In this document: in pieces, positions 1 to 64,000 of the stretch
Position numbering within the stretch: position 1 is the stretch's first letter
Layout: each line of letters begins with the position of its first letter
Source: Mycobacterium sp. EPa45
GTDB taxonomy: Bacteria; Actinomycetota; Actinomycetes; Mycobacteriales; Mycobacteriaceae
DNA length: 64,000 bases
Direction: 5' to 3'
Assembly: GCF_001021385.1 (NCBI RefSeq)
Contig: NZ_CP011773.1
Location: 1,178,001 to 1,242,000 of the forward strand
Made by a program: the position numbers and the translations under genes
Notes under the pieces: generated by a model
Databases searched by the model: none
What the model was told of the DNA's origin: nothing
The model's input: the letters and a program-made list of their open reading frames with translations, nothing else

Positions 1-1
1 C

Positions 2-1204
2 TCGGCGTACGCCCGCACGCTGGCCGCCGACGCGGTCGACGAGAAGGGCAACGTCATCGTCACCGCCGGACACGATCTCGGCGATCCGGCGATCGACGCC
101 CTGCTGGAGGCCGGCATCACCTCGGTCAAGGTTCGCTCGGTGCTCACCTGCACCAGCGCCTCGGGTGTGTGCGCGATGTGTTACGGCCGTTCGATGGCCA
201 CCGGCAAGCTGGTGGACATCGGCGAGGCCGTCGGCATCGTGGCCGCGCAGTCCATCGGTGAGCCCGGCACGCAGCTGACCATGCGCACCTTCCACCAGGG
301 TGGTGTTACCGGTGGCGCCGACATCGTCGGTGGTCTGCCCCGCGTGCAGGAGCTGTTCGAGGCGCGTATTCCGCGGAACCGCGCACCGATCGCCGATGTC
401 GCCGGGCGGGTTCAGCTGGAGGAGACCGACAAGTTCTACAAGATCACCATCGTTCCCGACGACGGGAGCGAGGAGGTCGTGTACGACAAGCTCTCCAAGC
501 GTCAGCGGTTGAAGGTGTTCAAGCACGACGACGGTTCCGAGCGACTGCTGGTCAACGGTGACCACGTCGAGGTTGGTCAGCAGCTCCTCGAGGGCTCGGC
601 CGACCCGCACGAGGTGCTTCGTGTCGAAGGCCCGCGCAAGGTGCAGATCCACCTCGTCAAGGAGGTGCAGGAGGTCTACCGGGCGCAGGGTGTGTCGATC
701 CACGACAAGCACATCGAGGTCATCGTTCGGCAGATGCTGCGTCGCGTCACGATCATCGATTCGGGCGCAACGGAGTTCCTGCCCGGCTCGCTGACCGAGC
801 GCAGCGAGTTCGAGTCCGAGAACCGTCGGGTGGTTGCCGAGGGCGCAGAGCCCGCGGCCGGCCGTCCGGTGCTGATGGGCATCACCAAGGCGTCGCTGGC
901 CACCGATTCGTGGCTGTCGGCGGCGTCGTTCCAGGAGACCACTCGGGTGCTGACCGATGCGGCGATCAACTGCCGCAGCGACAAGCTCCAGGGTCTGAAG
1001 GAGAACGTGATCATCGGCAAGCTGATCCCGGCCGGTACCGGTATCAACCGGTACCGCAACATCCAGGTGCAGCCGACCGAAGAGGCTCGGGCCGCGGCGT
1101 ACACGATCCCGTCCTACGAGGATCAGTACTACAGCCCGGACTTCGGCCAGGCCACCGGAGCTGCGGTTCCGCTGGACGACTACGGCTACAGCGACTACCG
1201 CTAG
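2..1204 (+). CDS. rpoC: DNA-directed RNA polymerase beta' subunit, 3' part (partial)
   Basis: This is the C-terminal 400 residues of RNA polymerase beta'; the gene enters from the left edge in frame 2. The translation holds the conserved C-terminal part of beta': a [13 protein letters not shown] segment with the last cysteines of the second zinc site, the [25 protein letters not shown] stretch, and the [19 protein letters not shown] block. It ends in the usual acidic, tyrosine-rich actinobacterial tail. A perfect terminator hairpin follows four bases after the stop, so this is the end of the rpoBC operon. Family assignment is certain; residue numbers cannot be given because the start is outside the window. 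Confidence 0.98.
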
Positions 1205-1207
1205 TCA

Positions 1208-1248
1208 CAAGAAAAGAGCCCCGGCATTGTGCCGGGGCTCTTTTCTTG
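1208..1248 (+). terminator. Intrinsic terminator of rpoBC
   Basis: A perfect 19-bp inverted repeat with a 3-base loop (ttg). The GC core gccccggc/gccggggc is flanked by A-rich and T-rich arms, so it reads as a classic hairpin plus T-tract and could work in both directions. Confidence 0.93.
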
Positions 1249-1252
1249 TCCG

Positions 1253-1310
1253 CGAACAGACGCACAATCGCGTGAATCTGGCCGTCCCAGTGCGATTGTG
1301 CGTCTGCTCG
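1253..1310. repeat. Long inverted repeat downstream of the rpoC terminator
   Basis: Two 19-base arms (1253-1271 and 1292-1310) match with one mismatch; the inner 15 bases (cagacgcacaatcgc) are perfect. The loop is 20 bases. There is no T-tract and a terminator already stands just upstream, so a second terminator is not needed. It may be a dispersed intergenic repeat or a protein-binding palindrome; only a genome-wide search can tell. Confidence 0.7.
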
Positions 1311-1397
1311 CCAGTCGCCGCCGACCGTGCCGCGATGAGTTCTGCCGCCGGTCGAGGTCTACCTTGGCGACTGTCAAAAGAATTCCAGGAGGAACGC

Positions 1398-2045
1398 GTG
1401 CCCCAATTGCTCCGAGTCCACAATTTCATGCTGTCGCGCGACGGTTTCGGCGCCGGGCTCAACCAGCGCTTGGAGCGGCCGTTCGGCGACGCCGATCAGC
1501 CTGCCCTGTTCGCCTGGGTCGGTGCGACGGCCAGTTGGGTGGGCCGCAGCGAGCCGGGCGGAACGCGCGGCCTCGATGACTACTTCACCCGCGAATTCCA
1601 CCGCAACATTGGCGCAGAGATCATGGGTCGCAACAAGTTCAGCCCGTATCGCGGCCCGTGGCAGGACCACCCGGAATGGCAGGGCTGGTGGGGCGACGAG
1701 CCGCCCTTCCACACACCGGTATTCGTCATGACGCACCACGAGCGCCCGTCGCTGACGTTGGGGGAGACCACGTTTCACTTCGTTTCCGATGACCCGGCGA
1801 GCGTGCTGGAGCAGGCGAAGCAGGCCGCGGGCGGTAAGGACGTCCGTCTCGGCGGCGGCGCGGCCACCGTCCGGCAGTTTCTCGACGCCGGTCTGGTCGA
1901 CACCCTCCACGTGGCGGTCGCCGACGTGGAGATCGGCGCCGGGTCGCGGCTCTGGGTGTCACCGGACGAGCTCGACGACCAGTTCCATCACGAGGTGGTG
2001 CCCAGCCCGAGTGGTGTCACACATCACCTGTTCTGGCGGAGATGA
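1398..2045 (+). CDS. Dihydrofolate reductase/RibD C-terminal family protein
   Basis: A 215-residue protein of the RibD_C/dihydrofolate-reductase-like fold, a family of NAD(P)H-dependent reductases. The signature segments are MGRNKF (76-81) and the nucleotide-binding RLGGGAATVRQF (150-161), followed by a GLVDTLHVAVADVEIGAGSRLW strand-turn. The GTG start at 1398 is chosen because an AGGAGG ribosome site lies 5-6 bases upstream; the open frame extends further up but runs through the inverted repeat. The substrate is unknown, and sequence alone does not tie it to riboflavin or folate synthesis. It is a single gene between two hairpins and the endonuclease IV gene. Confidence 0.87.
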   Translation: MPQLLRVHNFMLSRDGFGAGLNQRLERPFGDADQPALFAWVGATASWVGRSEPGGTRGLDDYFTREFHRNIGAEIMGRNKFSPYRGPWQDHPEWQGWWGDEPPFHTPVFVMTHHERPSLTLGETTFHFVSDDPASVLEQAKQAAGGKDVRLGGGAATVRQFLDAGLVDTLHVAVADVEIGAGSRLWVSPDELDDQFHHEVVPSPSGVTHHLFWRR

Positions 2046-2086
2046 CGGCGGTGCGCGGCGTCGGTGCGCCCGCCTAGACTCGACAT

Positions 2087-2839
2087 GTGCTCATCGGTTC
2101 CCATGTCCACGGCGACGACCCGCTGGCCGCCGCAGCGGCTGATGGCGCCGAGGCGGTGCAGTTCTTCCTCGGCAACCCGCAGAGCTGGAAGAAGCCCAAG
2201 CCGCGCGACGACGCCGAGATGCTGAAGGCGTCGTCGGTCCCGCTGTACGTGCATGCGCCGTACCTGATCAATGTGGCGTCGGCCAACAACCGGGTCCGCA
2301 TCCCGTCGCGCAAGATCCTGCAGGACACCTGCGATGCCGCCGCCGAGATCGATGCGACTGCGGTGATCGTGCACGGTGGCCACGCCGACGACAACGACAT
2401 GGAGGCCGGTTTCGAGCGCTGGGTCAAAGCCCTGGCTCAGCTGGAGACGAACGTGCCGGTGTATCTGGAGAACACCGCCGGCGGCGATCACGCGATGGCA
2501 CGCCACTTCGACACCATCGCCCGGCTGTGGGAGCGCATCGCCGATACCGGTATCGGATTCTGCCTCGACACCTGCCATGCCTGGGCGGCCGGCGAGGAGC
2601 TGATCGATGCCGTCGAGCGCATCAAGTCCATCACCGGCCGCATCGACCTGGTGCACTGCAATGATTCCCGCGACGCCAAGGGATCCGGCGCCGACCGGCA
2701 CGCCAATTTCGGCACCGGACAGATAGATCCGCAACTTCTGGTGGCGGTGGTTCAGGCGGCGAACGCGCCGGTGATTTGTGAGACAGCCGACGAGGGCCGC
2801 AAGGACGACATCGCCTTTCTCCGGGAACACCTCAGCTGA
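2087..2839 (+). CDS. end: Endonuclease IV (AP endonuclease)
   Basis: This 250-residue protein cleaves DNA at abasic sites in base-excision repair. The three-zinc TIM-barrel ligands of the Nfo family are visible: H56 in HAPYLIN, H96 in VHGGH, E128 in YLEN, D161 and H164 in LDTCHAW, H190 and D193 in VHCND, H205, and E232 in CETADE. It starts at a GTG (MLIGSHV). It matches the position of M. tuberculosis end (Rv0670) downstream of rpoC. The stop is two bases before the GTG of the lipoprotein gene, suggesting co-transcription. At 250 residues it is shorter than E. coli Nfo, as is usual in mycobacteria. Confidence 0.95.
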
Positions 2840-2841
2840 CC

Positions 2842-3675
2842 GTGTGGGTTCGTCGACTCGCGCTGTTGGTAGCGCTGTGCCTGGTGGCGGCCTGCGCGCC
2901 CGTCGCGACCGGCTTTGCCCCGGGTGCCAGCGTGCACCGGATCAACGTCGGCGGTGTGGATCGCGTCTACCGGCTGTACGTTCCGGAGGGCCTGCCGCCG
3001 TCGGCGCCGCTGGTGGTGATGTTGCACGGCTGGACTGGTAGCGCCGGGCAGGCCGAGCGGCAATACGGCTGGAACGGGAAGGCCGACTCCGCCAAGTTCG
3101 TGGTCGCCTACCCCGACGGTGTGGGTGAGTCGTGGAACGTCGACGCCTGTTGCGGAAAAGCGAGTGAGGACAAGGTCGACGACCTCGGCTTCATCACCGC
3201 CGCCGTCCGCAACATCACCGAGAACCTCGACATCGACAGGACCCGCATCTATGCCGCCGGCATCAGCAACGGCGGCATCATGGCCTACAAATTGGCTTGC
3301 AACACCGACCTTTTCGCGGCCATCGGGCCGGATGCCGCAACTCTGCTCGCGGCGTGCCCGGCGCCGCGCCCGACGTCGGTGTTGCACATCCACGGTACCG
3401 ACGACCGGTTGGTGCGCTACGACGGCCAGCCCGGAACGGTGCTCCCGATCCCGACCATGACGCCACCGGATGCGAACGCCTTCTGGCGCAACGTCGACAA
3501 ATGCGAACCCCCGACGACCACCGTCGACGGAGATCTGACGACGTCATCGGCCAACTGTCCGGGCGGGCGCAGCGTCGAGTTGATCACCGTGGCCGGCGGC
3601 GAACACGACTGGCCGTCGTTCGCCACGGAGAAGATGTGGGACTTCTTCGCCGCGCATCCCGCTCGGTCGAGCTAG
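2842..3675 (+). CDS. lpqP: Lipoprotein esterase/depolymerase LpqP
   Basis: This 277-residue lipoprotein is an alpha/beta hydrolase of the polyhydroxybutyrate-depolymerase/feruloyl-esterase type. A basic N-terminus and hydrophobic run end in the lipobox VAAC, with lipidated Cys18. The oxyanion segment LHGWTG is at 61-66, the nucleophile Ser142 sits in GISNG, an acid is in HGTDD (about 187-188) and the His is in GGEHDW (H255). It therefore probably acts on an ester substrate outside the membrane. The natural substrate is unknown. The gene follows end by two bases and matches Rv0671. Its stop overlaps the convergent cupin gene. Confidence 0.92.
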   Translation: MWVRRLALLVALCLVAACAPVATGFAPGASVHRINVGGVDRVYRLYVPEGLPPSAPLVVMLHGWTGSAGQAERQYGWNGKADSAKFVVAYPDGVGESWNVDACCGKASEDKVDDLGFITAAVRNITENLDIDRTRIYAAGISNGGIMAYKLACNTDLFAAIGPDAATLLAACPAPRPTSVLHIHGTDDRLVRYDGQPGTVLPIPTMTPPDANAFWRNVDKCEPPTTTVDGDLTTSSANCPGGRSVELITVAGGEHDWPSFATEKMWDFFAAHPARSS

Positions 3676-4007
3676 GTCAGATAGATCTTCCGCAGCGTCT
3701 CGGTCACCGACCACACCGTCTTGGTGCCCTTCGCCAGGTGCACCACATCACCAGCGCTGAGCGTGATCAACGGGCTGCCGTCCTCGAATTCGATGGTCGC
3801 CGCACCGGACAGCACCACGAAGACTTCCTCGGCCTCGACATCGCGCATCACGCCGGGCGTCATCTCCCACACCCCGACCTCGAGGCCGCCGAAGCTTCCG
3901 AGTTCGGCTGTCCCGGTGTACGGCTCACCGCCCAGGGATTGCTCGGCGGGGACCGGTTGATGTTCGAGCCACTGGGTGGCGGCGTGGACGACGGAGTTCG
4001 GCTTCAC
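3672..4007 (-). CDS. Small cupin-domain protein
   Basis: A 111-residue single-domain cupin. The core shows the two cupin motifs in relaxed form: EVFVVLSGAATIEFEDG and LSAGDVVHLAKGTKTVW. It resembles the DUF861/EutQ-like cupins, in which the metal site is often lost, so an enzymatic role cannot be assumed. It is convergent with lpqP (three-base overlap of stops) and divergent from fadE8, with about 60 bp between the starts. It may be regulated with the fadE8 operon, but nothing in the sequence shows this. Confidence 0.85.
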   Translation of the reverse strand: MKPNSVVHAATQWLEHQPVPAEQSLGGEPYTGTAELGSFGGLEVGVWEMTPGVMRDVEAEEVFVVLSGAATIEFEDGSPLITLSAGDVVHLAKGTKTVWSVTETLRKIYLT

Positions 4008-4069
4008 GCCATCCAGCCTGCCATATTACGCATCTTGTGCGATTGTCGAGAAAGTGTAACAGTGGTGTC

Positions 4070-5698
4070 ATGTCGGACACGCATGTCGTCACCAATCAGG
4101 TCCCGCCGCTGGTGGACCACAACCCGGCCAGCTCGCCGGTTCTGATCGAGGCTCTGATCCGCGAGGGCGGTCAGTGGGGTCTGGATGAGGTCACCGCGCT
4201 CGGTGCGCTGTCGGGCAGCGCCCAGGCGCAGCGCTGGGGAGAGCTGGCCGACCGCAACCAGCCGATCCTGCACACGCACGACCGGTATGGGTACCGCGTC
4301 GACGAGATCGAGTACGACCCCGCCTATCACGAGCTGATGCGCACGGCGATCGCCCACGGCCTGCACGCGGCGCCGTGGGCCGACGAGCGTCCCGGCGCCC
4401 ACGTGGTCCGCGCGGCCAAAATGGGGGTGTGGACACCTGAGCCCGGCCACGTGTGTCCGATCTCGATGACGTACGCCGTCGTACCCGCGCTGCGCCACAA
4501 CCCCGAGCTGGCCGAAATCTACGAGCCGCTGCTGACCAGCCGCCAGTACGACCCCGAGCTGAAGGTGCCCGCCACCAAGGTCGGCATCACCGCGGGCATG
4601 TCCATGACCGAGAAGCAGGGCGGTTCCGACGTTCGCGCCGGCACCACCCAGGCCGTGCCCAACGGCGACGGCAGCTACACCATCACCGGCCACAAGTGGT
4701 TCACCTCCGCGGCGATGAGCGACATCTTCCTGGTGTTGGCCCAGGCCCCCGGCGGATTGAGCTGCTTCATGTTGCCGCGGGTGCTCCCCGACGGCACCCG
4801 GAACCGAATGTTCCTGCAGCGCTTGAAGGACAAGCTCGGCAATCACGCCAATGCCTCCAGCGAGGTGGAATACGACGGCGCCATCGCGTGGCTGGTCGGT
4901 AAAGAAGGCCGCGGCGTGCCCACCATCATCGAGATGGTCAACCTCACGCGGCTGGACTGCACGCTGGGTAGCGCAACCAGCATGCGCAGCGGTCTGACCC
5001 GGGCCGTGCATCACACCCAACACCGAAAAGCCTTCGGCGCCTATCTGATCGACCAGCCATTGATGCGCAACGTGATCGCGGACCTCGCGGTGGAGGCCGA
5101 GGCGGCCACCATCGTCGCGATGCGGATGGCCGGGGCGACCGACGCGGTGGTCCGCGGTGACGACCGGGAGGCCCTGCTGCGCCGGATCGGGCTGGCCGCG
5201 GCCAAGTACTGGGTGTGCAAACGCGCCACCCCGCATGCCGCCGAAGCCATGGAATGCCTGGGCGGCAACGGCTACGCCGAGGAGTCCGGCATGCCGCGGC
5301 TGTACCGCGAGGCACCGCTGATGGGCATCTGGGAAGGCTCGGGCAACGTCAGTGCGCTGGATACCCTGCGCGCCATGGTAACTCGTCCCGAATGCGTCGG
5401 TGTGCTCTTCGACGAGCTGGCCACCACCGCCGGCCAGGATGCCCGGCTGGACACCCACGTCGCCGAACTGCGGTCGGAATTGGGGAATCTCGACGGCATC
5501 GAGTACCGGGCGCGCACGATCGCCGAGGACATCACGGTGGCGCTTCAGGGCTCACTGCTCGTCCGCCACGGTCATCCCGCGGTCGCCGAGGCGTTCCTGG
5601 CCAGCCGGGTCGGTGGCAACTGGGGTGGTGCGTTCGGCACATTGCCGGCCGGGCTGGACCTGGCACCGATCATCGAGCGCTGCCTGGTGAAGGGATGA
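4070..5698 (+). CDS. fadE8: Acyl-CoA dehydrogenase FadE8 (AidB-like)
   Basis: A 542-residue FAD-dependent acyl-CoA dehydrogenase, exactly the length of M. tuberculosis FadE8 (Rv0672). It has the AidB-type N-terminal layout (TNQVPPL...EALIREGGQWG), GMSMTEKQGGSDVRAGTT for FAD/substrate contacts, and the C-terminal CLGGNGYAEESGMPRLYRE and IWEGSGN blocks shared with E. coli AidB. The ATG at 4070 is preferred over an upstream GTG because it gives the family length. A TGTAAC hexamer at 4055-4060 could be a -10 box, which would put transcription very near the ATG (possibly leaderless). ATGA overlap with echA4 makes this the first gene of a four-gene operon. Confidence 0.94.
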   Translation: MSDTHVVTNQVPPLVDHNPASSPVLIEALIREGGQWGLDEVTALGALSGSAQAQRWGELADRNQPILHTHDRYGYRVDEIEYDPAYHELMRTAIAHGLHAAPWADERPGAHVVRAAKMGVWTPEPGHVCPISMTYAVVPALRHNPELAEIYEPLLTSRQYDPELKVPATKVGITAGMSMTEKQGGSDVRAGTTQAVPNGDGSYTITGHKWFTSAAMSDIFLVLAQAPGGLSCFMLPRVLPDGTRNRMFLQRLKDKLGNHANASSEVEYDGAIAWLVGKEGRGVPTIIEMVNLTRLDCTLGSATSMRSGLTRAVHHTQHRKAFGAYLIDQPLMRNVIADLAVEAEAATIVAMRMAGATDAVVRGDDREALLRRIGLAAAKYWVCKRATPHAAEAMECLGGNGYAEESGMPRLYREAPLMGIWEGSGNVSALDTLRAMVTRPECVGVLFDELATTAGQDARLDTHVAELRSELGNLDGIEYRARTIAEDITVALQGSLLVRHGHPAVAEAFLASRVGGNWGGAFGTLPAGLDLAPIIERCLVKG

Positions 5699-6603
5699 CC
5701 GAACTCAAGACGATGACCTACGAGGTCACCGATCGGGTTGCCCGCATCACGTTCAACCGTCCGGAAAAAGGCAACGCGATCGTCGCGGACACCCCGCTGG
5801 AGCTGGCCGCGCTCGTCGAGCGGGCCGATCTCGATCCGAATGTGCACGTGATCCTGGTGTCCGGCCGCGGCGAAGGCTTCTGCGCCGGTTTCGACCTCGG
5901 CGCCTACGCCGACGGCTCGTCATCGGCGGGCGGTGGCGACCGCGAGGGCACCGTGCTCGACGGCAGGACCCAGGCGGTCAACCACAAAGCCGACCGGCCG
6001 TGGGATCCGATGATCGACTATCAGATGATGAGCCGCTTCGTGCGCGGCTTCGCCAGCCTGATGCACGCCGACAAGCCGACGGTGGTGAAGATCCACGGCT
6101 ACTGCGTGGCGGGCGGCACCGACATCGCGCTGCACGCCGACCAGGTGATCGCCGCATCCGATGCCAAAATCGGCTATCCGCCCACCCGGGTGTGGGGTGT
6201 TCCTGCCGCCGGCCTGTGGGCACACCGGCTCGGCGATCAGCGCGCCAAACGCCTTCTGCTGACCGGGGATTGCATCACCGGTGCGCAGGCCGCCGAGTGG
6301 GGTCTCGCGGTCGAGGCGCCCGACCCGGCCGACCTCGAGGAGCGCACCGAGCGGCTCGTCGAGCGGATCGCCGCGGTGCCGGTCAATCAGCTGATCATGG
6401 TGAAGCTGGCGATGAACACCGCGCTGTATCAGCAAGGTGTGGCGACCAGCCGGATGGTCAGCACCGTGTTCGACGGCATCGCCCGTCATACTCCGGAAGG
6501 GCACGCCTTCGTCGCCGACGCACGCGAGCATGGATTCCGGGAGGCGGTGCGCCACCGCGATGAGCCGTTCGGTGATCACGGACGCCGCGCGTCGGGAGTG
6601 TGA
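5695..6603 (+). CDS. echA4: Enoyl-CoA hydratase/isomerase family protein EchA4
   Basis: A 302-residue crotonase-fold protein. Oxyanion-hole segments are FCAGFDL (62-68) and VAGGTD (138-143). At the place of the first catalytic Glu of classical hydratases there is Asp143 (TDIALH instead of CELA), and the second Glu position lies in GYPPTRVW, with no Glu. A plain 2-enoyl-CoA hydratase activity is therefore not safe to assume. An insertion after the first segment (about 72-105) is rich in Gly, Ser and Asp. It overlaps fadE8 by ATGA and the PaaX gene by four bases, so it is co-translated. It matches Rv0673. Confidence 0.92.
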   Translation: MTELKTMTYEVTDRVARITFNRPEKGNAIVADTPLELAALVERADLDPNVHVILVSGRGEGFCAGFDLGAYADGSSSAGGGDREGTVLDGRTQAVNHKADRPWDPMIDYQMMSRFVRGFASLMHADKPTVVKIHGYCVAGGTDIALHADQVIAASDAKIGYPPTRVWGVPAAGLWAHRLGDQRAKRLLLTGDCITGAQAAEWGLAVEAPDPADLEERTERLVERIAAVPVNQLIMVKLAMNTALYQQGVATSRMVSTVFDGIARHTPEGHAFVADAREHGFREAVRHRDEPFGDHGRRASGV

Positions 6604-7340
6604 GCGTACCGCAGTCGTTGTCGAAGATGACCGCGCGGTCGGTGGTGTTGAGCGTCCTGCTAGGTGCGCACCCGGCATGGGCGACTTCGGCTGAACTGCT
6701 GCAGTTGACATCGGATTTCGGCATCCGCGAGCAGACCCTGCGGGTGGCACTGACGCGGATGGTGGCCGCCGGCGATCTCGTACGCTCCGATGACGGCTAC
6801 CGGTTGTCCGACCGGTTGTTGAACCGCCAGCGTCGCCAAGACGATGCACTCTATCCGCGCGCCCGCGACTGGGACGGCGAGTGGGTCACCTTGCTGATCA
6901 CCGCGGTCGGCATGGACGCCCGAGCGCGCGCGGCACTGCGAACTACGTTGCAGGTCAAGCGGTTCGGCGAGATCCGGGAAGGGGTCTGGCTGCGTCCGGA
7001 CAACCTCGACGAGGAGCTGCCCGCTGAGATCGCCGAGCGGGTGCGGGTGCTGCGCGCACGTGACGCCGACCCGTCGGGGTTGACCGGGCAGCTGTGGGAC
7101 TTGCCCGGATGGGCAGCCACCGGCCAACGGCTGCTGGACGAGATGGCTGCCGCCGAGGATATCCCGGCGCGCTTTCGGGCCGCTGCCGCGATTGTGCGGC
7201 ACCTGCTCACCGATCCGGTGCTGCCGAACGAGCTGCTGCCGGCGCACTGGCCCGGCGCAGAGCTTCGACAGGCCTACGCAGACTTCGCCGCCGAACTGGT
7301 TGCGCGGCGGGATGAGGGACGACTGGTGGAGGCGACATGA
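6600..7340 (+). CDS. PaaX-family transcriptional regulator
   Basis: A 246-residue protein of the PaaX family, which repress aromatic (phenylacetyl-CoA) catabolism in proteobacteria. The N-terminal winged helix is visible as SVVLSVLLGAHP, then LTSDFGIREQTLRVALTRMVAAGDLVR and GYRLSDRLL. The C-terminal part has the DLPGWA motif typical of the effector domain. It starts with GTG overlapping echA4 and ends overlapping echA5, so it sits inside the acyl-CoA operon it probably controls, with an acyl-CoA as the likely ligand (inference). It matches Rv0674. Confidence 0.9.
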   Translation: MSVPQSLSKMTARSVVLSVLLGAHPAWATSAELLQLTSDFGIREQTLRVALTRMVAAGDLVRSDDGYRLSDRLLNRQRRQDDALYPRARDWDGEWVTLLITAVGMDARARAALRTTLQVKRFGEIREGVWLRPDNLDEELPAEIAERVRVLRARDADPSGLTGQLWDLPGWAATGQRLLDEMAAAEDIPARFRAAAAIVRHLLTDPVLPNELLPAHWPGAELRQAYADFAAELVARRDEGRLVEAT

Positions 7341-8134
7341 GCGACGAACCTGTGCGGGTAGAACGCAAAGGACCGGTGACGACGGTGATCATCGACCGGC
7401 CACAGGCCCGCAACGCCGTCAACGGTCCCACCGCGATGGCGTTGTTCAACGCGTTCGACGAATTCGACAAAGACGAGTCGGCATCGGTGGCCGTACTCTG
7501 GGGCGACAACGGAACCTTCTGCGCCGGAGCCGATCTCAAAGCCATCGGCACACCTGAGACCAACCCCACCCATCGCCCTCGGACAGGGTCCGATGTCGCC
7601 GGCCGAGCGGCTCCGGGGCCGATGGGGCCCAGCCGCATGCAGCTGTCCAAACCCGTGATCGCCGCGGTCAGCGGGTACGCGGTCGCCGGCGGCCTCGAGC
7701 TGGCGTTGTGGTGTGACTTACGGGTGGCCGAAGAGGACGCGGTGTTCGGGGTGTTCTGCCGTCGCTGGGGAGTTCCCCTGATCGACGGGGGCACGGTGCG
7801 GCTGCCCAGGTTGATCGGTCACAGCCGGGCGATGGACCTGATCCTCACCGGCCGCGCCGTCGATGCCCAGGAGGCGCTGGCCATCGGCCTGGCCAACCGG
7901 GTGGTTCCGAAAGGGCAGGCCCGCCGGGCTGCCGAGGAGCTGGCCGCGGAGCTCGCGGAGTTACCTCAGCTCTGCCTGCGCTCGGACCGGATGTCGATGC
8001 TCAATCAGTGGGGTGAATCCGAAGCCGACGCCATGGATTTCGAATTCGGCAGCCTGTCGCGGGTGGCAGCCGAATCATTGGCCGGGGCACAGCGATTCGC
8101 CCAGGGCGCCGGCCGCCACGGCACAAAGGCCTAG
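7337..8134 (+). CDS. echA5: Enoyl-CoA hydratase/isomerase family protein EchA5
   Basis: A 265-residue crotonase-fold protein and last gene of the fadE8 operon. Visible features are RPQARNAVN near the N-terminus, the oxyanion segment FCAGADLKAIG, and YAVAGGLELALWCDLRVAEE. The latter keeps a Glu at the first catalytic position; the second catalytic Glu region reads RRWGVPLIDGG and lacks it. The ATG overlaps the stop of the PaaX gene (ATGA). Its stop overlaps the convergent small gene by four bases. It matches Rv0675. Beta-oxidation-type chemistry on an unidentified acyl-CoA is the reasonable call. Confidence 0.92.
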   Translation: MSDEPVRVERKGPVTTVIIDRPQARNAVNGPTAMALFNAFDEFDKDESASVAVLWGDNGTFCAGADLKAIGTPETNPTHRPRTGSDVAGRAAPGPMGPSRMQLSKPVIAAVSGYAVAGGLELALWCDLRVAEEDAVFGVFCRRWGVPLIDGGTVRLPRLIGHSRAMDLILTGRAVDAQEALAIGLANRVVPKGQARRAAEELAAELAELPQLCLRSDRMSMLNQWGESEADAMDFEFGSLSRVAAESLAGAQRFAQGAGRHGTKA

Positions 8135-8427
8135 GTCAGCTGAGGGGCGGGCCAAGGGTCTACGTCGGTGCTGATGCGGTCCGGGGGCCAGCCGGCGCGC
8201 TGGCAGAGCTGAATGACCGCCTCGCAGCTGGCAGCCGAGAAGACGGCGAAAACCGTCTGGTCCGTCGGCATGGTCAACGCCATCAACAACGTTGCCGGTG
8301 GGCTGTCATCGTCCGTCGCCGAGGCGTCGGAGAGGTGGGCGGCGACCGCCTCCGCCAATTGCGCGACCGGACCAGCCTGGTACCACTCCACCAGGAAGCA
8401 TCGGCCAGGGGGCAATGTGCCGCTCAC
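8131..8427 (-). CDS. Small DUF4242-like (SCO4226-type) protein
   Basis: A 98-residue protein with no signal peptide. The pattern GRCFLVEWYQAG, then LLMALTMPTDQTVFAVFSAAS and AVIQLCQRAGWPPDRIS, resembles the small ferredoxin-like DUF4242 family; Streptomyces SCO4226 of this family binds nickel. Metal-binding residues cannot be confirmed here. It is convergent with echA5 with overlapping stops. It lies just downstream of the LuxR/AAA regulator gene on the same strand (46-bp gap) and may be transcribed with it. Confidence 0.7.
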   Translation of the reverse strand: MSGTLPPGRCFLVEWYQAGPVAQLAEAVAAHLSDASATDDDSPPATLLMALTMPTDQTVFAVFSAASCEAVIQLCQRAGWPPDRISTDVDPWPAPQLT

Positions 8428-8473
8428 ACTGCGACTGTATGGCGGATGGCCCTGAGTTGAATGAGGGTTTTCC

Positions 8474-11245
8474 CTAGACCTCTCGGGTCTGCAGCGCCGC
8501 AGAGAGGCCGCCCCGGGAGCGGATGCCCAGTTTGCGGTAGGTCCGGGACAAGTTCATCTCGACCGTCTTGTCGGAGATGAACATCTCGGTGGCGATCTCT
8601 TTATTCGACAGCCCAGTAGCTGCCAATTCGGCGATCCGCAGCTCGGTGGGGGTCAAAGCGCGTCCGTCACCACGTGAGCCGTCGAGGCGCGCGAGCTCGG
8701 CCTGGACACGCGTTGCCCACAGCGGTGCACCGAGTCGCTCGAAGGTCTGCAGCGCCTCACGCAGCGACCCCGCAGCATCCTGTTTGCGCCGGCGGCGGCG
8801 CTGCAGCTGACCCAACACCAGTTGAGTGCGGGCGGTTTCGAACGGCATCGGCAACCGTTGATGGTGTGCGATAGCCGCCTCGAGGGCACGTTGCGCCCCG
8901 TCCAGGTCACCGCGGGCGGCCAACACATGACCTCGCCCGCGTGCACCCATTGCCAGCATCCAGGGCCTGTCGACGCGAGTTCCGTTGCGCTCCAGCGCCT
9001 GCACAAGCGGCTCTGCTTCATCAGGCCGGCCGAGCATCGAGAGTGCTTCGATCGCGTCGGGCAGATGGCGGCCGAACTCGATCTCGGTGGCGGCGGGATC
9101 GAAGGCGTCGAGGTCGGGCTGGAGGACGGTGAGCGCTGCGGAATAGTTGCTCAGCGATACTTCGAGGAAGGCCAGGCTGCTGCGGGGCTCCTTCGCCATC
9201 AGATCCGCACCGATCTCATAGGCGGTATCGATGGCCATCTGCGCCGCCGCACGCGCCTCGGCTTCGCGGCCGCTGTAGGCTGCTGCGGCGGCTTGCGGCG
9301 TCCACGCCGTGATGAGGGCAAATTGCCCACCCATCTGCTCGGCCCGCTGCAATGCCTCTTCGGCGAGTCGGGTGCCGTCGGCATAACGTCCCGACCACAG
9401 GGCGATCGCCGCCAAATGAACTGCAGCCCAGATGATGTCAACCTCTGTGCCGCCGTCGAGCATCTGCTCTCGGACACGGTGCATCAACGTCTCGGCTCGA
9501 TCGAGATCGCCGGTATAGGCGGTGAGAATCGCCTCAGTGGCGCTGGCTCGAAACCAGGTGGTTGCCCCACCGTGTGGATCCTCGAGCTCGAGCGCCGTCT
9601 GCAGCGACTCGCGATCAAGTCCGTGCCCGGCCGCGAACTTGCCCGCCACCCAGATCGAGAGCGCCTGGCTGCGCAGACCCGGCACTCCGAGACGCTCCGA
9701 TAATTCGACCGCCTGCGCAGCGCATTTCAGCGCGTCGTCGAGACGATCGGCCATCACCAGGGCGATCGCCAGCCGCAGCGAACACAGCAATCCGAGGGCC
9801 GGGTCATCGCCGGCCTCGCCGACCGCTTCGCTCATCGCCGCGACCGCGCCGGTCATATCGTCGTCGTAGGCCTTCACCGCGCCCAGCCACATCAACGCCA
9901 TGCACCGCAGCACTCCAGGCGGTGCCTCACCGAGCGCGGTCTGCAGATGCCTGCGGGCTGCGATCGTCGAGCCGGCCCGGAAATGCAGCTCGCCGGCCCG
10001 AATGCGGCGCCACACGCTGTCATCGCCGAGTTTTATTGCCAGTTCGACCAATTCGGCGGCCACGCCGGGAGCGCCTTGGGTAACTGTGGCTTGGGCGGCC
10101 GTGTCCAGTGCCGCCAGAGTGTCCGGATCAGCCGTGGTGGCGGCGAGCGCGAGATGCCGGGCCCGGACCTCGGGGCGCGCGGAGTGGGCGGCCAGTTTCT
10201 GATGCACGGCCCTGCGACGCGAGGGTGGCGAATTGGCGTAGACACCGGTGGCGAACAAGGGATGGGCGAATCGCACCCGGTTACCGTCGAGGCGCACGAT
10301 TCCCAGGTTCTCCATCGACTCGAGCACTTCGACCGTGCGGACGGTCGGCATCTCGGTCGCGAGGCTGACCGACTCGATCGTCGGTGCAGCACTGCATGCG
10401 GCGGTCAGCAACACGACGTCAGCGTCGTCGGCAGCGTCACCGATGCGACGTCGGACGAGTGCGGCCAAGCTGTCGGGTAGCTCCAAGCCGAGTGCGCTCG
10501 GATCGCGGGCCGCACTGGTGGCGAGTTCGAGTGCGAAGAGCGGGTTGCCGCCGGAGATCTCGTGTATCCGGGTGATTTTCGGGCGCGGCAATGTTTGACC
10601 CAGCCGGGCTGCCACCAGGGCGTGTACCCCGCCCAGGCTCAGCGGTTCCATCGTTACGCGGGCTACGGTGTCGGGCTGGGGGAAGTGCAGCCAAGACTGT
10701 GCATCGGCTGCCTCGGGGTCGCCGGTGCGGAAGGCGAGGATCATGCCGACCCGGCCAGTGAGCCTTCGTGCGGCGAAGCTGATCACCGCCCGGCTGGAGG
10801 CATCGAGCCATTGCGCGTCGTCGATGGCCAACAGCACAGGCCGCTGCGTGCTGATTCGCTCGATGACCGACAGAAACCCGGTCGCGACCGTGCGTTCGTC
10901 GGTGGCCGGTCCGCTGCCAGCCGTATCACCGACGCAAGCGCGTTCGAGAGCTAACCGATGCACATCGGGCAATGCCGCCAGGGTCGCGGAGTCCACGTCT
11001 CTCAACAGGTCCGCAACCGCGGCGTAGGCATACGTCACCTCTGATGGTGACCCGTGCGCGCTGAGCACCCGAAAGTTCCGGTCCTCGGCCTGCTCGCGGG
11101 CGTCGAGAATCAGCGTCGTCTTCCCGATGCCCGCTTCGCCCTCCACCAGCAATCCGGCCGGACCGCTTTCGGCGCGCAGGAGAAGGTGAGCCACCGCCTC
11201 GGTTTCGCGCGCGCGCTCTACGGCCCCCCTTGCCACGCTCAGCAT
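8474..11245 (-). CDS. Large LuxR-type regulator with AAA ATPase domain (LAL/MalT class)
   Basis: A 923-residue LAL regulator. The N-terminal STAND/AAA ATPase has a Walker A GEAGIGKT at 36-43 and a Walker B in PVLLAIDDAQWLD. The middle third is helical and alanine-rich, like the TPR sensor of these proteins. The C-terminal LuxR HTH reads LTPTELRIAELAATGLSNKEIATEMFISDKTVE..., with LGIRSR following. Such proteins hydrolyse ATP on ligand binding and activate nearby promoters. It is divergent from the PGRS-like/GH5 gene across 82 bp, which is therefore its most likely target. The inducer is unknown. Confidence 0.93.
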   Translation of the reverse strand: MLSVARGAVERARETEAVAHLLLRAESGPAGLLVEGEAGIGKTTLILDAREQAEDRNFRVLSAHGSPSEVTYAYAAVADLLRDVDSATLAALPDVHRLALERACVGDTAGSGPATDERTVATGFLSVIERISTQRPVLLAIDDAQWLDASSRAVISFAARRLTGRVGMILAFRTGDPEAADAQSWLHFPQPDTVARVTMEPLSLGGVHALVAARLGQTLPRPKITRIHEISGGNPLFALELATSAARDPSALGLELPDSLAALVRRRIGDAADDADVVLLTAACSAAPTIESVSLATEMPTVRTVEVLESMENLGIVRLDGNRVRFAHPLFATGVYANSPPSRRRAVHQKLAAHSARPEVRARHLALAATTADPDTLAALDTAAQATVTQGAPGVAAELVELAIKLGDDSVWRRIRAGELHFRAGSTIAARRHLQTALGEAPPGVLRCMALMWLGAVKAYDDDMTGAVAAMSEAVGEAGDDPALGLLCSLRLAIALVMADRLDDALKCAAQAVELSERLGVPGLRSQALSIWVAGKFAAGHGLDRESLQTALELEDPHGGATTWFRASATEAILTAYTGDLDRAETLMHRVREQMLDGGTEVDIIWAAVHLAAIALWSGRYADGTRLAEEALQRAEQMGGQFALITAWTPQAAAAAYSGREAEARAAAQMAIDTAYEIGADLMAKEPRSSLAFLEVSLSNYSAALTVLQPDLDAFDPAATEIEFGRHLPDAIEALSMLGRPDEAEPLVQALERNGTRVDRPWMLAMGARGRGHVLAARGDLDGAQRALEAAIAHHQRLPMPFETARTQLVLGQLQRRRRRKQDAAGSLREALQTFERLGAPLWATRVQAELARLDGSRGDGRALTPTELRIAELAATGLSNKEIATEMFISDKTVEMNLSRTYRKLGIRSRGGLSAALQTREV

Positions 11246-11315
11246 CTTGACAGGCGCCGAAGACCGGCCGCAGCCAGTTTCACGAATGTGTGTGCTTCGG
11301 GTGCCCCGATGGCTC

Positions 11316-11321
11316 TATAAC
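11316..11321 (+). promoter_or_regulatory. -10 box (TATAAC) of the GH5 gene, probably leaderless
   Basis: A TATAAC hexamer ends six bases before the ATG at 11328. A transcription start seven bases downstream of the -10 box would fall on or next to the A of the ATG, so the mRNA would be leaderless, as is common in mycobacteria. No good -35 box is seen, which fits a promoter needing an activator such as the divergent LuxR protein. Confidence 0.55.
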
Positions 11322-11327
11322 AGGTCC

Positions 11328-13622
11328 ATGGGGGCAGCGGTGTGGGTCGGTCGGGTCGGTGGTTTGACTGTCGCGCTGGGGCTGGGGGTGGCGATTGCCT
11401 CGTGTATCGGTGACGCCTCCGCCGAATCGGGAGCGTCAGGTTCCACTCAATCCTCAACAGGCTCAGCGGGCCCGACCAAAGCCGGCGCCACGCGCAGGGC
11501 GTCGGGTGCGAGCGGCTCCAGCGGCAGACCTCCGTTACGTGGGCCGGGGAACGTCTCGCACACGTTCCCTTCTGCTATCGGCCGTGCACCGGCCGCACAC
11601 CGCCAAACCCCGAGCGCTCCGCGCATGCCGTCCGATGTGGTGCAGCAGATGGTCTACACGCCGATCCATACCGCCGGCCAACTGTGGATCACGAGCAAGG
11701 CCGGCCAGGTCGTGGACGGCCTTATCAACAAAGTGGCCGGATCCTATGTGATCGGCAACGGCGCGCCGGGCACCCAAGATCACCGCGACGGCGGCGCCGG
11801 CGGATGGCTGCTCGGCGATGGTGGCCCCGGCTTCGGTGGTGTGACTGCCGGAACCGCCGGCGGCACCGGCGGCGCCGGTGGGTTGATCGGCGACGGCGGC
11901 GACGGCGGTGACGGCGGAGCGGGGGCCGAGGGTGGTCGCGGCGGCCGGGCCGGTTTGCTCGTCGGCATCGGTGGTGAGGGTGGCGACGGCGGTGACGGAG
12001 TCGTCGGCGGCCGCGGCGGCAACGGGGGCAATGGTGCGCTCGTGTTCGGCTGGGGTGGCGATGGCGGCGATGGCGGCGACAGCGGATTGGGCGGTGCGCC
12101 TTCAGGATTGACAGCGCTCGGCGGCGCAGGCGGTACCGCGGGCGTATTTGGTTCCCATGGTGAGGTCGGGACATTCGGAACCGTCGTAGGCGCTGTGCCA
12201 GATGCTGCGAAAGCAGGATCCATCTCGACCACCGGAAGATGGCTGACCACCGACGACGGGCGGGTCGCAGTCGTGCACGGCGTCAATCTGGTGTACAAGA
12301 TTCCGCCCTACGATCCGGCGACCGTGGGGTTCGGTGCCGATGACGCACAGTTTCTTGCGGACAACGGATTCAACGTCGTCCGGCTTGGAATAGATTGGGC
12401 GGCAGTGGAACCCGAGCCGGGCATCATCGACAGAGGCTACTTGGCCGGAATCAACGCAACGGTGCAGACTCTGGCCGACCATGGCATCTACACCGTTATC
12501 GACATGCACCAAGATCTGTACAGCGCGGTATTCAAGGGTGAAGGTGCCCCAGCATGGGCTACGCAGACCGGCGGCCTGCCCAACCCGAATCTCACAAAAC
12601 CGTTGTTCGGCCTGAACTATTACCTCAACCCTGCGGAGAACTACGCGTGGGATGCGTTCTGGCGCAATGCTGATGCACCTGACGGCATGGGACTCGAAGA
12701 CCACTACGCGGTCACCTGGCAGGCCGTGGCCGACTACTTCAACGGCGACCCGAGCGTGATCGGCTACAACATCATGAACGAGCCGTGGCCCGGGTCGGGC
12801 TGGGGGGTTGCCACCCTGAACGCATCGTTCTTCAGCACCCAACACCTGACCCCGATGTACAACCAGACCATTGCCGCCATCCGGTCCGTGGACGCAAGCA
12901 CACCGGTGTTCATTTCCCCCGTCGCGCCGACGGTGGAAGTGTTCGGAGGGGTCCTGTTCGGTCAGCCCATCGCTTTGGGGGCCATCGACGACGACAACAT
13001 TGTGCTGGAGTACCACGGCTACGGAGGGGGATCGATCGGCCTGCGGGCGCTCGCCTCGGTGATCGCGCCCGGCTTTTCGCGGCGGGCCGCCGCGTACAGC
13101 GCCAGAAACGGTGTGCCGGCATTCGACGGCGAATTCGGTTCATCGAGCGACGGCTCCGAACTCGACATCGAGACCGAAGCGGCCAACCGTTATCAGATCA
13201 GTTGGACCAATTGGGCATACACGGGTGTCGGAGAGATCACCAGCAGCGGCGGGCCGAGGGAGCAGTCGCTGGTGTACGACCCCGCACTGCCGCCGGTTGG
13301 CGACAACGTGAATTCAGGCAACCTGCAAGTACTTTCCCGACCGTATCCGACCACGATCGCCGGCACGCCCCGAGGCTGGCAGACCGCTGACGACGGTAGC
13401 TTCCGGTTCAGCTACACGACCGAGAAGGTGGACGGCTCCGGGGCGTTCGCAGCCGGATCGCAAACGGTGATCTCGACGCCGGCCGTCCAGTACCCACACG
13501 GCTACCAGGTCAGCGTCACCGGCGGGTATGTCGTCTCGCCGCCGAACGCCTCCAGACTCGTCATCGAGTCGGATTCGGATGCGACGGTGGTGAGCGTGAT
13601 CGTGACGGCCGTACCGGTCTGA
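11328..13622 (+). CDS. Secreted PGRS-like protein with C-terminal GH5 glycoside hydrolase
   Basis: A 764-residue exported protein. Residues 1-34 look like a signal peptide (VALGLGVAIASCIGDASAE). A Ser/Thr/Gly linker follows, then a PGRS-like block at about 142-282 (IGNGAPGT..., GGAGGWLLGDGG, many GGxGGDGG units) but no PE domain. The C-terminal 470 residues form a GH5 catalytic domain of the endoglycoceramidase/cellulase type: NVVRLGIDW (about 349-357), DMHQD 392-396, acid Glu485 in NIMNEPW, EYHGYGG 561-567 and nucleophile Glu602 in FDGEFG. It probably cleaves a beta-glycosidic bond outside the cell; the substrate is unknown. The ATG is chosen for the signal peptide and the -10 box. Confidence 0.92.
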   Translation: MGAAVWVGRVGGLTVALGLGVAIASCIGDASAESGASGSTQSSTGSAGPTKAGATRRASGASGSSGRPPLRGPGNVSHTFPSAIGRAPAAHRQTPSAPRMPSDVVQQMVYTPIHTAGQLWITSKAGQVVDGLINKVAGSYVIGNGAPGTQDHRDGGAGGWLLGDGGPGFGGVTAGTAGGTGGAGGLIGDGGDGGDGGAGAEGGRGGRAGLLVGIGGEGGDGGDGVVGGRGGNGGNGALVFGWGGDGGDGGDSGLGGAPSGLTALGGAGGTAGVFGSHGEVGTFGTVVGAVPDAAKAGSISTTGRWLTTDDGRVAVVHGVNLVYKIPPYDPATVGFGADDAQFLADNGFNVVRLGIDWAAVEPEPGIIDRGYLAGINATVQTLADHGIYTVIDMHQDLYSAVFKGEGAPAWATQTGGLPNPNLTKPLFGLNYYLNPAENYAWDAFWRNADAPDGMGLEDHYAVTWQAVADYFNGDPSVIGYNIMNEPWPGSGWGVATLNASFFSTQHLTPMYNQTIAAIRSVDASTPVFISPVAPTVEVFGGVLFGQPIALGAIDDDNIVLEYHGYGGGSIGLRALASVIAPGFSRRAAAYSARNGVPAFDGEFGSSSDGSELDIETEAANRYQISWTNWAYTGVGEITSSGGPREQSLVYDPALPPVGDNVNSGNLQVLSRPYPTTIAGTPRGWQTADDGSFRFSYTTEKVDGSGAFAAGSQTVISTPAVQYPHGYQVSVTGGYVVSPPNASRLVIESDSDATVVSVIVTAVPV

Positions 13623-13624
13623 GC

Positions 13625-14029
13625 TCAGCTCTTGTTGAGCGTGTTGCCCGAGCCCAGGTTGTTCACCTTCGGCTCGCCCTTGTAGTTGATGGTGTTGTTG
13701 AGGCCGACGACAGACAGTTCCCGGTCGATCTTGTCGAACGTGATCTTGTTGTCCGCGCCGCCGATGTTCACCGACGCGCAGGTCCCCTTGACCGTCAGGG
13801 TGTTGTTCGAACCGCCGACGTTCAGTGACTTGCCATTCATGCAGTCGATGTCGGCGGTCGTGCCGAACGAGCCGTAGTTGATGGTGTTGCCGACCTCGAC
13901 CTGAGCGCCCGAGCTTCCGGCGGTCGCCGACGGGGCGGGCGACTCCTTGCTGGTGGATCCGCAGCCGGCCAGGGCGATGGCGGCGAGAACGCCGATCCCA
14001 GCGATGAGGGTGGGGGAGTGCATCGGCAT
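13625..14029 (-). CDS. DUF3060 lipoprotein
   Basis: A 134-residue lipoprotein: hydrophobic N-terminus, lipobox LAGC with Cys23, a Ser/Ala-rich linker, then the short beta-strand repeats of DUF3060 (VGGSNNTLTVKG, IGGADNKITF, VVGLNNTINYKG, NLGSGNTLNK), each with an Asn-Asn/Asp-Asn-type turn. The regular G-x-N-N spacing suggests a small beta-solenoid at the cell surface. No function is known for the family. It is convergent with the GH5 gene (2-bp gap) and downstream of a second DUF3060-like gene, likely a duplicated pair. Confidence 0.88.
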   Translation of the reverse strand: MPMHSPTLIAGIGVLAAIALAGCGSTSKESPAPSATAGSSGAQVEVGNTINYGSFGTTADIDCMNGKSLNVGGSNNTLTVKGTCASVNIGGADNKITFDKIDRELSVVGLNNTINYKGEPKVNNLGSGNTLNKS

Positions 14030-14042
14030 CCGTCCTTCGTAA

Positions 14043-14435
14043 TTACGCCGGAACGCGGTCGATCCGGTTCGTCATTCCCAACTCGCGGCCACGATCGAGG
14101 ACGAATGGCTCGCCGCTCTTGTACAGGACCGTCTGGTCCCAGCCGTAGACCGTGATGTCGTTGACGACGTTATCCGCGATCACCGTGTTCGACGACCCCT
14201 GCGTGGTGACGGCCCAGCACGAGCCCAGCGCGGTGATCTGGTTTTCCGCGCCGTTGATGAACAAGGTCGACCCGTTGCAGTCGACCGTCTGCACGATGCC
14301 GACGCCGACGATGTGGGTATCGCCGTTCTTCGCGTGCGCTACCGGCGATGCGACCGTCCCGGTGATCCCCGCCGTCAGGGCGGCTACGCAGGTCGTGATG
14401 AGCGCGCAGCCGCGGTGTCCCCAGCTCACCGACAT
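14043..14435 (-). CDS. Secreted DUF3060-like protein
   Basis: A 130-residue exported protein. The start MSVSWGHRG is chosen because an AGAGAGG ribosome site lies just upstream and a signal peptide follows, ending near VAHAK; a longer frame up to 14489 is possible. The mature part has repeats related to its neighbour: CNGSTLFINGAENQITALG, TTQGSSNTVIADN, with two cysteines (CNG and GSC) that could pair. The gene is 13 bp upstream of the lipoprotein gene, so the two are probably one operon. It is divergent from a TetR gene. Confidence 0.83.
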   Translation of the reverse strand: MSVSWGHRGCALITTCVAALTAGITGTVASPVAHAKNGDTHIVGVGIVQTVDCNGSTLFINGAENQITALGSCWAVTTQGSSNTVIADNVVNDITVYGWDQTVLYKSGEPFVLDRGRELGMTNRIDRVPA

Positions 14436-14529
14436 GCCTCTCTTTCCACCCAACCCGAGTTGGAGCCTACGTGGCTGCCGGTCGGTCAACTAGAGTTCTC
14501 TTCTCGATCCACCATCGAAGGGCCTCGTC

Positions 14530-15168
14530 ATGACATCTGAGCCGGAACCGGACTCCGCGGCCGACCGGCCGCGCGCCGGCAACCGGTCGTCGGCGAGGTC
14601 CGCCAAGCTGAGCCGTGAGGTCATCGTCAACGCGGCGCTGACCTTTCTGGACCGCGAGGGCTGGGACGGTCTGACGATCAACGCGCTGGCCACCCAGCTG
14701 GGCACCAAAGGTCCGTCGCTGTACAACCACGTCCACAGCCTGGAAGACCTGCGCCGCACTGTCCGCATGCACGTCATCGACGACATCCTGCAGATGCTGT
14801 CCACCGTCGGGCAGGGTCGCACCCGCGACGACGCGGTCACCGCGATGGCCAGCGCCTACCGCAGCTATGCGCACCACCACCCGGGCCGGTACTCGGCGTT
14901 TACCCGGATGCCACTGGGCGGCGACGACCCCGAGTTCACTGCGGCCTCGCACGCCGCCGCGGCGCCGGTCATCGAGGTGCTGGCCTCGTACGGCCTGGAC
15001 GGCGACGACGCCTTCTATGCCTCGCTGGAGTTCTGGGCGGCCCTGCACGGATTCGTCTTGCTGGAGATGACCGGTGTGATGGACATGGTCGACACCGATG
15101 TCGTGTTCTCCGACATGGTGCTGCGCCTGGCCGCGGGAATGGCCCACCGCAGCGGGGCCCACGGCTGA
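14530..15168 (+). CDS. TetR-family regulator (upstream of the str operon)
   Basis: A 212-residue TetR repressor. The HTH spans about residues 29-74 (SREVIVNAALTFLDREGWDGL, then INALATQLGTKGPSLYNHV). The C-terminal part has the WHG-type (TetR_C_33) features, with FWAALHGFVLLEM. It occupies the place of Rv0681 before rpsL in M. tuberculosis. The divergent neighbour is the DUF3060 pair, which it may control; the 94-bp gap between the starts is the place to look for its operator. The ligand is unknown. Confidence 0.9.
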   Translation: MTSEPEPDSAADRPRAGNRSSARSAKLSREVIVNAALTFLDREGWDGLTINALATQLGTKGPSLYNHVHSLEDLRRTVRMHVIDDILQMLSTVGQGRTRDDAVTAMASAYRSYAHHHPGRYSAFTRMPLGGDDPEFTAASHAAAAPVIEVLASYGLDGDDAFYASLEFWAALHGFVLLEMTGVMDMVDTDVVFSDMVLRLAAGMAHRSGAHG

Positions 15169-15487
15169 CCTCCCGTCGGGCAGCCGATATCCGGGGTACG
15201 CGGAACCGACGCCAACATTCTGGCGTTGACCTGCAGTAAGGCGCCGTACACCGAGTTTGGAAGGGCGTGCCGCGCCTGGTATCGTAGAAGCTCGTGCCTG
15301 GCCGATAGGGGCGCTTGCGGGGACGCATGCGCGCACGCCGGGCAAATTCGCATGTCCAGTATGCATCGGATTCGACCGGTGTGCAGTGGGTGCGACACGC
15401 CCGGCAGCGGGGTACGCGGCGGGGTGAAAACAGCAGTACAGAGACTTGAGAACCGCCGAAAGACGTACGAGAGAAGAAAGCCGGTAG
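15169..15487 (+). promoter_or_regulatory. rpsL (str operon) promoter and leader
   Basis: This 319-bp gap holds no gene. A good sigma-A-type promoter is seen: TTGGAA at 15257-15262, a 17-bp spacer and TATCGT at 15280-15285. That leaves an untranslated leader of about 195 bases, rich in short GC inverted repeats, before the S12 ATG. A long leader is compatible with regulation of translation or RNA stability, but no specific S7-binding structure could be recognised by eye. Confidence 0.65.
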
Positions 15488-15862
15488 ATGCCAACCATTC
15501 AGCAGCTGGTCCGCAAGGGTCGCACCGACAAGGTCGCCAAGGTGAAGACCGCGGCCCTCAAGGGCAGCCCGCAGCGCCGCGGCGTGTGCACCCGCGTGTA
15601 CACGACCACTCCGAAGAAGCCGAACTCGGCGCTTCGCAAGGTCGCGCGCGTGAAGCTGACAACCGGCGTCGAGGTGACCGCCTACATCCCCGGTGAGGGC
15701 CACAACCTGCAGGAGCACTCGATGGTGCTGGTGCGCGGTGGTCGTGTGAAGGACCTCCCCGGCGTGCGCTACAAGATCATCCGCGGCTCGCTGGACACCC
15801 AGGGTGTCAAGAACCGCAAGCAGGCCCGTAGCCGTTACGGCGCGAAGAAGGAGAAGAGCTGA
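15488..15862 (+). CDS. rpsL: 30S ribosomal protein S12
   Basis: A 124-residue S12 of the decoding centre. The conserved [12 protein letters not shown] and [11 protein letters not shown] segments are intact. Lys43 and Lys88, the positions whose mutation gives streptomycin resistance in mycobacteria, are both wild type. It is the first gene of the str operon; its TGA overlaps the S7 ATG by one base, so the two are translationally coupled. Confidence 0.98.
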
Positions 15863-16332
15863 TGCCGCGCAAGGGTCCCGCGCCGAAGCGCCCGTTGGTC
15901 AACGATCCGGTCTACGGGTCGCAGCTGGTCACCCAGCTCGTCAACAAAGTCCTGCTGGACGGGAAGAAATCGCTGGCAGAACGCATTGTTTATGGTGCGC
16001 TCGAACAGGCTCGTGACAAGACCGGCACGGATCCGGTCGTCACCCTGAAGCGCGCTCTCGACAACGTCAAGCCCGCCCTCGAGGTGCGCAGCCGTCGTGT
16101 CGGTGGCGCCACCTATCAGGTTCCCGTCGAGGTTCGCCCCGATCGCTCCACCACTCTGGCCCTGCGCTGGTTGGTGAGCTTTTCGAAGGCGCGCCGGGAG
16201 AAGACCATGATCGAGCGGCTGGCGAACGAGATCCTCGACGCCAGCAATGGCCTGGGTGCCGCTGTCAAGCGGCGTGAGGACACCCACAAAATGGCCGAGG
16301 CGAACCGAGCCTTCGCGCACTACCGCTGGTGA
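15862..16332 (+). CDS. rpsG: 30S ribosomal protein S7
   Basis: A 156-residue S7, the protein that nucleates assembly of the 30S head. The N-terminal [20 protein letters not shown] and the [16 protein letters not shown] block are typical of actinobacterial S7. It shares one base with the rpsL stop. A GC-rich hairpin lies in the gap before fusA. Confidence 0.98.
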
Positions 16333-16339
16333 TTGCAAG

Positions 16340-16359
16340 CCGCCGCAGTGCTGCGGCGG
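16340..16359 (+). terminator. GC-rich hairpin between rpsG and fusA
   Basis: A 9-bp perfect inverted repeat (ccgccgcag/ctgcggcgg) around two bases, without a T-tract. It may attenuate or process the str transcript so that S12/S7 and EF-G/EF-Tu are made in different amounts. This is weak evidence, as such hairpins arise readily at this GC content. Confidence 0.35.
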
Positions 16360-16411
16360 CGCGGCGCAATGAATACACCGAATTGATAAGCGAAAGAGTG
16401 GGAATTTAGCC

Positions 16412-18514
16412 GTGGCACAGGACGTGCTGACCGACCTGAACAAGGTCCGCAATATCGGCATCATGGCGCACATCGATGCCGGCAAGACGACGACCACCGA
16501 GCGCATCCTCTTCTACACCGGTATCTCGTACAAGATCGGTGAGGTGCACGACGGTGCTGCCACGATGGACTGGATGGAGCAGGAGCAGGAGCGGGGTATC
16601 ACGATCACCTCGGCCGCTACCACCTGCTTCTGGAATGACAACCAGATCAACATCATCGACACCCCGGGCCACGTCGACTTCACCGTCGAGGTGGAGCGCT
16701 CGCTGCGCGTGCTCGACGGTGCGGTAGCCGTCTTCGACGGCAAGGAAGGTGTCGAGCCGCAGTCCGAGCAGGTCTGGCGTCAGGCCGACAAGTACGACGT
16801 ACCGCGCATCTGCTTCGTCAACAAGATGGACAAGCTCGGTGCCGACTTCTACTTCTCGGTGCAGACCATGCGGGATCGCCTCGGCGCCAACGTGGTTCCG
16901 ATCCAGCTGCCGATCGGCTCCGAAGGTGACTTCGAGGGCGTCGTCGACCTGGTCGAGATGAAGGCCAAGGTGTGGCGCGGTGAGACCAAGCTCGGCGAGA
17001 AGTATGACGTCGTCGACATCCCGGCCGATCTGCAGGAGAAGGCCGAGGAGTACCGCACCGCGATGATCGAGGCCGTCGCCGAGACCGACGACGACCTGAT
17101 GGAGAAGTACCTGGGCGGCGAAGAGCTCACGGTCGACGAGATCAAGGCCGGTCTGCGCAAGCTGACCGTCACCAGCGCCGGTTACCCGGTGTTGTGTGGT
17201 TCGGCGTTCAAGAACAAGGGCGTGCAGCCCATGCTCGACGCGGTCATCGACTACCTCCCGACCCCGCTGGACGTTCCGGCCGCCGAAGGCCATGTCCCGG
17301 GCAAGGAAGACGAGATCATCTCGCGCAAGCCGTCGGCCGACGAGCCGTTCTCGGGGCTGGCGTTCAAGGTTGCCACGCACCCGTTCTTCGGCAAGCTGAC
17401 CTATGTCCGGGTGTACTCGGGCAAGGTCGACTCCGGTGCGCAGGTCATCAACTCGACCAAGGGCAAGAAGGAGCGGCTGGGCAAGCTGTTCCAGATGCAC
17501 TCCAACAAGGAGAACCCGGTCGAGTCGGCATCCGCCGGTCACATCTACGCGGTCATCGGCCTCAAGGACACCACCACCGGTGACACCCTGAGTGACCCGA
17601 ACAACCAAATCGTGCTGGAGTCGATGACGTTCCCCGATCCCGTCATCGAGGTCGCCATCGAGCCCAAGACCAAGAGCGACCAGGAGAAGCTGAGCCTCTC
17701 GATTCAGAAGCTCGCCGAAGAGGATCCGACCTTCAAGGTGCACCTGGATCAGGAGACCGGTCAGACCGTCATCGGCGGCATGGGCGAGCTACACCTGGAC
17801 ATCCTGGTCGACCGCATGCGCCGCGAGTTCAAGGTCGAGGCCAACGTCGGCAAGCCGCAGGTGGCCTACAAGGAGACCATCAAGCGTCCGGCCACCAACG
17901 TCGAGTTCACGCACAAGAAGCAGACCGGCGGTTCGGGCCAGTTCGCGAAGGTCATCATCAACCTCGAGCCGTTCGTCGGCGAGGACGGTGCGACCTACGA
18001 ATTCGAGAACAAGGTCACCGGTGGCCGGATCCCGCGCGAGTACATCCCGTCGGTGGACGCCGGTGCGCAGGACGCCATGCAGTACGGCGTGCTGGCCGGC
18101 TACCCGCTGGTGAACCTGAAGGTCGTGCTCCTCGACGGCGCCTATCACGACGTCGACTCGTCGGAAATGGCCTTCAAGATCGCCGGTTCCCAGGTGCTGA
18201 AGAAGGCTGCCGCGATGGCGCAGCCGGTGATCCTGGAACCGATCATGGCCGTCGAGGTCACCACCCCGGAGGACTACATGGGTGACGTGATCGGCGACCT
18301 GAACTCCCGCCGTGGTCAGATTCAGGCCATGGAGGAGCGCAGCGGTGCTCGTGTCGTCAAGGCACAGGTTCCGCTGTCGGAGATGTTCGGCTATGTCGGC
18401 GACCTTCGGTCGAAGACGCAGGGCCGGGCTAACTACTCCATGGTGTTCGACTCGTACGCCGAAGTTCCGGCGAACGTGTCGAAGGAGATCATCGCGAAGG
18501 CGACGGGCCAGTAA
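16412..18514 (+). CDS. fusA: Elongation factor G
   Basis: A 700-residue EF-G, the GTPase that drives translocation. G motifs are [15 protein letters not shown] (G1), DTPGHVDF (G3) and NKMDK (G4). Later landmarks are GMGELHLDI and, near the C-terminus, [18 protein letters not shown]. It starts with GTG at 16412. It is the third gene of the str operon (fusA1 of mycobacteria), 84 bp before tuf. Confidence 0.98.
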
Positions 18515-18598
18515 TCCTGGCTCGCCGGCTTGGCGGACCACAACTGAAAACATCAAAACTGCTTTAGCAAGCACCAACAAGTCCAGGAGGACACAGAA

Positions 18599-19789
18599 GT
18601 GGCGAAGGCGAAGTTCGAGCGGACGAAGCCGCACGTCAACATCGGGACCATCGGTCACGTTGACCACGGCAAGACCACGCTGACTGCAGCAATCACCAAG
18701 GTTCTGCACGATAAGTACCCGGAGTTGAACGAATCGCGCGCATTCGACCAGATCGACAATGCGCCCGAGGAGCGTCAGCGCGGTATCACCATCAACATCT
18801 CCCACGTGGAGTACCAGACCGAGAAGCGTCACTACGCACACGTCGACGCCCCCGGTCACGCTGACTACATCAAGAACATGATCACCGGTGCCGCCCAGAT
18901 GGACGGCGCGATTCTGGTGGTCGCCGCCACCGACGGTCCGATGCCGCAGACCCGCGAGCACGTGCTGCTCGCCCGCCAGGTCGGCGTCCCCTACATCCTG
19001 GTGGCGCTGAACAAGGCCGACATGGTCGACGACGAGGAGCTCCTCGAGCTCGTCGAGCTGGAGGTCCGCGAACTGCTGGCCGCTCAGGAGTTCGACGAGG
19101 AAGCCCCGGTCATCAAGGTGTCCGCGCTCAAGGCCCTCGAGGGCGACCCGCAGTGGGTCAAGAGCGTCGAGGACCTGATGGACGCCGTCGACGAGTCGAT
19201 CCCGGACCCGGTCCGCGACACCGACAAGCCGTTCCTGATGCCCGTCGAGGACGTCTTCACGATCACCGGCCGCGGCACCGTGGTCACCGGTCGTGTCGAG
19301 CGTGGTGTGATCAACGTGAACGAGGAAGTCGAGATCGTCGGCATCAAGCCGACCGTCACCAAGACCACGGTCACCGGTGTGGAAATGTTCCGCAAGCTGC
19401 TCGACCAGGGCCAGGCCGGCGACAACGTCGGTCTGCTGGTTCGTGGCGTCAAGCGCGAGGACGTCGAGCGTGGCCAGGTTGTGGTCAAGCCCGGCACCAC
19501 CACCCCGCACACCGAGTTCGACGGCAGCGTCTACATCCTGTCGAAGGACGAGGGCGGCCGGCACACGCCGTTCTTCAACAACTACCGTCCGCAGTTCTAC
19601 TTCCGTACCACGGACGTGACCGGCGTGGTGACCCTCCCCGAGGGCACCGAGATGGTGATGCCCGGTGACAACACCGACATCTCCGTCAAGCTGATCCAGC
19701 CGGTGGCCATGGACGAGGGCCTGCGGTTCGCGATCCGTGAAGGTGGCCGCACCGTCGGCGCCGGCCGGGTCACCAAGATCCACAAGTGA
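18599..19789 (+). CDS. tuf: Elongation factor Tu
   Basis: A 396-residue EF-Tu that delivers aminoacyl-tRNA to the ribosome. G motifs [17 protein letters not shown] and NKADM are present, as is the effector-loop region [10 protein letters not shown] strong AGGAGG ribosome site stands eight bases before the GTG start, which fits very high expression. A hairpin terminator follows, closing the str operon. Confidence 0.98.
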
Positions 19790-19803
19790 TCTGACCTAGT
19801 ACC

Positions 19804-19843
19804 GCGAAAGCGGCGCTCACCTTCGGGTGGGCGCCGTTTTCGC
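19804..19843 (+). terminator. Terminator of the str operon
   Basis: An 18-base arm (gcgaaagcggcgctcacc) pairs with its partner across a ttcg loop with a few mismatches; the 3' arm contains a TTTT run. The stable ttcg tetraloop and the position 15 bases after the tuf stop make a terminator role likely. Confidence 0.85.
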
Positions 19844-19895
19844 GTTGTGGGCCGAACCCCGGTGCTACGCTTCGGCATCTCAGCGGGGTGGGGCG

Positions 19896-20195
19896 GTGGA
19901 CGACGACGATTTCCAGGAGCCGGCATACCCGCCGTCGATCCTGATCGGCGGCGCGGCGTTGGTGGCTGTGCTCGGTGGGATCGTCGCAGCGGTGCTGATG
20001 GTCAGTGCCGCCAGTGTCGACGTCCAGCGGATGACCCCGGTTCCCCGCGGCCAGCGGGGTGCGACGGCCGCATCTTCGGTGCCCACTGCGCCCGCGGCCC
20101 CGGCGGGTCCCGGGGTGCACAACAATCTCGACGTGTTCGTGAACCGATTGACCCCGCAACTGCCCGGGCTGGACCGCTTACTCCAGCAGCCCTGA
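19896..20195 (+). CDS. Small single-pass membrane protein
   Basis: A 99-residue protein with an acidic N-terminus (DDDDFQEP), one transmembrane helix at about residues 14-38 (ILIGGAALVAVLGGIVAAVLMV) and an Ala/Pro/Thr-rich outer segment ending in NNLDVFVNRLTPQLPGLDRLL. The GTG at 19896 follows a GGGGTGGGG ribosome-like site; frames starting further up would run into the terminator. No family is recognised. It lies between tuf and a second membrane protein. Confidence 0.65.
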   Translation: MDDDDFQEPAYPPSILIGGAALVAVLGGIVAAVLMVSAASVDVQRMTPVPRGQRGATAASSVPTAPAAPAGPGVHNNLDVFVNRLTPQLPGLDRLLQQP

Positions 20196-20294
20196 CAGCG
20201 ATTTCACAGAGTTCGACCACTTGTCCCCGGTCCCAATTGGGTGTGTTGGCGTTAGTCTGATCGCGACATTGCTGGCCGAGAAGGGGTGTGCCAA

Positions 20295-21161
20295 ATGTTG
20301 GGTCGGTATATCAAAGCCCAGTTGACCGTGCTGCTGTTCGGCGGCCTCGTCGGTCCCATTTTCCTGATCGTGTACTTCGCGCTCGGACCGTTCGCGCGGC
20401 CGTACATCGGGTGGATGTTCTGGGTCGGTCTGCTCATCACCGCGGGCGACGTGCTGGCGGCGCTCTGGCTGACCAACGCCGGGATCAAGTCCTCGGCGCG
20501 GCATGAGGAGCTGAATCAGCGCGGTGTTCTGGTCCTGGCCCAGATCACCGGGATCTCCGATACGTCGTGGTTCGTCAACGACCAGCAGATGATCAAGGTG
20601 AACCTGCACTTCGAGGTACCCGGCTATCCAGGCTTCGACACGCAGGAAACCATGGCGTCGAGCCCGACCCGCATGCAGATCCTCAACGGCCACCAATTGG
20701 TGGCACTTGTCGAGCCGGGCACCCAGAAGTACGAAATCGACTGGAATGCCAGCGCTTTGATCGCAGGCGTAGTTCCAGCGCAATTCACCCTCGCCGAGGA
20801 CAACAAGACCTACGACCTGCGCGGGCAGGCCGGGCCGTTGATGGAGATCATGCAGATCCTGCGGGCCAATGGCGTACCGATGAACGGCACCATCGACATC
20901 CGCTCCAATCCTGCTGTGCGGCAGCAGGTGATGGCCGTCGTCCGCCGCGCCGCCGCCGGACAGCCCACCGCCGCCGCGCCGCCGCAGGCCGCGCCGCCGC
21001 AAGCCGCCCCGGTCCAGGCCGCGCTGCCGGTATATGCGCCGCCCATGCCGGAAGTCACGACCGCGCAGCGGTTACAGGAGCTGGAGACGTTGCGGGCCAC
21101 GGGCTCGATCAGCGAGGCCGAGTACACCGCCAAACGGCAGCAGATCCTCGCCGACCTCTAG
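20295..21161 (+). CDS. Membrane protein with C-terminal SHOCT domain
   Basis: A 288-residue protein. Two transmembrane helices occur near the N-terminus (LTVLLFGGLVGPIFLIVYFALG and IGWMFWVGLLITAGDVLAALW). A soluble beta-rich middle follows, then an Ala/Pro/Gln linker and a SHOCT motif at the end (TTAQRLQELETLRATGSISEAEYTAKRQQILADL). SHOCT domains are short helical hairpins that probably help oligomerisation. The ATG at 20295 is preferred because GAGAAGG lies at the right distance; a GTG nine bases upstream is too close to it. It stands at the position of Rv0686. Confidence 0.82.
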   Translation: MLGRYIKAQLTVLLFGGLVGPIFLIVYFALGPFARPYIGWMFWVGLLITAGDVLAALWLTNAGIKSSARHEELNQRGVLVLAQITGISDTSWFVNDQQMIKVNLHFEVPGYPGFDTQETMASSPTRMQILNGHQLVALVEPGTQKYEIDWNASALIAGVVPAQFTLAEDNKTYDLRGQAGPLMEIMQILRANGVPMNGTIDIRSNPAVRQQVMAVVRRAAAGQPTAAAPPQAAPPQAAPVQAALPVYAPPMPEVTTAQRLQELETLRATGSISEAEYTAKRQQILADL

Positions 21162-21244
21162 CTTGCCCATCGGCACGTCGCGCAGGGTTTCGGACCGGTC
21201 CTTAGAACACGTTCCAGTTGGCTTGCTAGCCTGGCCTGGGATGA

Positions 21245-22114
<870 letters not shown>

Positions 22115-22142
22115 TTCGACGTCGGGCGACATGGGCTGATCG

Positions 22143-23372
22143 TCAGCCCGCCTCGGCCAGTACCTCTGCGAATTGCTGCACAGCCCAGTCGATCTCCTCG
22201 CTGGTGATCACCAGCGGCGGGGCGAACCGCAACGTCGACCCATGCGTGTCCTTGACCAGCACACCGCGTTCGGCCAGGGCCATGCTGAGATGCTTGCCGG
22301 TCCCCAGCCGTTCGTCGATGTCGACGCCGGCCCACAATCCCATGCCGCGCACACTGAGGACGCCGTGCCCGATCAGCGACCGCAGCCCCGCGTGCAGACG
22401 CAGGCCGAGTTCGGCTGAGCGCGACTGGAATTCACCGCGCTGCAGGATGCCGACCACGGTGGAGCCGATCGCGGCGGCCAACGGGTTGCCGCCGAAGGTC
22501 GACCCGTGCTCGCCGGGATGGAGCACCCCGAGGATGTCGCGATCGGCCGCCACAGCCGACAGCGGAACAACGCCGCCGCCGAGGGCCTTGCCGAGCAGAT
22601 AGACGTCGGGCACCACACTCCAGTGGTCGCAGGCGAAGGTGTGCCCGGTCCGCGCCAGGCCGGACTGGATCTCGTCGGCGATCAGCAGCACGTTGCGCCT
22701 GCTACACAACTGGCGCAGCCGAGGCAGGTAATCGTCGGGCGGGACGATGATCCCGGCCTCGCCCTGGATGGGCTCGATGAGCACCGCCACAGTGTTCTCG
22801 TCGATCGCGGCGGCGACGGCGTCGGCGTCACCGAACGGCACGGACCTGAAGCCCGGGGTGAACGGACCGAATCCGCCGCGGGCGGTGGCGTCGGACGAGA
22901 AGCTGACGATGCTGATCGTGCGGCCGTGGAAGTTGTTGTCCGCGACGATGATATTCGCCATGCCGGCCGGGACGCCCTTGACGTCGGCACCCCATTTTCT
23001 GGCTACCTTGAGGCCGCTCTCCACCGCCTCGGCACCGCTGTTCATCGGCAGCACCATGTCTTTGCCGCAGAGTCCGGCGAGCGCGGCGCAGAACGGCCCG
23101 AGCTGATCGGAGTGGAATGCGCGGCTCACCAAGGTCACCGCGTCGAGCTGGCGGTGGGCGGCAGCGATGATCTCGTCGTTGTGATGACCGAAATTGACCG
23201 CCGAATACGCGGCCAGGCAGTCCAGGTAACGGCGGCCCTCGACGTCGGTGATCCACGCTCCACGGGCGCTGGCAGCGACCACCGGAAGTGGCGAATAATT
23301 GTGTGCGACATAGGTGTTGTCGAGTGCGATGGCATCGGCCGTCGCGCCCGTGACGGTGTCGGCGATGGTCAT
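22143..23372 (-). CDS. rocD: Ornithine aminotransferase
   Basis: A 409-residue class-III PLP aminotransferase that converts ornithine and 2-oxoglutarate to glutamate semialdehyde and glutamate. Seen are DCLAAYSAVNFGH, the substrate/PLP segments FHGRTISIVSFS and DEIQSGLARTG, and the PLP lysine in LLGKALGGG. The ATG at 23372 overlaps the stop of the guanidino-hydrolase gene (ATGA). In M. tuberculosis rocD is split into two genes (rocD1/rocD2); here it is one intact frame. It is the second gene of an arginine/ornithine operon next to an Lrp-type regulator. Confidence 0.95.
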   Translation of the reverse strand: MTIADTVTGATADAIALDNTYVAHNYSPLPVVAASARGAWITDVEGRRYLDCLAAYSAVNFGHHNDEIIAAAHRQLDAVTLVSRAFHSDQLGPFCAALAGLCGKDMVLPMNSGAEAVESGLKVARKWGADVKGVPAGMANIIVADNNFHGRTISIVSFSSDATARGGFGPFTPGFRSVPFGDADAVAAAIDENTVAVLIEPIQGEAGIIVPPDDYLPRLRQLCSRRNVLLIADEIQSGLARTGHTFACDHWSVVPDVYLLGKALGGGVVPLSAVAADRDILGVLHPGEHGSTFGGNPLAAAIGSTVVGILQRGEFQSRSAELGLRLHAGLRSLIGHGVLSVRGMGLWAGVDIDERLGTGKHLSMALAERGVLVKDTHGSTLRFAPPLVITSEEIDWAVQQFAEVLAEAG

Positions 23373-24214
23373 GAAAATACCTCCAGCGTGCAGCATTTCA
23401 CCGAACCGCCACCCTTGAGCAGTTCGGACAGGTCGACGCCGACCGGGTGAAAGCCGGCGTGGTAGAGCTGCTCGGCGAAACCGGTGGCCTGGGCGGGGTG
23501 TACGACGTGCTTGCCGTCGGACACCGCGTTGAGCCCCAGCACGTAGGCATCGGCGCTCGCCACCTCGATGGCGTCGGGAAAGAGCCTGCGCAGCGATGTG
23601 CGCCCATCGTGGGTGAACGCCGGCGGGTAGTAAGCGATCGTGGTGTCGTCGAGTACTGTCAGCGCCGTATCGAGGTGGTAGAAGCGCGGGTCGACCAGTT
23701 CCAGGGAGACCACGGGGATCCCGGTGAGGGCGGCGATTTCGGCGTGGGCGTGCGGGTGGGTGCGAAAGCCGGTGCCTGCCAAGATCATTGAGCCGACGAC
23801 CAGTAGATCGCCCTGTCCTTCGTTCACGTGCCGGGTCGCCACTGGGTCGTGTCCGTGCTGGGCCATCCAGGCGGCGTAGGCCACCGATTCGCCATGACGC
23901 TCGGCGTGCTTGAACCGGGCGACGATCGCGGTGTCGTTGATGATGAGTCCGGCGTTGGCTGCGTAGACCATGTCGGGCAGTCCCGGAACCGGCTCAACGA
24001 GGTCGACGGTGTGGCCGAGTCGCAGATACGTGTCACGCAGGTTTTCCCACTGGGTGAGCGCCAACTGCACGTCGATGGGGGTTTTCGTGTCCATCCATGG
24101 GTTGATGGCGTAGGCGACGGTGAAGTACGTCGGCGGCGTCATCGCGTAATGGCGGATTCGCTGGCTGCGGGGTGTCCTCGTCGATTCGGCGGCGACATCA
24201 GGGGACATCGTCAT
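23369..24214 (-). CDS. Guanidino-group hydrolase of the DDAH/arginine deiminase superfamily
   Basis: A 281-residue amidinotransferase-fold enzyme. It has the N-terminal MTPPTYFTVAYAINPWMD block, DMVYAANAGLI with an acidic residue of the active site, RFYHLDTAL with the catalytic His, and the C-terminal KGGGSVKCCTLE with the nucleophile Cys274 (Cys275 is the alternative). It hydrolyses a guanidine compound: arginine, or methylated arginine as in true DDAH. Coupling to ornithine aminotransferase suggests it feeds arginine carbon to that enzyme, but the exact reaction is open. The gene order equals Rv2323c-rocD with a divergent AsnC/Lrp gene. Confidence 0.87.
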   Translation of the reverse strand: MTMSPDVAAESTRTPRSQRIRHYAMTPPTYFTVAYAINPWMDTKTPIDVQLALTQWENLRDTYLRLGHTVDLVEPVPGLPDMVYAANAGLIINDTAIVARFKHAERHGESVAYAAWMAQHGHDPVATRHVNEGQGDLLVVGSMILAGTGFRTHPHAHAEIAALTGIPVVSLELVDPRFYHLDTALTVLDDTTIAYYPPAFTHDGRTSLRRLFPDAIEVASADAYVLGLNAVSDGKHVVHPAQATGFAEQLYHAGFHPVGVDLSELLKGGGSVKCCTLEVFS

Positions 24215-24239
24215 GAAAATAACGATAGAAGCGGCAGTT

Positions 24240-24289
24240 CACGCAATCAATCGACACCTATTGCGTGTCTATGAACGATCTATTGCGTG
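24240..24289. promoter_or_regulatory. Candidate Lrp-type operator with three attgcgtg copies
   Basis: The octamer attgcgtg occurs at 24260-24267 and 24282-24289, and inverted (cacgcaat) at 24240-24247. The spacing is 20 and 22 bases, about two helical turns, so all three lie on one face of the DNA. This pattern suits a multimeric Lrp/AsnC protein. It sits between the divergent guanidino-hydrolase and Lrp genes and would let the regulator control both. Confidence 0.65.
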
Positions 24290-24338
24290 AGAGCTAAGAT
24301 TGTGGTGATTTGTTGTGTACAGCGGGGAAAGGCGGCCG

Positions 24339-24785
24339 ATGGACCGGTTTGACGACACCGACGAACGCATCCTCGCCGAGCTCGCCGAGCATGCGCGCGC
24401 GACGTTCGCCGAGATCGGCGAACGGGTGAACCTGTCGGCGCCGGCGGTGAAACGCCGCGTGGACCGGATGCTGGACACCGGGGTGATTCGCGGCTTCACC
24501 ACGGTCATCGATCCCAGCGCGCTGGGCTGGAACACCGAAGCCTACGTCCAGGTGTACTGCCACGGTACTATCGCGCCAGATCGGTTGCGGGAGGCCTGGA
24601 TTGACATTCCCGAGATCATCAGCGCCGCCACCGTCACCGGCACGTCGGACGCCATCCTGCATGTCCTGGCCCGCGACATGCGGCACCTGGAGGCAGCTTT
24701 GGAGCGCATCAGGTCCAGCGCCGATATCGAGCGCAGCGAGAGCATCGTGGTGCTGTCCAACCTGATCGACCGTTCACCCGCCTAA
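24339..24785 (+). CDS. Lrp/AsnC-family transcriptional regulator
   Basis: A 148-residue Lrp/AsnC protein. The N-terminal HTH reads DTDERILAELAEHARATFAEIGERVNLSAPAVKRRVDRM. The C-terminal ligand (RAM) domain includes VTGTSDAILHVLARDMRHLEAALERI. A GGGGAAAGG ribosome site precedes the ATG. Divergence from the arginine/ornithine operon makes an amino acid of that pathway the likely effector (inference). Sites in the shared promoter region support autoregulation. Confidence 0.93.
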   Translation: MDRFDDTDERILAELAEHARATFAEIGERVNLSAPAVKRRVDRMLDTGVIRGFTTVIDPSALGWNTEAYVQVYCHGTIAPDRLREAWIDIPEIISAATVTGTSDAILHVLARDMRHLEAALERIRSSADIERSESIVVLSNLIDRSPA

Positions 24786-24844
24786 CCAGTGGGTTGGTCC
24801 AGGCTGGCGCGCACATCGCGACGGCGATCGTGTAAGAACACCAC

Positions 24845-26032
24845 GTGAGCACGAGCGAAAACGGCATCCTGATCGTCGGCGGCGGCCTGGCTGCCACCCG
24901 CACTGCCGAGCAGTTGCGCAAGTCCGAATACACCGGTCCGGTCACCATCGTCAGCGACGAGGTGCACCTGCCCTATGACCGCCCGCCGCTGTCGAAAGAC
25001 GTGCTGCACGCCGACCTCGACGATGTGGCGCTCAAGCCCGCCGAGTTCTACACCGACAACGACATCACCCTGCGGCTGGGCAGCGCGGTCACCTCGCTCG
25101 ACACCGCCGCCCAGACCGTGACGCTCGCCGACGGCTCGGAGCTGGGATACGACGAGCTCGTTATCGCCACGGGTCTGGTGCCCAAGCGCATTCCGTCGTT
25201 CCCCGACCTGGAGGGCATCCGGGTCCTGCGCTCCCTCGACGATGCGCTGGCGTTGCGCGCCCACGCGGGATCCGCGCGCCAGGCGGTGATCATCGGCGCA
25301 GGCTTCATCGGGTGCGAGGTCGCGGCCAGCCTGCGCAAGCTCGGCGTCGAGGTGGCACTCGTCGAGCCGCAGCCGGCGCCCCTGGCCTCGGTGCTGGGCG
25401 AGCAGGTCGGAAACCTGGTCACCCGCCTGCACCGCGCCGAGGGCGTCGACGTGCGCCCCGGCATCGGGGTGGCCGAGGTGCGCGGTGAGAACGGCCATGT
25501 CACCACCGTGGTGCTCTCTGATGGCAGCGAGCTGCGTGCCGACCTCGTGGTGGTCGGCATCGGGTCGCGCCCGGCCACCGACTGGCTCGAGGGCAGCGGC
25601 GTCGCCATCGACAACGGTGTCGTGTGCGACGAGGCGGGACGCACCAGCGCCCCGAACGTCTGGGCCCTCGGCGACGTCGCGTCGTGGCGCGATGCCACCG
25701 GACATCAAGCCCGCGTTGAACATTGGAGCAACGTGGCGGAGCAGGCCCGGGTCATCGTGCCGTCGATGCTGGGGCAGGACGCGCCTTCGGTGATCGTCGT
25801 GCCGTACTTCTGGAGCGACCAGTACGACGTGAAGATCCAGTGCCTCGGCGAGCCGGAGGCCACCGACATCGTGCACATCGTCGAGGACGACGGCCGCAAA
25901 TTCCTGGCCTTCTACGAGCGCGACGGCGTGGTGGCCGGTGTGGTCGGCGGCGGTATGCCCGGCAAGGTCATGAAGACCCGGGGCAAGATCGCGTCCGGCG
26001 CGCCGATCTCCGAGGTCCTGCCCGCGTCCTAG
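24845..26032 (+). CDS. Ferredoxin/rubredoxin reductase-type FAD oxidoreductase
   Basis: A 395-residue two-dinucleotide-fold flavoprotein. The FAD motif ILIVGGGLAATRTAEQLR is at the N-terminus, the NAD(P)H motif VIIGAGFIGCEVAASLRKLG in the middle, and the second FAD motif is VWALGDVASW. The C-terminal domain resembles ferredoxin reductases of oxygenase systems. It corresponds to Rv0688, between the mycofactocin SDR and the mft genes. It would pass electrons from NAD(P)H to a ferredoxin or similar carrier; no ferredoxin gene is adjacent, so the partner is unknown. It is convergent with the VOC gene (four-base overlap). Confidence 0.92.
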   Translation: MSTSENGILIVGGGLAATRTAEQLRKSEYTGPVTIVSDEVHLPYDRPPLSKDVLHADLDDVALKPAEFYTDNDITLRLGSAVTSLDTAAQTVTLADGSELGYDELVIATGLVPKRIPSFPDLEGIRVLRSLDDALALRAHAGSARQAVIIGAGFIGCEVAASLRKLGVEVALVEPQPAPLASVLGEQVGNLVTRLHRAEGVDVRPGIGVAEVRGENGHVTTVVLSDGSELRADLVVVGIGSRPATDWLEGSGVAIDNGVVCDEAGRTSAPNVWALGDVASWRDATGHQARVEHWSNVAEQARVIVPSMLGQDAPSVIVVPYFWSDQYDVKIQCLGEPEATDIVHIVEDDGRKFLAFYERDGVVAGVVGGGMPGKVMKTRGKIASGAPISEVLPAS

Positions 26033-27285
26033 AACTGTCCGAGATAGAACCGGGCGCCCTGGTCGTCGGTGCACTCCGCCATCAGTCCGTAGGGCTGGCG
26101 GCTGGGTTCGGCGAGAACGGTCCCACCCGCCTCGCCAACCCGCGCGACGGCCGCGGCGATGTCCGACACCGTCCACATCGGCACGGTGCCCGGCCGCCGT
26201 GAGCCCCCGGCCGCTCCGGACATCGGATGCGCGTTCTGCACGGCCCAACCGTCCTCGACGCGACCGCGCTCGAACGTCCACCCGAAGACCTGACCGTAGA
26301 AATCCCGGAAGGTCGCCGCGTCGCCGACCTCGTAGGTCACGTACGACAGTTCGCCCGGGCCTGCGCCGTTGAGCCGCGGACGGGGCCGCCCCGCCTCGGG
26401 GACGTAGACGGCGAAGGGAGTGTCTGCGGCGTCGGTGGCGTCCAGGGCCGTCCCGACGGCGGTTTCGCGTGCCTCGCCGAGTCGACCGCCGGCAGCAAGG
26501 ATCGAGGCGCGCGCGTCGTCGATATCGTCCACCGCATAGCAGCAATACAGCGACGTCCGATCGGCGGACGAGACAGCAACCGGCTCAACGGTATTGGTCA
26601 CTCGGCCGGTCGAATCACAGTCCCACCCCAGCACGCGCGAGTAGAACGCGGCCGCGCGGGCGGCATCGGGGCTCTGCACCAACACGAAACCGATGTCGCC
26701 GTGTTGAATCGGCTCGCGGACCGGTCCGCTGAGCATCCAACGATGACCGAATGGGTCTCGGACGGTGGCGGTACGTGCGCCATGACCTTCGTAGGGCTCG
26801 CGTTGGACATCGGCACCGTTACCCCTGACCCGTGCCAGCGCGGCGTCGGTGTCGGAGACGCGCAGCATCAGGCTCACTGAATTGACCCCCGGCGCAGGCG
26901 CCTGCAGGCCGATGTCGGTGAATTCGTCGGCCAGATACAACACACCGCCGCCCATCGCGAGCTCGGCGTGACCGATCCGTCCGTCGTCCATCACGATCGC
27001 CTCGCCGATCAGTTCCGCCCCGAAGGCGTCGCGGTACCACTGGATTGCCGCCCTGGCGTCGGCCACCGTCAGATACGGCAGCGCGGCCGGCCGAGGTGGT
27101 TCGACGTCGGTGGTCGGTGCGTTCAAGTCGGCGACTGCTGCGGCGGTGCCGCTCATGGTGACTCCTTCGGTCCTCGCGGGCAATGACAGTGCTGACTCCA
27201 GGCGCGCCCGCAATCGGGCGGCGAACGACGGATCCGGTTGTACGGGAGGGTCTTCGGTGGCCAAGACCCGCAATGGATCTGTCAT
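26029..27285 (-). CDS. Three-domain VOC (glyoxalase/bleomycin-resistance-like) protein paired with an ECF sigma factor
   Basis: A 418-residue protein. An N-terminal segment of about 50 residues (LATEDPPVQPDPSFAARLRARLE) is followed by three tandem VOC modules: one starting near LPYLTVADARAAIQWY, one near GDIGFVLVQSPDAARAAAFYSRVLGWD, and one near LSYVTYEVGDAATFRDFYGQVFGW. The gene starts with an ATGA overlap on the sigma-factor stop, so it is translationally coupled. ECF sigma factors with a VOC partner in place of a normal anti-sigma factor are known in actinobacteria; whether this protein senses a ligand, detoxifies it, or holds the sigma factor is not shown. Confidence 0.85.
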   Translation of the reverse strand: MTDPLRVLATEDPPVQPDPSFAARLRARLESALSLPARTEGVTMSGTAAAVADLNAPTTDVEPPRPAALPYLTVADARAAIQWYRDAFGAELIGEAIVMDDGRIGHAELAMGGGVLYLADEFTDIGLQAPAPGVNSVSLMLRVSDTDAALARVRGNGADVQREPYEGHGARTATVRDPFGHRWMLSGPVREPIQHGDIGFVLVQSPDAARAAAFYSRVLGWDCDSTGRVTNTVEPVAVSSADRTSLYCCYAVDDIDDARASILAAGGRLGEARETAVGTALDATDAADTPFAVYVPEAGRPRPRLNGAGPGELSYVTYEVGDAATFRDFYGQVFGWTFERGRVEDGWAVQNAHPMSGAAGGSRRPGTVPMWTVSDIAAAVARVGEAGGTVLAEPSRQPYGLMAECTDDQGARFYLGQF

Positions 27286-27797
27286 GGGGCACCTCCCTCC
27301 GGATAGAGCTTTCTGAACGCGCGCCGGGCGCGCACGAGTAGGGCTTCGGTGGCGTGCACGCTGCGTCCGATCAGGTCCGCACACTCAGGTACCGAACAGT
27401 CGTCCATGTAGCGCAGGGTCAGCACCACGCGGTGTGCGTCGGGCAATCGGGCCAGCACACTTTCGGCGACGATTCGGTCCAGCTGGGCGTCCCACTCATC
27501 GGCCGCTTGGCCGTCGGGAACGTCGGCGACCGTCACCGACGGCCTGGCCGCGCGGCGCCGGTAGTGGTCGGCGAGTTTGTGCCGGGCCACGCCGAGCAAC
27601 CAGGGGACCGCGAGAGGTGGCGGCGCCGAACGGCGGGCGGCGTCCATCGCGGCCAGGAACGTCTCCGAGGTGAGGTCCTCGGCGGTGGCCTGATCACCGC
27701 ACCGGCGGACGAAGTAGCCGTAGACGACCGGTAGTGCGTCGTCGTAGAGCTCCAACAGCCGGTACGGAGCATCGGGTGGTTCCGGATCCGCGCTCAC
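27282..27797 (-). CDS. ECF-family RNA polymerase sigma factor
   Basis: A 171-residue extracytoplasmic-function sigma factor. Region 2 is seen in LPVVYGYFVRRCGDQATAEDLTSETFLAA and VPWLLGVARHKLADHYRRRA. Region 4 is seen in RLPDAHRVVLTLRYMDDCSVPECADLIGRSVHATEALLVRARRAFRK. The GTG at 27797 (MSADPEPPD) is a tentative start preceded by AGGGA; a longer frame starting TTG at 27845 adds 16 residues of low plausibility. It is the first gene of a two-gene operon with the VOC protein. Its regulon is unknown. Confidence 0.88.
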   Translation of the reverse strand: MSADPEPPDAPYRLLELYDDALPVVYGYFVRRCGDQATAEDLTSETFLAAMDAARRSAPPPLAVPWLLGVARHKLADHYRRRAARPSVTVADVPDGQAADEWDAQLDRIVAESVLARLPDAHRVVLTLRYMDDCSVPECADLIGRSVHATEALLVRARRAFRKLYPEGGAP

Positions 27798-27877
27798 ATC
27801 CCTATCGTCGTCGTGCGAGAGCGATCTCCGACGCGTCGGGACCAACTTTTTTCAGGCGACCGCTTCCGAGTCACGGA

Positions 27878-28510
27878 TCAGAGCCGGCCGAGACCGTTCG
27901 CGACGACGTCGAACGCATCGCCCAGCGCCTGCGGCAGCGACACGGCCTCGTCGGCCAGCCAGTGCTCGTAGGCCGACAGCGCGACGCCGAGCATCAGCCA
28001 GGCGACCGACTGCGGTACCAGGTCGCCGGGCTTGCTGCCGGTGCGTGCGGCCACGAAGTCCGCGACCACTCCGCGCCAGCCGGCATACATGGTCATCGAG
28101 TGCGCCTGCAGCTCGGCGGTCTGCAGGATCACCCGCATCCGCTGCCGGTGCCGCTCGGTCTCGGAGGAGTCAAAAGTGTTGAACGCCAACAATGCTGAGC
28201 GTAATGCCAGGCTGATCGGTTCGTCGTCGCCGACCCGGTCGAACAGGTCGCGGAAGTGCTGCAGGTGGGCGTCGAAATCTCCCCAGGGGATCGCGTTCTT
28301 CGAGGAGTAGTACCGGAACAGAGTGCGCCGGGCTATCCCCGACGCCTGGGCCACGTCGTCGACGCTGACCGAGCCGAATCCGTAGTTCGCGAACAGATCG
28401 AGTGCGACGTCGGTGATGTGGTCCTGGGTGGTCGACCGGCGCCGGCCTACGCGGGCGCTCGGAGAACCCTGCGACGCACCCACAGCAGGACCCCCTGAAC
28501 CAGCCGCCAT
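27878..28510 (-). CDS. mftR: Mycofactocin system TetR regulator MftR
   Basis: A 210-residue TetR protein. [48 protein letters not shown], with [12 protein letters not shown] after it, a signature of the MftR subgroup. It is divergent from mftA, as in M. tuberculosis (Rv0691c). MftR of M. smegmatis is reported to repress mft genes and to respond to long-chain acyl-CoA; the same is likely here. The operator is probably the palindrome at 28556-28576 between the two genes. Confidence 0.93.
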
Positions 28511-28555
28511 CGATCCACCTCTTTCTTTTCGGCACTCGATGCCATATTCTTGCGA

Positions 28556-28576
28556 TCTCGATCACAATTGTCGAGA
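28556..28576. promoter_or_regulatory. Candidate MftR operator in the mftR-mftA intergenic region
   Basis: A perfect 6-bp inverted repeat tctcga/tcgaga with a 9-base centre (tcacaattg) lies between the divergent mftR and mftA. A TATTCT hexamer at 28545-28550 could be the mftA -10 box, which would place the palindrome over the transcription start, a natural site for a TetR repressor. Confidence 0.55.
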
Positions 28577-28603
28577 ACCTAGGCCGACGAAAGGGTGCTT
28601 TTC

Positions 28604-28699
28604 ATGGAGCCGAGCCAGACAACCGAGACCGAAACCGAACTGGTGACCGAGTCGCTGGTCGAAGAGGTCTCCATCGACGGGATGTGCGGGGTCTACTGA
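28604..28699 (+). CDS. mftA: Mycofactocin precursor peptide MftA
   Basis: A 31-residue ribosomally made precursor. The N-terminal leader is rich in Glu and Thr ([14 protein letters not shown]) and the C-terminus reads IDGMCGVY, the invariant mycofactocin core. MftC decarboxylates the last Tyr and joins it to the preceding Val; the two residues become the cofactor and the rest is removed. A GACGAAAGGG ribosome site precedes the ATG. The stop lies two bases before the mftB GTG. It is the first gene of mftABCDEFG. Confidence 0.97.
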
Positions 28700-28701
28700 C
28701 C

Positions 28702-29016
28702 GTGCCCGCCCACGCTGTGGGCGATCCGGCTGTGGCCGGGTCGGCCTTCGACCCGGCACTCAGCTGGCGCCTGCATCCGCAGGTGGCCGTGCGCCCCGAG
28801 CCCTTCGGTGCACTGCTGTACCACTTCGGCACCCGGAAGCTGTCGTTCTTGAAGAACCGCACCATCCTGGCCGTGGTGAACTCGCTGGACGAACATCCCG
28901 ACGCGCGATCCGCCCTGCGGGCCGCCGGCGTCGACGAGCCCGACGAGGCGCCCTACCTTCATGCGTTGAGTGTGCTGGTGACCTCGAACATGCTGACTTG
29001 CAAGGATTCTCAATGA
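28702..29016 (+). CDS. mftB: Mycofactocin precursor-binding chaperone MftB
   Basis: A 104-residue peptide chaperone with a PqqD-like (RiPP recognition element) fold, which presents MftA to the radical-SAM enzyme MftC. Visible segments are LSWRLHPQVAVRPEPFGALLYHFGTRKLSFLKN and the C-terminal ALSVLVTSNMLTC. The GTG at 28702 follows the mftA stop by two bases; its own stop overlaps the mftC ATG (ATGA). Confidence 0.94.
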   Translation: MPAHAVGDPAVAGSAFDPALSWRLHPQVAVRPEPFGALLYHFGTRKLSFLKNRTILAVVNSLDEHPDARSALRAAGVDEPDEAPYLHALSVLVTSNMLTCKDSQ

Positions 29017-30176
29017 CTTCGGTGGTACCCCGGCTGATCGAGCAGTTCGAGCAAGGTCTTGACGCGCCGATCTGCCTGACCTGGGAACTGACCTACGCCT
29101 GCAACCTGGCGTGTGTGCACTGCCTGTCGTCGTCGGGCAAGCGCGATCCCCGCGAGCTGTCTACGGCGGAGTGCATGGGCATCATCGACGAGCTCGAACG
29201 CATGCAGGTCTTCTACGTCAACATCGGCGGCGGCGAACCCACTGTGCGGCCTGACTTTTGGGAGTTGGTCGACTACGCCACCGCCCACCACGTGGGGGTC
29301 AAGTTCTCCACCAACGGTGTGCGCATCACCCCCGAGGTGGCCGCGCGGCTGGCCGCCAGCGACTACGTCGACGTGCAGATCTCCCTGGACGGCGCGACCG
29401 CCGTAGTCAACGACGCAGTCCGCGGTCCCGGCTCGTTCGAGATGGCCACCCGAGCGCTCGAGAATCTCGCCGCGGCGGGGTTCTCCGACGCCAAGATCTC
29501 CGTGGTGGTCACCCGCCACAACGTCGACCAGCTCGATGAATTCAAAGCTCTCGCCGACCGCTACGGCGCCACCCTGCGCATCACCCGGCTACGTCCTTCC
29601 GGGCGTGGAGCCGACGTCTGGGACGAACTGCATCCCACTCCCGAGCAGCAGGTGACGCTCTACAACTGGCTGGTCGCCAAGGGCGAGGGAGTGCTGACCG
29701 GTGACTCGTTCTTCCACCTGTCCGGTCTGGGCGCGCCGGGTGCGTTGGCCGGCCTGAACATGTGCGGTGCCGGGCGGGTGGTGTGCCTGATCGACCCCGT
29801 CGGTGACGTCTACGCCTGCCCGTTCGCCATCCACGACCGGTTTCTGGCCGGAAACGTGGTGTCAGACAACGGTTTCGACAACGTCTGGAAGAATTCGCCG
29901 CTGTTCCGCGAACTGCGCGAGCCGCAGTCGGCCGGCGCCTGCGGAAGCTGCGGGCACTACGACGCCTGCCGGGGTGGCTGCATGGCCGCGAAGTTCTTCA
30001 CCGGCCTGCCGCTGGACGGCCCCGACCCGGAATGCGTCGAGGGCTACGGGGTACCCGCCCTGGCAGGAGAGCGCGACAAGCCCCGCCCCAGCGCCGACCA
30101 CTCCCGCGGCAAGCCGATCATGCTGACCCTGTCCACCCGGCCGCCGACCAAGCCCTGCAACGAAAGTCCGATCTGA
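29013..30176 (+). CDS. mftC: Mycofactocin radical-SAM maturase MftC
   Basis: A 387-residue radical-SAM/SPASM enzyme. The CxxxCxxC cluster site is Cys30, Cys34 and Cys37 (TYACNLACVHCLSS). GGGEPT-type sequence NIGGGEPT follows. The SPASM domain near the C-terminus holds auxiliary-cluster cysteines in MCGAGRVVCLIDPVGDVYACPF and CGSCGHYDACRGGC. It oxidatively decarboxylates the C-terminal Tyr of MftA, then forms the Val-Tyr carbon-carbon bond. It overlaps mftB (ATGA). It matches Rv0693, once annotated as pqqE. Confidence 0.97.
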   Translation: MTSVVPRLIEQFEQGLDAPICLTWELTYACNLACVHCLSSSGKRDPRELSTAECMGIIDELERMQVFYVNIGGGEPTVRPDFWELVDYATAHHVGVKFSTNGVRITPEVAARLAASDYVDVQISLDGATAVVNDAVRGPGSFEMATRALENLAAAGFSDAKISVVVTRHNVDQLDEFKALADRYGATLRITRLRPSGRGADVWDELHPTPEQQVTLYNWLVAKGEGVLTGDSFFHLSGLGAPGALAGLNMCGAGRVVCLIDPVGDVYACPFAIHDRFLAGNVVSDNGFDNVWKNSPLFRELREPQSAGACGSCGHYDACRGGCMAAKFFTGLPLDGPDPECVEGYGVPALAGERDKPRPSADHSRGKPIMLTLSTRPPTKPCNESPI

Positions 30177-30179
30177 GTC

Positions 30180-31373
30180 ATGGCACGCGACACCTGGTTC
30201 GAAACCGTCGCCATCGCGCAGGAGCGCGCCAAGAAGCGCCTCCCCAAGTCTGCGTACGGCGCACTCATCGGGGGCAGTGAAAAGGGCCTCACCGTCAACG
30301 GCAACAACGAGGCCTTCAACGAGCTCGGCTTCGCGCCGCACGTCATCGGTGCTCTTGAAAAGCGTGACATGGCAACGACCGTCATGGGCCAAGAAGTTTC
30401 GCTGCCGGTGCTGATCTCGCCGACCGGGGTCCAGGCTGTGCACCCCGACGGAGAGGTGGCCGTCGCCCGCGCCGCAGCGGCCCGCGGTACCGCGATGGGG
30501 CTGTCATCGTTTGCCAGCAAGCCCGTCGAAGAGGTCGTTGCGGCCAACCCGAAGACGTTCTTCCAGATCTACTGGCTGGGTGGCCGGGACGCTATCGCCG
30601 CCCGCGCCGAGCGGGCCCGCGCGGCCGGGGCGGTCGGTCTGATCGTGACCACCGACTGGAGCTTCAGCCACGGGCGGGACTGGGGCAGTCCCAAGATCCC
30701 GGAGAAAATGGATCTGGCGACCATGGTCAAGATGAGTCCCGAGGTCCTCACCAAGCCGCGCTGGTTTTACCAGTGGGCCAAGACCCTGCGTCCGCCTGCG
30801 CTGTCGGTGCCGAACCAGGCCGCCAAGGGTGAGCCCGGTCCGGCGTTCTTCGACGCCTACGGCCAGTGGATGGGCACGCCCCCGCCGACCTGGGACGACA
30901 TCGCCTGGCTGCGCGAGCTGTGGGGCGGACCCTTCATGCTCAAGGGCGTGATGCGTATCGACGATGCCAAACGCGCTGTGGATGCTGGCGTTTCGGCGAT
31001 CTCGGTGTCCAATCACGGTGGCAACAACCTGGACGGCACGCCGGCATCGATCCGGGCGCTGCCTGCCATCGCCTCCGCGGTCGGCGATCAGGTCGAGGTG
31101 CTTCTGGACGGCGGCGTCCGCCGCGGCAGCGACGTTGTCAAGGCCCTGGCGCTGGGCGCTCGCGCGGTCATGATCGGGCGTGCCTACCTGTGGGGTCTGG
31201 CGGCCAACGGTCAGGCGGGTGTGGAGAACGTCCTCGACATCCTGACCGGCGGCATCGACTCCGCCCTACGAGGGCTGGGGAAGGCGTCGGTGCACGACCT
31301 GACACCCGAGGACATCCTGGTGCCGGACGGCTTCGTACGCGCGCTCGGAGTGCCCGGCGGCGAGGCGCACTGA
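30180..31373 (+). CDS. mftD: Pre-mycofactocin synthase MftD (FMN enzyme)
   Basis: A 397-residue FMN-dependent TIM-barrel enzyme of the lactate/glycolate-oxidase family. The catalytic region SNHGGNNLDG and the FMN-phosphate segment LDGGVRRGSDVVKALALGARAVMIGR are clear. In the mft pathway MftD deaminates the MftE product to the alpha-keto amide that gives the cofactor its redox activity. Old annotations call it L-lactate dehydrogenase (lldD1, Rv0694); the context inside mftA-G argues for the MftD role. It lies three bases after mftC. Confidence 0.96.
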   Translation: MARDTWFETVAIAQERAKKRLPKSAYGALIGGSEKGLTVNGNNEAFNELGFAPHVIGALEKRDMATTVMGQEVSLPVLISPTGVQAVHPDGEVAVARAAAARGTAMGLSSFASKPVEEVVAANPKTFFQIYWLGGRDAIAARAERARAAGAVGLIVTTDWSFSHGRDWGSPKIPEKMDLATMVKMSPEVLTKPRWFYQWAKTLRPPALSVPNQAAKGEPGPAFFDAYGQWMGTPPPTWDDIAWLRELWGGPFMLKGVMRIDDAKRAVDAGVSAISVSNHGGNNLDGTPASIRALPAIASAVGDQVEVLLDGGVRRGSDVVKALALGARAVMIGRAYLWGLAANGQAGVENVLDILTGGIDSALRGLGKASVHDLTPEDILVPDGFVRALGVPGGEAH

Positions 31374-31499
31374 CTGCGCCATAGGCAAGCCTTTGGTGCT
31401 GGCGTGACTGACGGGACGATGGTGAACGCTCCGGGTGGACCGGTGCGTTCGGTTTCTGAAAGAAATCCGTCTTCTCCTCGAACAATTGGCGCACGGCAG

Positions 31500-32243
31500 G
31501 TGAATTCGGCCTACCATCGGCGCGTGGCTTTTCGGGGCGAGCTGGGCAACATGACATCACGGCAGCTTCGCGATACCTCGCCCACGATCTTGATCCCGGT
31601 CGGCTCGACCGAGCAGCACGGCCCGCACCTGCCGCTGGATACCGACACCCGCATCGCCACCGCGGTCGCCCGGGACGCGGCCGACCATCTCGACCGATCC
31701 GATCATGATCGTTATTTGCTCGCACCCCCGATCGCCTACGGCGCCTCGGGCGAGCACGAAGGGTTCGCCGGGACGGTGTCGATCGGCTCCGAGGTGCTGA
31801 CGACCGTGCTGGTCGAGTACGGCCGGTCGGCGTGCGGCTGGGCGCGGCGGGTCGTCTTCGTCAACGGCCACGGCGGCAACCTGGAAGCGATGCGCTCGGC
31901 TGTGCGACTGCTGCGGGCCGAGGGCCGCGACGCCGCCTGGTGCCCCTGCCTCGCCGAGGGCGGTGACGCCCACGCCGGCCATACGGAAACGTCTGTATTG
32001 CTACATATTTCACCTGCGGACGTCCACACCGATGTTTGGTGTAGCGGGAACCGGGCACCACTGGCTACCCTTTTGCCGCAGATGCGTCACGGGGGGGTGG
32101 CTGCGGTGAGTGAGGTGGGCGTGCTGGGTGACCCGACGACGGCGACTCCGGTGGAAGGTGAGCGCATCTTCGCGGAGATGGTCGCGGATTGTTCGCGGCG
32201 GATCGATCGGTGGCGCCCGGCCGATGACGGGATGTTGCTATGA
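31500..32243 (+). CDS. mftE: Mycofactocin peptidase MftE (creatininase family)
   Basis: A 247-residue metal-dependent amidohydrolase of the creatininase family. Metal ligands lie in [23 protein letters not shown] and HAGHTETS. MftE cuts the modified MftA just before the cross-linked Val-Tyr to release the cofactor precursor. The GTG at 31500 (VNSAYHRRV) is chosen because it matches the start of the M. tuberculosis homologue Rv0695; the frame is open further up. The 126-bp gap after mftD is the largest in the operon and may hold a second promoter. It overlaps mftF (ATGA). Confidence 0.93.
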
Positions 32244-33652
32244 CCCAGCCGCGGTTGCCCGACGGCTTCGCGGTCCAGGTCGATCGTCGCGTGCGCACCC
32301 TCGCCGAGGGCTCGGCCCTACTCGGTGGTTCCCCGACCCGGCTGCTGCGCCTGGCGCCGTCCGCCCAGACCTTGCTCGCCGGCGGTCGCCTCGAGGTACG
32401 CGACGCCGTGAGCGCGCAGCTGGCCCGTACGCTGCTCGACGCCACGGTCGCTCATCCACGCCCGGCCGGCGGTCCGTCACACCGGGATGTCACGATCGTA
32501 ATCCCGGTGCGCGACAACCCGTTTGGACTCTACCGTCTGGTCATGTCGCTGCGTGGAATGCGGGTGGTGGTAGTCGACGACGGGTCGGAGACTTCGGTTC
32601 AGCCCGACGACTTCGCCGGCGCCCGCTGCGACGTCGAGGTGGTGCGCCACCCGCGTAGCAAGGGGCCGGCGGCCGCCCGCAACACGGGGCTGGTGGCCTG
32701 CACAACAGATTTCGTCGCCTTCCTGGATTCCGATGTTGTGCCGCGGCGCGGCTGGCTGGAGGCGCTGCTTGGGCATTTCTGCGACCCCGCGGTGGCGCTG
32801 GTTGCTCCCCGCATCGTCGGGCTCGGGCACAGTGATCAGTTGGTCGCCCGGTACGAGGCAGTGCGGTCATCGCTGGACCTCGGTGAGCGGGAAGCGCCGG
32901 TGATGCCCTACGGCCCGGTGTCCTACGTGCCCAGTGCGGCGATCATCTGCCGGCGTTCTGCGCTTCTCGAGGTCGGGGGCTTCGACGAGACGCTGCCGTC
33001 GGGGGAGGACGTCGACCTGTGCTGGCGACTCATCGAAGCGGGCTCCCGGCTGCGCTACGAGCCGATCGCACTGGTCGCCCACGAACACCGCACCCAGATG
33101 CGGGAGTGGCTGGGCCGCAAGGCATTCTATGGCAGTTCGGCGGCTCCGCTGTCGATCCGGCATCCGGACAAGATGGCTCCGGTGGTGATCTCGGCATGGA
33201 GCCTGCTGGTGTGGTTACTGATGGCGTTGGGCTCGGTGACCGGTTGTGTGGCGTCGCTGGTCTTCGCCGGGGTGACCACTCGCCGCACGGCCAAGGCCAT
33301 GCAGAACACCGATGCCGGGATCTCCGCCGTGGTACAGCTGGCCCTGCGTGGCATCGGTGCTGCCGCTCTGCAACTGTCGGCGGCGGTCTGCCGGCACTAT
33401 TGGCCGCTGGCCCTGGTGGCGGCCCTGCTGTCCCGGCGGTGCCGGCAGGTGATCCTGGTTGCCGCGGTGCTCGACGGAGTCCAGGACTGGCTCCGCCGCA
33501 ACCGCGGGACCGAGGTGGAGGGCAAGCCGATCGGCCTGCTCGCCTACCTGTTCTTCAAGCGCCTCGACGATCTGGCCTACGGCGCCGGGTTGTGGACGGG
33601 TGTGGTCCGCGAGCGCACATTGCGGCCGCTGAAGCCGCAGATCAAAACCTGA
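32240..33652 (+). CDS. mftF: Mycofactocin glycosyltransferase MftF
   Basis: A 470-residue family-2 glycosyltransferase. The catalytic core shows [40 protein letters not shown] with the DxD-type acid pair, and [19 protein letters not shown]. One or two hydrophobic helices near [23 protein letters not shown] suggest membrane anchoring. MftF adds beta-1,4-linked glucose units to pre-mycofactocin. It overlaps mftE by ATGA and is five bases before mftG. It matches Rv0696. Confidence 0.95.
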
Positions 33653-33656
33653 CTCG

Positions 33657-35099
33657 GTGGTCGACCCCGTAGCGCACAGCGACGTCCTGATCGTCGGTGC
33701 GGGCAGCGCCGGATCCGTGCTGGCCGAACGTCTCTCGGCGGACCCCGCCTGCCGGGTCACTGTCGTGGAAGCCGGGCTCGGCCCCGACGCACCCGGAGTC
33801 CGGGAGCTCACCCGCAACGGCCTTCAGCTGCCCATCGGCGCTGCGAGCCCGCTGGCCCAGCGCTATCGCACCCAGCTGACTGATGAGCCGCCCCGCGGCG
33901 CCGACCTGGTGCGCGGTGTGACGGTGGGCGGCTCCGGTGCGGTCAACGGCGGCTATTTCTGCCGGGCACTGCCGATCGACTTCGACGGGCCGGGCCTGCC
34001 GGGCTGGTCGTGGCACGAGGTCGGTCCGCACTACCGCGCCATCGAGACCGACCTCGATTTCCCCGATCGCGCCGACGGTGGTCCCATCGCGATCCGGCGC
34101 ACCCACGAACTCGTCGGCAGCACAGCAGCTTTCGCCGACACTGCCCACGCCTTCGGATTGCGCTGGCTACCTGACCTCAATGCCGAACCGGTCGGGGACA
34201 ACGCGCCGCCGGGAATCGGGGCGGTGCCGCTGAACATCGTCGACGGTGTCCGCAGCGGTCCCGGCGCGGCATTCCTGGAACCGGCCATCGCCCGGCCGAA
34301 TCTGACGGTGCTGCCGGGCACCCGCGTCCTGCGGCTCCGGTTATCCGCCGGGCGGGTGGTCGGGGTGGACACCGCGGGACCGAGCGGGCCCGCTTCGTTG
34401 CAGGCGGATCGGGTCGTGTTATCGGCGGGTGCCATCGGGTCGGCGCAACTTCTGATGCTCTCCGGTATTGGTCCCGCCGTGACCCTGAACCGGCTCGGCA
34501 TCGCGGTCTCGGCCGACCTACCGGTGGGGCGACGAACCTGGGACCACCCGGAGTGGGTGCTGCCAACCACATGGACGGTCGTCCCACAACGGCCGGTGCT
34601 CGAAGTGGTGCTGGTGGCTGATGGAATCGAAATCCGGCCTTACACAGGCGGTTTCATTGCGATGGTCGGTGACGGTACCCTCGGCCGCCCAGACTGGCCG
34701 CATCTCGGGGTGGCGCTGATGACTCCTCGCGCCCACGGCCGCGTCTCGCTGGTGTCGGACGATCCCATGGTGCCCCCGTTGATCGAACACCACTACGACG
34801 GCGCCGCCGAAGACGTGGCCGCGTTGCGGCGCGGCTGCGAATACGCCGCCGAGATGCTCGGAACGACGACGCAGCTCGGCGAACCGATGTGGTCGACATC
34901 GCAGCATCTCTGCGGCACCGCACCGATGGGTCACGACAGCGACGACTACGCCGTCGTCGACCCGCGGTGCCGGGTGCGGGGGATCGACAACCTCTGGGTG
35001 GTGGACGGCTCAGTGCTGCCGCGGATCACCGGTCGCGGCCCCCACGCGACGATCGCGATGATCGGGCACCGGGTCGCCGAATTCGTCTCGGCGGGTTAG
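33657..35099 (+). CDS. mftG: Mycofactocin-associated GMC oxidoreductase MftG
   Basis: A 480-residue FAD enzyme of the glucose-methanol-choline family. The FAD motif DVLIVGAGSAGSVLAERLSAD is at the N-terminus; VTVGGSGAVNGGYF follows. The C-terminal catalytic part has SQHLCGTAPMG and DGSVLPRITGRGPHATIAMIGHRVAEF. MftG is thought to re-oxidise mycofactocinol and link it to respiration during alcohol growth. It closes the mft operon. Its last 90 bases overlap the convergent MFS gene, so transcripts from the two promoters would be antisense to each other there. Confidence 0.94.
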   Translation: MVDPVAHSDVLIVGAGSAGSVLAERLSADPACRVTVVEAGLGPDAPGVRELTRNGLQLPIGAASPLAQRYRTQLTDEPPRGADLVRGVTVGGSGAVNGGYFCRALPIDFDGPGLPGWSWHEVGPHYRAIETDLDFPDRADGGPIAIRRTHELVGSTAAFADTAHAFGLRWLPDLNAEPVGDNAPPGIGAVPLNIVDGVRSGPGAAFLEPAIARPNLTVLPGTRVLRLRLSAGRVVGVDTAGPSGPASLQADRVVLSAGAIGSAQLLMLSGIGPAVTLNRLGIAVSADLPVGRRTWDHPEWVLPTTWTVVPQRPVLEVVLVADGIEIRPYTGGFIAMVGDGTLGRPDWPHLGVALMTPRAHGRVSLVSDDPMVPPLIEHHYDGAAEDVAALRRGCEYAAEMLGTTTQLGEPMWSTSQHLCGTAPMGHDSDDYAVVDPRCRVRGIDNLWVVDGSVLPRITGRGPHATIAMIGHRVAEFVSAG

Positions 35100-36656
35100 G
35101 TTTCGGACGAACCGCAATTGCCGGCCGTCACGGCCGGGGGCCCACAGCCCGATCAGAATCGCGGCGACGGCGACGAGGATCGATAGCACGCTGATCGAAC
35201 TCTGCATTGCGTGCAGGAATGCTGACTTGCTGATCTCGGCCAGTTGCGTGCCCGCCGGTCCGATCCGGGTGGACACCGCCAGCGCCTCTGCCAGTGATCC
35301 CCCGGCGGCCTCTCGCACCGGGGGCGGGAATGCGGCTAGCTGGTCGCCGAGGCGGTGGGTGTACTGCCCGGCCAATATCGAGCCGGCCAGGGCGATGCCC
35401 AGCGCGGCGCCGACCTCGCGGACAGTGTCGTTGACGGCTGATGCCACCCCCTGCTTGTCGTCGGGCGCGGCGTTCATGATCGCCGATGTCGTCGGCGCGG
35501 TGCACAGCCCGATGCCGGTGGCGAGCACCAGCAGTGGCCAGGCCAAGTCGATGTACGACGAATCGACGCGCAGCGTGAGCAGGCAGACGAACCCGGCCGC
35601 GAGGAACAGCAGTCCGGTGAAAATGACCAGGCGCAGACCCAATCGGGGCAGATACCAGGACGACGTCACCGAGAGAACGGCCAGCGGCAGCGTCAGGGGG
35701 GTGAAGGCCAGTGCTGTCTGCAGTGCCGAATAGCCCAGGATCAGCTGCGTGTACTGCATGACCAGATACATGAACCCGAAATTGGCCAGGAAGAACACCG
35801 CGATGGCGGCCGCTCCGGTGGCGAAATCGGCTCGGCGGAACAGGGATACGTCGAGCAGCGGATGGCGGCGGCGAACCTCGAAGACACCAAACGCCACTGT
35901 CAGCGCCAGACCCGCGCCGAGACAGCCGATCACCAGCGGGTCCGACCAGCCCCGCTGCGGCGCCTCGATGATGCCGAACACCAACACCGCGACGGCCCCG
36001 CCGATCAGCGCGGCGCCCGGCCAGTCCACCGCAGGGGCATCGGCATCGCGTGAATCGCTGACCGTCCATGTGAGCACGAACAGCAACACGCCGGCGCCGG
36101 CCAACGCCCAGAAGATCGACTGCCACGGCCAAAAGCGCAGCAGCAGGCCGGAACCCAGCATTCCGACGACCGCGCCACAGCCTGCCACTGCGGCCCAGAT
36201 GCCGACGGCCTTGGTGCGTTTTGACTTCGGATAGACCACCGTGAGCAGCGACAATGTGGCGGGCATGATGAATGCGGCACCGGCGCCGGCGACCGCCCGA
36301 GCGGCGATGATCTGGATCGGGGCATCGAAGACGAGCGGAGCCAACGAGGCCAGCGCGAAGATCGACAAGCCGATCAGCAGGGCGCCGCGGCGGCCGTACC
36401 GGTCACCGATGGCCCCGGCCGGGAGTAACAGACACGCCAGTACCAGGGTGTAGCTGTCGACCACCCAGGTCAGCTGGGATTGGGTCGCCGAGGTGGTGAC
36501 GGCGATGTCGCCCAGCGCGGTGTTGAGGGCGACCATCGAGGAGATCACCAACGCCACACCCAGGCAGGCGACGGTCAGAGTCCACGTTCGCTGCAGAGTC
36601 GAGACGTCACGCAGCCGGGTATCGGTACCCTTGTCGGGCCGGATCAAGGTGTCCAC
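35010..36656 (-). CDS. MFS drug/proton exporter (DHA2, 14-helix type)
   Basis: A 548-residue major-facilitator protein with about 14 hydrophobic helices, the EmrB/QacA layout. The motif GDRYGRRGALL between helices 2 and 3 and the start WTLTVACLGVALVISSMVALNTALGDIA are typical; WVVDSYTLVLACLLLPAG is the antiporter-specific helix 2 segment. It is divergent from a TetR gene across about 93 bp, the usual repressor/efflux-pump pair. The substrate is unknown. The C-terminal tail of about 40 residues is polar and overlaps mftG on the opposite strand. Confidence 0.92.
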   Translation of the reverse strand: MDTLIRPDKGTDTRLRDVSTLQRTWTLTVACLGVALVISSMVALNTALGDIAVTTSATQSQLTWVVDSYTLVLACLLLPAGAIGDRYGRRGALLIGLSIFALASLAPLVFDAPIQIIAARAVAGAGAAFIMPATLSLLTVVYPKSKRTKAVGIWAAVAGCGAVVGMLGSGLLLRFWPWQSIFWALAGAGVLLFVLTWTVSDSRDADAPAVDWPGAALIGGAVAVLVFGIIEAPQRGWSDPLVIGCLGAGLALTVAFGVFEVRRRHPLLDVSLFRRADFATGAAAIAVFFLANFGFMYLVMQYTQLILGYSALQTALAFTPLTLPLAVLSVTSSWYLPRLGLRLVIFTGLLFLAAGFVCLLTLRVDSSYIDLAWPLLVLATGIGLCTAPTTSAIMNAAPDDKQGVASAVNDTVREVGAALGIALAGSILAGQYTHRLGDQLAAFPPPVREAAGGSLAEALAVSTRIGPAGTQLAEISKSAFLHAMQSSISVLSILVAVAAILIGLWAPGRDGRQLRFVRNLTRRDEFGDPVPDHRDRRVGAATGDPRQH

Positions 36657-36749
36657 GTCAGGCGCCTTCCTTCGGTCGGGGGTCCTGTTTGGGACTATCC
36701 GTCTCGAAAGTATTCAAACGTGCGAAGCATCACCGGAGAGGATTTGGTC

Positions 36750-37400
36750 ATGGCGAGCCGGCGTAGCGACCCCAGACCTGCGCGTTCGCGCGCGCGGTTA
36801 TTGGACGCCGCAACGGCATTGCTTCGGGCCGGCGGGCCCAGCGCGGTAACTGTCGACGCCGTCACCCGCGGAGCCAACGTCGCCAGGGCCACCCTCTACC
36901 GGCATTTCCCAAGCGGCAACGACCTGCTGGCCGCCGCCTTCCACAGCCTGATTCCGCCCGCGCCGATGCCGCCGGAGTCCGGGACCCTGCGAGAGCGCCT
37001 GCTAGCCCTGATGCAGGCGCAGTCCGACCTCATCTCGGAGACGCCGGCATTGTTGACGGCCACCTACTGGCTGGCGCTGGGCCCGGACATGGAACACATG
37101 CCCGAAAAGGGCGGCGGCTCCGACAGCCCAGAGGTGCGCACGCTGCGGGAGCGGGTCGCCCAGCAGTACGGAGCCCCCTTCGACGCGATCTTCGACAGTC
37201 CGGACGCTCGACGAGAACTCGGCGAGGTGGACCGGGCGCAAGCCATCATGCTGCTGATCGGGCCCCTGGTGGCCGGTCGGATCAGCACGCTGGCCGACTT
37301 CGACTACCGAGAATGCGCGCGTGCCGCGGTGGACGGCTTTCTGGCCGTCCACCGAATCGGCGAAATCACTTCAGCGAGTAGCGAATCGGCAGGCGCTTGA
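36750..37400 (+). CDS. TetR-family repressor of the MFS pump
   Basis: A 216-residue TetR protein. HTH: RARLLDAATALLRAGGPSAVTVDAVTRGANVARATLYRHFPSGNDLL. The ATG at 36750 follows GGAGAGGA at good spacing; a much longer open frame upstream runs through the MFS gene and is not used. Divergence from the exporter makes it the likely repressor of both. Its 3' end overlaps the convergent P450 gene by 35 bp. No clear palindrome was seen in the shared gap. Confidence 0.9.
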   Translation: MASRRSDPRPARSRARLLDAATALLRAGGPSAVTVDAVTRGANVARATLYRHFPSGNDLLAAAFHSLIPPAPMPPESGTLRERLLALMQAQSDLISETPALLTATYWLALGPDMEHMPEKGGGSDSPEVRTLRERVAQQYGAPFDAIFDSPDARRELGEVDRAQAIMLLIGPLVAGRISTLADFDYRECARAAVDGFLAVHRIGEITSASSESAGA

Positions 37401-38616
37401 GTCCACCGACGAAGGTGGTGGCCATCAGCTCGGGCTCGCCGGCGAGTTCGATGGACTTGATGCGCGGGACGAGTTCGGTGAAGAAGCTGTTCATCTCCAT
37501 CCGGGCCAGGGCAGCACCCAGGCAGAAGTGCACGCCGTAGCCGAAGGACAGGTGCTTGTTGGGGTCGCGGCCGACGTCGAAGCGCATCGGGTCGTCGAAC
37601 ACCTCGTCGTCGCGATTGGCCGAAACATAGGACAGCAGAACAGCTTCGCCCTTGGCGATCGGCACGCCGCGGACCTCGGTGTCGGCTTGGGCGGTGCGCA
37701 TGAACTCCTTGACCGGCACCACGCACCGGATCATCTCCTCGACGGCGGTGCCCATCAGGCCGGGGTCGTTCTGCAACCGCTGCAGTTCTGCCGGGTTGCG
37801 GATCAGTTCCAGCAGTCCGCCGGCGATGCCGGCGCTGGTGGTGTCGTGGCCGGCGCTGGCGACGATCACGTAGTAGGAGGCGGTGTCCATGTCGGACAAC
37901 GGCTCTCCGTTGATCGTGGCGTTGGCGATCGCCGAACTGAGGTCTTCGGTGGGAGTTTCGCGGCGCGAGGCCGTCAACGCATTGAAGTAGTTGAAGAAGT
38001 CCAGCAGCACCGCGAGCATGTCGTCGGTCGAGCCGCCGCGCTGTAGTTCCTGGTCGTCACCGCCGAACATCTCCTGGGTGAGCTTGAGCATGCGCGGGAA
38101 GTCCGACTCCGGCAGCCCCAGCAGGGTCAGAATGATGTAGAGCGGATAGTTGACCGCGATCTCCCGGACGAAATCCAGCTCGGGACCCTGCTCGAGCATC
38201 TTGTCGACGTAGATCTTGGCCAGTTCGTCGCAGCGAGTCTTCAAGGCGCGCATGGCTTTTGGGCGGAACCAGTCGGCGCCGATCTTGCGCATGTCGCGGT
38301 GAAGCGGGTCATCCATGTGGATCAGCGTGCGCAGGCCGATCCCCGCCTCCATCTGCGCACGCAACACGTCGTCGGCCTCGGCGATCGCCAGCAGTGGGCG
38401 CGGGTCGTTGGTGAACAGGTCGTTCTGTCGTTCGATGTCCATGATGTCGGCGTGCTTGGTGATCGCCCAGAACGGCCGGTACCCCTCGGCCTCGACCCAC
38501 GACACCGGAGCATGCGCACGCAGATGAGCAAGCGAGGAGTGCATCCGCGTCTCGTCTGTGTAGCCCAGCGGACTGGCCAGAACCCGGGCCGCCTTGTCCA
38601 TGATCCGTGGGGTCAT
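37366..38616 (-). CDS. Cytochrome P450
   Basis: A 416-residue P450 mono-oxygenase. The haem loop is FGYGVHFCLG with the axial Cys365. The I-helix oxygen motif is ASAGHDTTSA, and the ExxR pair is in EEMIR. The start MTPRIMDKAAR is chosen because GAGGAGA lies six bases before it; an ATG seven codons upstream is possible. The family within mycobacterial CYPs cannot be named safely. Close neighbours are a TetR gene and a lipoprotein esterase; no ferredoxin is adjacent, so electrons must come from elsewhere in the genome. Confidence 0.94.
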   Translation of the reverse strand: MTPRIMDKAARVLASPLGYTDETRMHSSLAHLRAHAPVSWVEAEGYRPFWAITKHADIMDIERQNDLFTNDPRPLLAIAEADDVLRAQMEAGIGLRTLIHMDDPLHRDMRKIGADWFRPKAMRALKTRCDELAKIYVDKMLEQGPELDFVREIAVNYPLYIILTLLGLPESDFPRMLKLTQEMFGGDDQELQRGGSTDDMLAVLLDFFNYFNALTASRRETPTEDLSSAIANATINGEPLSDMDTASYYVIVASAGHDTTSAGIAGGLLELIRNPAELQRLQNDPGLMGTAVEEMIRCVVPVKEFMRTAQADTEVRGVPIAKGEAVLLSYVSANRDDEVFDDPMRFDVGRDPNKHLSFGYGVHFCLGAALARMEMNSFFTELVPRIKSIELAGEPELMATTFVGGLKRLPIRYSLK

Positions 38617-38755
38617 CGGGTCTCCTCGCTCGCTCATAACAGAAACTTGACGGGTGTCAGGTTGCTAGTTTGGCGGCGATTCTGCCAGGTCGCAGGCAAT
38701 TGACGCTAATTCCCAGGTCACGACTCGGGACGGCCGCCGCGTAGGCTCGATTCTC

Positions 38756-40381
38756 GTGCCACACCTAACGAGCCGAGGAATCCGGCGCGCAGTGGTGCTG
38801 CTGCTGACCGTCGCGGCCGTCGTCGCGTGCACGCACAACGGCAGCGAGTCGCACCCGCCGGTCGCTGCGGCGGCGGAGCCGGGGCCCGCGGTGGTACAGA
38901 CCGCGGGGGGCGCGGTGCGCGGTGTGGTGGCTCCCGGATATCGGGTCTTCGACGGCATTCCCTACGCAGCCGCGCCGGTGGGGGCGATGCGTTGGCAGCC
39001 GCCGCAACCGGCCGCACCATGGCAGGGGGTGCGCGACGCCACCAAACCCGGCCTGCGCTGCATCCAAGACACCAGCAACGATCCCGACTACGGGCGCCCC
39101 ACCGGCGAGGACTGCCTGAACCTCAATGTCTGGAGTCCCGACGGCGCCGCCCCGTCCCGCCAGAAACCGGTGATGGTGTGGATTCACGGCGGCGGATTCC
39201 TGAACGGCAGCGCCGACATCTACGACGCGCGCTGGCTGGCCACCCAGGGCGATATCGTCGTCGTCACCGTCAACTACCGGCTGGGGACCCTCGGGTTCCT
39301 GGCGCATCCCGCGCTGAGCCCGAACGGCGACATCGGCAATTACGGCCTGGCCGATCAGCAGGCCGCGCTGCGGTGGGTTCGTGACAACATCGCCGAATTC
39401 GGCGGTGACCCAACCAAAGTCACCATTGCCGGCGAATCGGCCGGTGCGATGTCGGTGTGCGACCACCTAGTCGCGCCGGAGTCGGCCGGGTTGTTCCGCG
39501 CCGCGATCATGCAAAGCGGTCCGTGTGAGGCGCAGGCAGACCGCGCGACCGCTCAGCGGGTGAGTGCCGATTACGCGACCAGCGCGGGCTGCAGCGACCC
39601 GGCCGCGGTCGCCGCCTGCCTGCGGTCGCTGCCGCCCGAGACCCTGCAGCGCGCACCGCTGTATGTCGGGTTCGGGCCCGACAAGCTGACCGGCCCGGTC
39701 ACCGGAACCGACCGGTTACCCGCCGATCCGATGACCGCATTCGCATTGAACCGCGTTCCCCGGATCCCCGTGCTCGTCGGCAGCAACGGGGATGAGTTCG
39801 CGATGTTCACCGCGATCCAATTCCTCAAGGACGGGGGGCGATTGCCGCCCTATCCGCAGCTGATCGCCACCACGTTCGGTCCGGATGCCGCTGCGGTGGC
39901 CGCGCACTATCCGCTCGAATGGTACGGGGGAAGTGAAGGCCTCGCGTATTCGGCGGCGGTCACCGACAGCCTATTCGCCTGCCCCGCAGACAGAATCGCG
40001 TCCGGCATGGCTCACACCGGGCCGGTGTACGCCTACGAGTTCAACGACCGGACGGCGCCGGCCCCCGATCCGCTGCGCGCGGCTCCGTTCCCGGTCGGCG
40101 CCAGCCACTCCCTGGAGTTGCGGTATTTGTTCGACGTCGGTGGCGCCCGGCCGCTGGATCCGGCGCAACGGGCGCTATCCGACCAAATGGTGTCCTACTG
40201 GAGCGACTTCGTGAAGACCGGTATCCCGGCGGGCGTGGGGTTGCCCGACTGGCCGAAGTTCGGCGCCGACGGGGCCACCGGCAAGCGAATGTCGCTGCAG
40301 ACCGGGGCGTTGTCGATCACCACCGACTTCAGCTCGCGGCACCAATGCCCGTTCTGGGCGGGCATGAAAGGCGCGCGCTAG
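38756..40381 (+). CDS. Lipoprotein carboxylesterase (type B)
   Basis: A 541-residue type-B carboxylesterase with a lipoprotein signal: basic start, hydrophobic run and lipobox VVAC (Cys25). The oxyanion segment HGGGF is at 144-148 and the nucleophile Ser228 lies in GESAGA. EDCLNLNVWSP (118-128) is the family signature. The catalytic His is probably in VGASHSLELRYLF. The protein would hydrolyse esters at the cell surface. It is divergent from the P450 (about 140 bp apart) and convergent with a TetR gene (stops overlap by four bases). Confidence 0.93.
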   Translation: MPHLTSRGIRRAVVLLLTVAAVVACTHNGSESHPPVAAAAEPGPAVVQTAGGAVRGVVAPGYRVFDGIPYAAAPVGAMRWQPPQPAAPWQGVRDATKPGLRCIQDTSNDPDYGRPTGEDCLNLNVWSPDGAAPSRQKPVMVWIHGGGFLNGSADIYDARWLATQGDIVVVTVNYRLGTLGFLAHPALSPNGDIGNYGLADQQAALRWVRDNIAEFGGDPTKVTIAGESAGAMSVCDHLVAPESAGLFRAAIMQSGPCEAQADRATAQRVSADYATSAGCSDPAAVAACLRSLPPETLQRAPLYVGFGPDKLTGPVTGTDRLPADPMTAFALNRVPRIPVLVGSNGDEFAMFTAIQFLKDGGRLPPYPQLIATTFGPDAAAVAAHYPLEWYGGSEGLAYSAAVTDSLFACPADRIASGMAHTGPVYAYEFNDRTAPAPDPLRAAPFPVGASHSLELRYLFDVGGARPLDPAQRALSDQMVSYWSDFVKTGIPAGVGLPDWPKFGADGATGKRMSLQTGALSITTDFSSRHQCPFWAGMKGAR

Positions 40382-40992
40382 CCGCGCCAACGCGAGTGGG
40401 CGACCACTGCCAGCGCCTCTGCCACGCTCGAGGCCAACGACCGCCGCTGGGCGCCGCGATTCCTGACCCACTGTTGAAAAGCGAAGTCCGCTGCGGCAAA
40501 AGATAATTGGACCAGCAATCCGGGGCGGCTGTCCGCGGTCGGGTCGGCACCCATACGAGCGGCGACAAGCTCGACCATCTGTTCGCGATCGGCGGTGGAC
40601 AGCAGGGTCGCCCGGTCGAGCAACTCCGGGGCGGTCAGGATGGCCGCGCGCCAGTTCTCCAGGTCGACATCCTCGAAGGACTCGACGCGGCCGACGATCG
40701 CGGCGGCCAGGGCGGCGTCAGGCGCCTCGTCGGGCGGGCGGCGCATGAGCAGCTGCGCGATCGCGGCGTTCCCGCGCTGCACCGCTCCGAGAAGCAGATC
40801 CTCCTTGGTGGCCACATGACGGAAGAACGTTCGCGGTGAGACCGATGCCTCGGCGGCGATGTCGTCTGTGGTGACGTTGCCGAATCCCCGTGCGGCGAAT
40901 AGTCGGTACGCTGCAGCGTGGATGTCGGCGTGCACCTGCGCCCGTTGCCGGTCCCGCAGTGTCGGTGACCGTCCCGTGGGCGCGTCGCTCAC
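40378..40992 (-). CDS. TetR-family regulator (last gene of the SDR operon)
   Basis: A 204-residue TetR protein. HTH: HADIHAAAYRLFAARGFGNVTTDDIAAEASVSPRTFFRHVATKEDLL. The GTG at 40992 overlaps the SDR stop (GTGA), so the regulator is co-translated with the operon it probably controls. Genes in transcription order are DapB-like, VOC, SDR, TetR. The C-terminal ligand domain is not assigned to a known effector class. Confidence 0.91.
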   Translation of the reverse strand: MSDAPTGRSPTLRDRQRAQVHADIHAAAYRLFAARGFGNVTTDDIAAEASVSPRTFFRHVATKEDLLLGAVQRGNAAIAQLLMRRPPDEAPDAALAAAIVGRVESFEDVDLENWRAAILTAPELLDRATLLSTADREQMVELVAARMGADPTADSRPGLLVQLSFAAADFAFQQWVRNRGAQRRSLASSVAEALAVVAHSRWRG

Positions 40993-41777
40993 CGGAATGT
41001 TCCCGTTCCGCCATCGATGTTGATGGTCTGGGCGGTCATGTACGACGCGTCGGGGCTGACCAGGAACGCCACCACCGCACCGATGTCGGCGTGGGTGTCG
41101 CCGATCCGGCGCAGCGGGACACCCTTGACAATCCTGTTGTAGATATCCGGGACGGCTTCGCTCCAGCCGGCCACGCCTTCGGAGTTGGCGAACGGGCACA
41201 CCACGTTCACCCGGATGTTGTCGATTCCCCATTCCAGCGCAGCGACTTTGGACATTCCACGGATCGCTTCCTTGGCAGCGGCGTAGGCGCCGAAAGACTT
41301 CTGGCCGGCCGTACCGCTGCCGGATCCAAAATTCACGATCGACCCGCCGCCGCCGGATTTGAGTACCGGGTAGGCGGCCTGCATGAGGAAGAAGGTGGCG
41401 CGCGGGCCGATGTCGAACACGAGATCGTAGTCGGCCATGGTGATGTCGGTGAACGGCTTCGGTTCGTCGGTGGCGATCGCATTGTTGATCAAAGCGTCTA
41501 TGCCGCCGAACCTTTCGACCGCGACGTCGACGATGTGTTGATAGCTGGAGCGGTCGCACAGATCGGCGACCAGTGGCACGGCGTGCTGGTCATCGGCAAG
41601 AGATCCCGCGACGCCGATCACTCCGGGGTCGCGGTCGACCAACAAGACCGACGCACCGCGTTCGAGCAGTGCCGCGGTGATACCTCGGCCCACCCCGCGC
41701 GCCGCTCCCGTCACGACGGCCCGGTGACCACTCAATGATCCCGGATGCCAGTAGTTCGCCTCAGCGCTGGACGCCAC
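40989..41777 (-). CDS. SDR-family oxidoreductase
   Basis: A 262-residue short-chain dehydrogenase. VVTGAARGVGRG (about 21-32) binds the cofactor; an Asp in LLVDRDP after the second strand suggests NAD(H). NNA, the Ser-containing FGSGSG, and YAAAK form the active site. The GTG at 41777 is chosen because GGAGGA lies at ideal spacing; it overlaps the VOC gene by 17 bases. It lacks the mycofactocin-type insert of the SDR at 21.3 kb. The substrate is unknown. Confidence 0.91.
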   Translation of the reverse strand: MASSAEANYWHPGSLSGHRAVVTGAARGVGRGITAALLERGASVLLVDRDPGVIGVAGSLADDQHAVPLVADLCDRSSYQHIVDVAVERFGGIDALINNAIATDEPKPFTDITMADYDLVFDIGPRATFFLMQAAYPVLKSGGGGSIVNFGSGSGTAGQKSFGAYAAAKEAIRGMSKVAALEWGIDNIRVNVVCPFANSEGVAGWSEAVPDIYNRIVKGVPLRRIGDTHADIGAVVAFLVSPDASYMTAQTINIDGGTGTFR

Positions 41778-42231
41778 GATGTAATTCCTCCGATGTTCGA
41801 GCAGCACCTGGGAATTCGATGAACTCCACCGCGGTGCCGTCGGGATCCTTGACGAAGAACATCCGCACCCCGGCGATCTCGAAGGGGGCCTGCTCCGGTT
41901 GACAGCCTGCCGCCTGCACGTGCCGATACGTGTCGTCGAGGTCGGTGACCGACAACGAGATGTTCTGGTTGCCGACGAACGAGCGCTTGGCCGGCCGGCT
42001 TTCGGAGCCCAGCGACAGCAGCTCGATCATCACGCCGCCAATCAGCCCGCCGACCGCCCGACTGCGGTTCCCGTCGCCACCGCCGAGCGCATGGTCGAAC
42101 GACTCACCCGTCAGCGTCTGGTCGAACACCACGTCCATGCCCAGCAACCCCCGGTAGAACTGGAGCGCCCGGTCCATGTCGGTGACACCGACCACCAGAT
42201 GCGAAAACCGAAGATCTACAAGGCTTTCCAT
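41761..42231 (-). CDS. VOC-family protein (glyoxalase/dioxygenase fold)
   Basis: A 156-residue single VOC protein. It begins RFSHLVVGVTDMDRALQFYRGLLGMD and ends in RMFFVKDPDGTAVEFIEFP. The potential metal ligands His, Glu and His/Glu of the fold are partly present (H in FSHLVVGV, E in IELLSLG, E in AVEFIEF). It could be an isomerase, lyase or dioxygenase of a catabolic pathway. The ATG is one base after the stop of the DapB-like gene and the 3' end overlaps the SDR start. Confidence 0.88.
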   Translation of the reverse strand: MESLVDLRFSHLVVGVTDMDRALQFYRGLLGMDVVFDQTLTGESFDHALGGGDGNRSRAVGGLIGGVMIELLSLGSESRPAKRSFVGNQNISLSVTDLDDTYRHVQAAGCQPEQAPFEIAGVRMFFVKDPDGTAVEFIEFPGAARTSEELHRGVQR

Positions 42232-42232
42232 G

Positions 42233-43294
42233 TCATCCGGCCAGGTCGGGGGCGGCGCGGCCGGCGATGAGCGGCAGGTCGAGATAGGTCTTGATGCCGG
42301 GGCCGGCCTGGCAGACATAGGGGATGGCGCTGATGCAGTGGTTGGCGGTGGCGACCACCCCCGGATTGCGCTTGAGTCCCTCTTCGACCGTTTCGGGTTG
42401 CAGCCCTTTGAAAGTCAGTGAGACGTCCGGATCTCCGGTGATCTCCACCTCGAAGCGCTCACCCTGTTCGCCGAGCGTCCACGGTGGGTCGAGCTCCACC
42501 TCGCACATCAGCCAGTTGACCGCGGCGGTGACGACCGGCTTGTCGTCGACAATGGCCTGCCAGCGGAATCGGCGCGCGGCCACGGTGCCCGCCTCCATCG
42601 GGACCACGAGCTCGTCGGTACCGGTGACCGCGACCGCCACCTCCTGGGTGGACCGGATGCGTGGTTCGGCGCGGAAGCCCAACTGGTCGGCGACCATCCG
42701 CACCGACTGTTTGAATCCCGCTTCCAAGAGTGCGGCGATCGGTCCGCTCATCGCCTGCTCCGGGGCCAGCCCGAATCCCATCACCTCGCGCACGACCAGC
42801 GGTGCGTTGTAGGTGCGAATGTCGGAGAACTCCTCGGCCCGCACGTGGGTGATCGCCGAGCTCAGTGACGAGATCATCAGCGGGAAGCGTTCGGTGATGC
42901 CGCCGGGGTGAATGCCCGACCCGTGCAGCGTGGCGTTGCCGGCCGCGCACGCTTCCTCCAGGGCGCGCACTCCCGCGTTCTCCCGGTCCGGATAGACCCA
43001 CCCCACCGGGGTCACCACGTTCTTTCCGGAGCGCAGGATCTTGGCGACCACCTGATCATCTGGCAGCAGCGGGGAGTACATGACGCAGTCGGCGTCCAGC
43101 GCCAGTAGCTCGTCGACGTCAGTCGTCGCCGCGACACCGATGGGCCCTTCGCCGATCACCTCGCCGACATCGCGGCCGTTTTTGTCGGCGCTGTGCACCC
43201 AACAACCCACGAGTTCGAGTTCGGGGTGCCGCAGCACGCCTTGGATCGCCGCTTTACCCACACCGCCGGTTGCCCACTGGATGACGCGATACAT
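42233..43294 (-). CDS. Dihydrodipicolinate-reductase-like NAD(P)-dependent oxidoreductase
   Basis: A 352-residue protein with an N-terminal Rossmann fold related to DapB: MYRVIQWATGGVGKAAIQGVLRHPELELVGCW, then DADCVMYSPL and GKNVVTPVGWVYP. The long C-terminal part is not that of a lysine-pathway DapB, so the role is different; relatives occur in mycobacterial catabolic clusters. It is the first gene of the four-gene minus-strand operon. The ATG at 43294 is chosen because the motif starts at once; a longer frame to 43333 is possible. Confidence 0.87.
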   Translation of the reverse strand: MYRVIQWATGGVGKAAIQGVLRHPELELVGCWVHSADKNGRDVGEVIGEGPIGVAATTDVDELLALDADCVMYSPLLPDDQVVAKILRSGKNVVTPVGWVYPDRENAGVRALEEACAAGNATLHGSGIHPGGITERFPLMISSLSSAITHVRAEEFSDIRTYNAPLVVREVMGFGLAPEQAMSGPIAALLEAGFKQSVRMVADQLGFRAEPRIRSTQEVAVAVTGTDELVVPMEAGTVAARRFRWQAIVDDKPVVTAAVNWLMCEVELDPPWTLGEQGERFEVEITGDPDVSLTFKGLQPETVEEGLKRNPGVVATANHCISAIPYVCQAGPGIKTYLDLPLIAGRAAPDLAG

Positions 43295-43376
43295 GGCGGC
43301 ATCGTATGCCGATATGGCAGTAACTGTCACCAAATTGCGCGCAACTTCCCCGCAAACGCCGTGCGAAGCGTCGTAA

Positions 43377-43409
43377 CGTCCCCGGTAGGCAGCAGAGACC
43401 CCGGGGACG
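43377..43409. repeat. Inverted repeat upstream of the remnant gene
   Basis: Perfect 9-bp arms cgtccccgg/ccggggacg are separated by 15 bases. It lies in the 140-bp region between the divergent DapB-like gene and a gene remnant, so it could be an operator of the minus-strand operon. Confidence 0.4.
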
Positions 43410-43437
43410 ATGAGAGAAATTCAGTGGAAAGGGTCGG

Positions 43438-43707
43438 ATGTGCGGCCGGCACCGCGTACGTCGCTGCCTCGTCCGTCGCGCAAGTCTGAACGGCAACGCG
43501 CCGGCACGGGATGCAACCAACGAGGCTGTGCAGACCTTCTTCGTCGACCACCGCACCTCGGTGATCGCCCAGGGCTGGCTGTATGCGCTGGCGACCGCGC
43601 TGGTCATGTGGTTTGCAGTGGCGGTCCGGGGCATCCTCTATACCGCCCCGAATGGCAAGCATCTGGGCGACTTGTTCCTGGTGTGTACCGCTCGATCCCG
43701 ACGTTGA
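43438..43707 (+). pseudogene. Truncated remnant of a membrane-protein gene
   Basis: An 89-codon frame whose middle (ATNEAVQTFFVDHRTSVIAQGWLYALATALVMWFAVAVRGIL) looks like the start of a mycobacterial multi-pass membrane protein with one helix, but it stops soon after, at LFLVCTARSRR. In the next frame, LDPDVEALVAPFRDLGGYLMCLGNT-stop reads like the tail of another protein. The simplest view is that a deletion fused two gene pieces. No start or ribosome site is convincing. Confidence 0.5.
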
Positions 43708-43866
43708 GGCCCTCGTTGCGCCCTTCCGAGATTTGGGCGGTTACCTGATGTGTCTGGGAAACACCTGAAAACAGGTGTCGAATACCGAAATACGGGACTG
43801 ATGTTGCCGTGCCGATTCCCAAGGCCTGCAGCAGATTTCTCTCAATTGCTGCATCGGAAGCAGTTA

Positions 43867-43895
43867 TTGACGCGCTGGTATATGACAGCTAATCT
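43867..43895 (+). promoter_or_regulatory. Strong sigma-A-type promoter of the GGGTDP-repeat gene
   Basis: TTGACG at 43867-43872, a 17-bp spacer and TAATCT at 43890-43895. Transcription would start near 43902 and give a leader of about 30 bases with a GGGGGGAT ribosome site before the GTG at 43932. It is among the best consensus promoters in the window. Confidence 0.7.
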
Positions 43896-43931
43896 TCAGC
43901 TAAATCACAGTAAATCGGGGGGATTTGGCAA

Positions 43932-45623
43932 GTGAAGACTCATTCGCTGCATCGCAACGGCAACCGTCATTCCGGTCATAAGATCCGACATCGCAAGGTA
44001 AACCACCGGCGCGTCGAGCCATACGCGTGGCTGGGCGTCGGAGCTATCGGGTTGGGAGTGGGTGCAGCACTGGTGTGCGGCGCGGGTGTGGCGCAGGCCG
44101 ATGTTGGGCGCAGCGGAAACGGTCATTCGGCCTCGTCTGATAGTGCCGCTCCTCGCAAGGCAGACGCTGGTCGGTCTGCAGACGAATCGTCGCTACAAGC
44201 GAGAACGACTGTGCCGGTGCTCTCAGGCACCGTGGCTCCCGACCGCCTCCGAACTTCCGTGCGAACAGTCGGGCACACAAATGTCCGCCCACCGCGCAGC
44301 CTTCAACGTGCATCAGGCGAAGGTGACCGCGCTGCAGTCACAGAGGACACTGCCTCAGCGAACGTGCGGGCGGTGGGGCCTCGCGGTGACGCAGCCGGCC
44401 CGTCCAGTCCCGCCTTGCACGCGGCGACAAGTCCACGTTCAACCGAAGCCGCCTCTGATCCAGCCGGTACGACGATCAACGCTCTAGAGCGTATGGAAGA
44501 GGCCTATCGCGTCGGCATGATCGGCGGCGCCGTGCTTACCGAAACGACGCTGCCACCGACTTACGATTCCTCAGGTCGACGATTAACGCTAGGCGTCAAC
44601 GCCCCCGAGCTCATGAATAATGGTGAGTACGTTGTGCCAGATCTTTTATACGTCGAATATCACTTGACAGGTCCCTGGGTAGATTCGTCCAACGATTCCT
44701 GGGACTCGCAGATCCGCGTGCCGGACTATGCGCTACAAATCAAGTCGGGCGGCATCTTCTACGCGGGCGATTGGTTCGAGCCCGAAGGACCTCGATCTGA
44801 ATATTCGAGGGTGTTCGTGCTCGCTCCGGGAACGATTCAATCCCTCAGCTTCCCAACCGCCAGCCCGACACAGGGGACCTATCCGACGGGTTCCGGTGGT
44901 GGTGGCACTGACCCTGGTGGTGGTGGCACTGACCCTGGTGGTGGTGGTACCGATCCTGGTGGTGGCACTGACCCTGGTGGTGGCACTGACCCTGGTGGTG
45001 GCACTGACCCTGGTGGTGGTGGTACCGATCCTGGTGGTGGCACTGACCCTGGTGGTGGCACTGACCCTGGTGGTGGTGGTACCGATCCCGGTGGCGGTGC
45101 GGTCGATCCAGGAAATGGCTTGCTGCCCCTTCCGCCGGGAATGGAGTCGATTGACCCTGACATTCCGGCCTACGTTGGCGAAGCGATAAAACGCATTACA
45201 AAACCGTTGCCCGAAATTTTTAGGCAATCGGTTGCCGATGGCATCGAAGCAATCTATCGGCTTTCCGAAGCCATTCCCTTCCTTGGAAGCGCCATAAGCA
45301 TAGTGGACGTCGCTTGGTATATGGGCGAAGTTGCAAATGCCGTTACAGCCCATGATAAGGACAGACTATCAGCGGCGCGGTACGACCTGATATGGAGCTG
45401 CATTGGCATCATTCCTGGCGTCGGCACCGTTGAGGGTTTATTCGATCAAACGGCTGACTTTCTCAACTTCGGCTTTATGAATAAGGGTAAAGAACTGACC
45501 ATCCATCGAGCAATTGACGGCGTTTCGTTTACGCATTTTCCGCTTCTGGCCTATAGCGTTATCCTCGCTGTCGATGCGCACATTCTCGGCCAAGAGGCGA
45601 TAGCGGGCTGGCGCCCCGACTGA
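43932..45623 (+). CDS. Secreted protein with GGGTDP repeats and an unrecognised C-terminal domain
   Basis: A 563-residue protein of unknown function. A long mycobacterial-type signal peptide (basic first 30 residues, hydrophobic WLGVGAIGLGVGAALVCGAG) ends at AQA-D57. Residues 58-180 are low-complexity, rich in Ser, Ala and Arg. Residues 181-318 form a globular, beta-like region (TLPPTYDSSGRRLTLGVNAPELMNN, DWFEPEGPRSEYSRVFVLAPGTI). Residues 322-393 are ten GGG(G)TDP units plus GGGAVDP. Residues 400-563 form a helical domain with two hydrophobic stretches (AIPFLGSAISIVDVAWYMGEVANAV and LIWSCIGIIPGVGTVEGLF). The last third is clearly lower in GC than its neighbours. It stands alone, with its own promoter. 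Confidence 0.88.
   Translation: MKTHSLHRNGNRHSGHKIRHRKVNHRRVEPYAWLGVGAIGLGVGAALVCGAGVAQADVGRSGNGHSASSDSAAPRKADAGRSADESSLQARTTVPVLSGTVAPDRLRTSVRTVGHTNVRPPRSLQRASGEGDRAAVTEDTASANVRAVGPRGDAAGPSSPALHAATSPRSTEAASDPAGTTINALERMEEAYRVGMIGGAVLTETTLPPTYDSSGRRLTLGVNAPELMNNGEYVVPDLLYVEYHLTGPWVDSSNDSWDSQIRVPDYALQIKSGGIFYAGDWFEPEGPRSEYSRVFVLAPGTIQSLSFPTASPTQGTYPTGSGGGGTDPGGGGTDPGGGGTDPGGGTDPGGGTDPGGGTDPGGGGTDPGGGTDPGGGTDPGGGGTDPGGGAVDPGNGLLPLPPGMESIDPDIPAYVGEAIKRITKPLPEIFRQSVADGIEAIYRLSEAIPFLGSAISIVDVAWYMGEVANAVTAHDKDRLSAARYDLIWSCIGIIPGVGTVEGLFDQTADFLNFGFMNKGKELTIHRAIDGVSFTHFPLLAYSVILAVDAHILGQEAIAGWRPD
44895..45110 (+). repeat. Coding tandem repeat (GGGTDP units)
   Basis: Ten in-frame units of 18 or 21 bases built on ggtggtggcactgaccct and its ggtggtggtggtaccgatcct variant, plus one degenerate unit. 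The near identity of units at DNA level, including whole unit-pairs, indicates recent slippage or unequal crossing-over; unit number is likely to vary between strains. Confidence 0.9.
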
Positions 45624-46252
45624 GCGACGGCGGTTCCCGGCCTGGGGCTGGCAGAACCTAACGACGACGCACGGCAATCTTCTAGCACCACAGCACCGAC
45701 AGGCGGCGTCATCACTTCGACCAGCGCGAGCCACTCTCGGTGTCGCGGCGAATCCTTGCGACCAACCGCCGTCGGCCATCGCGTCAAGTTGCAACCTGGG
45801 GCGCGTCACCACGGGAGCCTCGGACTTGCCGAGACCTGGCTAGAAGTTCTGGGTCACACCTCCACCGACTCGTCCCGTAGATGCACGATGCCGGGATCCC
45901 AGTTGTCGAACAGCCATTCGATCGAGGCGAATTGTGGCGACGACTATCCACAACGCTTCCCACGCCACTGCCAACCAGCAGACCAGGGCAGACGTATGGC
46001 ACAACGGTTGCGCGCCTGGCCCGCTGAATCAATCAAATCTGTGTGACACCGACGCGTGCGGTGAGGGGCTGCCGGGACATGGGTAATCCGGAGTGCCGAC
46101 GGTTCAAGCCCTTGATGGTCATGCACTGCGCCACCAAGGCCGCCCGGGGGTTTTCGACCCGGCCAACTCGCTGATCCACCCGCTGACCCAACCTGTTCAA
46201 ACTGGCCCGCTGAGCAGGCAGTGCAGGGGTTTGGATCAGACTCCGACCGGAT
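45624..46252. other. Gene-poor stretch before the S10 promoter
   Basis: No convincing gene is seen in about 630 bp. On the minus strand two short protein-like pieces occur: one around 45640-45770 (GRKDSPRHREWLALVEVMTP, then VLEDCRAS), and one ending near 45855 (FASIEWLFDNWDPGIVHLRDE...-stop). They lie in different frames and have no start. They may be decayed gene fragments. The rest shows no repeat, tRNA or recognisable element. Confidence 0.4.
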
Positions 46253-46281
46253 TTGGCTGGTGCCGCGATCTGAGGCATACT
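46253..46281 (+). promoter_or_regulatory. S10 operon promoter
   Basis: TTGGCT at 46253-46258, a 17-bp spacer and CATACT at 46276-46281 make a good mycobacterial sigma-A promoter. It leaves a leader of roughly 270 bases before rpsJ, the length expected of regulated S10 leaders. Confidence 0.65.
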
Positions 46282-46340
46282 GTTCGGGTTGCCTTGAGCC
46301 GGGTTCGCCCCCGATTGGGAGCGTGCCGCCCAAGGTATAC

Positions 46341-46369
46341 GACCGGCGCCCGTACGGGCGCCTCCGGTC
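46341..46369 (+). promoter_or_regulatory. Hairpin in the S10 mRNA leader
   Basis: The palindrome ggcgcccgtacgggcgcc (46345-46362) is extended by outer arms gaccgg/ccggtc, broken by a one-base bulge. It is the strongest fold in the long leader and is a candidate regulatory hairpin, for example for a ribosomal protein. No T-tract follows. Confidence 0.45.
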
Positions 46370-46558
46370 CCAATCTCGGAGCGCGACAGATTTTCATCGC
46401 GCCTCCGGGGCTGCGTGAGGGCGACACACCCGACCGCGGGGGCCGGAGCACCAGAGACAGGTAAAGAGCGGCGGCGACAGCCAGCGTGACGCCTTCGGGC
46501 TAGCGCATGACCACCGTGTCCCGCTATGGGACCGAGCAGGAATGAAGGTAGGAGAAGC

Positions 46559-46864
46559 GTGGCGGGACAAAAGATCCGCATCAGGCTCAAGGCCTACGAC
46601 CATGAGGCCATTGACGCCTCGGCGCGCAAGATCGTGGAGACGGTCACCCGTACCGGTGCGAGCGTGGTTGGTCCGGTGCCGCTGCCGACGGAAAAGAACG
46701 TGTACTGCGTCATCCGCTCCCCGCATAAGTACAAGGACTCGCGGGAGCACTTCGAGATGCGCACGCACAAGCGACTCATCGACATCCTCGACCCGACGCC
46801 GAAGACCGTTGACGCCCTCATGCGCATCGATCTGCCGGCCAGCGTCGACGTGAACATCCAGTAG
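46559..46864 (+). CDS. rpsJ: 30S ribosomal protein S10
   Basis: A 101-residue S10 (head of the 30S subunit; NusE in antitermination). It starts with GTG ([28 protein letters not shown]) after an AGGAG site; [23 protein letters not shown] is the conserved loop region. It is the first gene of the S10 operon. Confidence 0.98.
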
Positions 46865-46883
46865 TAGGGGAGTCGACGAACAA

Positions 46884-47561
46884 ATGGCACACTCAAGCAG
46901 TTCTGCCGCGCCGCGACGTGGCATCTTGGGCACCAAGCTGGGCATGACCCAGGTGTTCGACGAGAACAACCGGGTCGTCCCCGTCACGGTTGTCAAAGCC
47001 GGACCCAACGTGGTGACCCGAATCCGTACGCCCGAGCGTGACGGCTACAGCGCTGTGCAGCTGGCCTACGGCGAGATCAGCCCCCGCAAGGTGAACAAGC
47101 CGGTCACCGGCCAGTACACCGCCGCCGGAGTGAACCCGCGCCGGCACCTGGCCGAGCTGCGGCTGGATGACGAAACCGCGGCCGCCGAGTACGAGGTCGG
47201 CCAGGAGCTGACGGCGGAGATCTTCGCCGACGGTGCCTACGTCGACGTCACCGGCACCTCCAAGGGCAAAGGCTTCGCGGGCACCATGAAGCGTCACGGC
47301 TTCAAGGGCCAGGGCGCCAGCCACGGCGCCCAGGCAGTGCACCGCCGGCCGGGATCGATCGGTGGCTGCGCCACCCCGGGTCGCGTCTTCAAGGGCACCC
47401 GGATGTCCGGCCGCATGGGCAACGACCGCGTCACCACGCAGAACCTGTTGGTGCACAAGGTCGATGCCGAGAACGGTGTGCTGCTGATCAAGGGCGCTGT
47501 CCCCGGCCGCAACGGCGGGCTCGTGATGGTTCGCACGGCAGTCAAACGAGGTGAGAAGTGA
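46884..47561 (+). CDS. rplC: 50S ribosomal protein L3
   Basis: A 225-residue L3 that initiates 50S assembly and reaches toward the peptidyl-transferase centre. [25 protein letters not shown] is at the N-terminus and [17 protein letters not shown] in the central loop. A short Ser/Ala-rich N-terminal extension precedes the core. Its TGA overlaps the rplD GTG. Confidence 0.98.
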
Positions 47562-48202
47562 CTCTGAAGATTGACGTTCGCACGCCGGACGGCAAGACAG
47601 ACGGGACGGTGGAACTGCCCGCTGCCCTGTTCGACGTCGAACCCAACATCGCGCTGATGCACCAGGTGGTGAATGCGCAGCTGGCCGCCAAGCGGCAGGG
47701 CACGCACGCCACCAAGACTCGCGCTCAGGTTTCCGGTGGCGGCAAGAAGCCTTATCGGCAGAAGGGCACCGGTCGCGCCCGTCAGGGTTCGACCCGCGCT
47801 CCGCAGTTCACCGGAGGTGGCATCGTCCACGGCCCGCAGCCGCGTGACTACAGCCAGCGGACCCCGAAGAAGATGATCGCCGCCGCGCTGCGTGGCGCAT
47901 TGTCGGACCGGGCCCGCAACGAGCGGATCCACGCGGTGACCGAACTGCTGAGCGGTCAGACCCCGTCGACCAAGAGCGCCAAGACGTTCCTGGGGACGCT
48001 GACCGACCGCCGCAAGGTGCTGGTCGTGATCGGCCGGACAGACGAAGTCGGCGCCAAGAGCGTCCGGAATCTGCCTGGTGTGCACGTGATCTCGCCTGAT
48101 CAGCTCAACACCTATGACGTGCTCAACGCCGACGACGTGGTGTTCAGCGTGGAAGCGCTGAATGCCTACATCGGGGCCAATGTTCAGGAGGTTTCGGCCT
48201 GA
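47558..48202 (+). CDS. rplD: 50S ribosomal protein L4
   Basis: A 214-residue L4. The exit-tunnel loop is seen in [40 protein letters not shown]. In E. coli L4 represses its own operon; whether the long leader here serves the same end is untested. It starts with GTG overlapping rplC and its TGA overlaps the rplW ATG by one base. Confidence 0.98.
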
Positions 48203-48504
48203 TGGCAACCATTACCGACCCCCGCGACATCATCTTGGCCCCGGTCATCTCCGAGAAGTCGTATGGGCTGATCGAGGACAACGTCTACACGTTCATCGTC
48301 GCACCCGGCTCGAACAAGACGCAGATCAAGATCGCCATCGAGAAGATCTTCAAGGTGAAGGTCGACTCGGTGAACACCGCCAATCGGCAGGGTAAGCGCA
48401 AGCGGACCCGCGCCGGTTACGGACAGCGCAAGAGCACCAAGCGCGCGATCGTGACCCTGGCCGCCGGCAGCAAGCCGATCGACCTCTTCGGAGCTCCCGC
48501 CTGA
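48202..48504 (+). CDS. rplW: 50S ribosomal protein L23
   Basis: A 100-residue L23 at the polypeptide exit, docking site for trigger factor and the signal recognition particle. Conserved segments are [16 protein letters not shown] and [25 protein letters not shown]. It is coupled to rplD by a one-base overlap. Confidence 0.98.
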
Positions 48505-48539
48505 CCGGCGGGACTGCAGATAGAACTCAGGAATAGATA

Positions 48540-49376
48540 ATGGGAATTCGCAAGTACAAGCCGACGACCCCCGGTCGCCGCGGTGCCAGCGTCTCCGATT
48601 TCTCCGAGATCACTCGCTCGACTCCGGAGAAGTCGCTGATCCGCCCGCTGCACGGAACCGGCGGTCGTAACGCGCACGGCCGAATCACCACCCGCCACAA
48701 GGGCGGCGGGCACAAGCGTGCCTACCGGGTGATCGACTTCCGGCGCAACGACAAGGACGGCGTCAACGCCAAGGTCGCTCACATCGAGTACGACCCGAAC
48801 CGCACCGCGAACATCGCGCTGCTGCACTACCTGGACGGCGAGAAGCGCTACATCATTGCGCCGCAGGGTCTTTCGCAGGGCGACGTCGTGGAGTCGGGCG
48901 CCAACGCCGACATCAAGCCGGGTAACAACCTGCCGCTGCGCAACATCCCCGCCGGTACCGTGATCCACGCCGTCGAGCTGCGTCCCGGCGGCGGGGCCAA
49001 GCTGGCCCGGTCGGCCGGCTCGAGCATCCAGCTGCTGGGCAAGGAAGGCGCCTACGCCTCCCTGCGTATGCCGTCGGGTGAGATCCGCCGCGTCGACGTG
49101 CGCTGCCGCGCCACGGTCGGCGAGGTGGGCAACGCCGAGCAGGCCAACATCAACTGGGGCAAGGCCGGCCGCATGCGGTGGAAGGGCAAGCGCCCCACCG
49201 TCCGTGGCGTGGTGATGAACCCGGTCGACCACCCGCACGGCGGTGGCGAGGGCAAGACCTCCGGTGGTCGTCACCCGGTCAGCCCGTGGGGCAAGCCCGA
49301 GGGCCGTACCCGCAAGCCCAACAAGCCGAGCGACAAGCTCATCGTCCGACGCCGGCGCACCGGCAAGAAGCGCTAG
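48540..49376 (+). CDS. rplB: 50S ribosomal protein L2
   Basis: A 278-residue L2, needed for subunit joining and peptidyl transfer. [28 protein letters not shown] is at the N-terminus; [15 protein letters not shown] near the C-terminus contains the essential His of the family. Confidence 0.98.
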
Positions 49377-49388
49377 GCAGGAGAGAAG

Positions 49389-49666
49389 ATGCCACGCAGC
49401 CTGAAGAAGGGTCCGTTCGTCGACGGCCATCTGCTCAAGAAGGTCGACGTTCAGAATGAGAAGAACACCAAGCAGGTCATCAAGACCTGGTCGCGTCGTT
49501 CGACCATCATCCCCGACTTCATCGGTCACACCTTCGCCGTCCACGACGGTCGCAAGCATGTGCCGGTGTTCGTCACCGAGGCGATGGTCGGCCACAAGCT
49601 GGGCGAGTTCGCCCCGACGCGCACGTTCAAGGGTCACATCAAGGACGACCGGAAGAGTAAGCGGCG

Positions 49667-49670
<4 letters not shown>
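49389..49670 (+). CDS. rpsS: 30S ribosomal protein S19
   Basis: A 93-residue S19 of the 30S head. [18 protein letters not shown] and the [29 protein letters not shown] block are intact. GGCAGGAGAGAAG gives the ribosome site; the stop overlaps the rplV ATG (ATGA). Confidence 0.98.
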
Positions 49671-50994
<1,324 letters not shown>

Positions 50995-50997
50995 CTC

Positions 50998-51414
50998 ATG
51001 CTTATTCCCCGTAAAGTCAAGCACCGCAAGCAACATCACCCGAGGCAGCGTGGTATTGCCAGCGGTGGCACGTCGGTGACGTTCGGTGACTACGGCATCC
51101 AGGCACTGGAGCACGCCTACATCACCAACCGGCAGATCGAGTCCGCTCGTATCGCCATCAACCGGCACATCAAGCGTGGCGGCAAGGTGTGGATCAACAT
51201 CTTCCCGGACCGTCCGCTGACCAAGAAGCCCGCCGAGACCCGCATGGGTTCGGGCAAGGGCTCGCCCGAGTGGTGGGTGGCCAACGTCAAGCCAGGCCGC
51301 GTGCTGTTCGAGCTGAGCTATCCCAATGAGCAGACTGCTCGGGAAGCTCTGACCCGTGCGATCCACAAGCTGCCGATCAAGGCACGCATCGTGACCCGAG
51401 AGGAGCAGTTCTGA
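50998..51414 (+). CDS. rplP: 50S ribosomal protein L16
   Basis: A 138-residue L16 near the peptidyl-transferase centre. [19 protein letters not shown] and [24 protein letters not shown] are diagnostic. The ATG lies three bases after the rpsC stop; its TGA overlaps the rpmC ATG by one base. Confidence 0.98.
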
Positions 51415-51647
51415 TGGCTGTTGGCATCAGCGCCGGCGAACTGCGTGAGCTCACCGACGAAGAGCTGACCGACAAGCTGCGGGAATCCAAGGAAGAGCTG
51501 TTCAACCTGCGCTTCCAGATGGCAACCGGGCAGCTGGACAACAATCGCCGGCTTCGCACCGTGCGTCAGGAGATTGCGCGCATCTACACCGTGCTGCGCG
51601 AACGTGAACTGGGTCTGGCCGCCGGACCCGCTGGTGAGGAAGCGTAA
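51414..51647 (+). CDS. rpmC: 50S ribosomal protein L29
   Basis: A 77-residue L29, a two-helix protein at the tunnel exit: [57 protein letters not shown]. It is coupled on both sides by one-base stop/start overlaps. Confidence 0.98.
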
Positions 51648-51943
51648 TGGCAGAAACAAAGGGCCCCAAGCACACTGAGCGCACCGAGCAGTCGCGCGGC
51701 CGTCGCAAGACGGTCATCGGCTACGTGGTCAGCGACAAGATGCAGAAGACCATCGTGGTCGAGCTCGAATCTCGCAAGAGCCACCCGCTCTACGGCAAGA
51801 TCATCCGGACCACGACGAAGGTCAAAGCGCACGACGAGAACGGCGACGCCGGTATCGGCGACCGGGTCTCCTTGATGGAGACTCGTCCGCTGTCGGCGTC
51901 CAAGCGCTGGCGTCTCGTCGAGGTTCTTGAGCGCGCCAAGTAA
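51647..51943 (+). CDS. rpsQ: 30S ribosomal protein S17
   Basis: A 98-residue S17. After a basic N-terminal extension of about 20 residues comes the OB-fold core [34 protein letters not shown] and [25 protein letters not shown]. It is the last gene of the S10 operon here; a hairpin terminator follows within 20 bases. Confidence 0.98.
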
Positions 51944-51962
51944 CACTCCGTTCATAGCAAAC

Positions 51963-51992
51963 GCGAGCCGCGGCTGATAAGCCGCGGCTCGC
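51963..51992 (+). terminator. Terminator hairpin of the S10 operon
   Basis: A perfect 13-bp GC-rich stem (gcgagccgcggct) with a gata loop, 19 bases after the rpsQ stop, without a T-run. Such T-less hairpins are common at mycobacterial operon ends. It separates rpsJ-rpsQ from the sulfatase block. Confidence 0.85.
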
Positions 51993-52035
51993 CGTGTAAA
52001 TTCCCAAGGCGACAGTTTTTGGCAATCATTCGACC

Positions 52036-54096
52036 GTGAGGGTTGGCATGCCGGTGGTGAAGTCGGGGGGCTTGGTCAAATTCGGGGCGACCGTTGGGGC
52101 GGTAGCCACCCTGCTGTGGTCGGCGCCGTGGGCAGGGGCGGACCCCGTGTCTACGGATCCAGCACCACCCAACCCCGTGCCGACCGTGGCCACCGCCGGC
52201 GAGGTCATCACGGCGCCGACGCTGTCGCTGGTCGATCTGGGCGCAACCCCGGTGCTGTCCTTCTACGGCGGAACCAGCTCGACGTCGCTGTCGTTCCCGG
52301 TGCCGCCGGGGCTGGCTCCCGTCGCCCTCAACGCGACGCTGGATCTGCCGTTCGCCGTCCGCAGCGGTCTGATCTCGGTGACGCAGGGCGATCGGCTGAT
52401 CGGCAAGCTGGGCCTGCCGACTGCGGACCTCTCCCCGGTCGTCATTCCGCTGGCCGGCGCCGAGGTGGTGGACAACGTCGCCACCGTGACGCTCACGTTG
52501 GCGTCGGTGCCCGACGACGGCTACTGCCTGGACCGGCTCAACCCGGTCGACCTCATCGATGGCTCGGTCACGTTCACCGGCACCGAGGCGGTACCGGCTA
52601 CGGTGGCCGACTTCCTTCCACCGCTGCTTCGCAAGGTGACGATCGGCCTGCCCGCCAACCCGTCGATGGCCGAATCCGATGCCGCGGTGCAGCTGGCCGC
52701 CGGACTGGTCAAGAAGTACGGCAATCAGGCACCGGACGTCCAGGTCGTTCCGCTCGCCGACGGTGCCACCGCGGTGCCCACGCCGTCGGCGCCGCTGGAG
52801 CGCCAGATCGTCGTCAAAGAGGGCTCCGACGAGAGCATTTCGCTCGAAGGTGCCGGTATTCCTCAGCTGCTGATCACCGGCCCGGCGGGCAATTTGACCA
52901 ACGACACCCGACTCCTCAGCGACGGTGCCCTGAACCTTGCCGTATCGCCGCGGGTGGTCCCGGAGAAGCTCAGCTCGGGCCGACGCCCCGAACCAATTGG
53001 CGGTCTGGTGACGGTCGCGCAGCTCAACCAGAGCACCCTGACGGCGGCCGGCGCTTCGCCCGGCGTGACGATCGGGCTCGACCAGACCAAGTTCGGCCAC
53101 TCGGTCCAGGGTGTCCGCGTGCATGCGGTGGGGACCTACACGCCGCTGCCCAACAGCTTCGGCGCGCAGCTCACGGTGACCGTCAACGGTGAGCAGATCG
53201 ATTCGTGGGCAGCCGATTCCGCCGGGACGATCGACCGGTGGATCAGTGTTCCCGACCGCCTGCTGACGCGCTTCACCGATGTGCAGATCTCGCTGAACAC
53301 CACCGGCAACACCGGAGGATGCAACGACGATCGCTCGCTGAACCTGAAGATCAACGGCAACAGCGTGATCGAGAGCAGTGAGGCGTCGCCGCCCATCCCG
53401 GCCGGTTTCGGCTCGCTGCCGCAGTCACTGCTGCCGGTGGTCAAGGTCGGCATCGGATCGGATCGGTTCGCCGACACCGTCCGCGCCAGCCAGATCACCA
53501 TCGGATTGCAGCGTCTCAGCTCGCTGGCGCTGCGCACGTCGGTGACGTCGTTCGAGGAGGCCCGCAAGAGCCAGGAACCGGCGATCCTGATCAGCGCCGA
53601 CGGATGGACCGACAAGTCGATCACGTTGCCGGTCAGCGCCAACGAACGCCGCATCACGCTGGAGGGGACGCCCAACGATGGGCCGACCGTCCTCAACCTC
53701 GATCCGGGTATCCAGTTCGGATCGCTGCAGACGGTGTACGACGGCCACCGCTCGCTGCTCATCGCGACGTCCAACGGGGCACCGCAGCAGCTCGACGAAT
53801 TGCTGGGTTGGCTGAGCTCAGACCGGTCTCGCTGGCCCCAGCTGCGTGGCACCGCGATCGTCGCAATCCCTGGACGGGCACCGGCTTTGGTCGCCGGCCG
53901 TACGCCGATGAGTGCATACGGTCCGCCCGCCGAGGCTCCTGATCAAGCAGCCTCCCCGGCCGGGCGTTACCGCTACGACCCGGCCTGGTGGGTGGCAGCC
54001 GGTGTCGTGGGTCTGGCCGCCGCCGGCGTGCTGGCGATCATCCTGACCGCCCGTGGCCCGCGGGACAACAGCGGAGGGCACCGCCGCGACACCTGA
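52036..54096 (+). CDS. Exported BcsB-like (cellulose-synthase-subunit type) protein
   Basis: A 686-residue protein with a signal peptide (FGATVGAVATLLWSAPWAGA, cleaved near residue 35), a long extracytoplasmic part and one C-terminal transmembrane helix (WWVAAGVVGLAAAGVLAIILTA) followed by a short basic tail. The outer part resembles BcsB: TSSTSLSFPVPPGLAPVALNATLDL, a CLDRLNPVDLIDGSVTFTG motif, and a repeat of carbohydrate-binding-like and flavodoxin-like segments with GCNDDRSLNLKINGNSVIE. BcsB binds the growing glucan together with a family-2 synthase, but no glycosyltransferase is adjacent, so it may serve a distant enzyme. It starts with GTG; an ATG four codons later is possible. Confidence 0.8.
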   Translation: MRVGMPVVKSGGLVKFGATVGAVATLLWSAPWAGADPVSTDPAPPNPVPTVATAGEVITAPTLSLVDLGATPVLSFYGGTSSTSLSFPVPPGLAPVALNATLDLPFAVRSGLISVTQGDRLIGKLGLPTADLSPVVIPLAGAEVVDNVATVTLTLASVPDDGYCLDRLNPVDLIDGSVTFTGTEAVPATVADFLPPLLRKVTIGLPANPSMAESDAAVQLAAGLVKKYGNQAPDVQVVPLADGATAVPTPSAPLERQIVVKEGSDESISLEGAGIPQLLITGPAGNLTNDTRLLSDGALNLAVSPRVVPEKLSSGRRPEPIGGLVTVAQLNQSTLTAAGASPGVTIGLDQTKFGHSVQGVRVHAVGTYTPLPNSFGAQLTVTVNGEQIDSWAADSAGTIDRWISVPDRLLTRFTDVQISLNTTGNTGGCNDDRSLNLKINGNSVIESSEASPPIPAGFGSLPQSLLPVVKVGIGSDRFADTVRASQITIGLQRLSSLALRTSVTSFEEARKSQEPAILISADGWTDKSITLPVSANERRITLEGTPNDGPTVLNLDPGIQFGSLQTVYDGHRSLLIATSNGAPQQLDELLGWLSSDRSRWPQLRGTAIVAIPGRAPALVAGRTPMSAYGPPAEAPDQAASPAGRYRYDPAWWVAAGVVGLAAAGVLAIILTARGPRDNSGGHRRDT

Positions 54097-54171
54097 GCTC
54101 GGTCTTGGGGCTCGCCGGTAATCCGTCGCGGAACCGCGCACATTTGGTCCACCGCATGGAAGTCTGTGCGC

Positions 54172-56523
54172 ATGACCACCGAGTTCAACGGCAAGATCGA
54201 ACTGGACATTCGCGATTCCGAGGCGGACTGGGGACCGTACGCGGCACCAACGGCGCCCGACAACGCGCCCAACGTGCTGTACCTGGTTTGGGACGACATC
54301 GGCATCGCAACCTGGGACTGCTTCGGCGGCCTGGTGTCGATGCCGGCGATGTCGCGGATCGCCGAGCGTGGCGTTCGGCTGTCGCAGTTTCACACCACGG
54401 CGCTGTGTTCCCCGACCCGGGCGTCACTGCTGACCGGCCGCAACGCGACCACGGTAGGCATGGCGACAATCGAGGAATTCACCGACGGTTTCCCCGGTAT
54501 CAACGGCCGGATTCCCGATGACACCGCACTCATTTCGGAGGTGCTTGCCGAACGCGGTTACAACACGTACTGCGTGGGCAAGTGGCACCTCACCCCGATC
54601 GAGGAGTCCAACCTCGCGGCCACCCGCAGGCACTGGCCGCTGTCGCGGGGCTTCGAGCGGTTCTACGGATTCATGGGCGGGGAGACCGACCAGTGGTACC
54701 CCGAGCTGGTGTACGACAGCCACCCGGTGGAGGCGCCGGCCACCCCCGAAGAGGGCTACCACCTCTCGAAAGACCTGGCGGACAAGACAATCGAATTCAT
54801 TCGCGACTCCACCATGATCGCGCCCGACAAACCGTGGTTCACCTATCTGTGCCCGGGGGCCGGCCACGCGCCGCACCACGTGTTCACCGAATGGGCCGAC
54901 CACTATTCCGGCACCTTCGACATGGGCTATGAGCGCTATCGCGACATCGTTCTGGAGAACCAGAAGAAGCTCGGCATCGTGCCGCCCGACACCGAACTGT
55001 CCGCGGTCAATCCCTATGCCGACGTCACCGGACCGGCCGGCCAACCGTGGCCGGAGCAGGACACGGTGCGGCCATGGGATTCGCTGAACGACGAGGAGAA
55101 GCGGCTGTTCTCCAGGATGGCCGAAGTGTTCGCCGGCTTCCTGTCCTACACCGACGCCCAGATCGGCCGGATCCTGGACTACCTGGACGAGTCCGGGCAG
55201 CTGGACAACACGATCATCGTCGTCATCTCCGACAACGGCGCCAGCGGCGAGGGCGGGCCCAACGGGTCGGTCAACGAGGGCAAGTTCTTCAACGGCTACA
55301 TCGACACCGTCGAGGAGAGCATGCGCTTCTTCGACGAACTGGGCGGTCCCACCACCTACGAGCACTACCCGATCGGGTGGGCGATGGCATTCAACACGCC
55401 CTACAAGCTCTACAAGCGCTACGCCTCCCACGAAGGGGGCATCGCCGACACCGCAATCATCTCCTGGCCCAACGGAATTGCCGCCCACGGTGAAGTCCGG
55501 GACAACTACGTCAACGTCTGCGACGTCACCCCGACCGTCTATGAGCTGCTGGGCATCGGGGCACCGGACACCGTGAAGGGTACCGCCCAAAAACCACTCG
55601 ACGGCGTGAGTTTTAAAGCGGCGCTTCAGGATTCGACGGCCGCCACCGGCAAGGAGACCCAGTTCTACACGATGCTGGGGACTCGTGGCATCTGGCACAA
55701 GGGCTGGTTCGCCAGCGCGGTGCATCCCGCTTCGCCGTCGGGCTGGTCGCATTTCGACGAAGACCGCTGGGAGCTGTACCACATCGAGAACGACCGCAGC
55801 CAATGCCACGATCTGGCAGCCGAGCATCCCGACAAGCTCGCCGAGTTGCAGAAGCTGTGGTTCAGCGAGGCCGAAAAGTACAACGGCCTGCCGTTGACCG
55901 ACCTCGATGTGGGGGAGATGCTGGGCCGCTGGCGGCCCACGCTGGCCGGGGACCGGCCGCGCTACGTCTACTACCCGAACACCGCGCCGGTCGCGATGGG
56001 GGCGTGTGTCAACATCGTCGGCCGCTCGTTCTCGGTCTTGGCCGAGGTGAGCATCGACAGCCCCGACGTGCGCGGCGTGCTCTTCAAGCAGGGGGCCGGC
56101 CACGGCGGGTACGTGTTGTTCGTCGAGGACGGGAAGCTGCAGTTCGTCTACAACTTCTTCGGCGAAGACGAGCAGCGGGTGATCGCCCCGGACCCGGTGC
56201 CGCTGGGTGACCACATCCTGGGAGTGGGCTACGTCCGCACCGGCGTAGTCGACGGCAGCCACACGCCGCTGGGCGAGGCCACCCTCTACGTCGACGGCGC
56301 CGCGGTGGCCACGCTGGGCGGCGTGAAAGCCCATCCCTTCACCTTCGGGTTGGCCGGCGGCGGGGTCAGCGTCGGCCGCAACCTCGGCCAGCCGGTCTCG
56401 GCTGCCTACCAGGCACCTTTCAGCTTCACGGGAGGAACGATCGCCCAAGTGGTCGTCGACGTCTCCGGCACGCCCTACGTCGACGCGGAGCGCGAACTCG
56501 CCGCGGCCTTCGCCAGGGACTGA
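54172..56523 (+). CDS. atsA: Arylsulfatase AtsA
   Basis: A 783-residue type-I sulfatase. The catalytic CSPTR motif (Cys79 to Arg83) is the site where Cys is turned into formylglycine. Metal-binding acids are in LVWDDIG and VISDNGAS; KWHL and GAGHAPHH provide further active-site Lys/His residues. No signal peptide is seen. It matches M. tuberculosis atsA (Rv0711, 787 residues) in length and position between rpsQ and rplN. The formylglycine-generating enzyme that would activate it lies two genes downstream. The natural sulfate ester is not known. ATG at 54172 is chosen over a GTG two codons upstream. Confidence 0.95.
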   Translation: MTTEFNGKIELDIRDSEADWGPYAAPTAPDNAPNVLYLVWDDIGIATWDCFGGLVSMPAMSRIAERGVRLSQFHTTALCSPTRASLLTGRNATTVGMATIEEFTDGFPGINGRIPDDTALISEVLAERGYNTYCVGKWHLTPIEESNLAATRRHWPLSRGFERFYGFMGGETDQWYPELVYDSHPVEAPATPEEGYHLSKDLADKTIEFIRDSTMIAPDKPWFTYLCPGAGHAPHHVFTEWADHYSGTFDMGYERYRDIVLENQKKLGIVPPDTELSAVNPYADVTGPAGQPWPEQDTVRPWDSLNDEEKRLFSRMAEVFAGFLSYTDAQIGRILDYLDESGQLDNTIIVVISDNGASGEGGPNGSVNEGKFFNGYIDTVEESMRFFDELGGPTTYEHYPIGWAMAFNTPYKLYKRYASHEGGIADTAIISWPNGIAAHGEVRDNYVNVCDVTPTVYELLGIGAPDTVKGTAQKPLDGVSFKAALQDSTAATGKETQFYTMLGTRGIWHKGWFASAVHPASPSGWSHFDEDRWELYHIENDRSQCHDLAAEHPDKLAELQKLWFSEAEKYNGLPLTDLDVGEMLGRWRPTLAGDRPRYVYYPNTAPVAMGACVNIVGRSFSVLAEVSIDSPDVRGVLFKQGAGHGGYVLFVEDGKLQFVYNFFGEDEQRVIAPDPVPLGDHILGVGYVRTGVVDGSHTPLGEATLYVDGAAVATLGGVKAHPFTFGLAGGGVSVGRNLGQPVSAAYQAPFSFTGGTIAQVVVDVSGTPYVDAERELAAAFARD

Positions 56524-56544
56524 CGGCCGCGTCATACTGGAGCG

Positions 56545-57249
56545 GTGACTCGGCTGGTATGTGCCGCTGCTGCGGTATTGGCGCTGGCCGCTCCGGGTGT
56601 TGCCGCCTGTGCGCGCAACAGTGACGGGACAGCGGTCCGGGTCGAGGCGTCGACATCGGCGACCAGCGTCGCGCCCACGTCGGCGTCGCCGACAACCAAG
56701 ATGACCGACGAGCCGGAGTCGTCGCAACCCGGCGTCGTGGAGACCACCAAGGTGCCCGTCCCGCCGAACGCCGTCGTGTGCCGGCCGGAGCAGCCCGGGC
56801 CGACGGTGGTGGCCACCGTCGCCGACCCGGCCGCGCCGCAGATCACGGTGCGGGTGCCGGCCGGCTGGTCGGCCACGCCCGGTGCCGGTGACGTCGGCGC
56901 GTCGTTGTCGGGCCCCGACGACATGGTCGCCAGGGTGACCATCGCGGCGACCCCGCTGGATCCCGCTGCCGCCTTCACCCGCTACGGCGACGAGGTGATG
57001 GCCAAATATCCGATCAGCACGCTGAGCCTGCTGCCGGGCGACTTCTGCGGGTTCAGCGGACAGAGGCTGATGGGCACCTGGGCGCAGGACCCCGGCGAGT
57101 CGATCGAGTACCGCGACCGAATCGCCCACATCTGGACCAATGGCGGCAATTTCCTGGTCGCTGTCCACGTGGAGGCGCCGTCGGAAACGCCCGGCTTCGA
57201 CGAGGCCGCCTCGGTGCTGACCGACAAGTTCACCATCGTCATACCCTGA
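56545..57249 (+). CDS. LpqN/LpqT-like lipoprotein
   Basis: A 234-residue lipoprotein: hydrophobic N-terminus, lipobox VAAC with Cys22, a Thr/Ser/Pro-rich linker to about residue 75, then an LpqN-type domain (ITVRVPAGWSATPGAG, VTIAATPLDPAAAFTRYGDEV, ...FDEAASVLTDKFTI). The domain occurs in many mycobacterial cell-envelope lipoproteins of unclear function. The gene is 21 bp after atsA and 4 bp before the formylglycine enzyme, so the three form one unit; it might act in handling sulfated substrates (inference). Confidence 0.85.
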   Translation: MTRLVCAAAAVLALAAPGVAACARNSDGTAVRVEASTSATSVAPTSASPTTKMTDEPESSQPGVVETTKVPVPPNAVVCRPEQPGPTVVATVADPAAPQITVRVPAGWSATPGAGDVGASLSGPDDMVARVTIAATPLDPAAAFTRYGDEVMAKYPISTLSLLPGDFCGFSGQRLMGTWAQDPGESIEYRDRIAHIWTNGGNFLVAVHVEAPSETPGFDEAASVLTDKFTIVIP

Positions 57250-57253
57250 AGCC

Positions 57254-58132
57254 ATGCTCACCGAGCTCGTCGAGGTGCCCGGCGGGGCGTACCGGATGGG
57301 GTCGACCAGCTTCTATCCCGAAGAGGCGCCGATCCATACGGTGACCGTGGGCCTCTTTGCGATCGAACGACACCCGGTGACGAACGCGCAGTTCGCCGAA
57401 TTCGTCGCCGCCACCGGGCATGTCACCGTCGCCGAGAAGGCGCTCGATCCGGCGCTGTATCCCGGTGTGCCCGAAGCAGATCTGCAGCCGGGTGCACTGG
57501 TGTTCCGGCCGACGCCGGGTCCGGTGAACCTGGCGGACTGGCGGCAGTGGTGGGACTGGGCGCCCGGTGCGAATTGGCGCGCGCCGTTCGGGCCCGGCAG
57601 CGACATCGCCGACAAAGCCGACCATCCCGTCGTGCAGGTGGCGTATCCCGACGCCGCCGCCTACGCGCAGTGGGCCGGCCGCCGGCTGCCGACCGAAGCC
57701 GAGTGGGAGTACGCCGCCCGGGCCGGCAGCACGAGCGCGTACGCGTGGGGTGACGAGCCGACGGTCGGGGGAGCGTTGATGGCCAACACCTGGCAGGGCC
57801 GATTCCCCTACCGCAACGACGGGGCGCTGGGGTGGATCGGCACCTCCCCGGTCGGGACCTTCCCGCCGAACGGGCTCGGCCTGGTCGACATGATCGGCAA
57901 TGTCTGGGAGTGGACGACGACGCGGTTCTCCGCCCATCACGTGGTGAACCAGAAGAATTCGTGCTGCCCACCGCCCGCGGAACCGGATCCGAGCATCAGC
58001 CAGGCACTCAAAGGCGGCTCGCATCTGTGCGCCCCGGAGTACTGCCATCGGTATCGTCCGGCGGCGCGGTCGCCTCAGTCGCAGGACACCTCGACCACCC
58101 ACATCGGCTTCCGCTGCGTGGTGAGCCTGTAG
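57254..58132 (+). CDS. Formylglycine-generating enzyme (sulfatase activator)
   Basis: A 292-residue SUMF1-type enzyme. It oxidises the Cys of the CxPxR motif in sulfatases to formylglycine. The active cysteines are Cys259 and Cys264 in GSHLCAPEYCHRY; they bind copper in characterised FGEs. The fold is marked by LVEVPGGAYRMGS, HPVTNAQF, GRRLPTEAEWEYAARAG, GNVWEWT and the C-terminal HIGFRCV. It matches Rv0712. Being in the same operon as the Cys-type sulfatase, it is almost certainly its activator. The stop lies inside a 60-bp repeat that recurs 1,001 bp downstream. Confidence 0.96.
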   Translation: MLTELVEVPGGAYRMGSTSFYPEEAPIHTVTVGLFAIERHPVTNAQFAEFVAATGHVTVAEKALDPALYPGVPEADLQPGALVFRPTPGPVNLADWRQWWDWAPGANWRAPFGPGSDIADKADHPVVQVAYPDAAAYAQWAGRRLPTEAEWEYAARAGSTSAYAWGDEPTVGGALMANTWQGRFPYRNDGALGWIGTSPVGTFPPNGLGLVDMIGNVWEWTTTRFSAHHVVNQKNSCCPPPAEPDPSISQALKGGSHLCAPEYCHRYRPAARSPQSQDTSTTHIGFRCVVSL

Positions 58133-58182
58133 TTAGCGACGGGGTTACTCGCACTTTCGCGCGGTAACGACAGCCTGGCCGG
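58123..58182 (+). repeat. 60-bp intergenic repeat, copy 1
   Basis: It starts at gagcctgTAG, the stop of the formylglycine enzyme, and ends at acagcctggccgg. It aligns without gaps to 59124-59183 with 44 of 60 bases identical. The best-kept blocks are gagcctgta, gcgac, tactcgc, taac and acagcctgg. Confidence 0.75.
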
Positions 58183-58214
58183 GATCTGTCGGGATCCGCT
58201 GGGAGCATTCCGCC

Positions 58215-59133
58215 ATGAGGAAGCTCATCATCGGCAGTCAGGCGCAGCGGGCGGGCACCGTGACCGAATACGAACTGCGCCGGGAATACGTCCGGATGCA
58301 CCGGGATGTCTATGTGCCCAAAGGGTATTCGCCAGATTTGATCGACGTCATCGATGGGGCGTGGTTGCGTTCTGGCCGAAAAGGCGTGGTCGCAGGGATT
58401 GCCGCGTCTGCGCTGCACGGGGCCGCCTGGGTCGGCGATGACACTCTCGTCGAGCTGATCTGGGACAACACCCGGCCGCCTGAAGGGATCATCGCCCGCG
58501 CCGAGCGCTTGGCTCCCGACGAGGTCACCACCTGCGACTGCATTGCGGTGACCACGGCGGCTCGGACCGCCTACGACCTCGGCCGGCACCTTCCGCGAGG
58601 CGAGGCGCTGATGCGACTCGACGCACTCAAACGGGCGACCGCCTATCTCGACGATGAGGTGCTCGAGCTGACCAGGCGGCACAAAGGTGCGCGGGGCATG
58701 CGCCAGCTGCTCGAATTGCTACCGCTTGTCGACGGCGGTGCGGCCTCGCCACAAGAAACGCGGCTGCGGTTGTTGTACCTCGACGCGGGGTTTCCCCGGC
58801 CGAGCACCCAGATCGCCGTCTTCGAAGGGCAATGGAAAGTCATCCGCAGGCTGGACATGGGCTGGGAGGACCTCAAGGTTGCCTCCGAGTACGACGGCGA
58901 TCAGCACCGGACCGACCGGACGCAGTACGTCCGAGACCAGCGGCTGATGCCCAGGGTTTGCCCGCCTGGGTTGGGAGGTCGTCCGGGTGATCAAGGAGGA
59001 TCGCGATGCGGAGATCCTCGACCGCACATATGTCACCCTCGTCCGACGGGGATGGGACGGTCGATTGCGGTCGTCCCGGCGAAACCGCTGGTGGCGACCG
59101 CCAGCCATACTGGGCGATGCGGCGAGCCTGTAA
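58215..59133 (+). pseudogene. Frameshifted AbiEi/DUF559-type gene
   Basis: It encodes a protein with an N-terminal winged-helix-like segment (SQAQRAGTVTEYELRREYVRMHRDVYV), an AbiEi-like middle (VAGIAASALHGAAWV, AVTTAARTAYDLGRHLP) and a DUF559/Vsr-like nuclease-type C-terminus (WEDLKVASEYDGDQHRTDRTQYVRDQRLM). After about 58955 the frame loses similarity and runs on to 59168. The expected ending GWEVVRVIKEDRDAEILDRTYVTLVRRGWDG continues in the +1 frame and stops at 59133, so one extra base near 58945-58965 breaks the gene. Intact relatives are common multi-copy genes in mycobacteria. Function is uncertain: toxin or nuclease. It is bracketed by two related 60-bp repeats. Confidence 0.8.
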
Positions 59134-59183
59134 GTGGCGACAGCTCTACTCGCGTTTCGTCTCGATAACTACAGCCTGGGCGG
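59124..59183 (+). repeat. 60-bp intergenic repeat, copy 2
   Basis: It starts at gagcctgTAA, the restored-frame stop of the DUF559-type gene, and ends at acagcctgggcgg. It is the partner of 58123-58182 in direct orientation, 1,001 bp downstream. Confidence 0.75.
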
Positions 59184-59218
59184 CAGGGCCAGCGCTGAGC
59201 GCGGTGAGCTGCGCGGAT

Positions 59219-59247
59219 TTGGAGCTTTTCCGCTCGTCACCTAGCAT
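59219..59247 (+). promoter_or_regulatory. Promoter of the spc ribosomal operon
   Basis: TTGGAG at 59219-59224, a 17-bp spacer and TAGCAT at 59242-59247. It would start the rplN operon about 138 bases before the GTG, so L14-L15 expression need not depend on the S10 promoter 13 kb upstream. Confidence 0.6.
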
Positions 59248-59392
59248 GTAGGGGTTGCCTAGGGCAGACCTCGGCCGGCGAATGTCGGCCCCGCGTGCTC
59301 TTGGGTGACAAAGACCGCGCACGACAGGCTCCATCTTGGACTGCCTTTAGGGATTTTGTCGTGCACACAGTTACCAGATCCGAGGAGATCTA

Positions 59393-59761
59393 GTGATTCA
59401 GCAGGAATCGCGGCTCAAGGTCGCCGACAACACGGGTGCCAAGGAGATCTTGTGCATCCGTGTTCTGGGTGGCTCGTCGCGGCGCTACGCCGGCATCGGC
59501 GACGTCATCGTGGCGACCGTCAAGGACGCCATCCCCGGCGGCAACGTCAAGCGTGGTGACGTGGTCAAGGCCGTCGTGGTGCGCACCGTCAAGGAGCGTC
59601 GGCGCGCCGACGGCAGCTACATCAAGTTCGACGAGAACGCTGCCGTCATCATCAAGAACGACAACGACCCGCGAGGCACCCGCATCTTCGGACCGGTCGG
59701 CCGTGAGCTGCGCGAGAAGCGCTTCATGAAGATCGTCTCGCTGGCACCGGAGGTTTTGTAA
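59393..59761 (+). CDS. rplN: 50S ribosomal protein L14
   Basis: A 122-residue L14, part of the intersubunit bridge. [28 protein letters not shown] and [28 protein letters not shown] are diagnostic. GTG start after CGAGGAGATC. It is the first gene of the spc operon, here under its own promoter. Confidence 0.98.
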
Positions 59762-60079
59762 ATGAAGGTCCACAAGGGCGACACCGTCCTCGTCATCGCC
59801 GGTAAGGACAAGGGTGCCAAGGGCAAGGTCCTGCAGGCCTACCCGACCCGTAACCGCGTCCTCGTCGAGGGCGTCAACCGGATCAAGAAGCACACCGCGC
59901 AGTCAGCCAACGAGCGCGGCGCATCCTCGGGCGGCATCGTCACCCAGGAGGCTCCGATCCACGTCTCCAACGTGATGGTCGTCGACTCCGACGGCAAGCC
60001 GACCCGCGTCGGTGTCCGCCGCGACGAGGAGACGGGCAAGAACGTCCGCATCGCCAAGAGCAACGGCAAGGACCTCTGA
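59762..60079 (+). CDS. rplX: 50S ribosomal protein L24
   Basis: A 105-residue L24, an assembly initiator of the 50[24 protein letters not shown] is its KOW motif. The ATG directly follows the rplN stop. Confidence 0.98.
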
Positions 60080-60084
60080 GAGAT

Positions 60085-60648
60085 ATGACAACCGCAGAAA
60101 AAGTTCAGCCCCGGCTGAAGGCGCGCTACCGCGAAGAGATCAAGGACGCGCTCAACAAAGAGTTCAACTACGACAACGTCATGCAGATCCCCGGCGTGGT
60201 CAAGGTCATCGTCAACATGGGTGTCGGTGACGCCGCCCGCGACGCGAAGCTGATCAACGGCGCGGTCAACGACCTGGCGCTGATCACCGGCCAGAAGCCG
60301 GAGATCCGCAAGGCCCGCAAGTCGATCGCCCAGTTCAAGCTGCGCGAGGGCATGCCCATCGGCGCGCGGGTGACCCTGCGCGGCGACCGCATGTGGGAAT
60401 TCCTCGACCGGCTGGTGTCGATCGCGCTGCCGCGTATCCGCGACTTCCGCGGCCTGAGCGCCAAGCAGTTCGACGGCCACGGCAACTACACCTTCGGGCT
60501 CGCCGAGCAGTCGGTGTTCCACGAGATCGACGTCGATTCGATCGACCGTCCGCGCGGCATGGACATCACCGTGGTCACCTCGGCGACCAACGACGACGAA
60601 GGTCGGGCGCTGCTGCGCGCGCTGGGCTTCCCCTTCAAGGAGAACTGA
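60085..60648 (+). CDS. rplE: 50S ribosomal protein L5
   Basis: A 187-residue L5 of the central protuberance, binding 5S r[24 protein letters not shown] and [26 protein letters not shown] are conserved. It starts five bases after rplX. Confidence 0.98.
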
Positions 60649-60652
60649 GCAG

Positions 60653-60838
60653 ATGGCAAAGAAGGCACTGGTCAACAAGGCCAACAAGAAGCCGAAGTTC
60701 GCCGTGCGGGCCTACACCCGCTGCAACAGGTGCGGACGCCCGCATGCCGTGTACCGCAAGTTCGGCCTGTGCCGAATCTGCTTGCGTGAGATGGCCCATG
60801 CCGGCGAGCTGCCCGGTGTGCAGAAGTCCAGCTGGTAA
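60653..60838 (+). CDS. rpsZ: 30S ribosomal protein S14, zinc-binding type
   Basis: A 61-residue S14 of the short C+ type: two CxxC pairs, Cys24/Cys27 (CNRC) and Cys40/Cys43 (CRIC), bind zinc. It is the primary, zinc-dependent S14; mycobacteria usually also encode a longer zinc-free S14 elsewhere for zinc limitation (Zur regulon), which is not in this window. It lies four bases after rplE. Confidence 0.97.
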
Positions 60839-60911
60839 CAGACCCCTACAGAACAGGTGCGCAGCAGGCCCAGCCCGGGAACCGTTGCGAGGAAGGTAGA
60901 CAGGCCCAGTC

Positions 60912-61310
60912 ATGACCATGACGGACCCGATCGCAGACTTTTTGACACGTCTGCGCAACGCCAATTCGGCGTATCACGACGAAGTGACCCTGCCGCACTC
61001 GAAGATCAAGGCCAACATCGCCGAGATCCTCAAGCGCGAGGGGTACATCAGCGATTTCCGGACCGAGGATGCTCGGGTCGGCAAGTCACTTGTTGTCCAG
61101 CTCAAGTACGGCCCCAACCGCGAGCGCAGCCTCGCCGGGCTGCGCCGGGTGTCCAAGCCCGGTCTGCGGGTGTACGCGAAATCCACCAATCTTCCGCGGG
61201 TGCTCGGTGGGCTGGGCGTGGCGATCATCTCCACGTCTTCAGGCCTGCTGACCGACCGGCAGGCAGCCCGATCCGGCGTGGGCGGCGAAGTCCTCGCCTA
61301 CGTGTGGTGA
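60912..61310 (+). CDS. rpsH: 30S ribosomal protein S8
   Basis: A 132-residue S8, a primary 16S rRNA binder. [22 protein letters not shown] and the C-terminal [30 protein letters not shown] are diagnostic. In E. coli S8 represses the spc operon. The 73-bp gap before it is the largest inside this operon. An ATG two codons in (MTDPIADF) is an alternative start. Confidence 0.97.
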
Positions 61311-61323
61311 GGGAGGCTTAGAC

Positions 61324-61863
61324 ATGTCGCGTATTGGAAAGCAGCCGGTGGCGATTCCCGCCGGTGTAGATGTGACGATCGACGGTCAGAACGTGTCGGT
61401 CAAGGGCCCCAAGGGCACGCTGGAACTGGCGATCGCCGAACCGATCACCGTGTCGCGCAACGACGATGGCGCGATCGTGGTCAGCCGGCCCGACGACGAG
61501 CGGCGCAGCCGTTCGCTGCACGGGCTGTCGCGCACGTTGGTGTCCAACCTGGTGGAAGGCGTGACGCAGGGTTACACCACCAAGATGGAGATCTTCGGCG
61601 TCGGTTACCGCGTGCAGCTCAAGGGCAGCAACCTCGAGTTCGCGCTCGGGTATAGCCATCCCGTGGTCATCGAGGCTCCGGAGGGCATCACCTTTGCGGT
61701 GGAGACGCCCACCAAGTTCTCGATCTCGGGTATCGACAAGCAGAAGGTCGGCCAGATCTCGGCGAACATCCGTCGCCTGCGCCGCCCCGACCCCTACAAG
61801 GGCAAGGGCGTGCGTTACGAGGGTGAGCAGATCCGCCGCAAGGTCGGAAAGACAGGTAAGTAA
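61324..61863 (+). CDS. rplF: 50S ribosomal protein L6
   Basis: A 179-residue L6 near the factor-binding stalk. [31 protein letters not shown] starts it; [27 protein letters not shown] ends it. GAGGGAGGC precedes the ATG. Confidence 0.98.
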
Positions 61864-61866
61864 GCC

Positions 61867-62274
61867 ATGGCTCAAGCACAGAAGGCAGCCACCGATCGCA
61901 CGCCGGTTGGCACGAGTGTCTCGGCCGCGCGCCGGGTTTCGCGCCTCCGTCGGCACAACCGGCTGCGTAAGAAGGTCGTCGGCACCGCCGAGCGGCCCCG
62001 TCTCGTGGTCAACCGCTCCTCGCGGCACATCCACGTGCAGCTCGTCGACGACGGCACCGGCACCACGATCGCCGCGGCCTCGTCCATCGAGGCTGACGTG
62101 CGTGCGGTCGAGGGCGACAAGAAGGCCCACAGCGTGCGGGTCGGTCAGCTGATCGCCGAGCGCGCCAAGGCCGCCGGCGTCGAGGCTGTGGTGTTCGACC
62201 GCGGTGGCAACACCTACGGCGGCCGCATCGCGGCGCTCGCCGACGCAGCTCGCGAGAACGGACTGAAATTTTAA
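61867..62274 (+). CDS. rplR: 50S ribosomal protein L18
   Basis: A 135-residue L18 binding 5S rRNA. After a short N-terminal extension come [37 protein letters not shown] and [28 protein letters not shown]. It starts three bases after rplF. Confidence 0.98.
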
Positions 62275-62299
62275 TGACTGCTTATAACGGAAGGACCGC

Positions 62300-63013
62300 A
62301 TGATGGCGGAGCAGACCGCAGCCGGCAGCGCGCCGGATACCGGCGCCCCCTCAGCCGGCACCCGTACCGACACCCAGCGCGGCGGACGTGACGACCGCGG
62401 TGGCCGTGGCCGTCGCGACGATCGTGGCGACCGCGGTGGACGTGGTGGCCGCGACGGCGGCGAGAAGAGCAACTACCTCGAGCGCGTCGTCACGATCAAC
62501 CGAGTCTCCAAGGTGGTCAAGGGTGGTCGGCGCTTCAGCTTCACCGCCCTGGTCATCGTCGGGGACGGCAACGGTCTGGTCGGGGTCGGCTACGGCAAGG
62601 CCAAAGAGGTGCCCGCCGCGATCGCCAAGGGTGTCGAGGAAGCTCGTAAGAACTTCTTCCGCGTCCCGCTGATCGGTGGCACCGTCACCCATCCCGTGCA
62701 GGGCGAGGCCGCGGCCGGTGTCGTGATGCTGCGTCCGGCCAGCCCCGGTACCGGTGTCATCGCCGGTGGCGCGTGCCGCGCCGTGCTGGAATGCGCTGGC
62801 GTGCACGACGTTCTGGCCAAGTCGCTGGGCAGTGACAACGCGATCAACGTGGTTCATGCCACCGTGGCCGCGCTCAAGCTGTTGCAGCGTCCCGAAGAGG
62901 TGGCCGCCCGTCGCGGGCTGCCCATCGAAGACGTTGCGCCGGCCGGCATGCTGCGCGCTCGTCGGGAGAGTGAAGCGCTGGCTGCTGCAGCCGCGCGTGA
63001 AGGAAGCGCATAA
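62300..63013 (+). CDS. rpsE: 30S ribosomal protein S5
   Basis: A 237-residue S5, important for decoding accuracy. A disordered N-terminal extension of about 55 residues is rich in Arg, Asp and Gly ([17 protein letters not shown]). The core follows: [47 protein letters not shown]. The extension is usual in mycobacteria. ATG at 62300 or 62303; GGAAGGA lies just upstream. Confidence 0.97.
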
Positions 63014-63015
63014 CC

Positions 63016-63198
63016 ATGGCAGAGCTGAAAATCACCCAGGTGCGTGGCATCGTCGGTACCCGCTGGAATCAGCGTGAGAGCCTGCGGACCCTGGGCCTGA
63101 AGAAGATTCGCCAGTCGGTGGTTCGCGAGGACAACCCGCAGACGCGCGGACTGATCAACGTCGTGCACCACCTCGTTCAGGTTGAGGAAGTCAAATGA
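63016..63198 (+). CDS. rpmD: 50S ribosomal protein L30
   Basis: A 60-residue L30: [55 protein letters not shown]. It starts two bases after the rpsE stop and overlaps rplO by ATGA. Confidence 0.98.
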
Positions 63199-63638
63199 GC
63201 GTCATCAAACTGCACGACCTGAAGCCTGCTCCCGGCTCCAAGACCGCGAAGACTCGCGTCGGTCGCGGTGAGGGCTCCAAGGGCAAGACGGCCGGTCGTG
63301 GCACCAAGGGCACCAAGGCCCGCAAGAACGTGCCGGTGACCTTCGAGGGCGGGCAGATGCCGATCCACATGCGGCTGCCCAAGCTCAAGGGTTTCCGTAA
63401 CCGGTTCCGCACCGAGTACGGCGTCGTCAACGTCGGCGACCTGAACAAGGCCTTCCCGCAGGGCGGCACCGTCGGTGTCGACGAGCTGGTGGCCAACGGC
63501 CTGGTTCGCAAGAACGTGCTCGTCAAGGTTCTCGGCGACGGCAAGCTGACCGTCAAGGTCGACGTGACGGCTCACAAGTTCAGCGGCAGCGCCCGCGAGG
63601 CCATCACCGCCGCTGGTGGTTCCGCCACCGAGCTGTAA
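63195..63638 (+). CDS. rplO: 50S ribosomal protein L15
   Basis: A 147-residue L15, a late assembly protein of the 50[37 protein letters not shown] and [18 protein letters not shown] are diagnostic. It is the last gene of the spc operon here; a perfect terminator follows, so secY is not directly joined as it is in E. coli. Confidence 0.98.
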
Positions 63639-63643
63639 GCATC

Positions 63644-63684
63644 CAACGAAAAAGCCCCCGCCGAGCGCGGGGGCTTTTTCGTTG
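63644..63684 (+). terminator. Intrinsic terminator after rplO
   Basis: A perfect 18-bp stem (caacgaaaaagcccccgc) with a 5-base loop, ending in CTTTTTCGTTG. The A-rich and T-rich arms make it work in both directions, so it also serves the convergent C39 peptidase gene, whose stop is six bases beyond. Confidence 0.94.
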
Positions 63685-63690
63685 CAACTC

Positions 63691-64000
63691 CTAGGTGGCG
63701 GGTAATTCAGCGGTGATCAACGAGTAGTCGCTGTAGCGCCATGCCTTCATGAACTCGTCGAGCGGCACCGGGAATCCTTTGCCGTTCTGGAGCGCACTGT
63801 CGTTCAAATAGACGATCTTCTTGCCGGGGTCGACACTGATCACCACGACGGAGTGATCGCTCTTGACTCCCTCAGGACCGGGCTGCTCGCGAGTCTCGTC
63901 AAAGTACGCCCGCGTGTAGGCGTTGTAAATAACATTGCTCGCGACAGAGACGATCACGCCCTGCTTCTGGTTCAACGCTGCGGTCATCGCATCAAGCGCC
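63691..64000 (-). CDS. C39-type cysteine peptidase family protein, 3' part (partial)
   Basis: The C-terminal 102 residues of a protein that continues beyond the right edge. SDHSVVVISVDPGKKIVYLNDSALQNGKGFPVPLDEFMKAWRYSDYSLI is the second half of a Peptidase_C39_2 domain: the His of DHSVVV and the Asn/Asp of YLNDSA are catalytic-type residues; the Cys half lies outside. The frame is open through the edge (ALDAMTAAL), so the Met at 63987 is internal. Such proteins in mycobacteria are often exported and may process or merely bind peptides. It is convergent with the spc operon, sharing the terminator. Confidence 0.83.
   Translation of the reverse strand, partial: ALDAMTAALNQKQGVIVSVASNVIYNAYTRAYFDETREQPGPEGVKSDHSVVVISVDPGKKIVYLNDSALQNGKGFPVPLDEFMKAWRYSDYSLITAELPAT

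Follow-up and report, generated by a model that had tools for sequence, protein, structure and literature searches.

The 64,000-nucleotide stretch of Mycobacterium sp. EPa45 DNA analysed here (the window; contig NZ_CP011773.1, positions 1,178,001 to 1,242,000 of the forward strand) raises the question of why a broken DUF559-type gene lies between two direct repeats, and whether gene and repeats form a unit that moves. On the plus strand, an open reading frame for FGE, the sulfatase-modifying factor (57254-58132; PF03781, E 1.3e-82), ends with its stop codon within the first repeat. It is followed, also on the plus strand, by an AbiEi/DUF559-type nuclease gene whose first part (58215-58949) covers positions 1-245 of the family profile; profile positions 248-281 are found only in another frame (58957-59058), bearing out the first description of this gene as broken. 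Beyond the second repeat, the leader of a gene that we take from its sequence to be rplN (59211-59392, plus strand) is conserved in relatives with and without the module and forms the right border of the variable stretch. The first-pass annotation had placed the module between ribosomal operons; this stands for the downstream side, with the genes from rplN on, our annotation covering the window from about 52 kb.

The two repeats (58120-58182 and 59121-59183) align without gaps at a spacing of 1001 bp and are identical at 46 of 63 positions, and recomputation returned the values first given for a 60-mer pair (44/60 identical, gap-free, unit of 1,001 bp). In 300 shuffles of both 200-bp repeat regions the best 60-mer match did not exceed 35/60; elsewhere in the window, on either strand, copy 1 finds at best a match of 33/60. 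The repeats had also been described as starting at stop codons: the TAG of the FGE gene lies inside copy 1, and a TAA (59131-59133), read in the frame carrying the tail of the broken gene, occupies the matching place in copy 2.

A feature beyond the first description is that both copies are themselves imperfect palindromes, in which two arms flank an asymmetric core. The element is about 62 bp long, and the form present here, type A, has on the minus strand arms like CGAGGCTGTAGTTATCG and CGATAACTACAGCCTCG around the core GAAAGTGCGAGTA. A covariance model (R1) was built from eight elements, including both window copies and one further copy from the same genome; the scores of copy 1 (58117-58184, minus strand, 71.4 bits) and copy 2 (59118-59185, same orientation, 75.5 bits) in the window are therefore matches by construction. 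A genome search with the repeat, proposed in the first-pass annotation, recovered related copies elsewhere: in the 6.18-Mb genome the model has eight matches at E <1e-9, including the two window copies, and its weaker matches represent another arm type, B. The genome has 12 occurrences of the pattern GAAANNNCGAGTA and 2 of its reversed control. An alignment of 66 distinct matches, fitted to the covariance model, which itself favours pairing, has Watson-Crick pairs in 971 of 1,187 arm cells, and several arm pairs occur in three or four Watson-Crick types; on this evidence the palindrome appears to be kept by paired change. In another genome (G012), two arrays of roughly 70-bp palindromes with a related core (locus L324, about 2240-2450 and 3190-3400) lie roughly 700 bp apart, with no DUF559 gene detected there.

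Gene-specific palindrome brackets were observed at other DUF559 genes as well, with palindromes at both ends whose arms are equal within a gene and different between genes. In a set of 63 genes (62 from other genomes plus that of the window), a gene's own downstream flank was the best match to its upstream flank in 38 cases, where about 1 is expected. Among 80 named mycobacterial loci, the best 80 of 555 relatives, the upstream and downstream flanks share a repeat scoring at least 40 in 57 (39 direct, 18 inverted) and miss this threshold in 23; the own flank ranked first in 31 of the 80 because related genes share arms. The upstream match starts most often 90-110 bp before the gene in these loci. 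In a control using crude gene calls made by script from GC3 and length, a score of 40 was reached by 56 of 79 DUF559-type genes and by none of 312 neighbouring genes in the same loci, whose highest score was 37. Brackets were also found in a more distant subfamily (10 of 15 distinct genes), and in a further set a score of 40 was reached by 8 of 12 loci within the genus and by 9 of 18 outside it, one of these nine (L368) resembling an ordinary tandem repeat. A universal core was rejected, as 34 of the 57 bracketed genes fit a loose CTCG..TT (18.7% in shuffles), 5 fit GACACGCCG and 18 fit neither.

The window's own site was then compared among relatives. FGE was found in 192 of 198 genomes, and the 30 closest loci were compared by eye and by script. 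In 12 of them rplN does not follow FGE within the locus. Among the remaining 18, gene and elements are present in the window's own genome, G065 and G110, the last being the only one of the three whose gene spans the whole profile in one frame; G183 and G187 retain remnants of a DUF559-type gene; five genomes (G018, G195, G004, G036 and G178) carry one element; and seven lack such an element (a tally of 17 of the 18, all but G202). The solo elements at this site are of type B, a B/A chimera or another type, and none is of type A. Type B is found in G018 and G195. In G004, which was counted among the 18 with the help of additional comparisons, a B element is cut short before what we take, from their open reading frames, to be two insertion sequences, one nested in the other (L051, about 980-3720). 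The solo element of G036 (L268) has a left half of type B and a right half of type A joined near the core, and looks like the product of recombination between elements of two types. In G178 (L276) the palindrome belongs to neither type A nor type B, its arms being GCGAGCAGACGCAGAATCGCA.

Alternation between gene, solo element and empty site was also observed at other shared sites. At a second site (L322), the G065 module is contiguous in G162, G036, G004 and G105, a single B element takes its place between these flanks in the window's genome, G187 and G018, and the remaining three of ten genomes differ. At a third (L157, ten genomes), the module is whole only in G055; in G105 the gene is joined to the right flank and the left flank lies on a separate contig; gene and element are both missing from the window's genome and from G018; 0.8-1.0 kb of sequence is present at the site in four genomes; and two have no left-flank match. 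Single-element sites lacking the gene, which the first-pass annotation had envisaged in relatives, thus exist both at the window's site and elsewhere. Within the window itself, positions 27734-27877 match a site that holds a DUF559-type gene in G012 (L172), with no clear element in the window. No clear target-site duplication was seen at three sites compared with relatives, where divergence is high, and no fresh insertion junction was seen at the compared sites.

Copies also occur on their own. No DUF559 gene lies within about 1.5 kb of 25 of 26 dispersed copies tested, which rejects the idea that the repeat is tied only to DUF559 loci. Copies without such genes had been named in advance as evidence against a module; taken to the letter they are found, but the association of gene and repeat is strong, and because it is so strong we take the solo copies as part of the system. 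Of 51 loci first treated as solo, 48 were usable (L315 and L317 have a DUF559 gene, and L331 repeats L299). For seven of these 48, representing six sites (L078, L087, L293, L299, L301 with L314, and L312), both flanks surround a DUF559 gene in other species, with the position of the gene in the gap confirmed for each listed partner; L320/L195 was dropped, its DUF559 gene not being in the gap. As a control, 1 of 38 intergenic sites of the window had its flanks around a DUF559 gene elsewhere; set against 7 of 48, this makes the coincidence count, taken alone, weak and no more than suggestive.

Solo and module arms are shared at three of the six sites: at L312 five of eight partners score 41-71, at L087 three of eight tested partners score 40-56, and at L299 one of five partners scores 43, the others 30-35. 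They differ at L078/L209, at L293/L147 and at L301 with L314 against five loci (scores 16-24), a mismatch on which homing that needs identical arms was rejected. Comparison of L301 with L314 (1485-1585 in both) revealed the same inner core with both outer arms exchanged, between flanks 91-94% identical. The L312 intergenic site is a hot spot, with a solo element in G032 and modules in L014, L016, L129, L138, L149, L159, L164 and L352; the modules there include at least three arm types across species. Crude gene calls, with no background rate, place 49 solo-type loci (among them L315 and L317, which have a neighbouring DUF559 gene) as follows: 24 between convergent, 22 between codirectional and 1 between divergent genes, and 2 in a called frame.

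The protein was modelled as an AbiEi-like DNA-binding part, with the AbiEi fold and a winged helix, joined to a homing-endonuclease/Vsr-like nuclease part with an EDxHD/Vsr-type domain, and the nuclease residues are conserved. A Pfam scan of 25 members returned nine families and no transposase. At E 1e-20, 102 of the 120 Mycobacteriales genomes have between 1 and 15 family matches, and the search found the family in 36 of 43 genera. Among 50,697 phage records none has a related gene, and among 72,556 plasmid records 6 do, at <60% identity; spread by phages or plasmids was rejected on these counts.

Element similarity tracks protein identity (rho 0.34; 0/500 permutations) across 1,490 gene pairs with unrelated surroundings, 106 syntenic pairs having been dropped, and arms are shared by 12 of 14 pairs with at least 70% protein identity, compared with 6 of 533 below 50%. 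Similar modules with the same arms occur at non-syntenic sites. These patterns suggest that gene and palindrome travel or evolve together. Protein columns were compared between 145 same-arm and 1,348 different-arm pairs among 132 proteins, with overall identity matched. Columns 20-32 differ most between the two classes: the best 13-column window starts at column 20, with an excess identity of 0.160 (null 95%, 0.099) that was reached in 0 of 826 usable permutations (of 1,000), and a second window covers columns 89-101 (0.113). The co-variation of arms and protein is centred on the predicted recognition helix, the best arm-tracking columns being this helix and the predicted wing. Outside the DNA-binding part, no column was conspicuous in following the core, so the column analysis lends no support to a nuclease part that reads it. 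The initial proposal of a gene-plus-repeat module is supported: brackets are general for the gene family and were not seen at neighbour genes, same-arm modules lie at non-syntenic sites, and relatives have gene-less sites with a single element.

A recognition helix that tracks the arms would also be expected of a static regulator, that is, an AbiEi-like protein repressing its own promoter via the upstream palindrome, with the other copies acting as operators or insulators, species differences due to ordinary gene loss, and nothing mobile. Autorepression by AbiEi at inverted repeats of this kind is established (PMC3985639), and the usual start of the upstream element 90-110 bp before the gene would suit an operator. 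However, the same palindrome also stands behind the gene, conservation extends to the nuclease residues, modules with equal arms lie in unrelated surroundings, and solo-type loci lie between convergent genes in 24 of 49 cases and between divergent genes in 1 (crude calls, no background rate). We therefore consider purely static regulation unlikely.

The observed bracket could also be produced if each unit comprised one gene and one imperfect palindrome, inserted by another recombinase beside an existing palindrome, like integron cassettes at attC, with the DUF559 protein as cargo. The G036 solo element, resembling a B/A chimera joined near the core, is consistent with such insertion. A cargo role nevertheless leaves unexplained why the arms co-vary with the recognition helix of the DUF559 protein, and we regard cassette insertion as quite improbable; the loci used in this comparison were collected by the DUF559 family only.

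The palindromes could instead end or stabilise transcripts, as terminators or hairpins downstream of genes, with DUF559 genes simply tending to have two. This would suit the position of solo copies, mostly at gene 3' ends, and arms kept by paired change, but is very improbable given window copies that fold like shuffles on either strand, stems with no G-T over A-C excess, and arms that are equal within a gene and unequal between genes. For neither strand does the folding of the window copies improve on that of shuffled sequence (z 0.25, -0.83, 2.24 and 1.51), and the stems have no excess of G-T over A-C (99 and 107 in all; 42 and 59 in a second count). An RNA hairpin or terminator identity was rejected on these grounds, which favour the view that the element works as DNA and not as RNA. 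An Rfam identity was likewise rejected, the single match lying far below the cut-off (E 3.5) in a eukaryotic microRNA family.

The reading we prefer, with a probability of roughly 0.6, is that the protein recognises its bracketing palindromes and that the module is mobile. The window locus is then best explained as the degenerate form of a small mobile module in which a nuclease gene stands between two palindromes, and the variation at the FGE-rplN site suggests a family of small mobile genes that has not been described before. The suggestion that the repeat is a target or end of an undescribed mobile element gains support, movement being read from presence and absence.

From these patterns we infer binding, cutting, homing and the direction of change, as follows. 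The one product of the gene would combine an AbiEi-like part for DNA binding with an EDxHD/Vsr-like nuclease part, and its winged helix would read the two arms of the palindrome. The palindrome shares the layout of a known AbiEi operator, a core of about 25 nt between two arms, which would place the nuclease part of a bound protein over the core; the upstream copy could also serve as the operator of the gene. If a solo copy, or the module's own ends, were cut, host recombination could copy the module into a site, and recombination between the two copies would remove the gene and leave one copy, as with solo LTRs. As a guess, elements may recombine at the core and later be made symmetrical again, given the G036 chimera and the arm switch around one inner core at L301/L314. 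The homing step taken alone is tentative, somewhat less likely than not in our judgement. Some points weigh against the preferred reading as a whole: were double-stranded copies cut freely by the nuclease, the module's own brackets should not survive; different arm types are found at one site in different species, and solo and module arms agree at only three of six sites, so that arms do not fix the site.

Several known systems share features with the module. REP13E12 of mycobacteria is a multi-copy repeat with an endonuclease-type gene, a likeness to the present case, and is set apart by its HNH/DUF222 protein; we know of no bracketing palindromes in it. EDxHD homing endonuclease I-Bth0305I and Vsr (3r3p, 1cw0) have the same nuclease fold, and homing genes of this kind are likewise present or absent at one site among relatives. 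In contrast to them, the module has no intron or intein, the AbiEi-like part replaces their own DNA-binding parts, and the gene is bracketed by full copies of its presumed site rather than splitting it. The AbiEi antitoxin and the Rv2827c family (6y8q, 1zel) share the DNA-binding fold, whereas here it is fused to a nuclease, with palindromes on both sides and dispersed; unlike in the AbiE type IV toxin-antitoxin system, no AbiEii toxin gene lies beside the window copy, whose next genes are FGE and rplN.

The closest parallel in design comes from REPtrons, in which RAYT transposase genes are flanked by REP or TIR palindromes (PMC3733652). Both have a gene flanked by its specific palindromes, dispersed copies mostly behind genes and several types per genome. 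The REPtron enzyme, however, is an HUH tyrosine (IS200/IS605-type) transposase, not an AbiEi-nuclease fusion; REP elements are 20-40 bp with a GTAG or CGTC tag, whereas the present elements are about 62 bp and have neither tag at either end (consensus of 66 type A elements, 68 model positions); and the brackets here are mostly direct (39 of 57). By analogy the module would work like a REPtron, but it lacks two features that define REPtrons, an HUH transposase and short repeats with a tag. Catalogues of mycobacterial DNA list stem-loop families and the spaced motif CGAAA(N)19TTTCG, with no assigned function (PMC2267715, PMC5217627); they are likewise dispersed palindromic DNA, with no link to a protein in the available parts of those papers, and may overlap with the elements described here. 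Among open-licence papers, covered mostly by listing, no report was found that ties such DUF559/AbiEi-type genes to palindromes.

Taken further, the data would fit a new class of selfish DNA in Mycobacteriales, a proposal that we hold with less than even confidence: a nuclease gene between two copies of its own recognition site, with a lineage-specific palindrome code set by an AbiEi-like winged helix, that homes into solo palindromes, recombines out to leave solo scars, and changes its code by altering helix and both arms together. If true, this would assign a single function to a gene family that is present in many copies and goes only by the names 'DUF559' or 'AbiEi-like', would provide a function for so far unexplained mycobacterial palindromes, and would represent a second, unrelated solution to the REP/RAYT design. 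The many natural pairs of helix and palindrome make both the recognition code and homing by the AbiEi-nuclease fusion directly testable.
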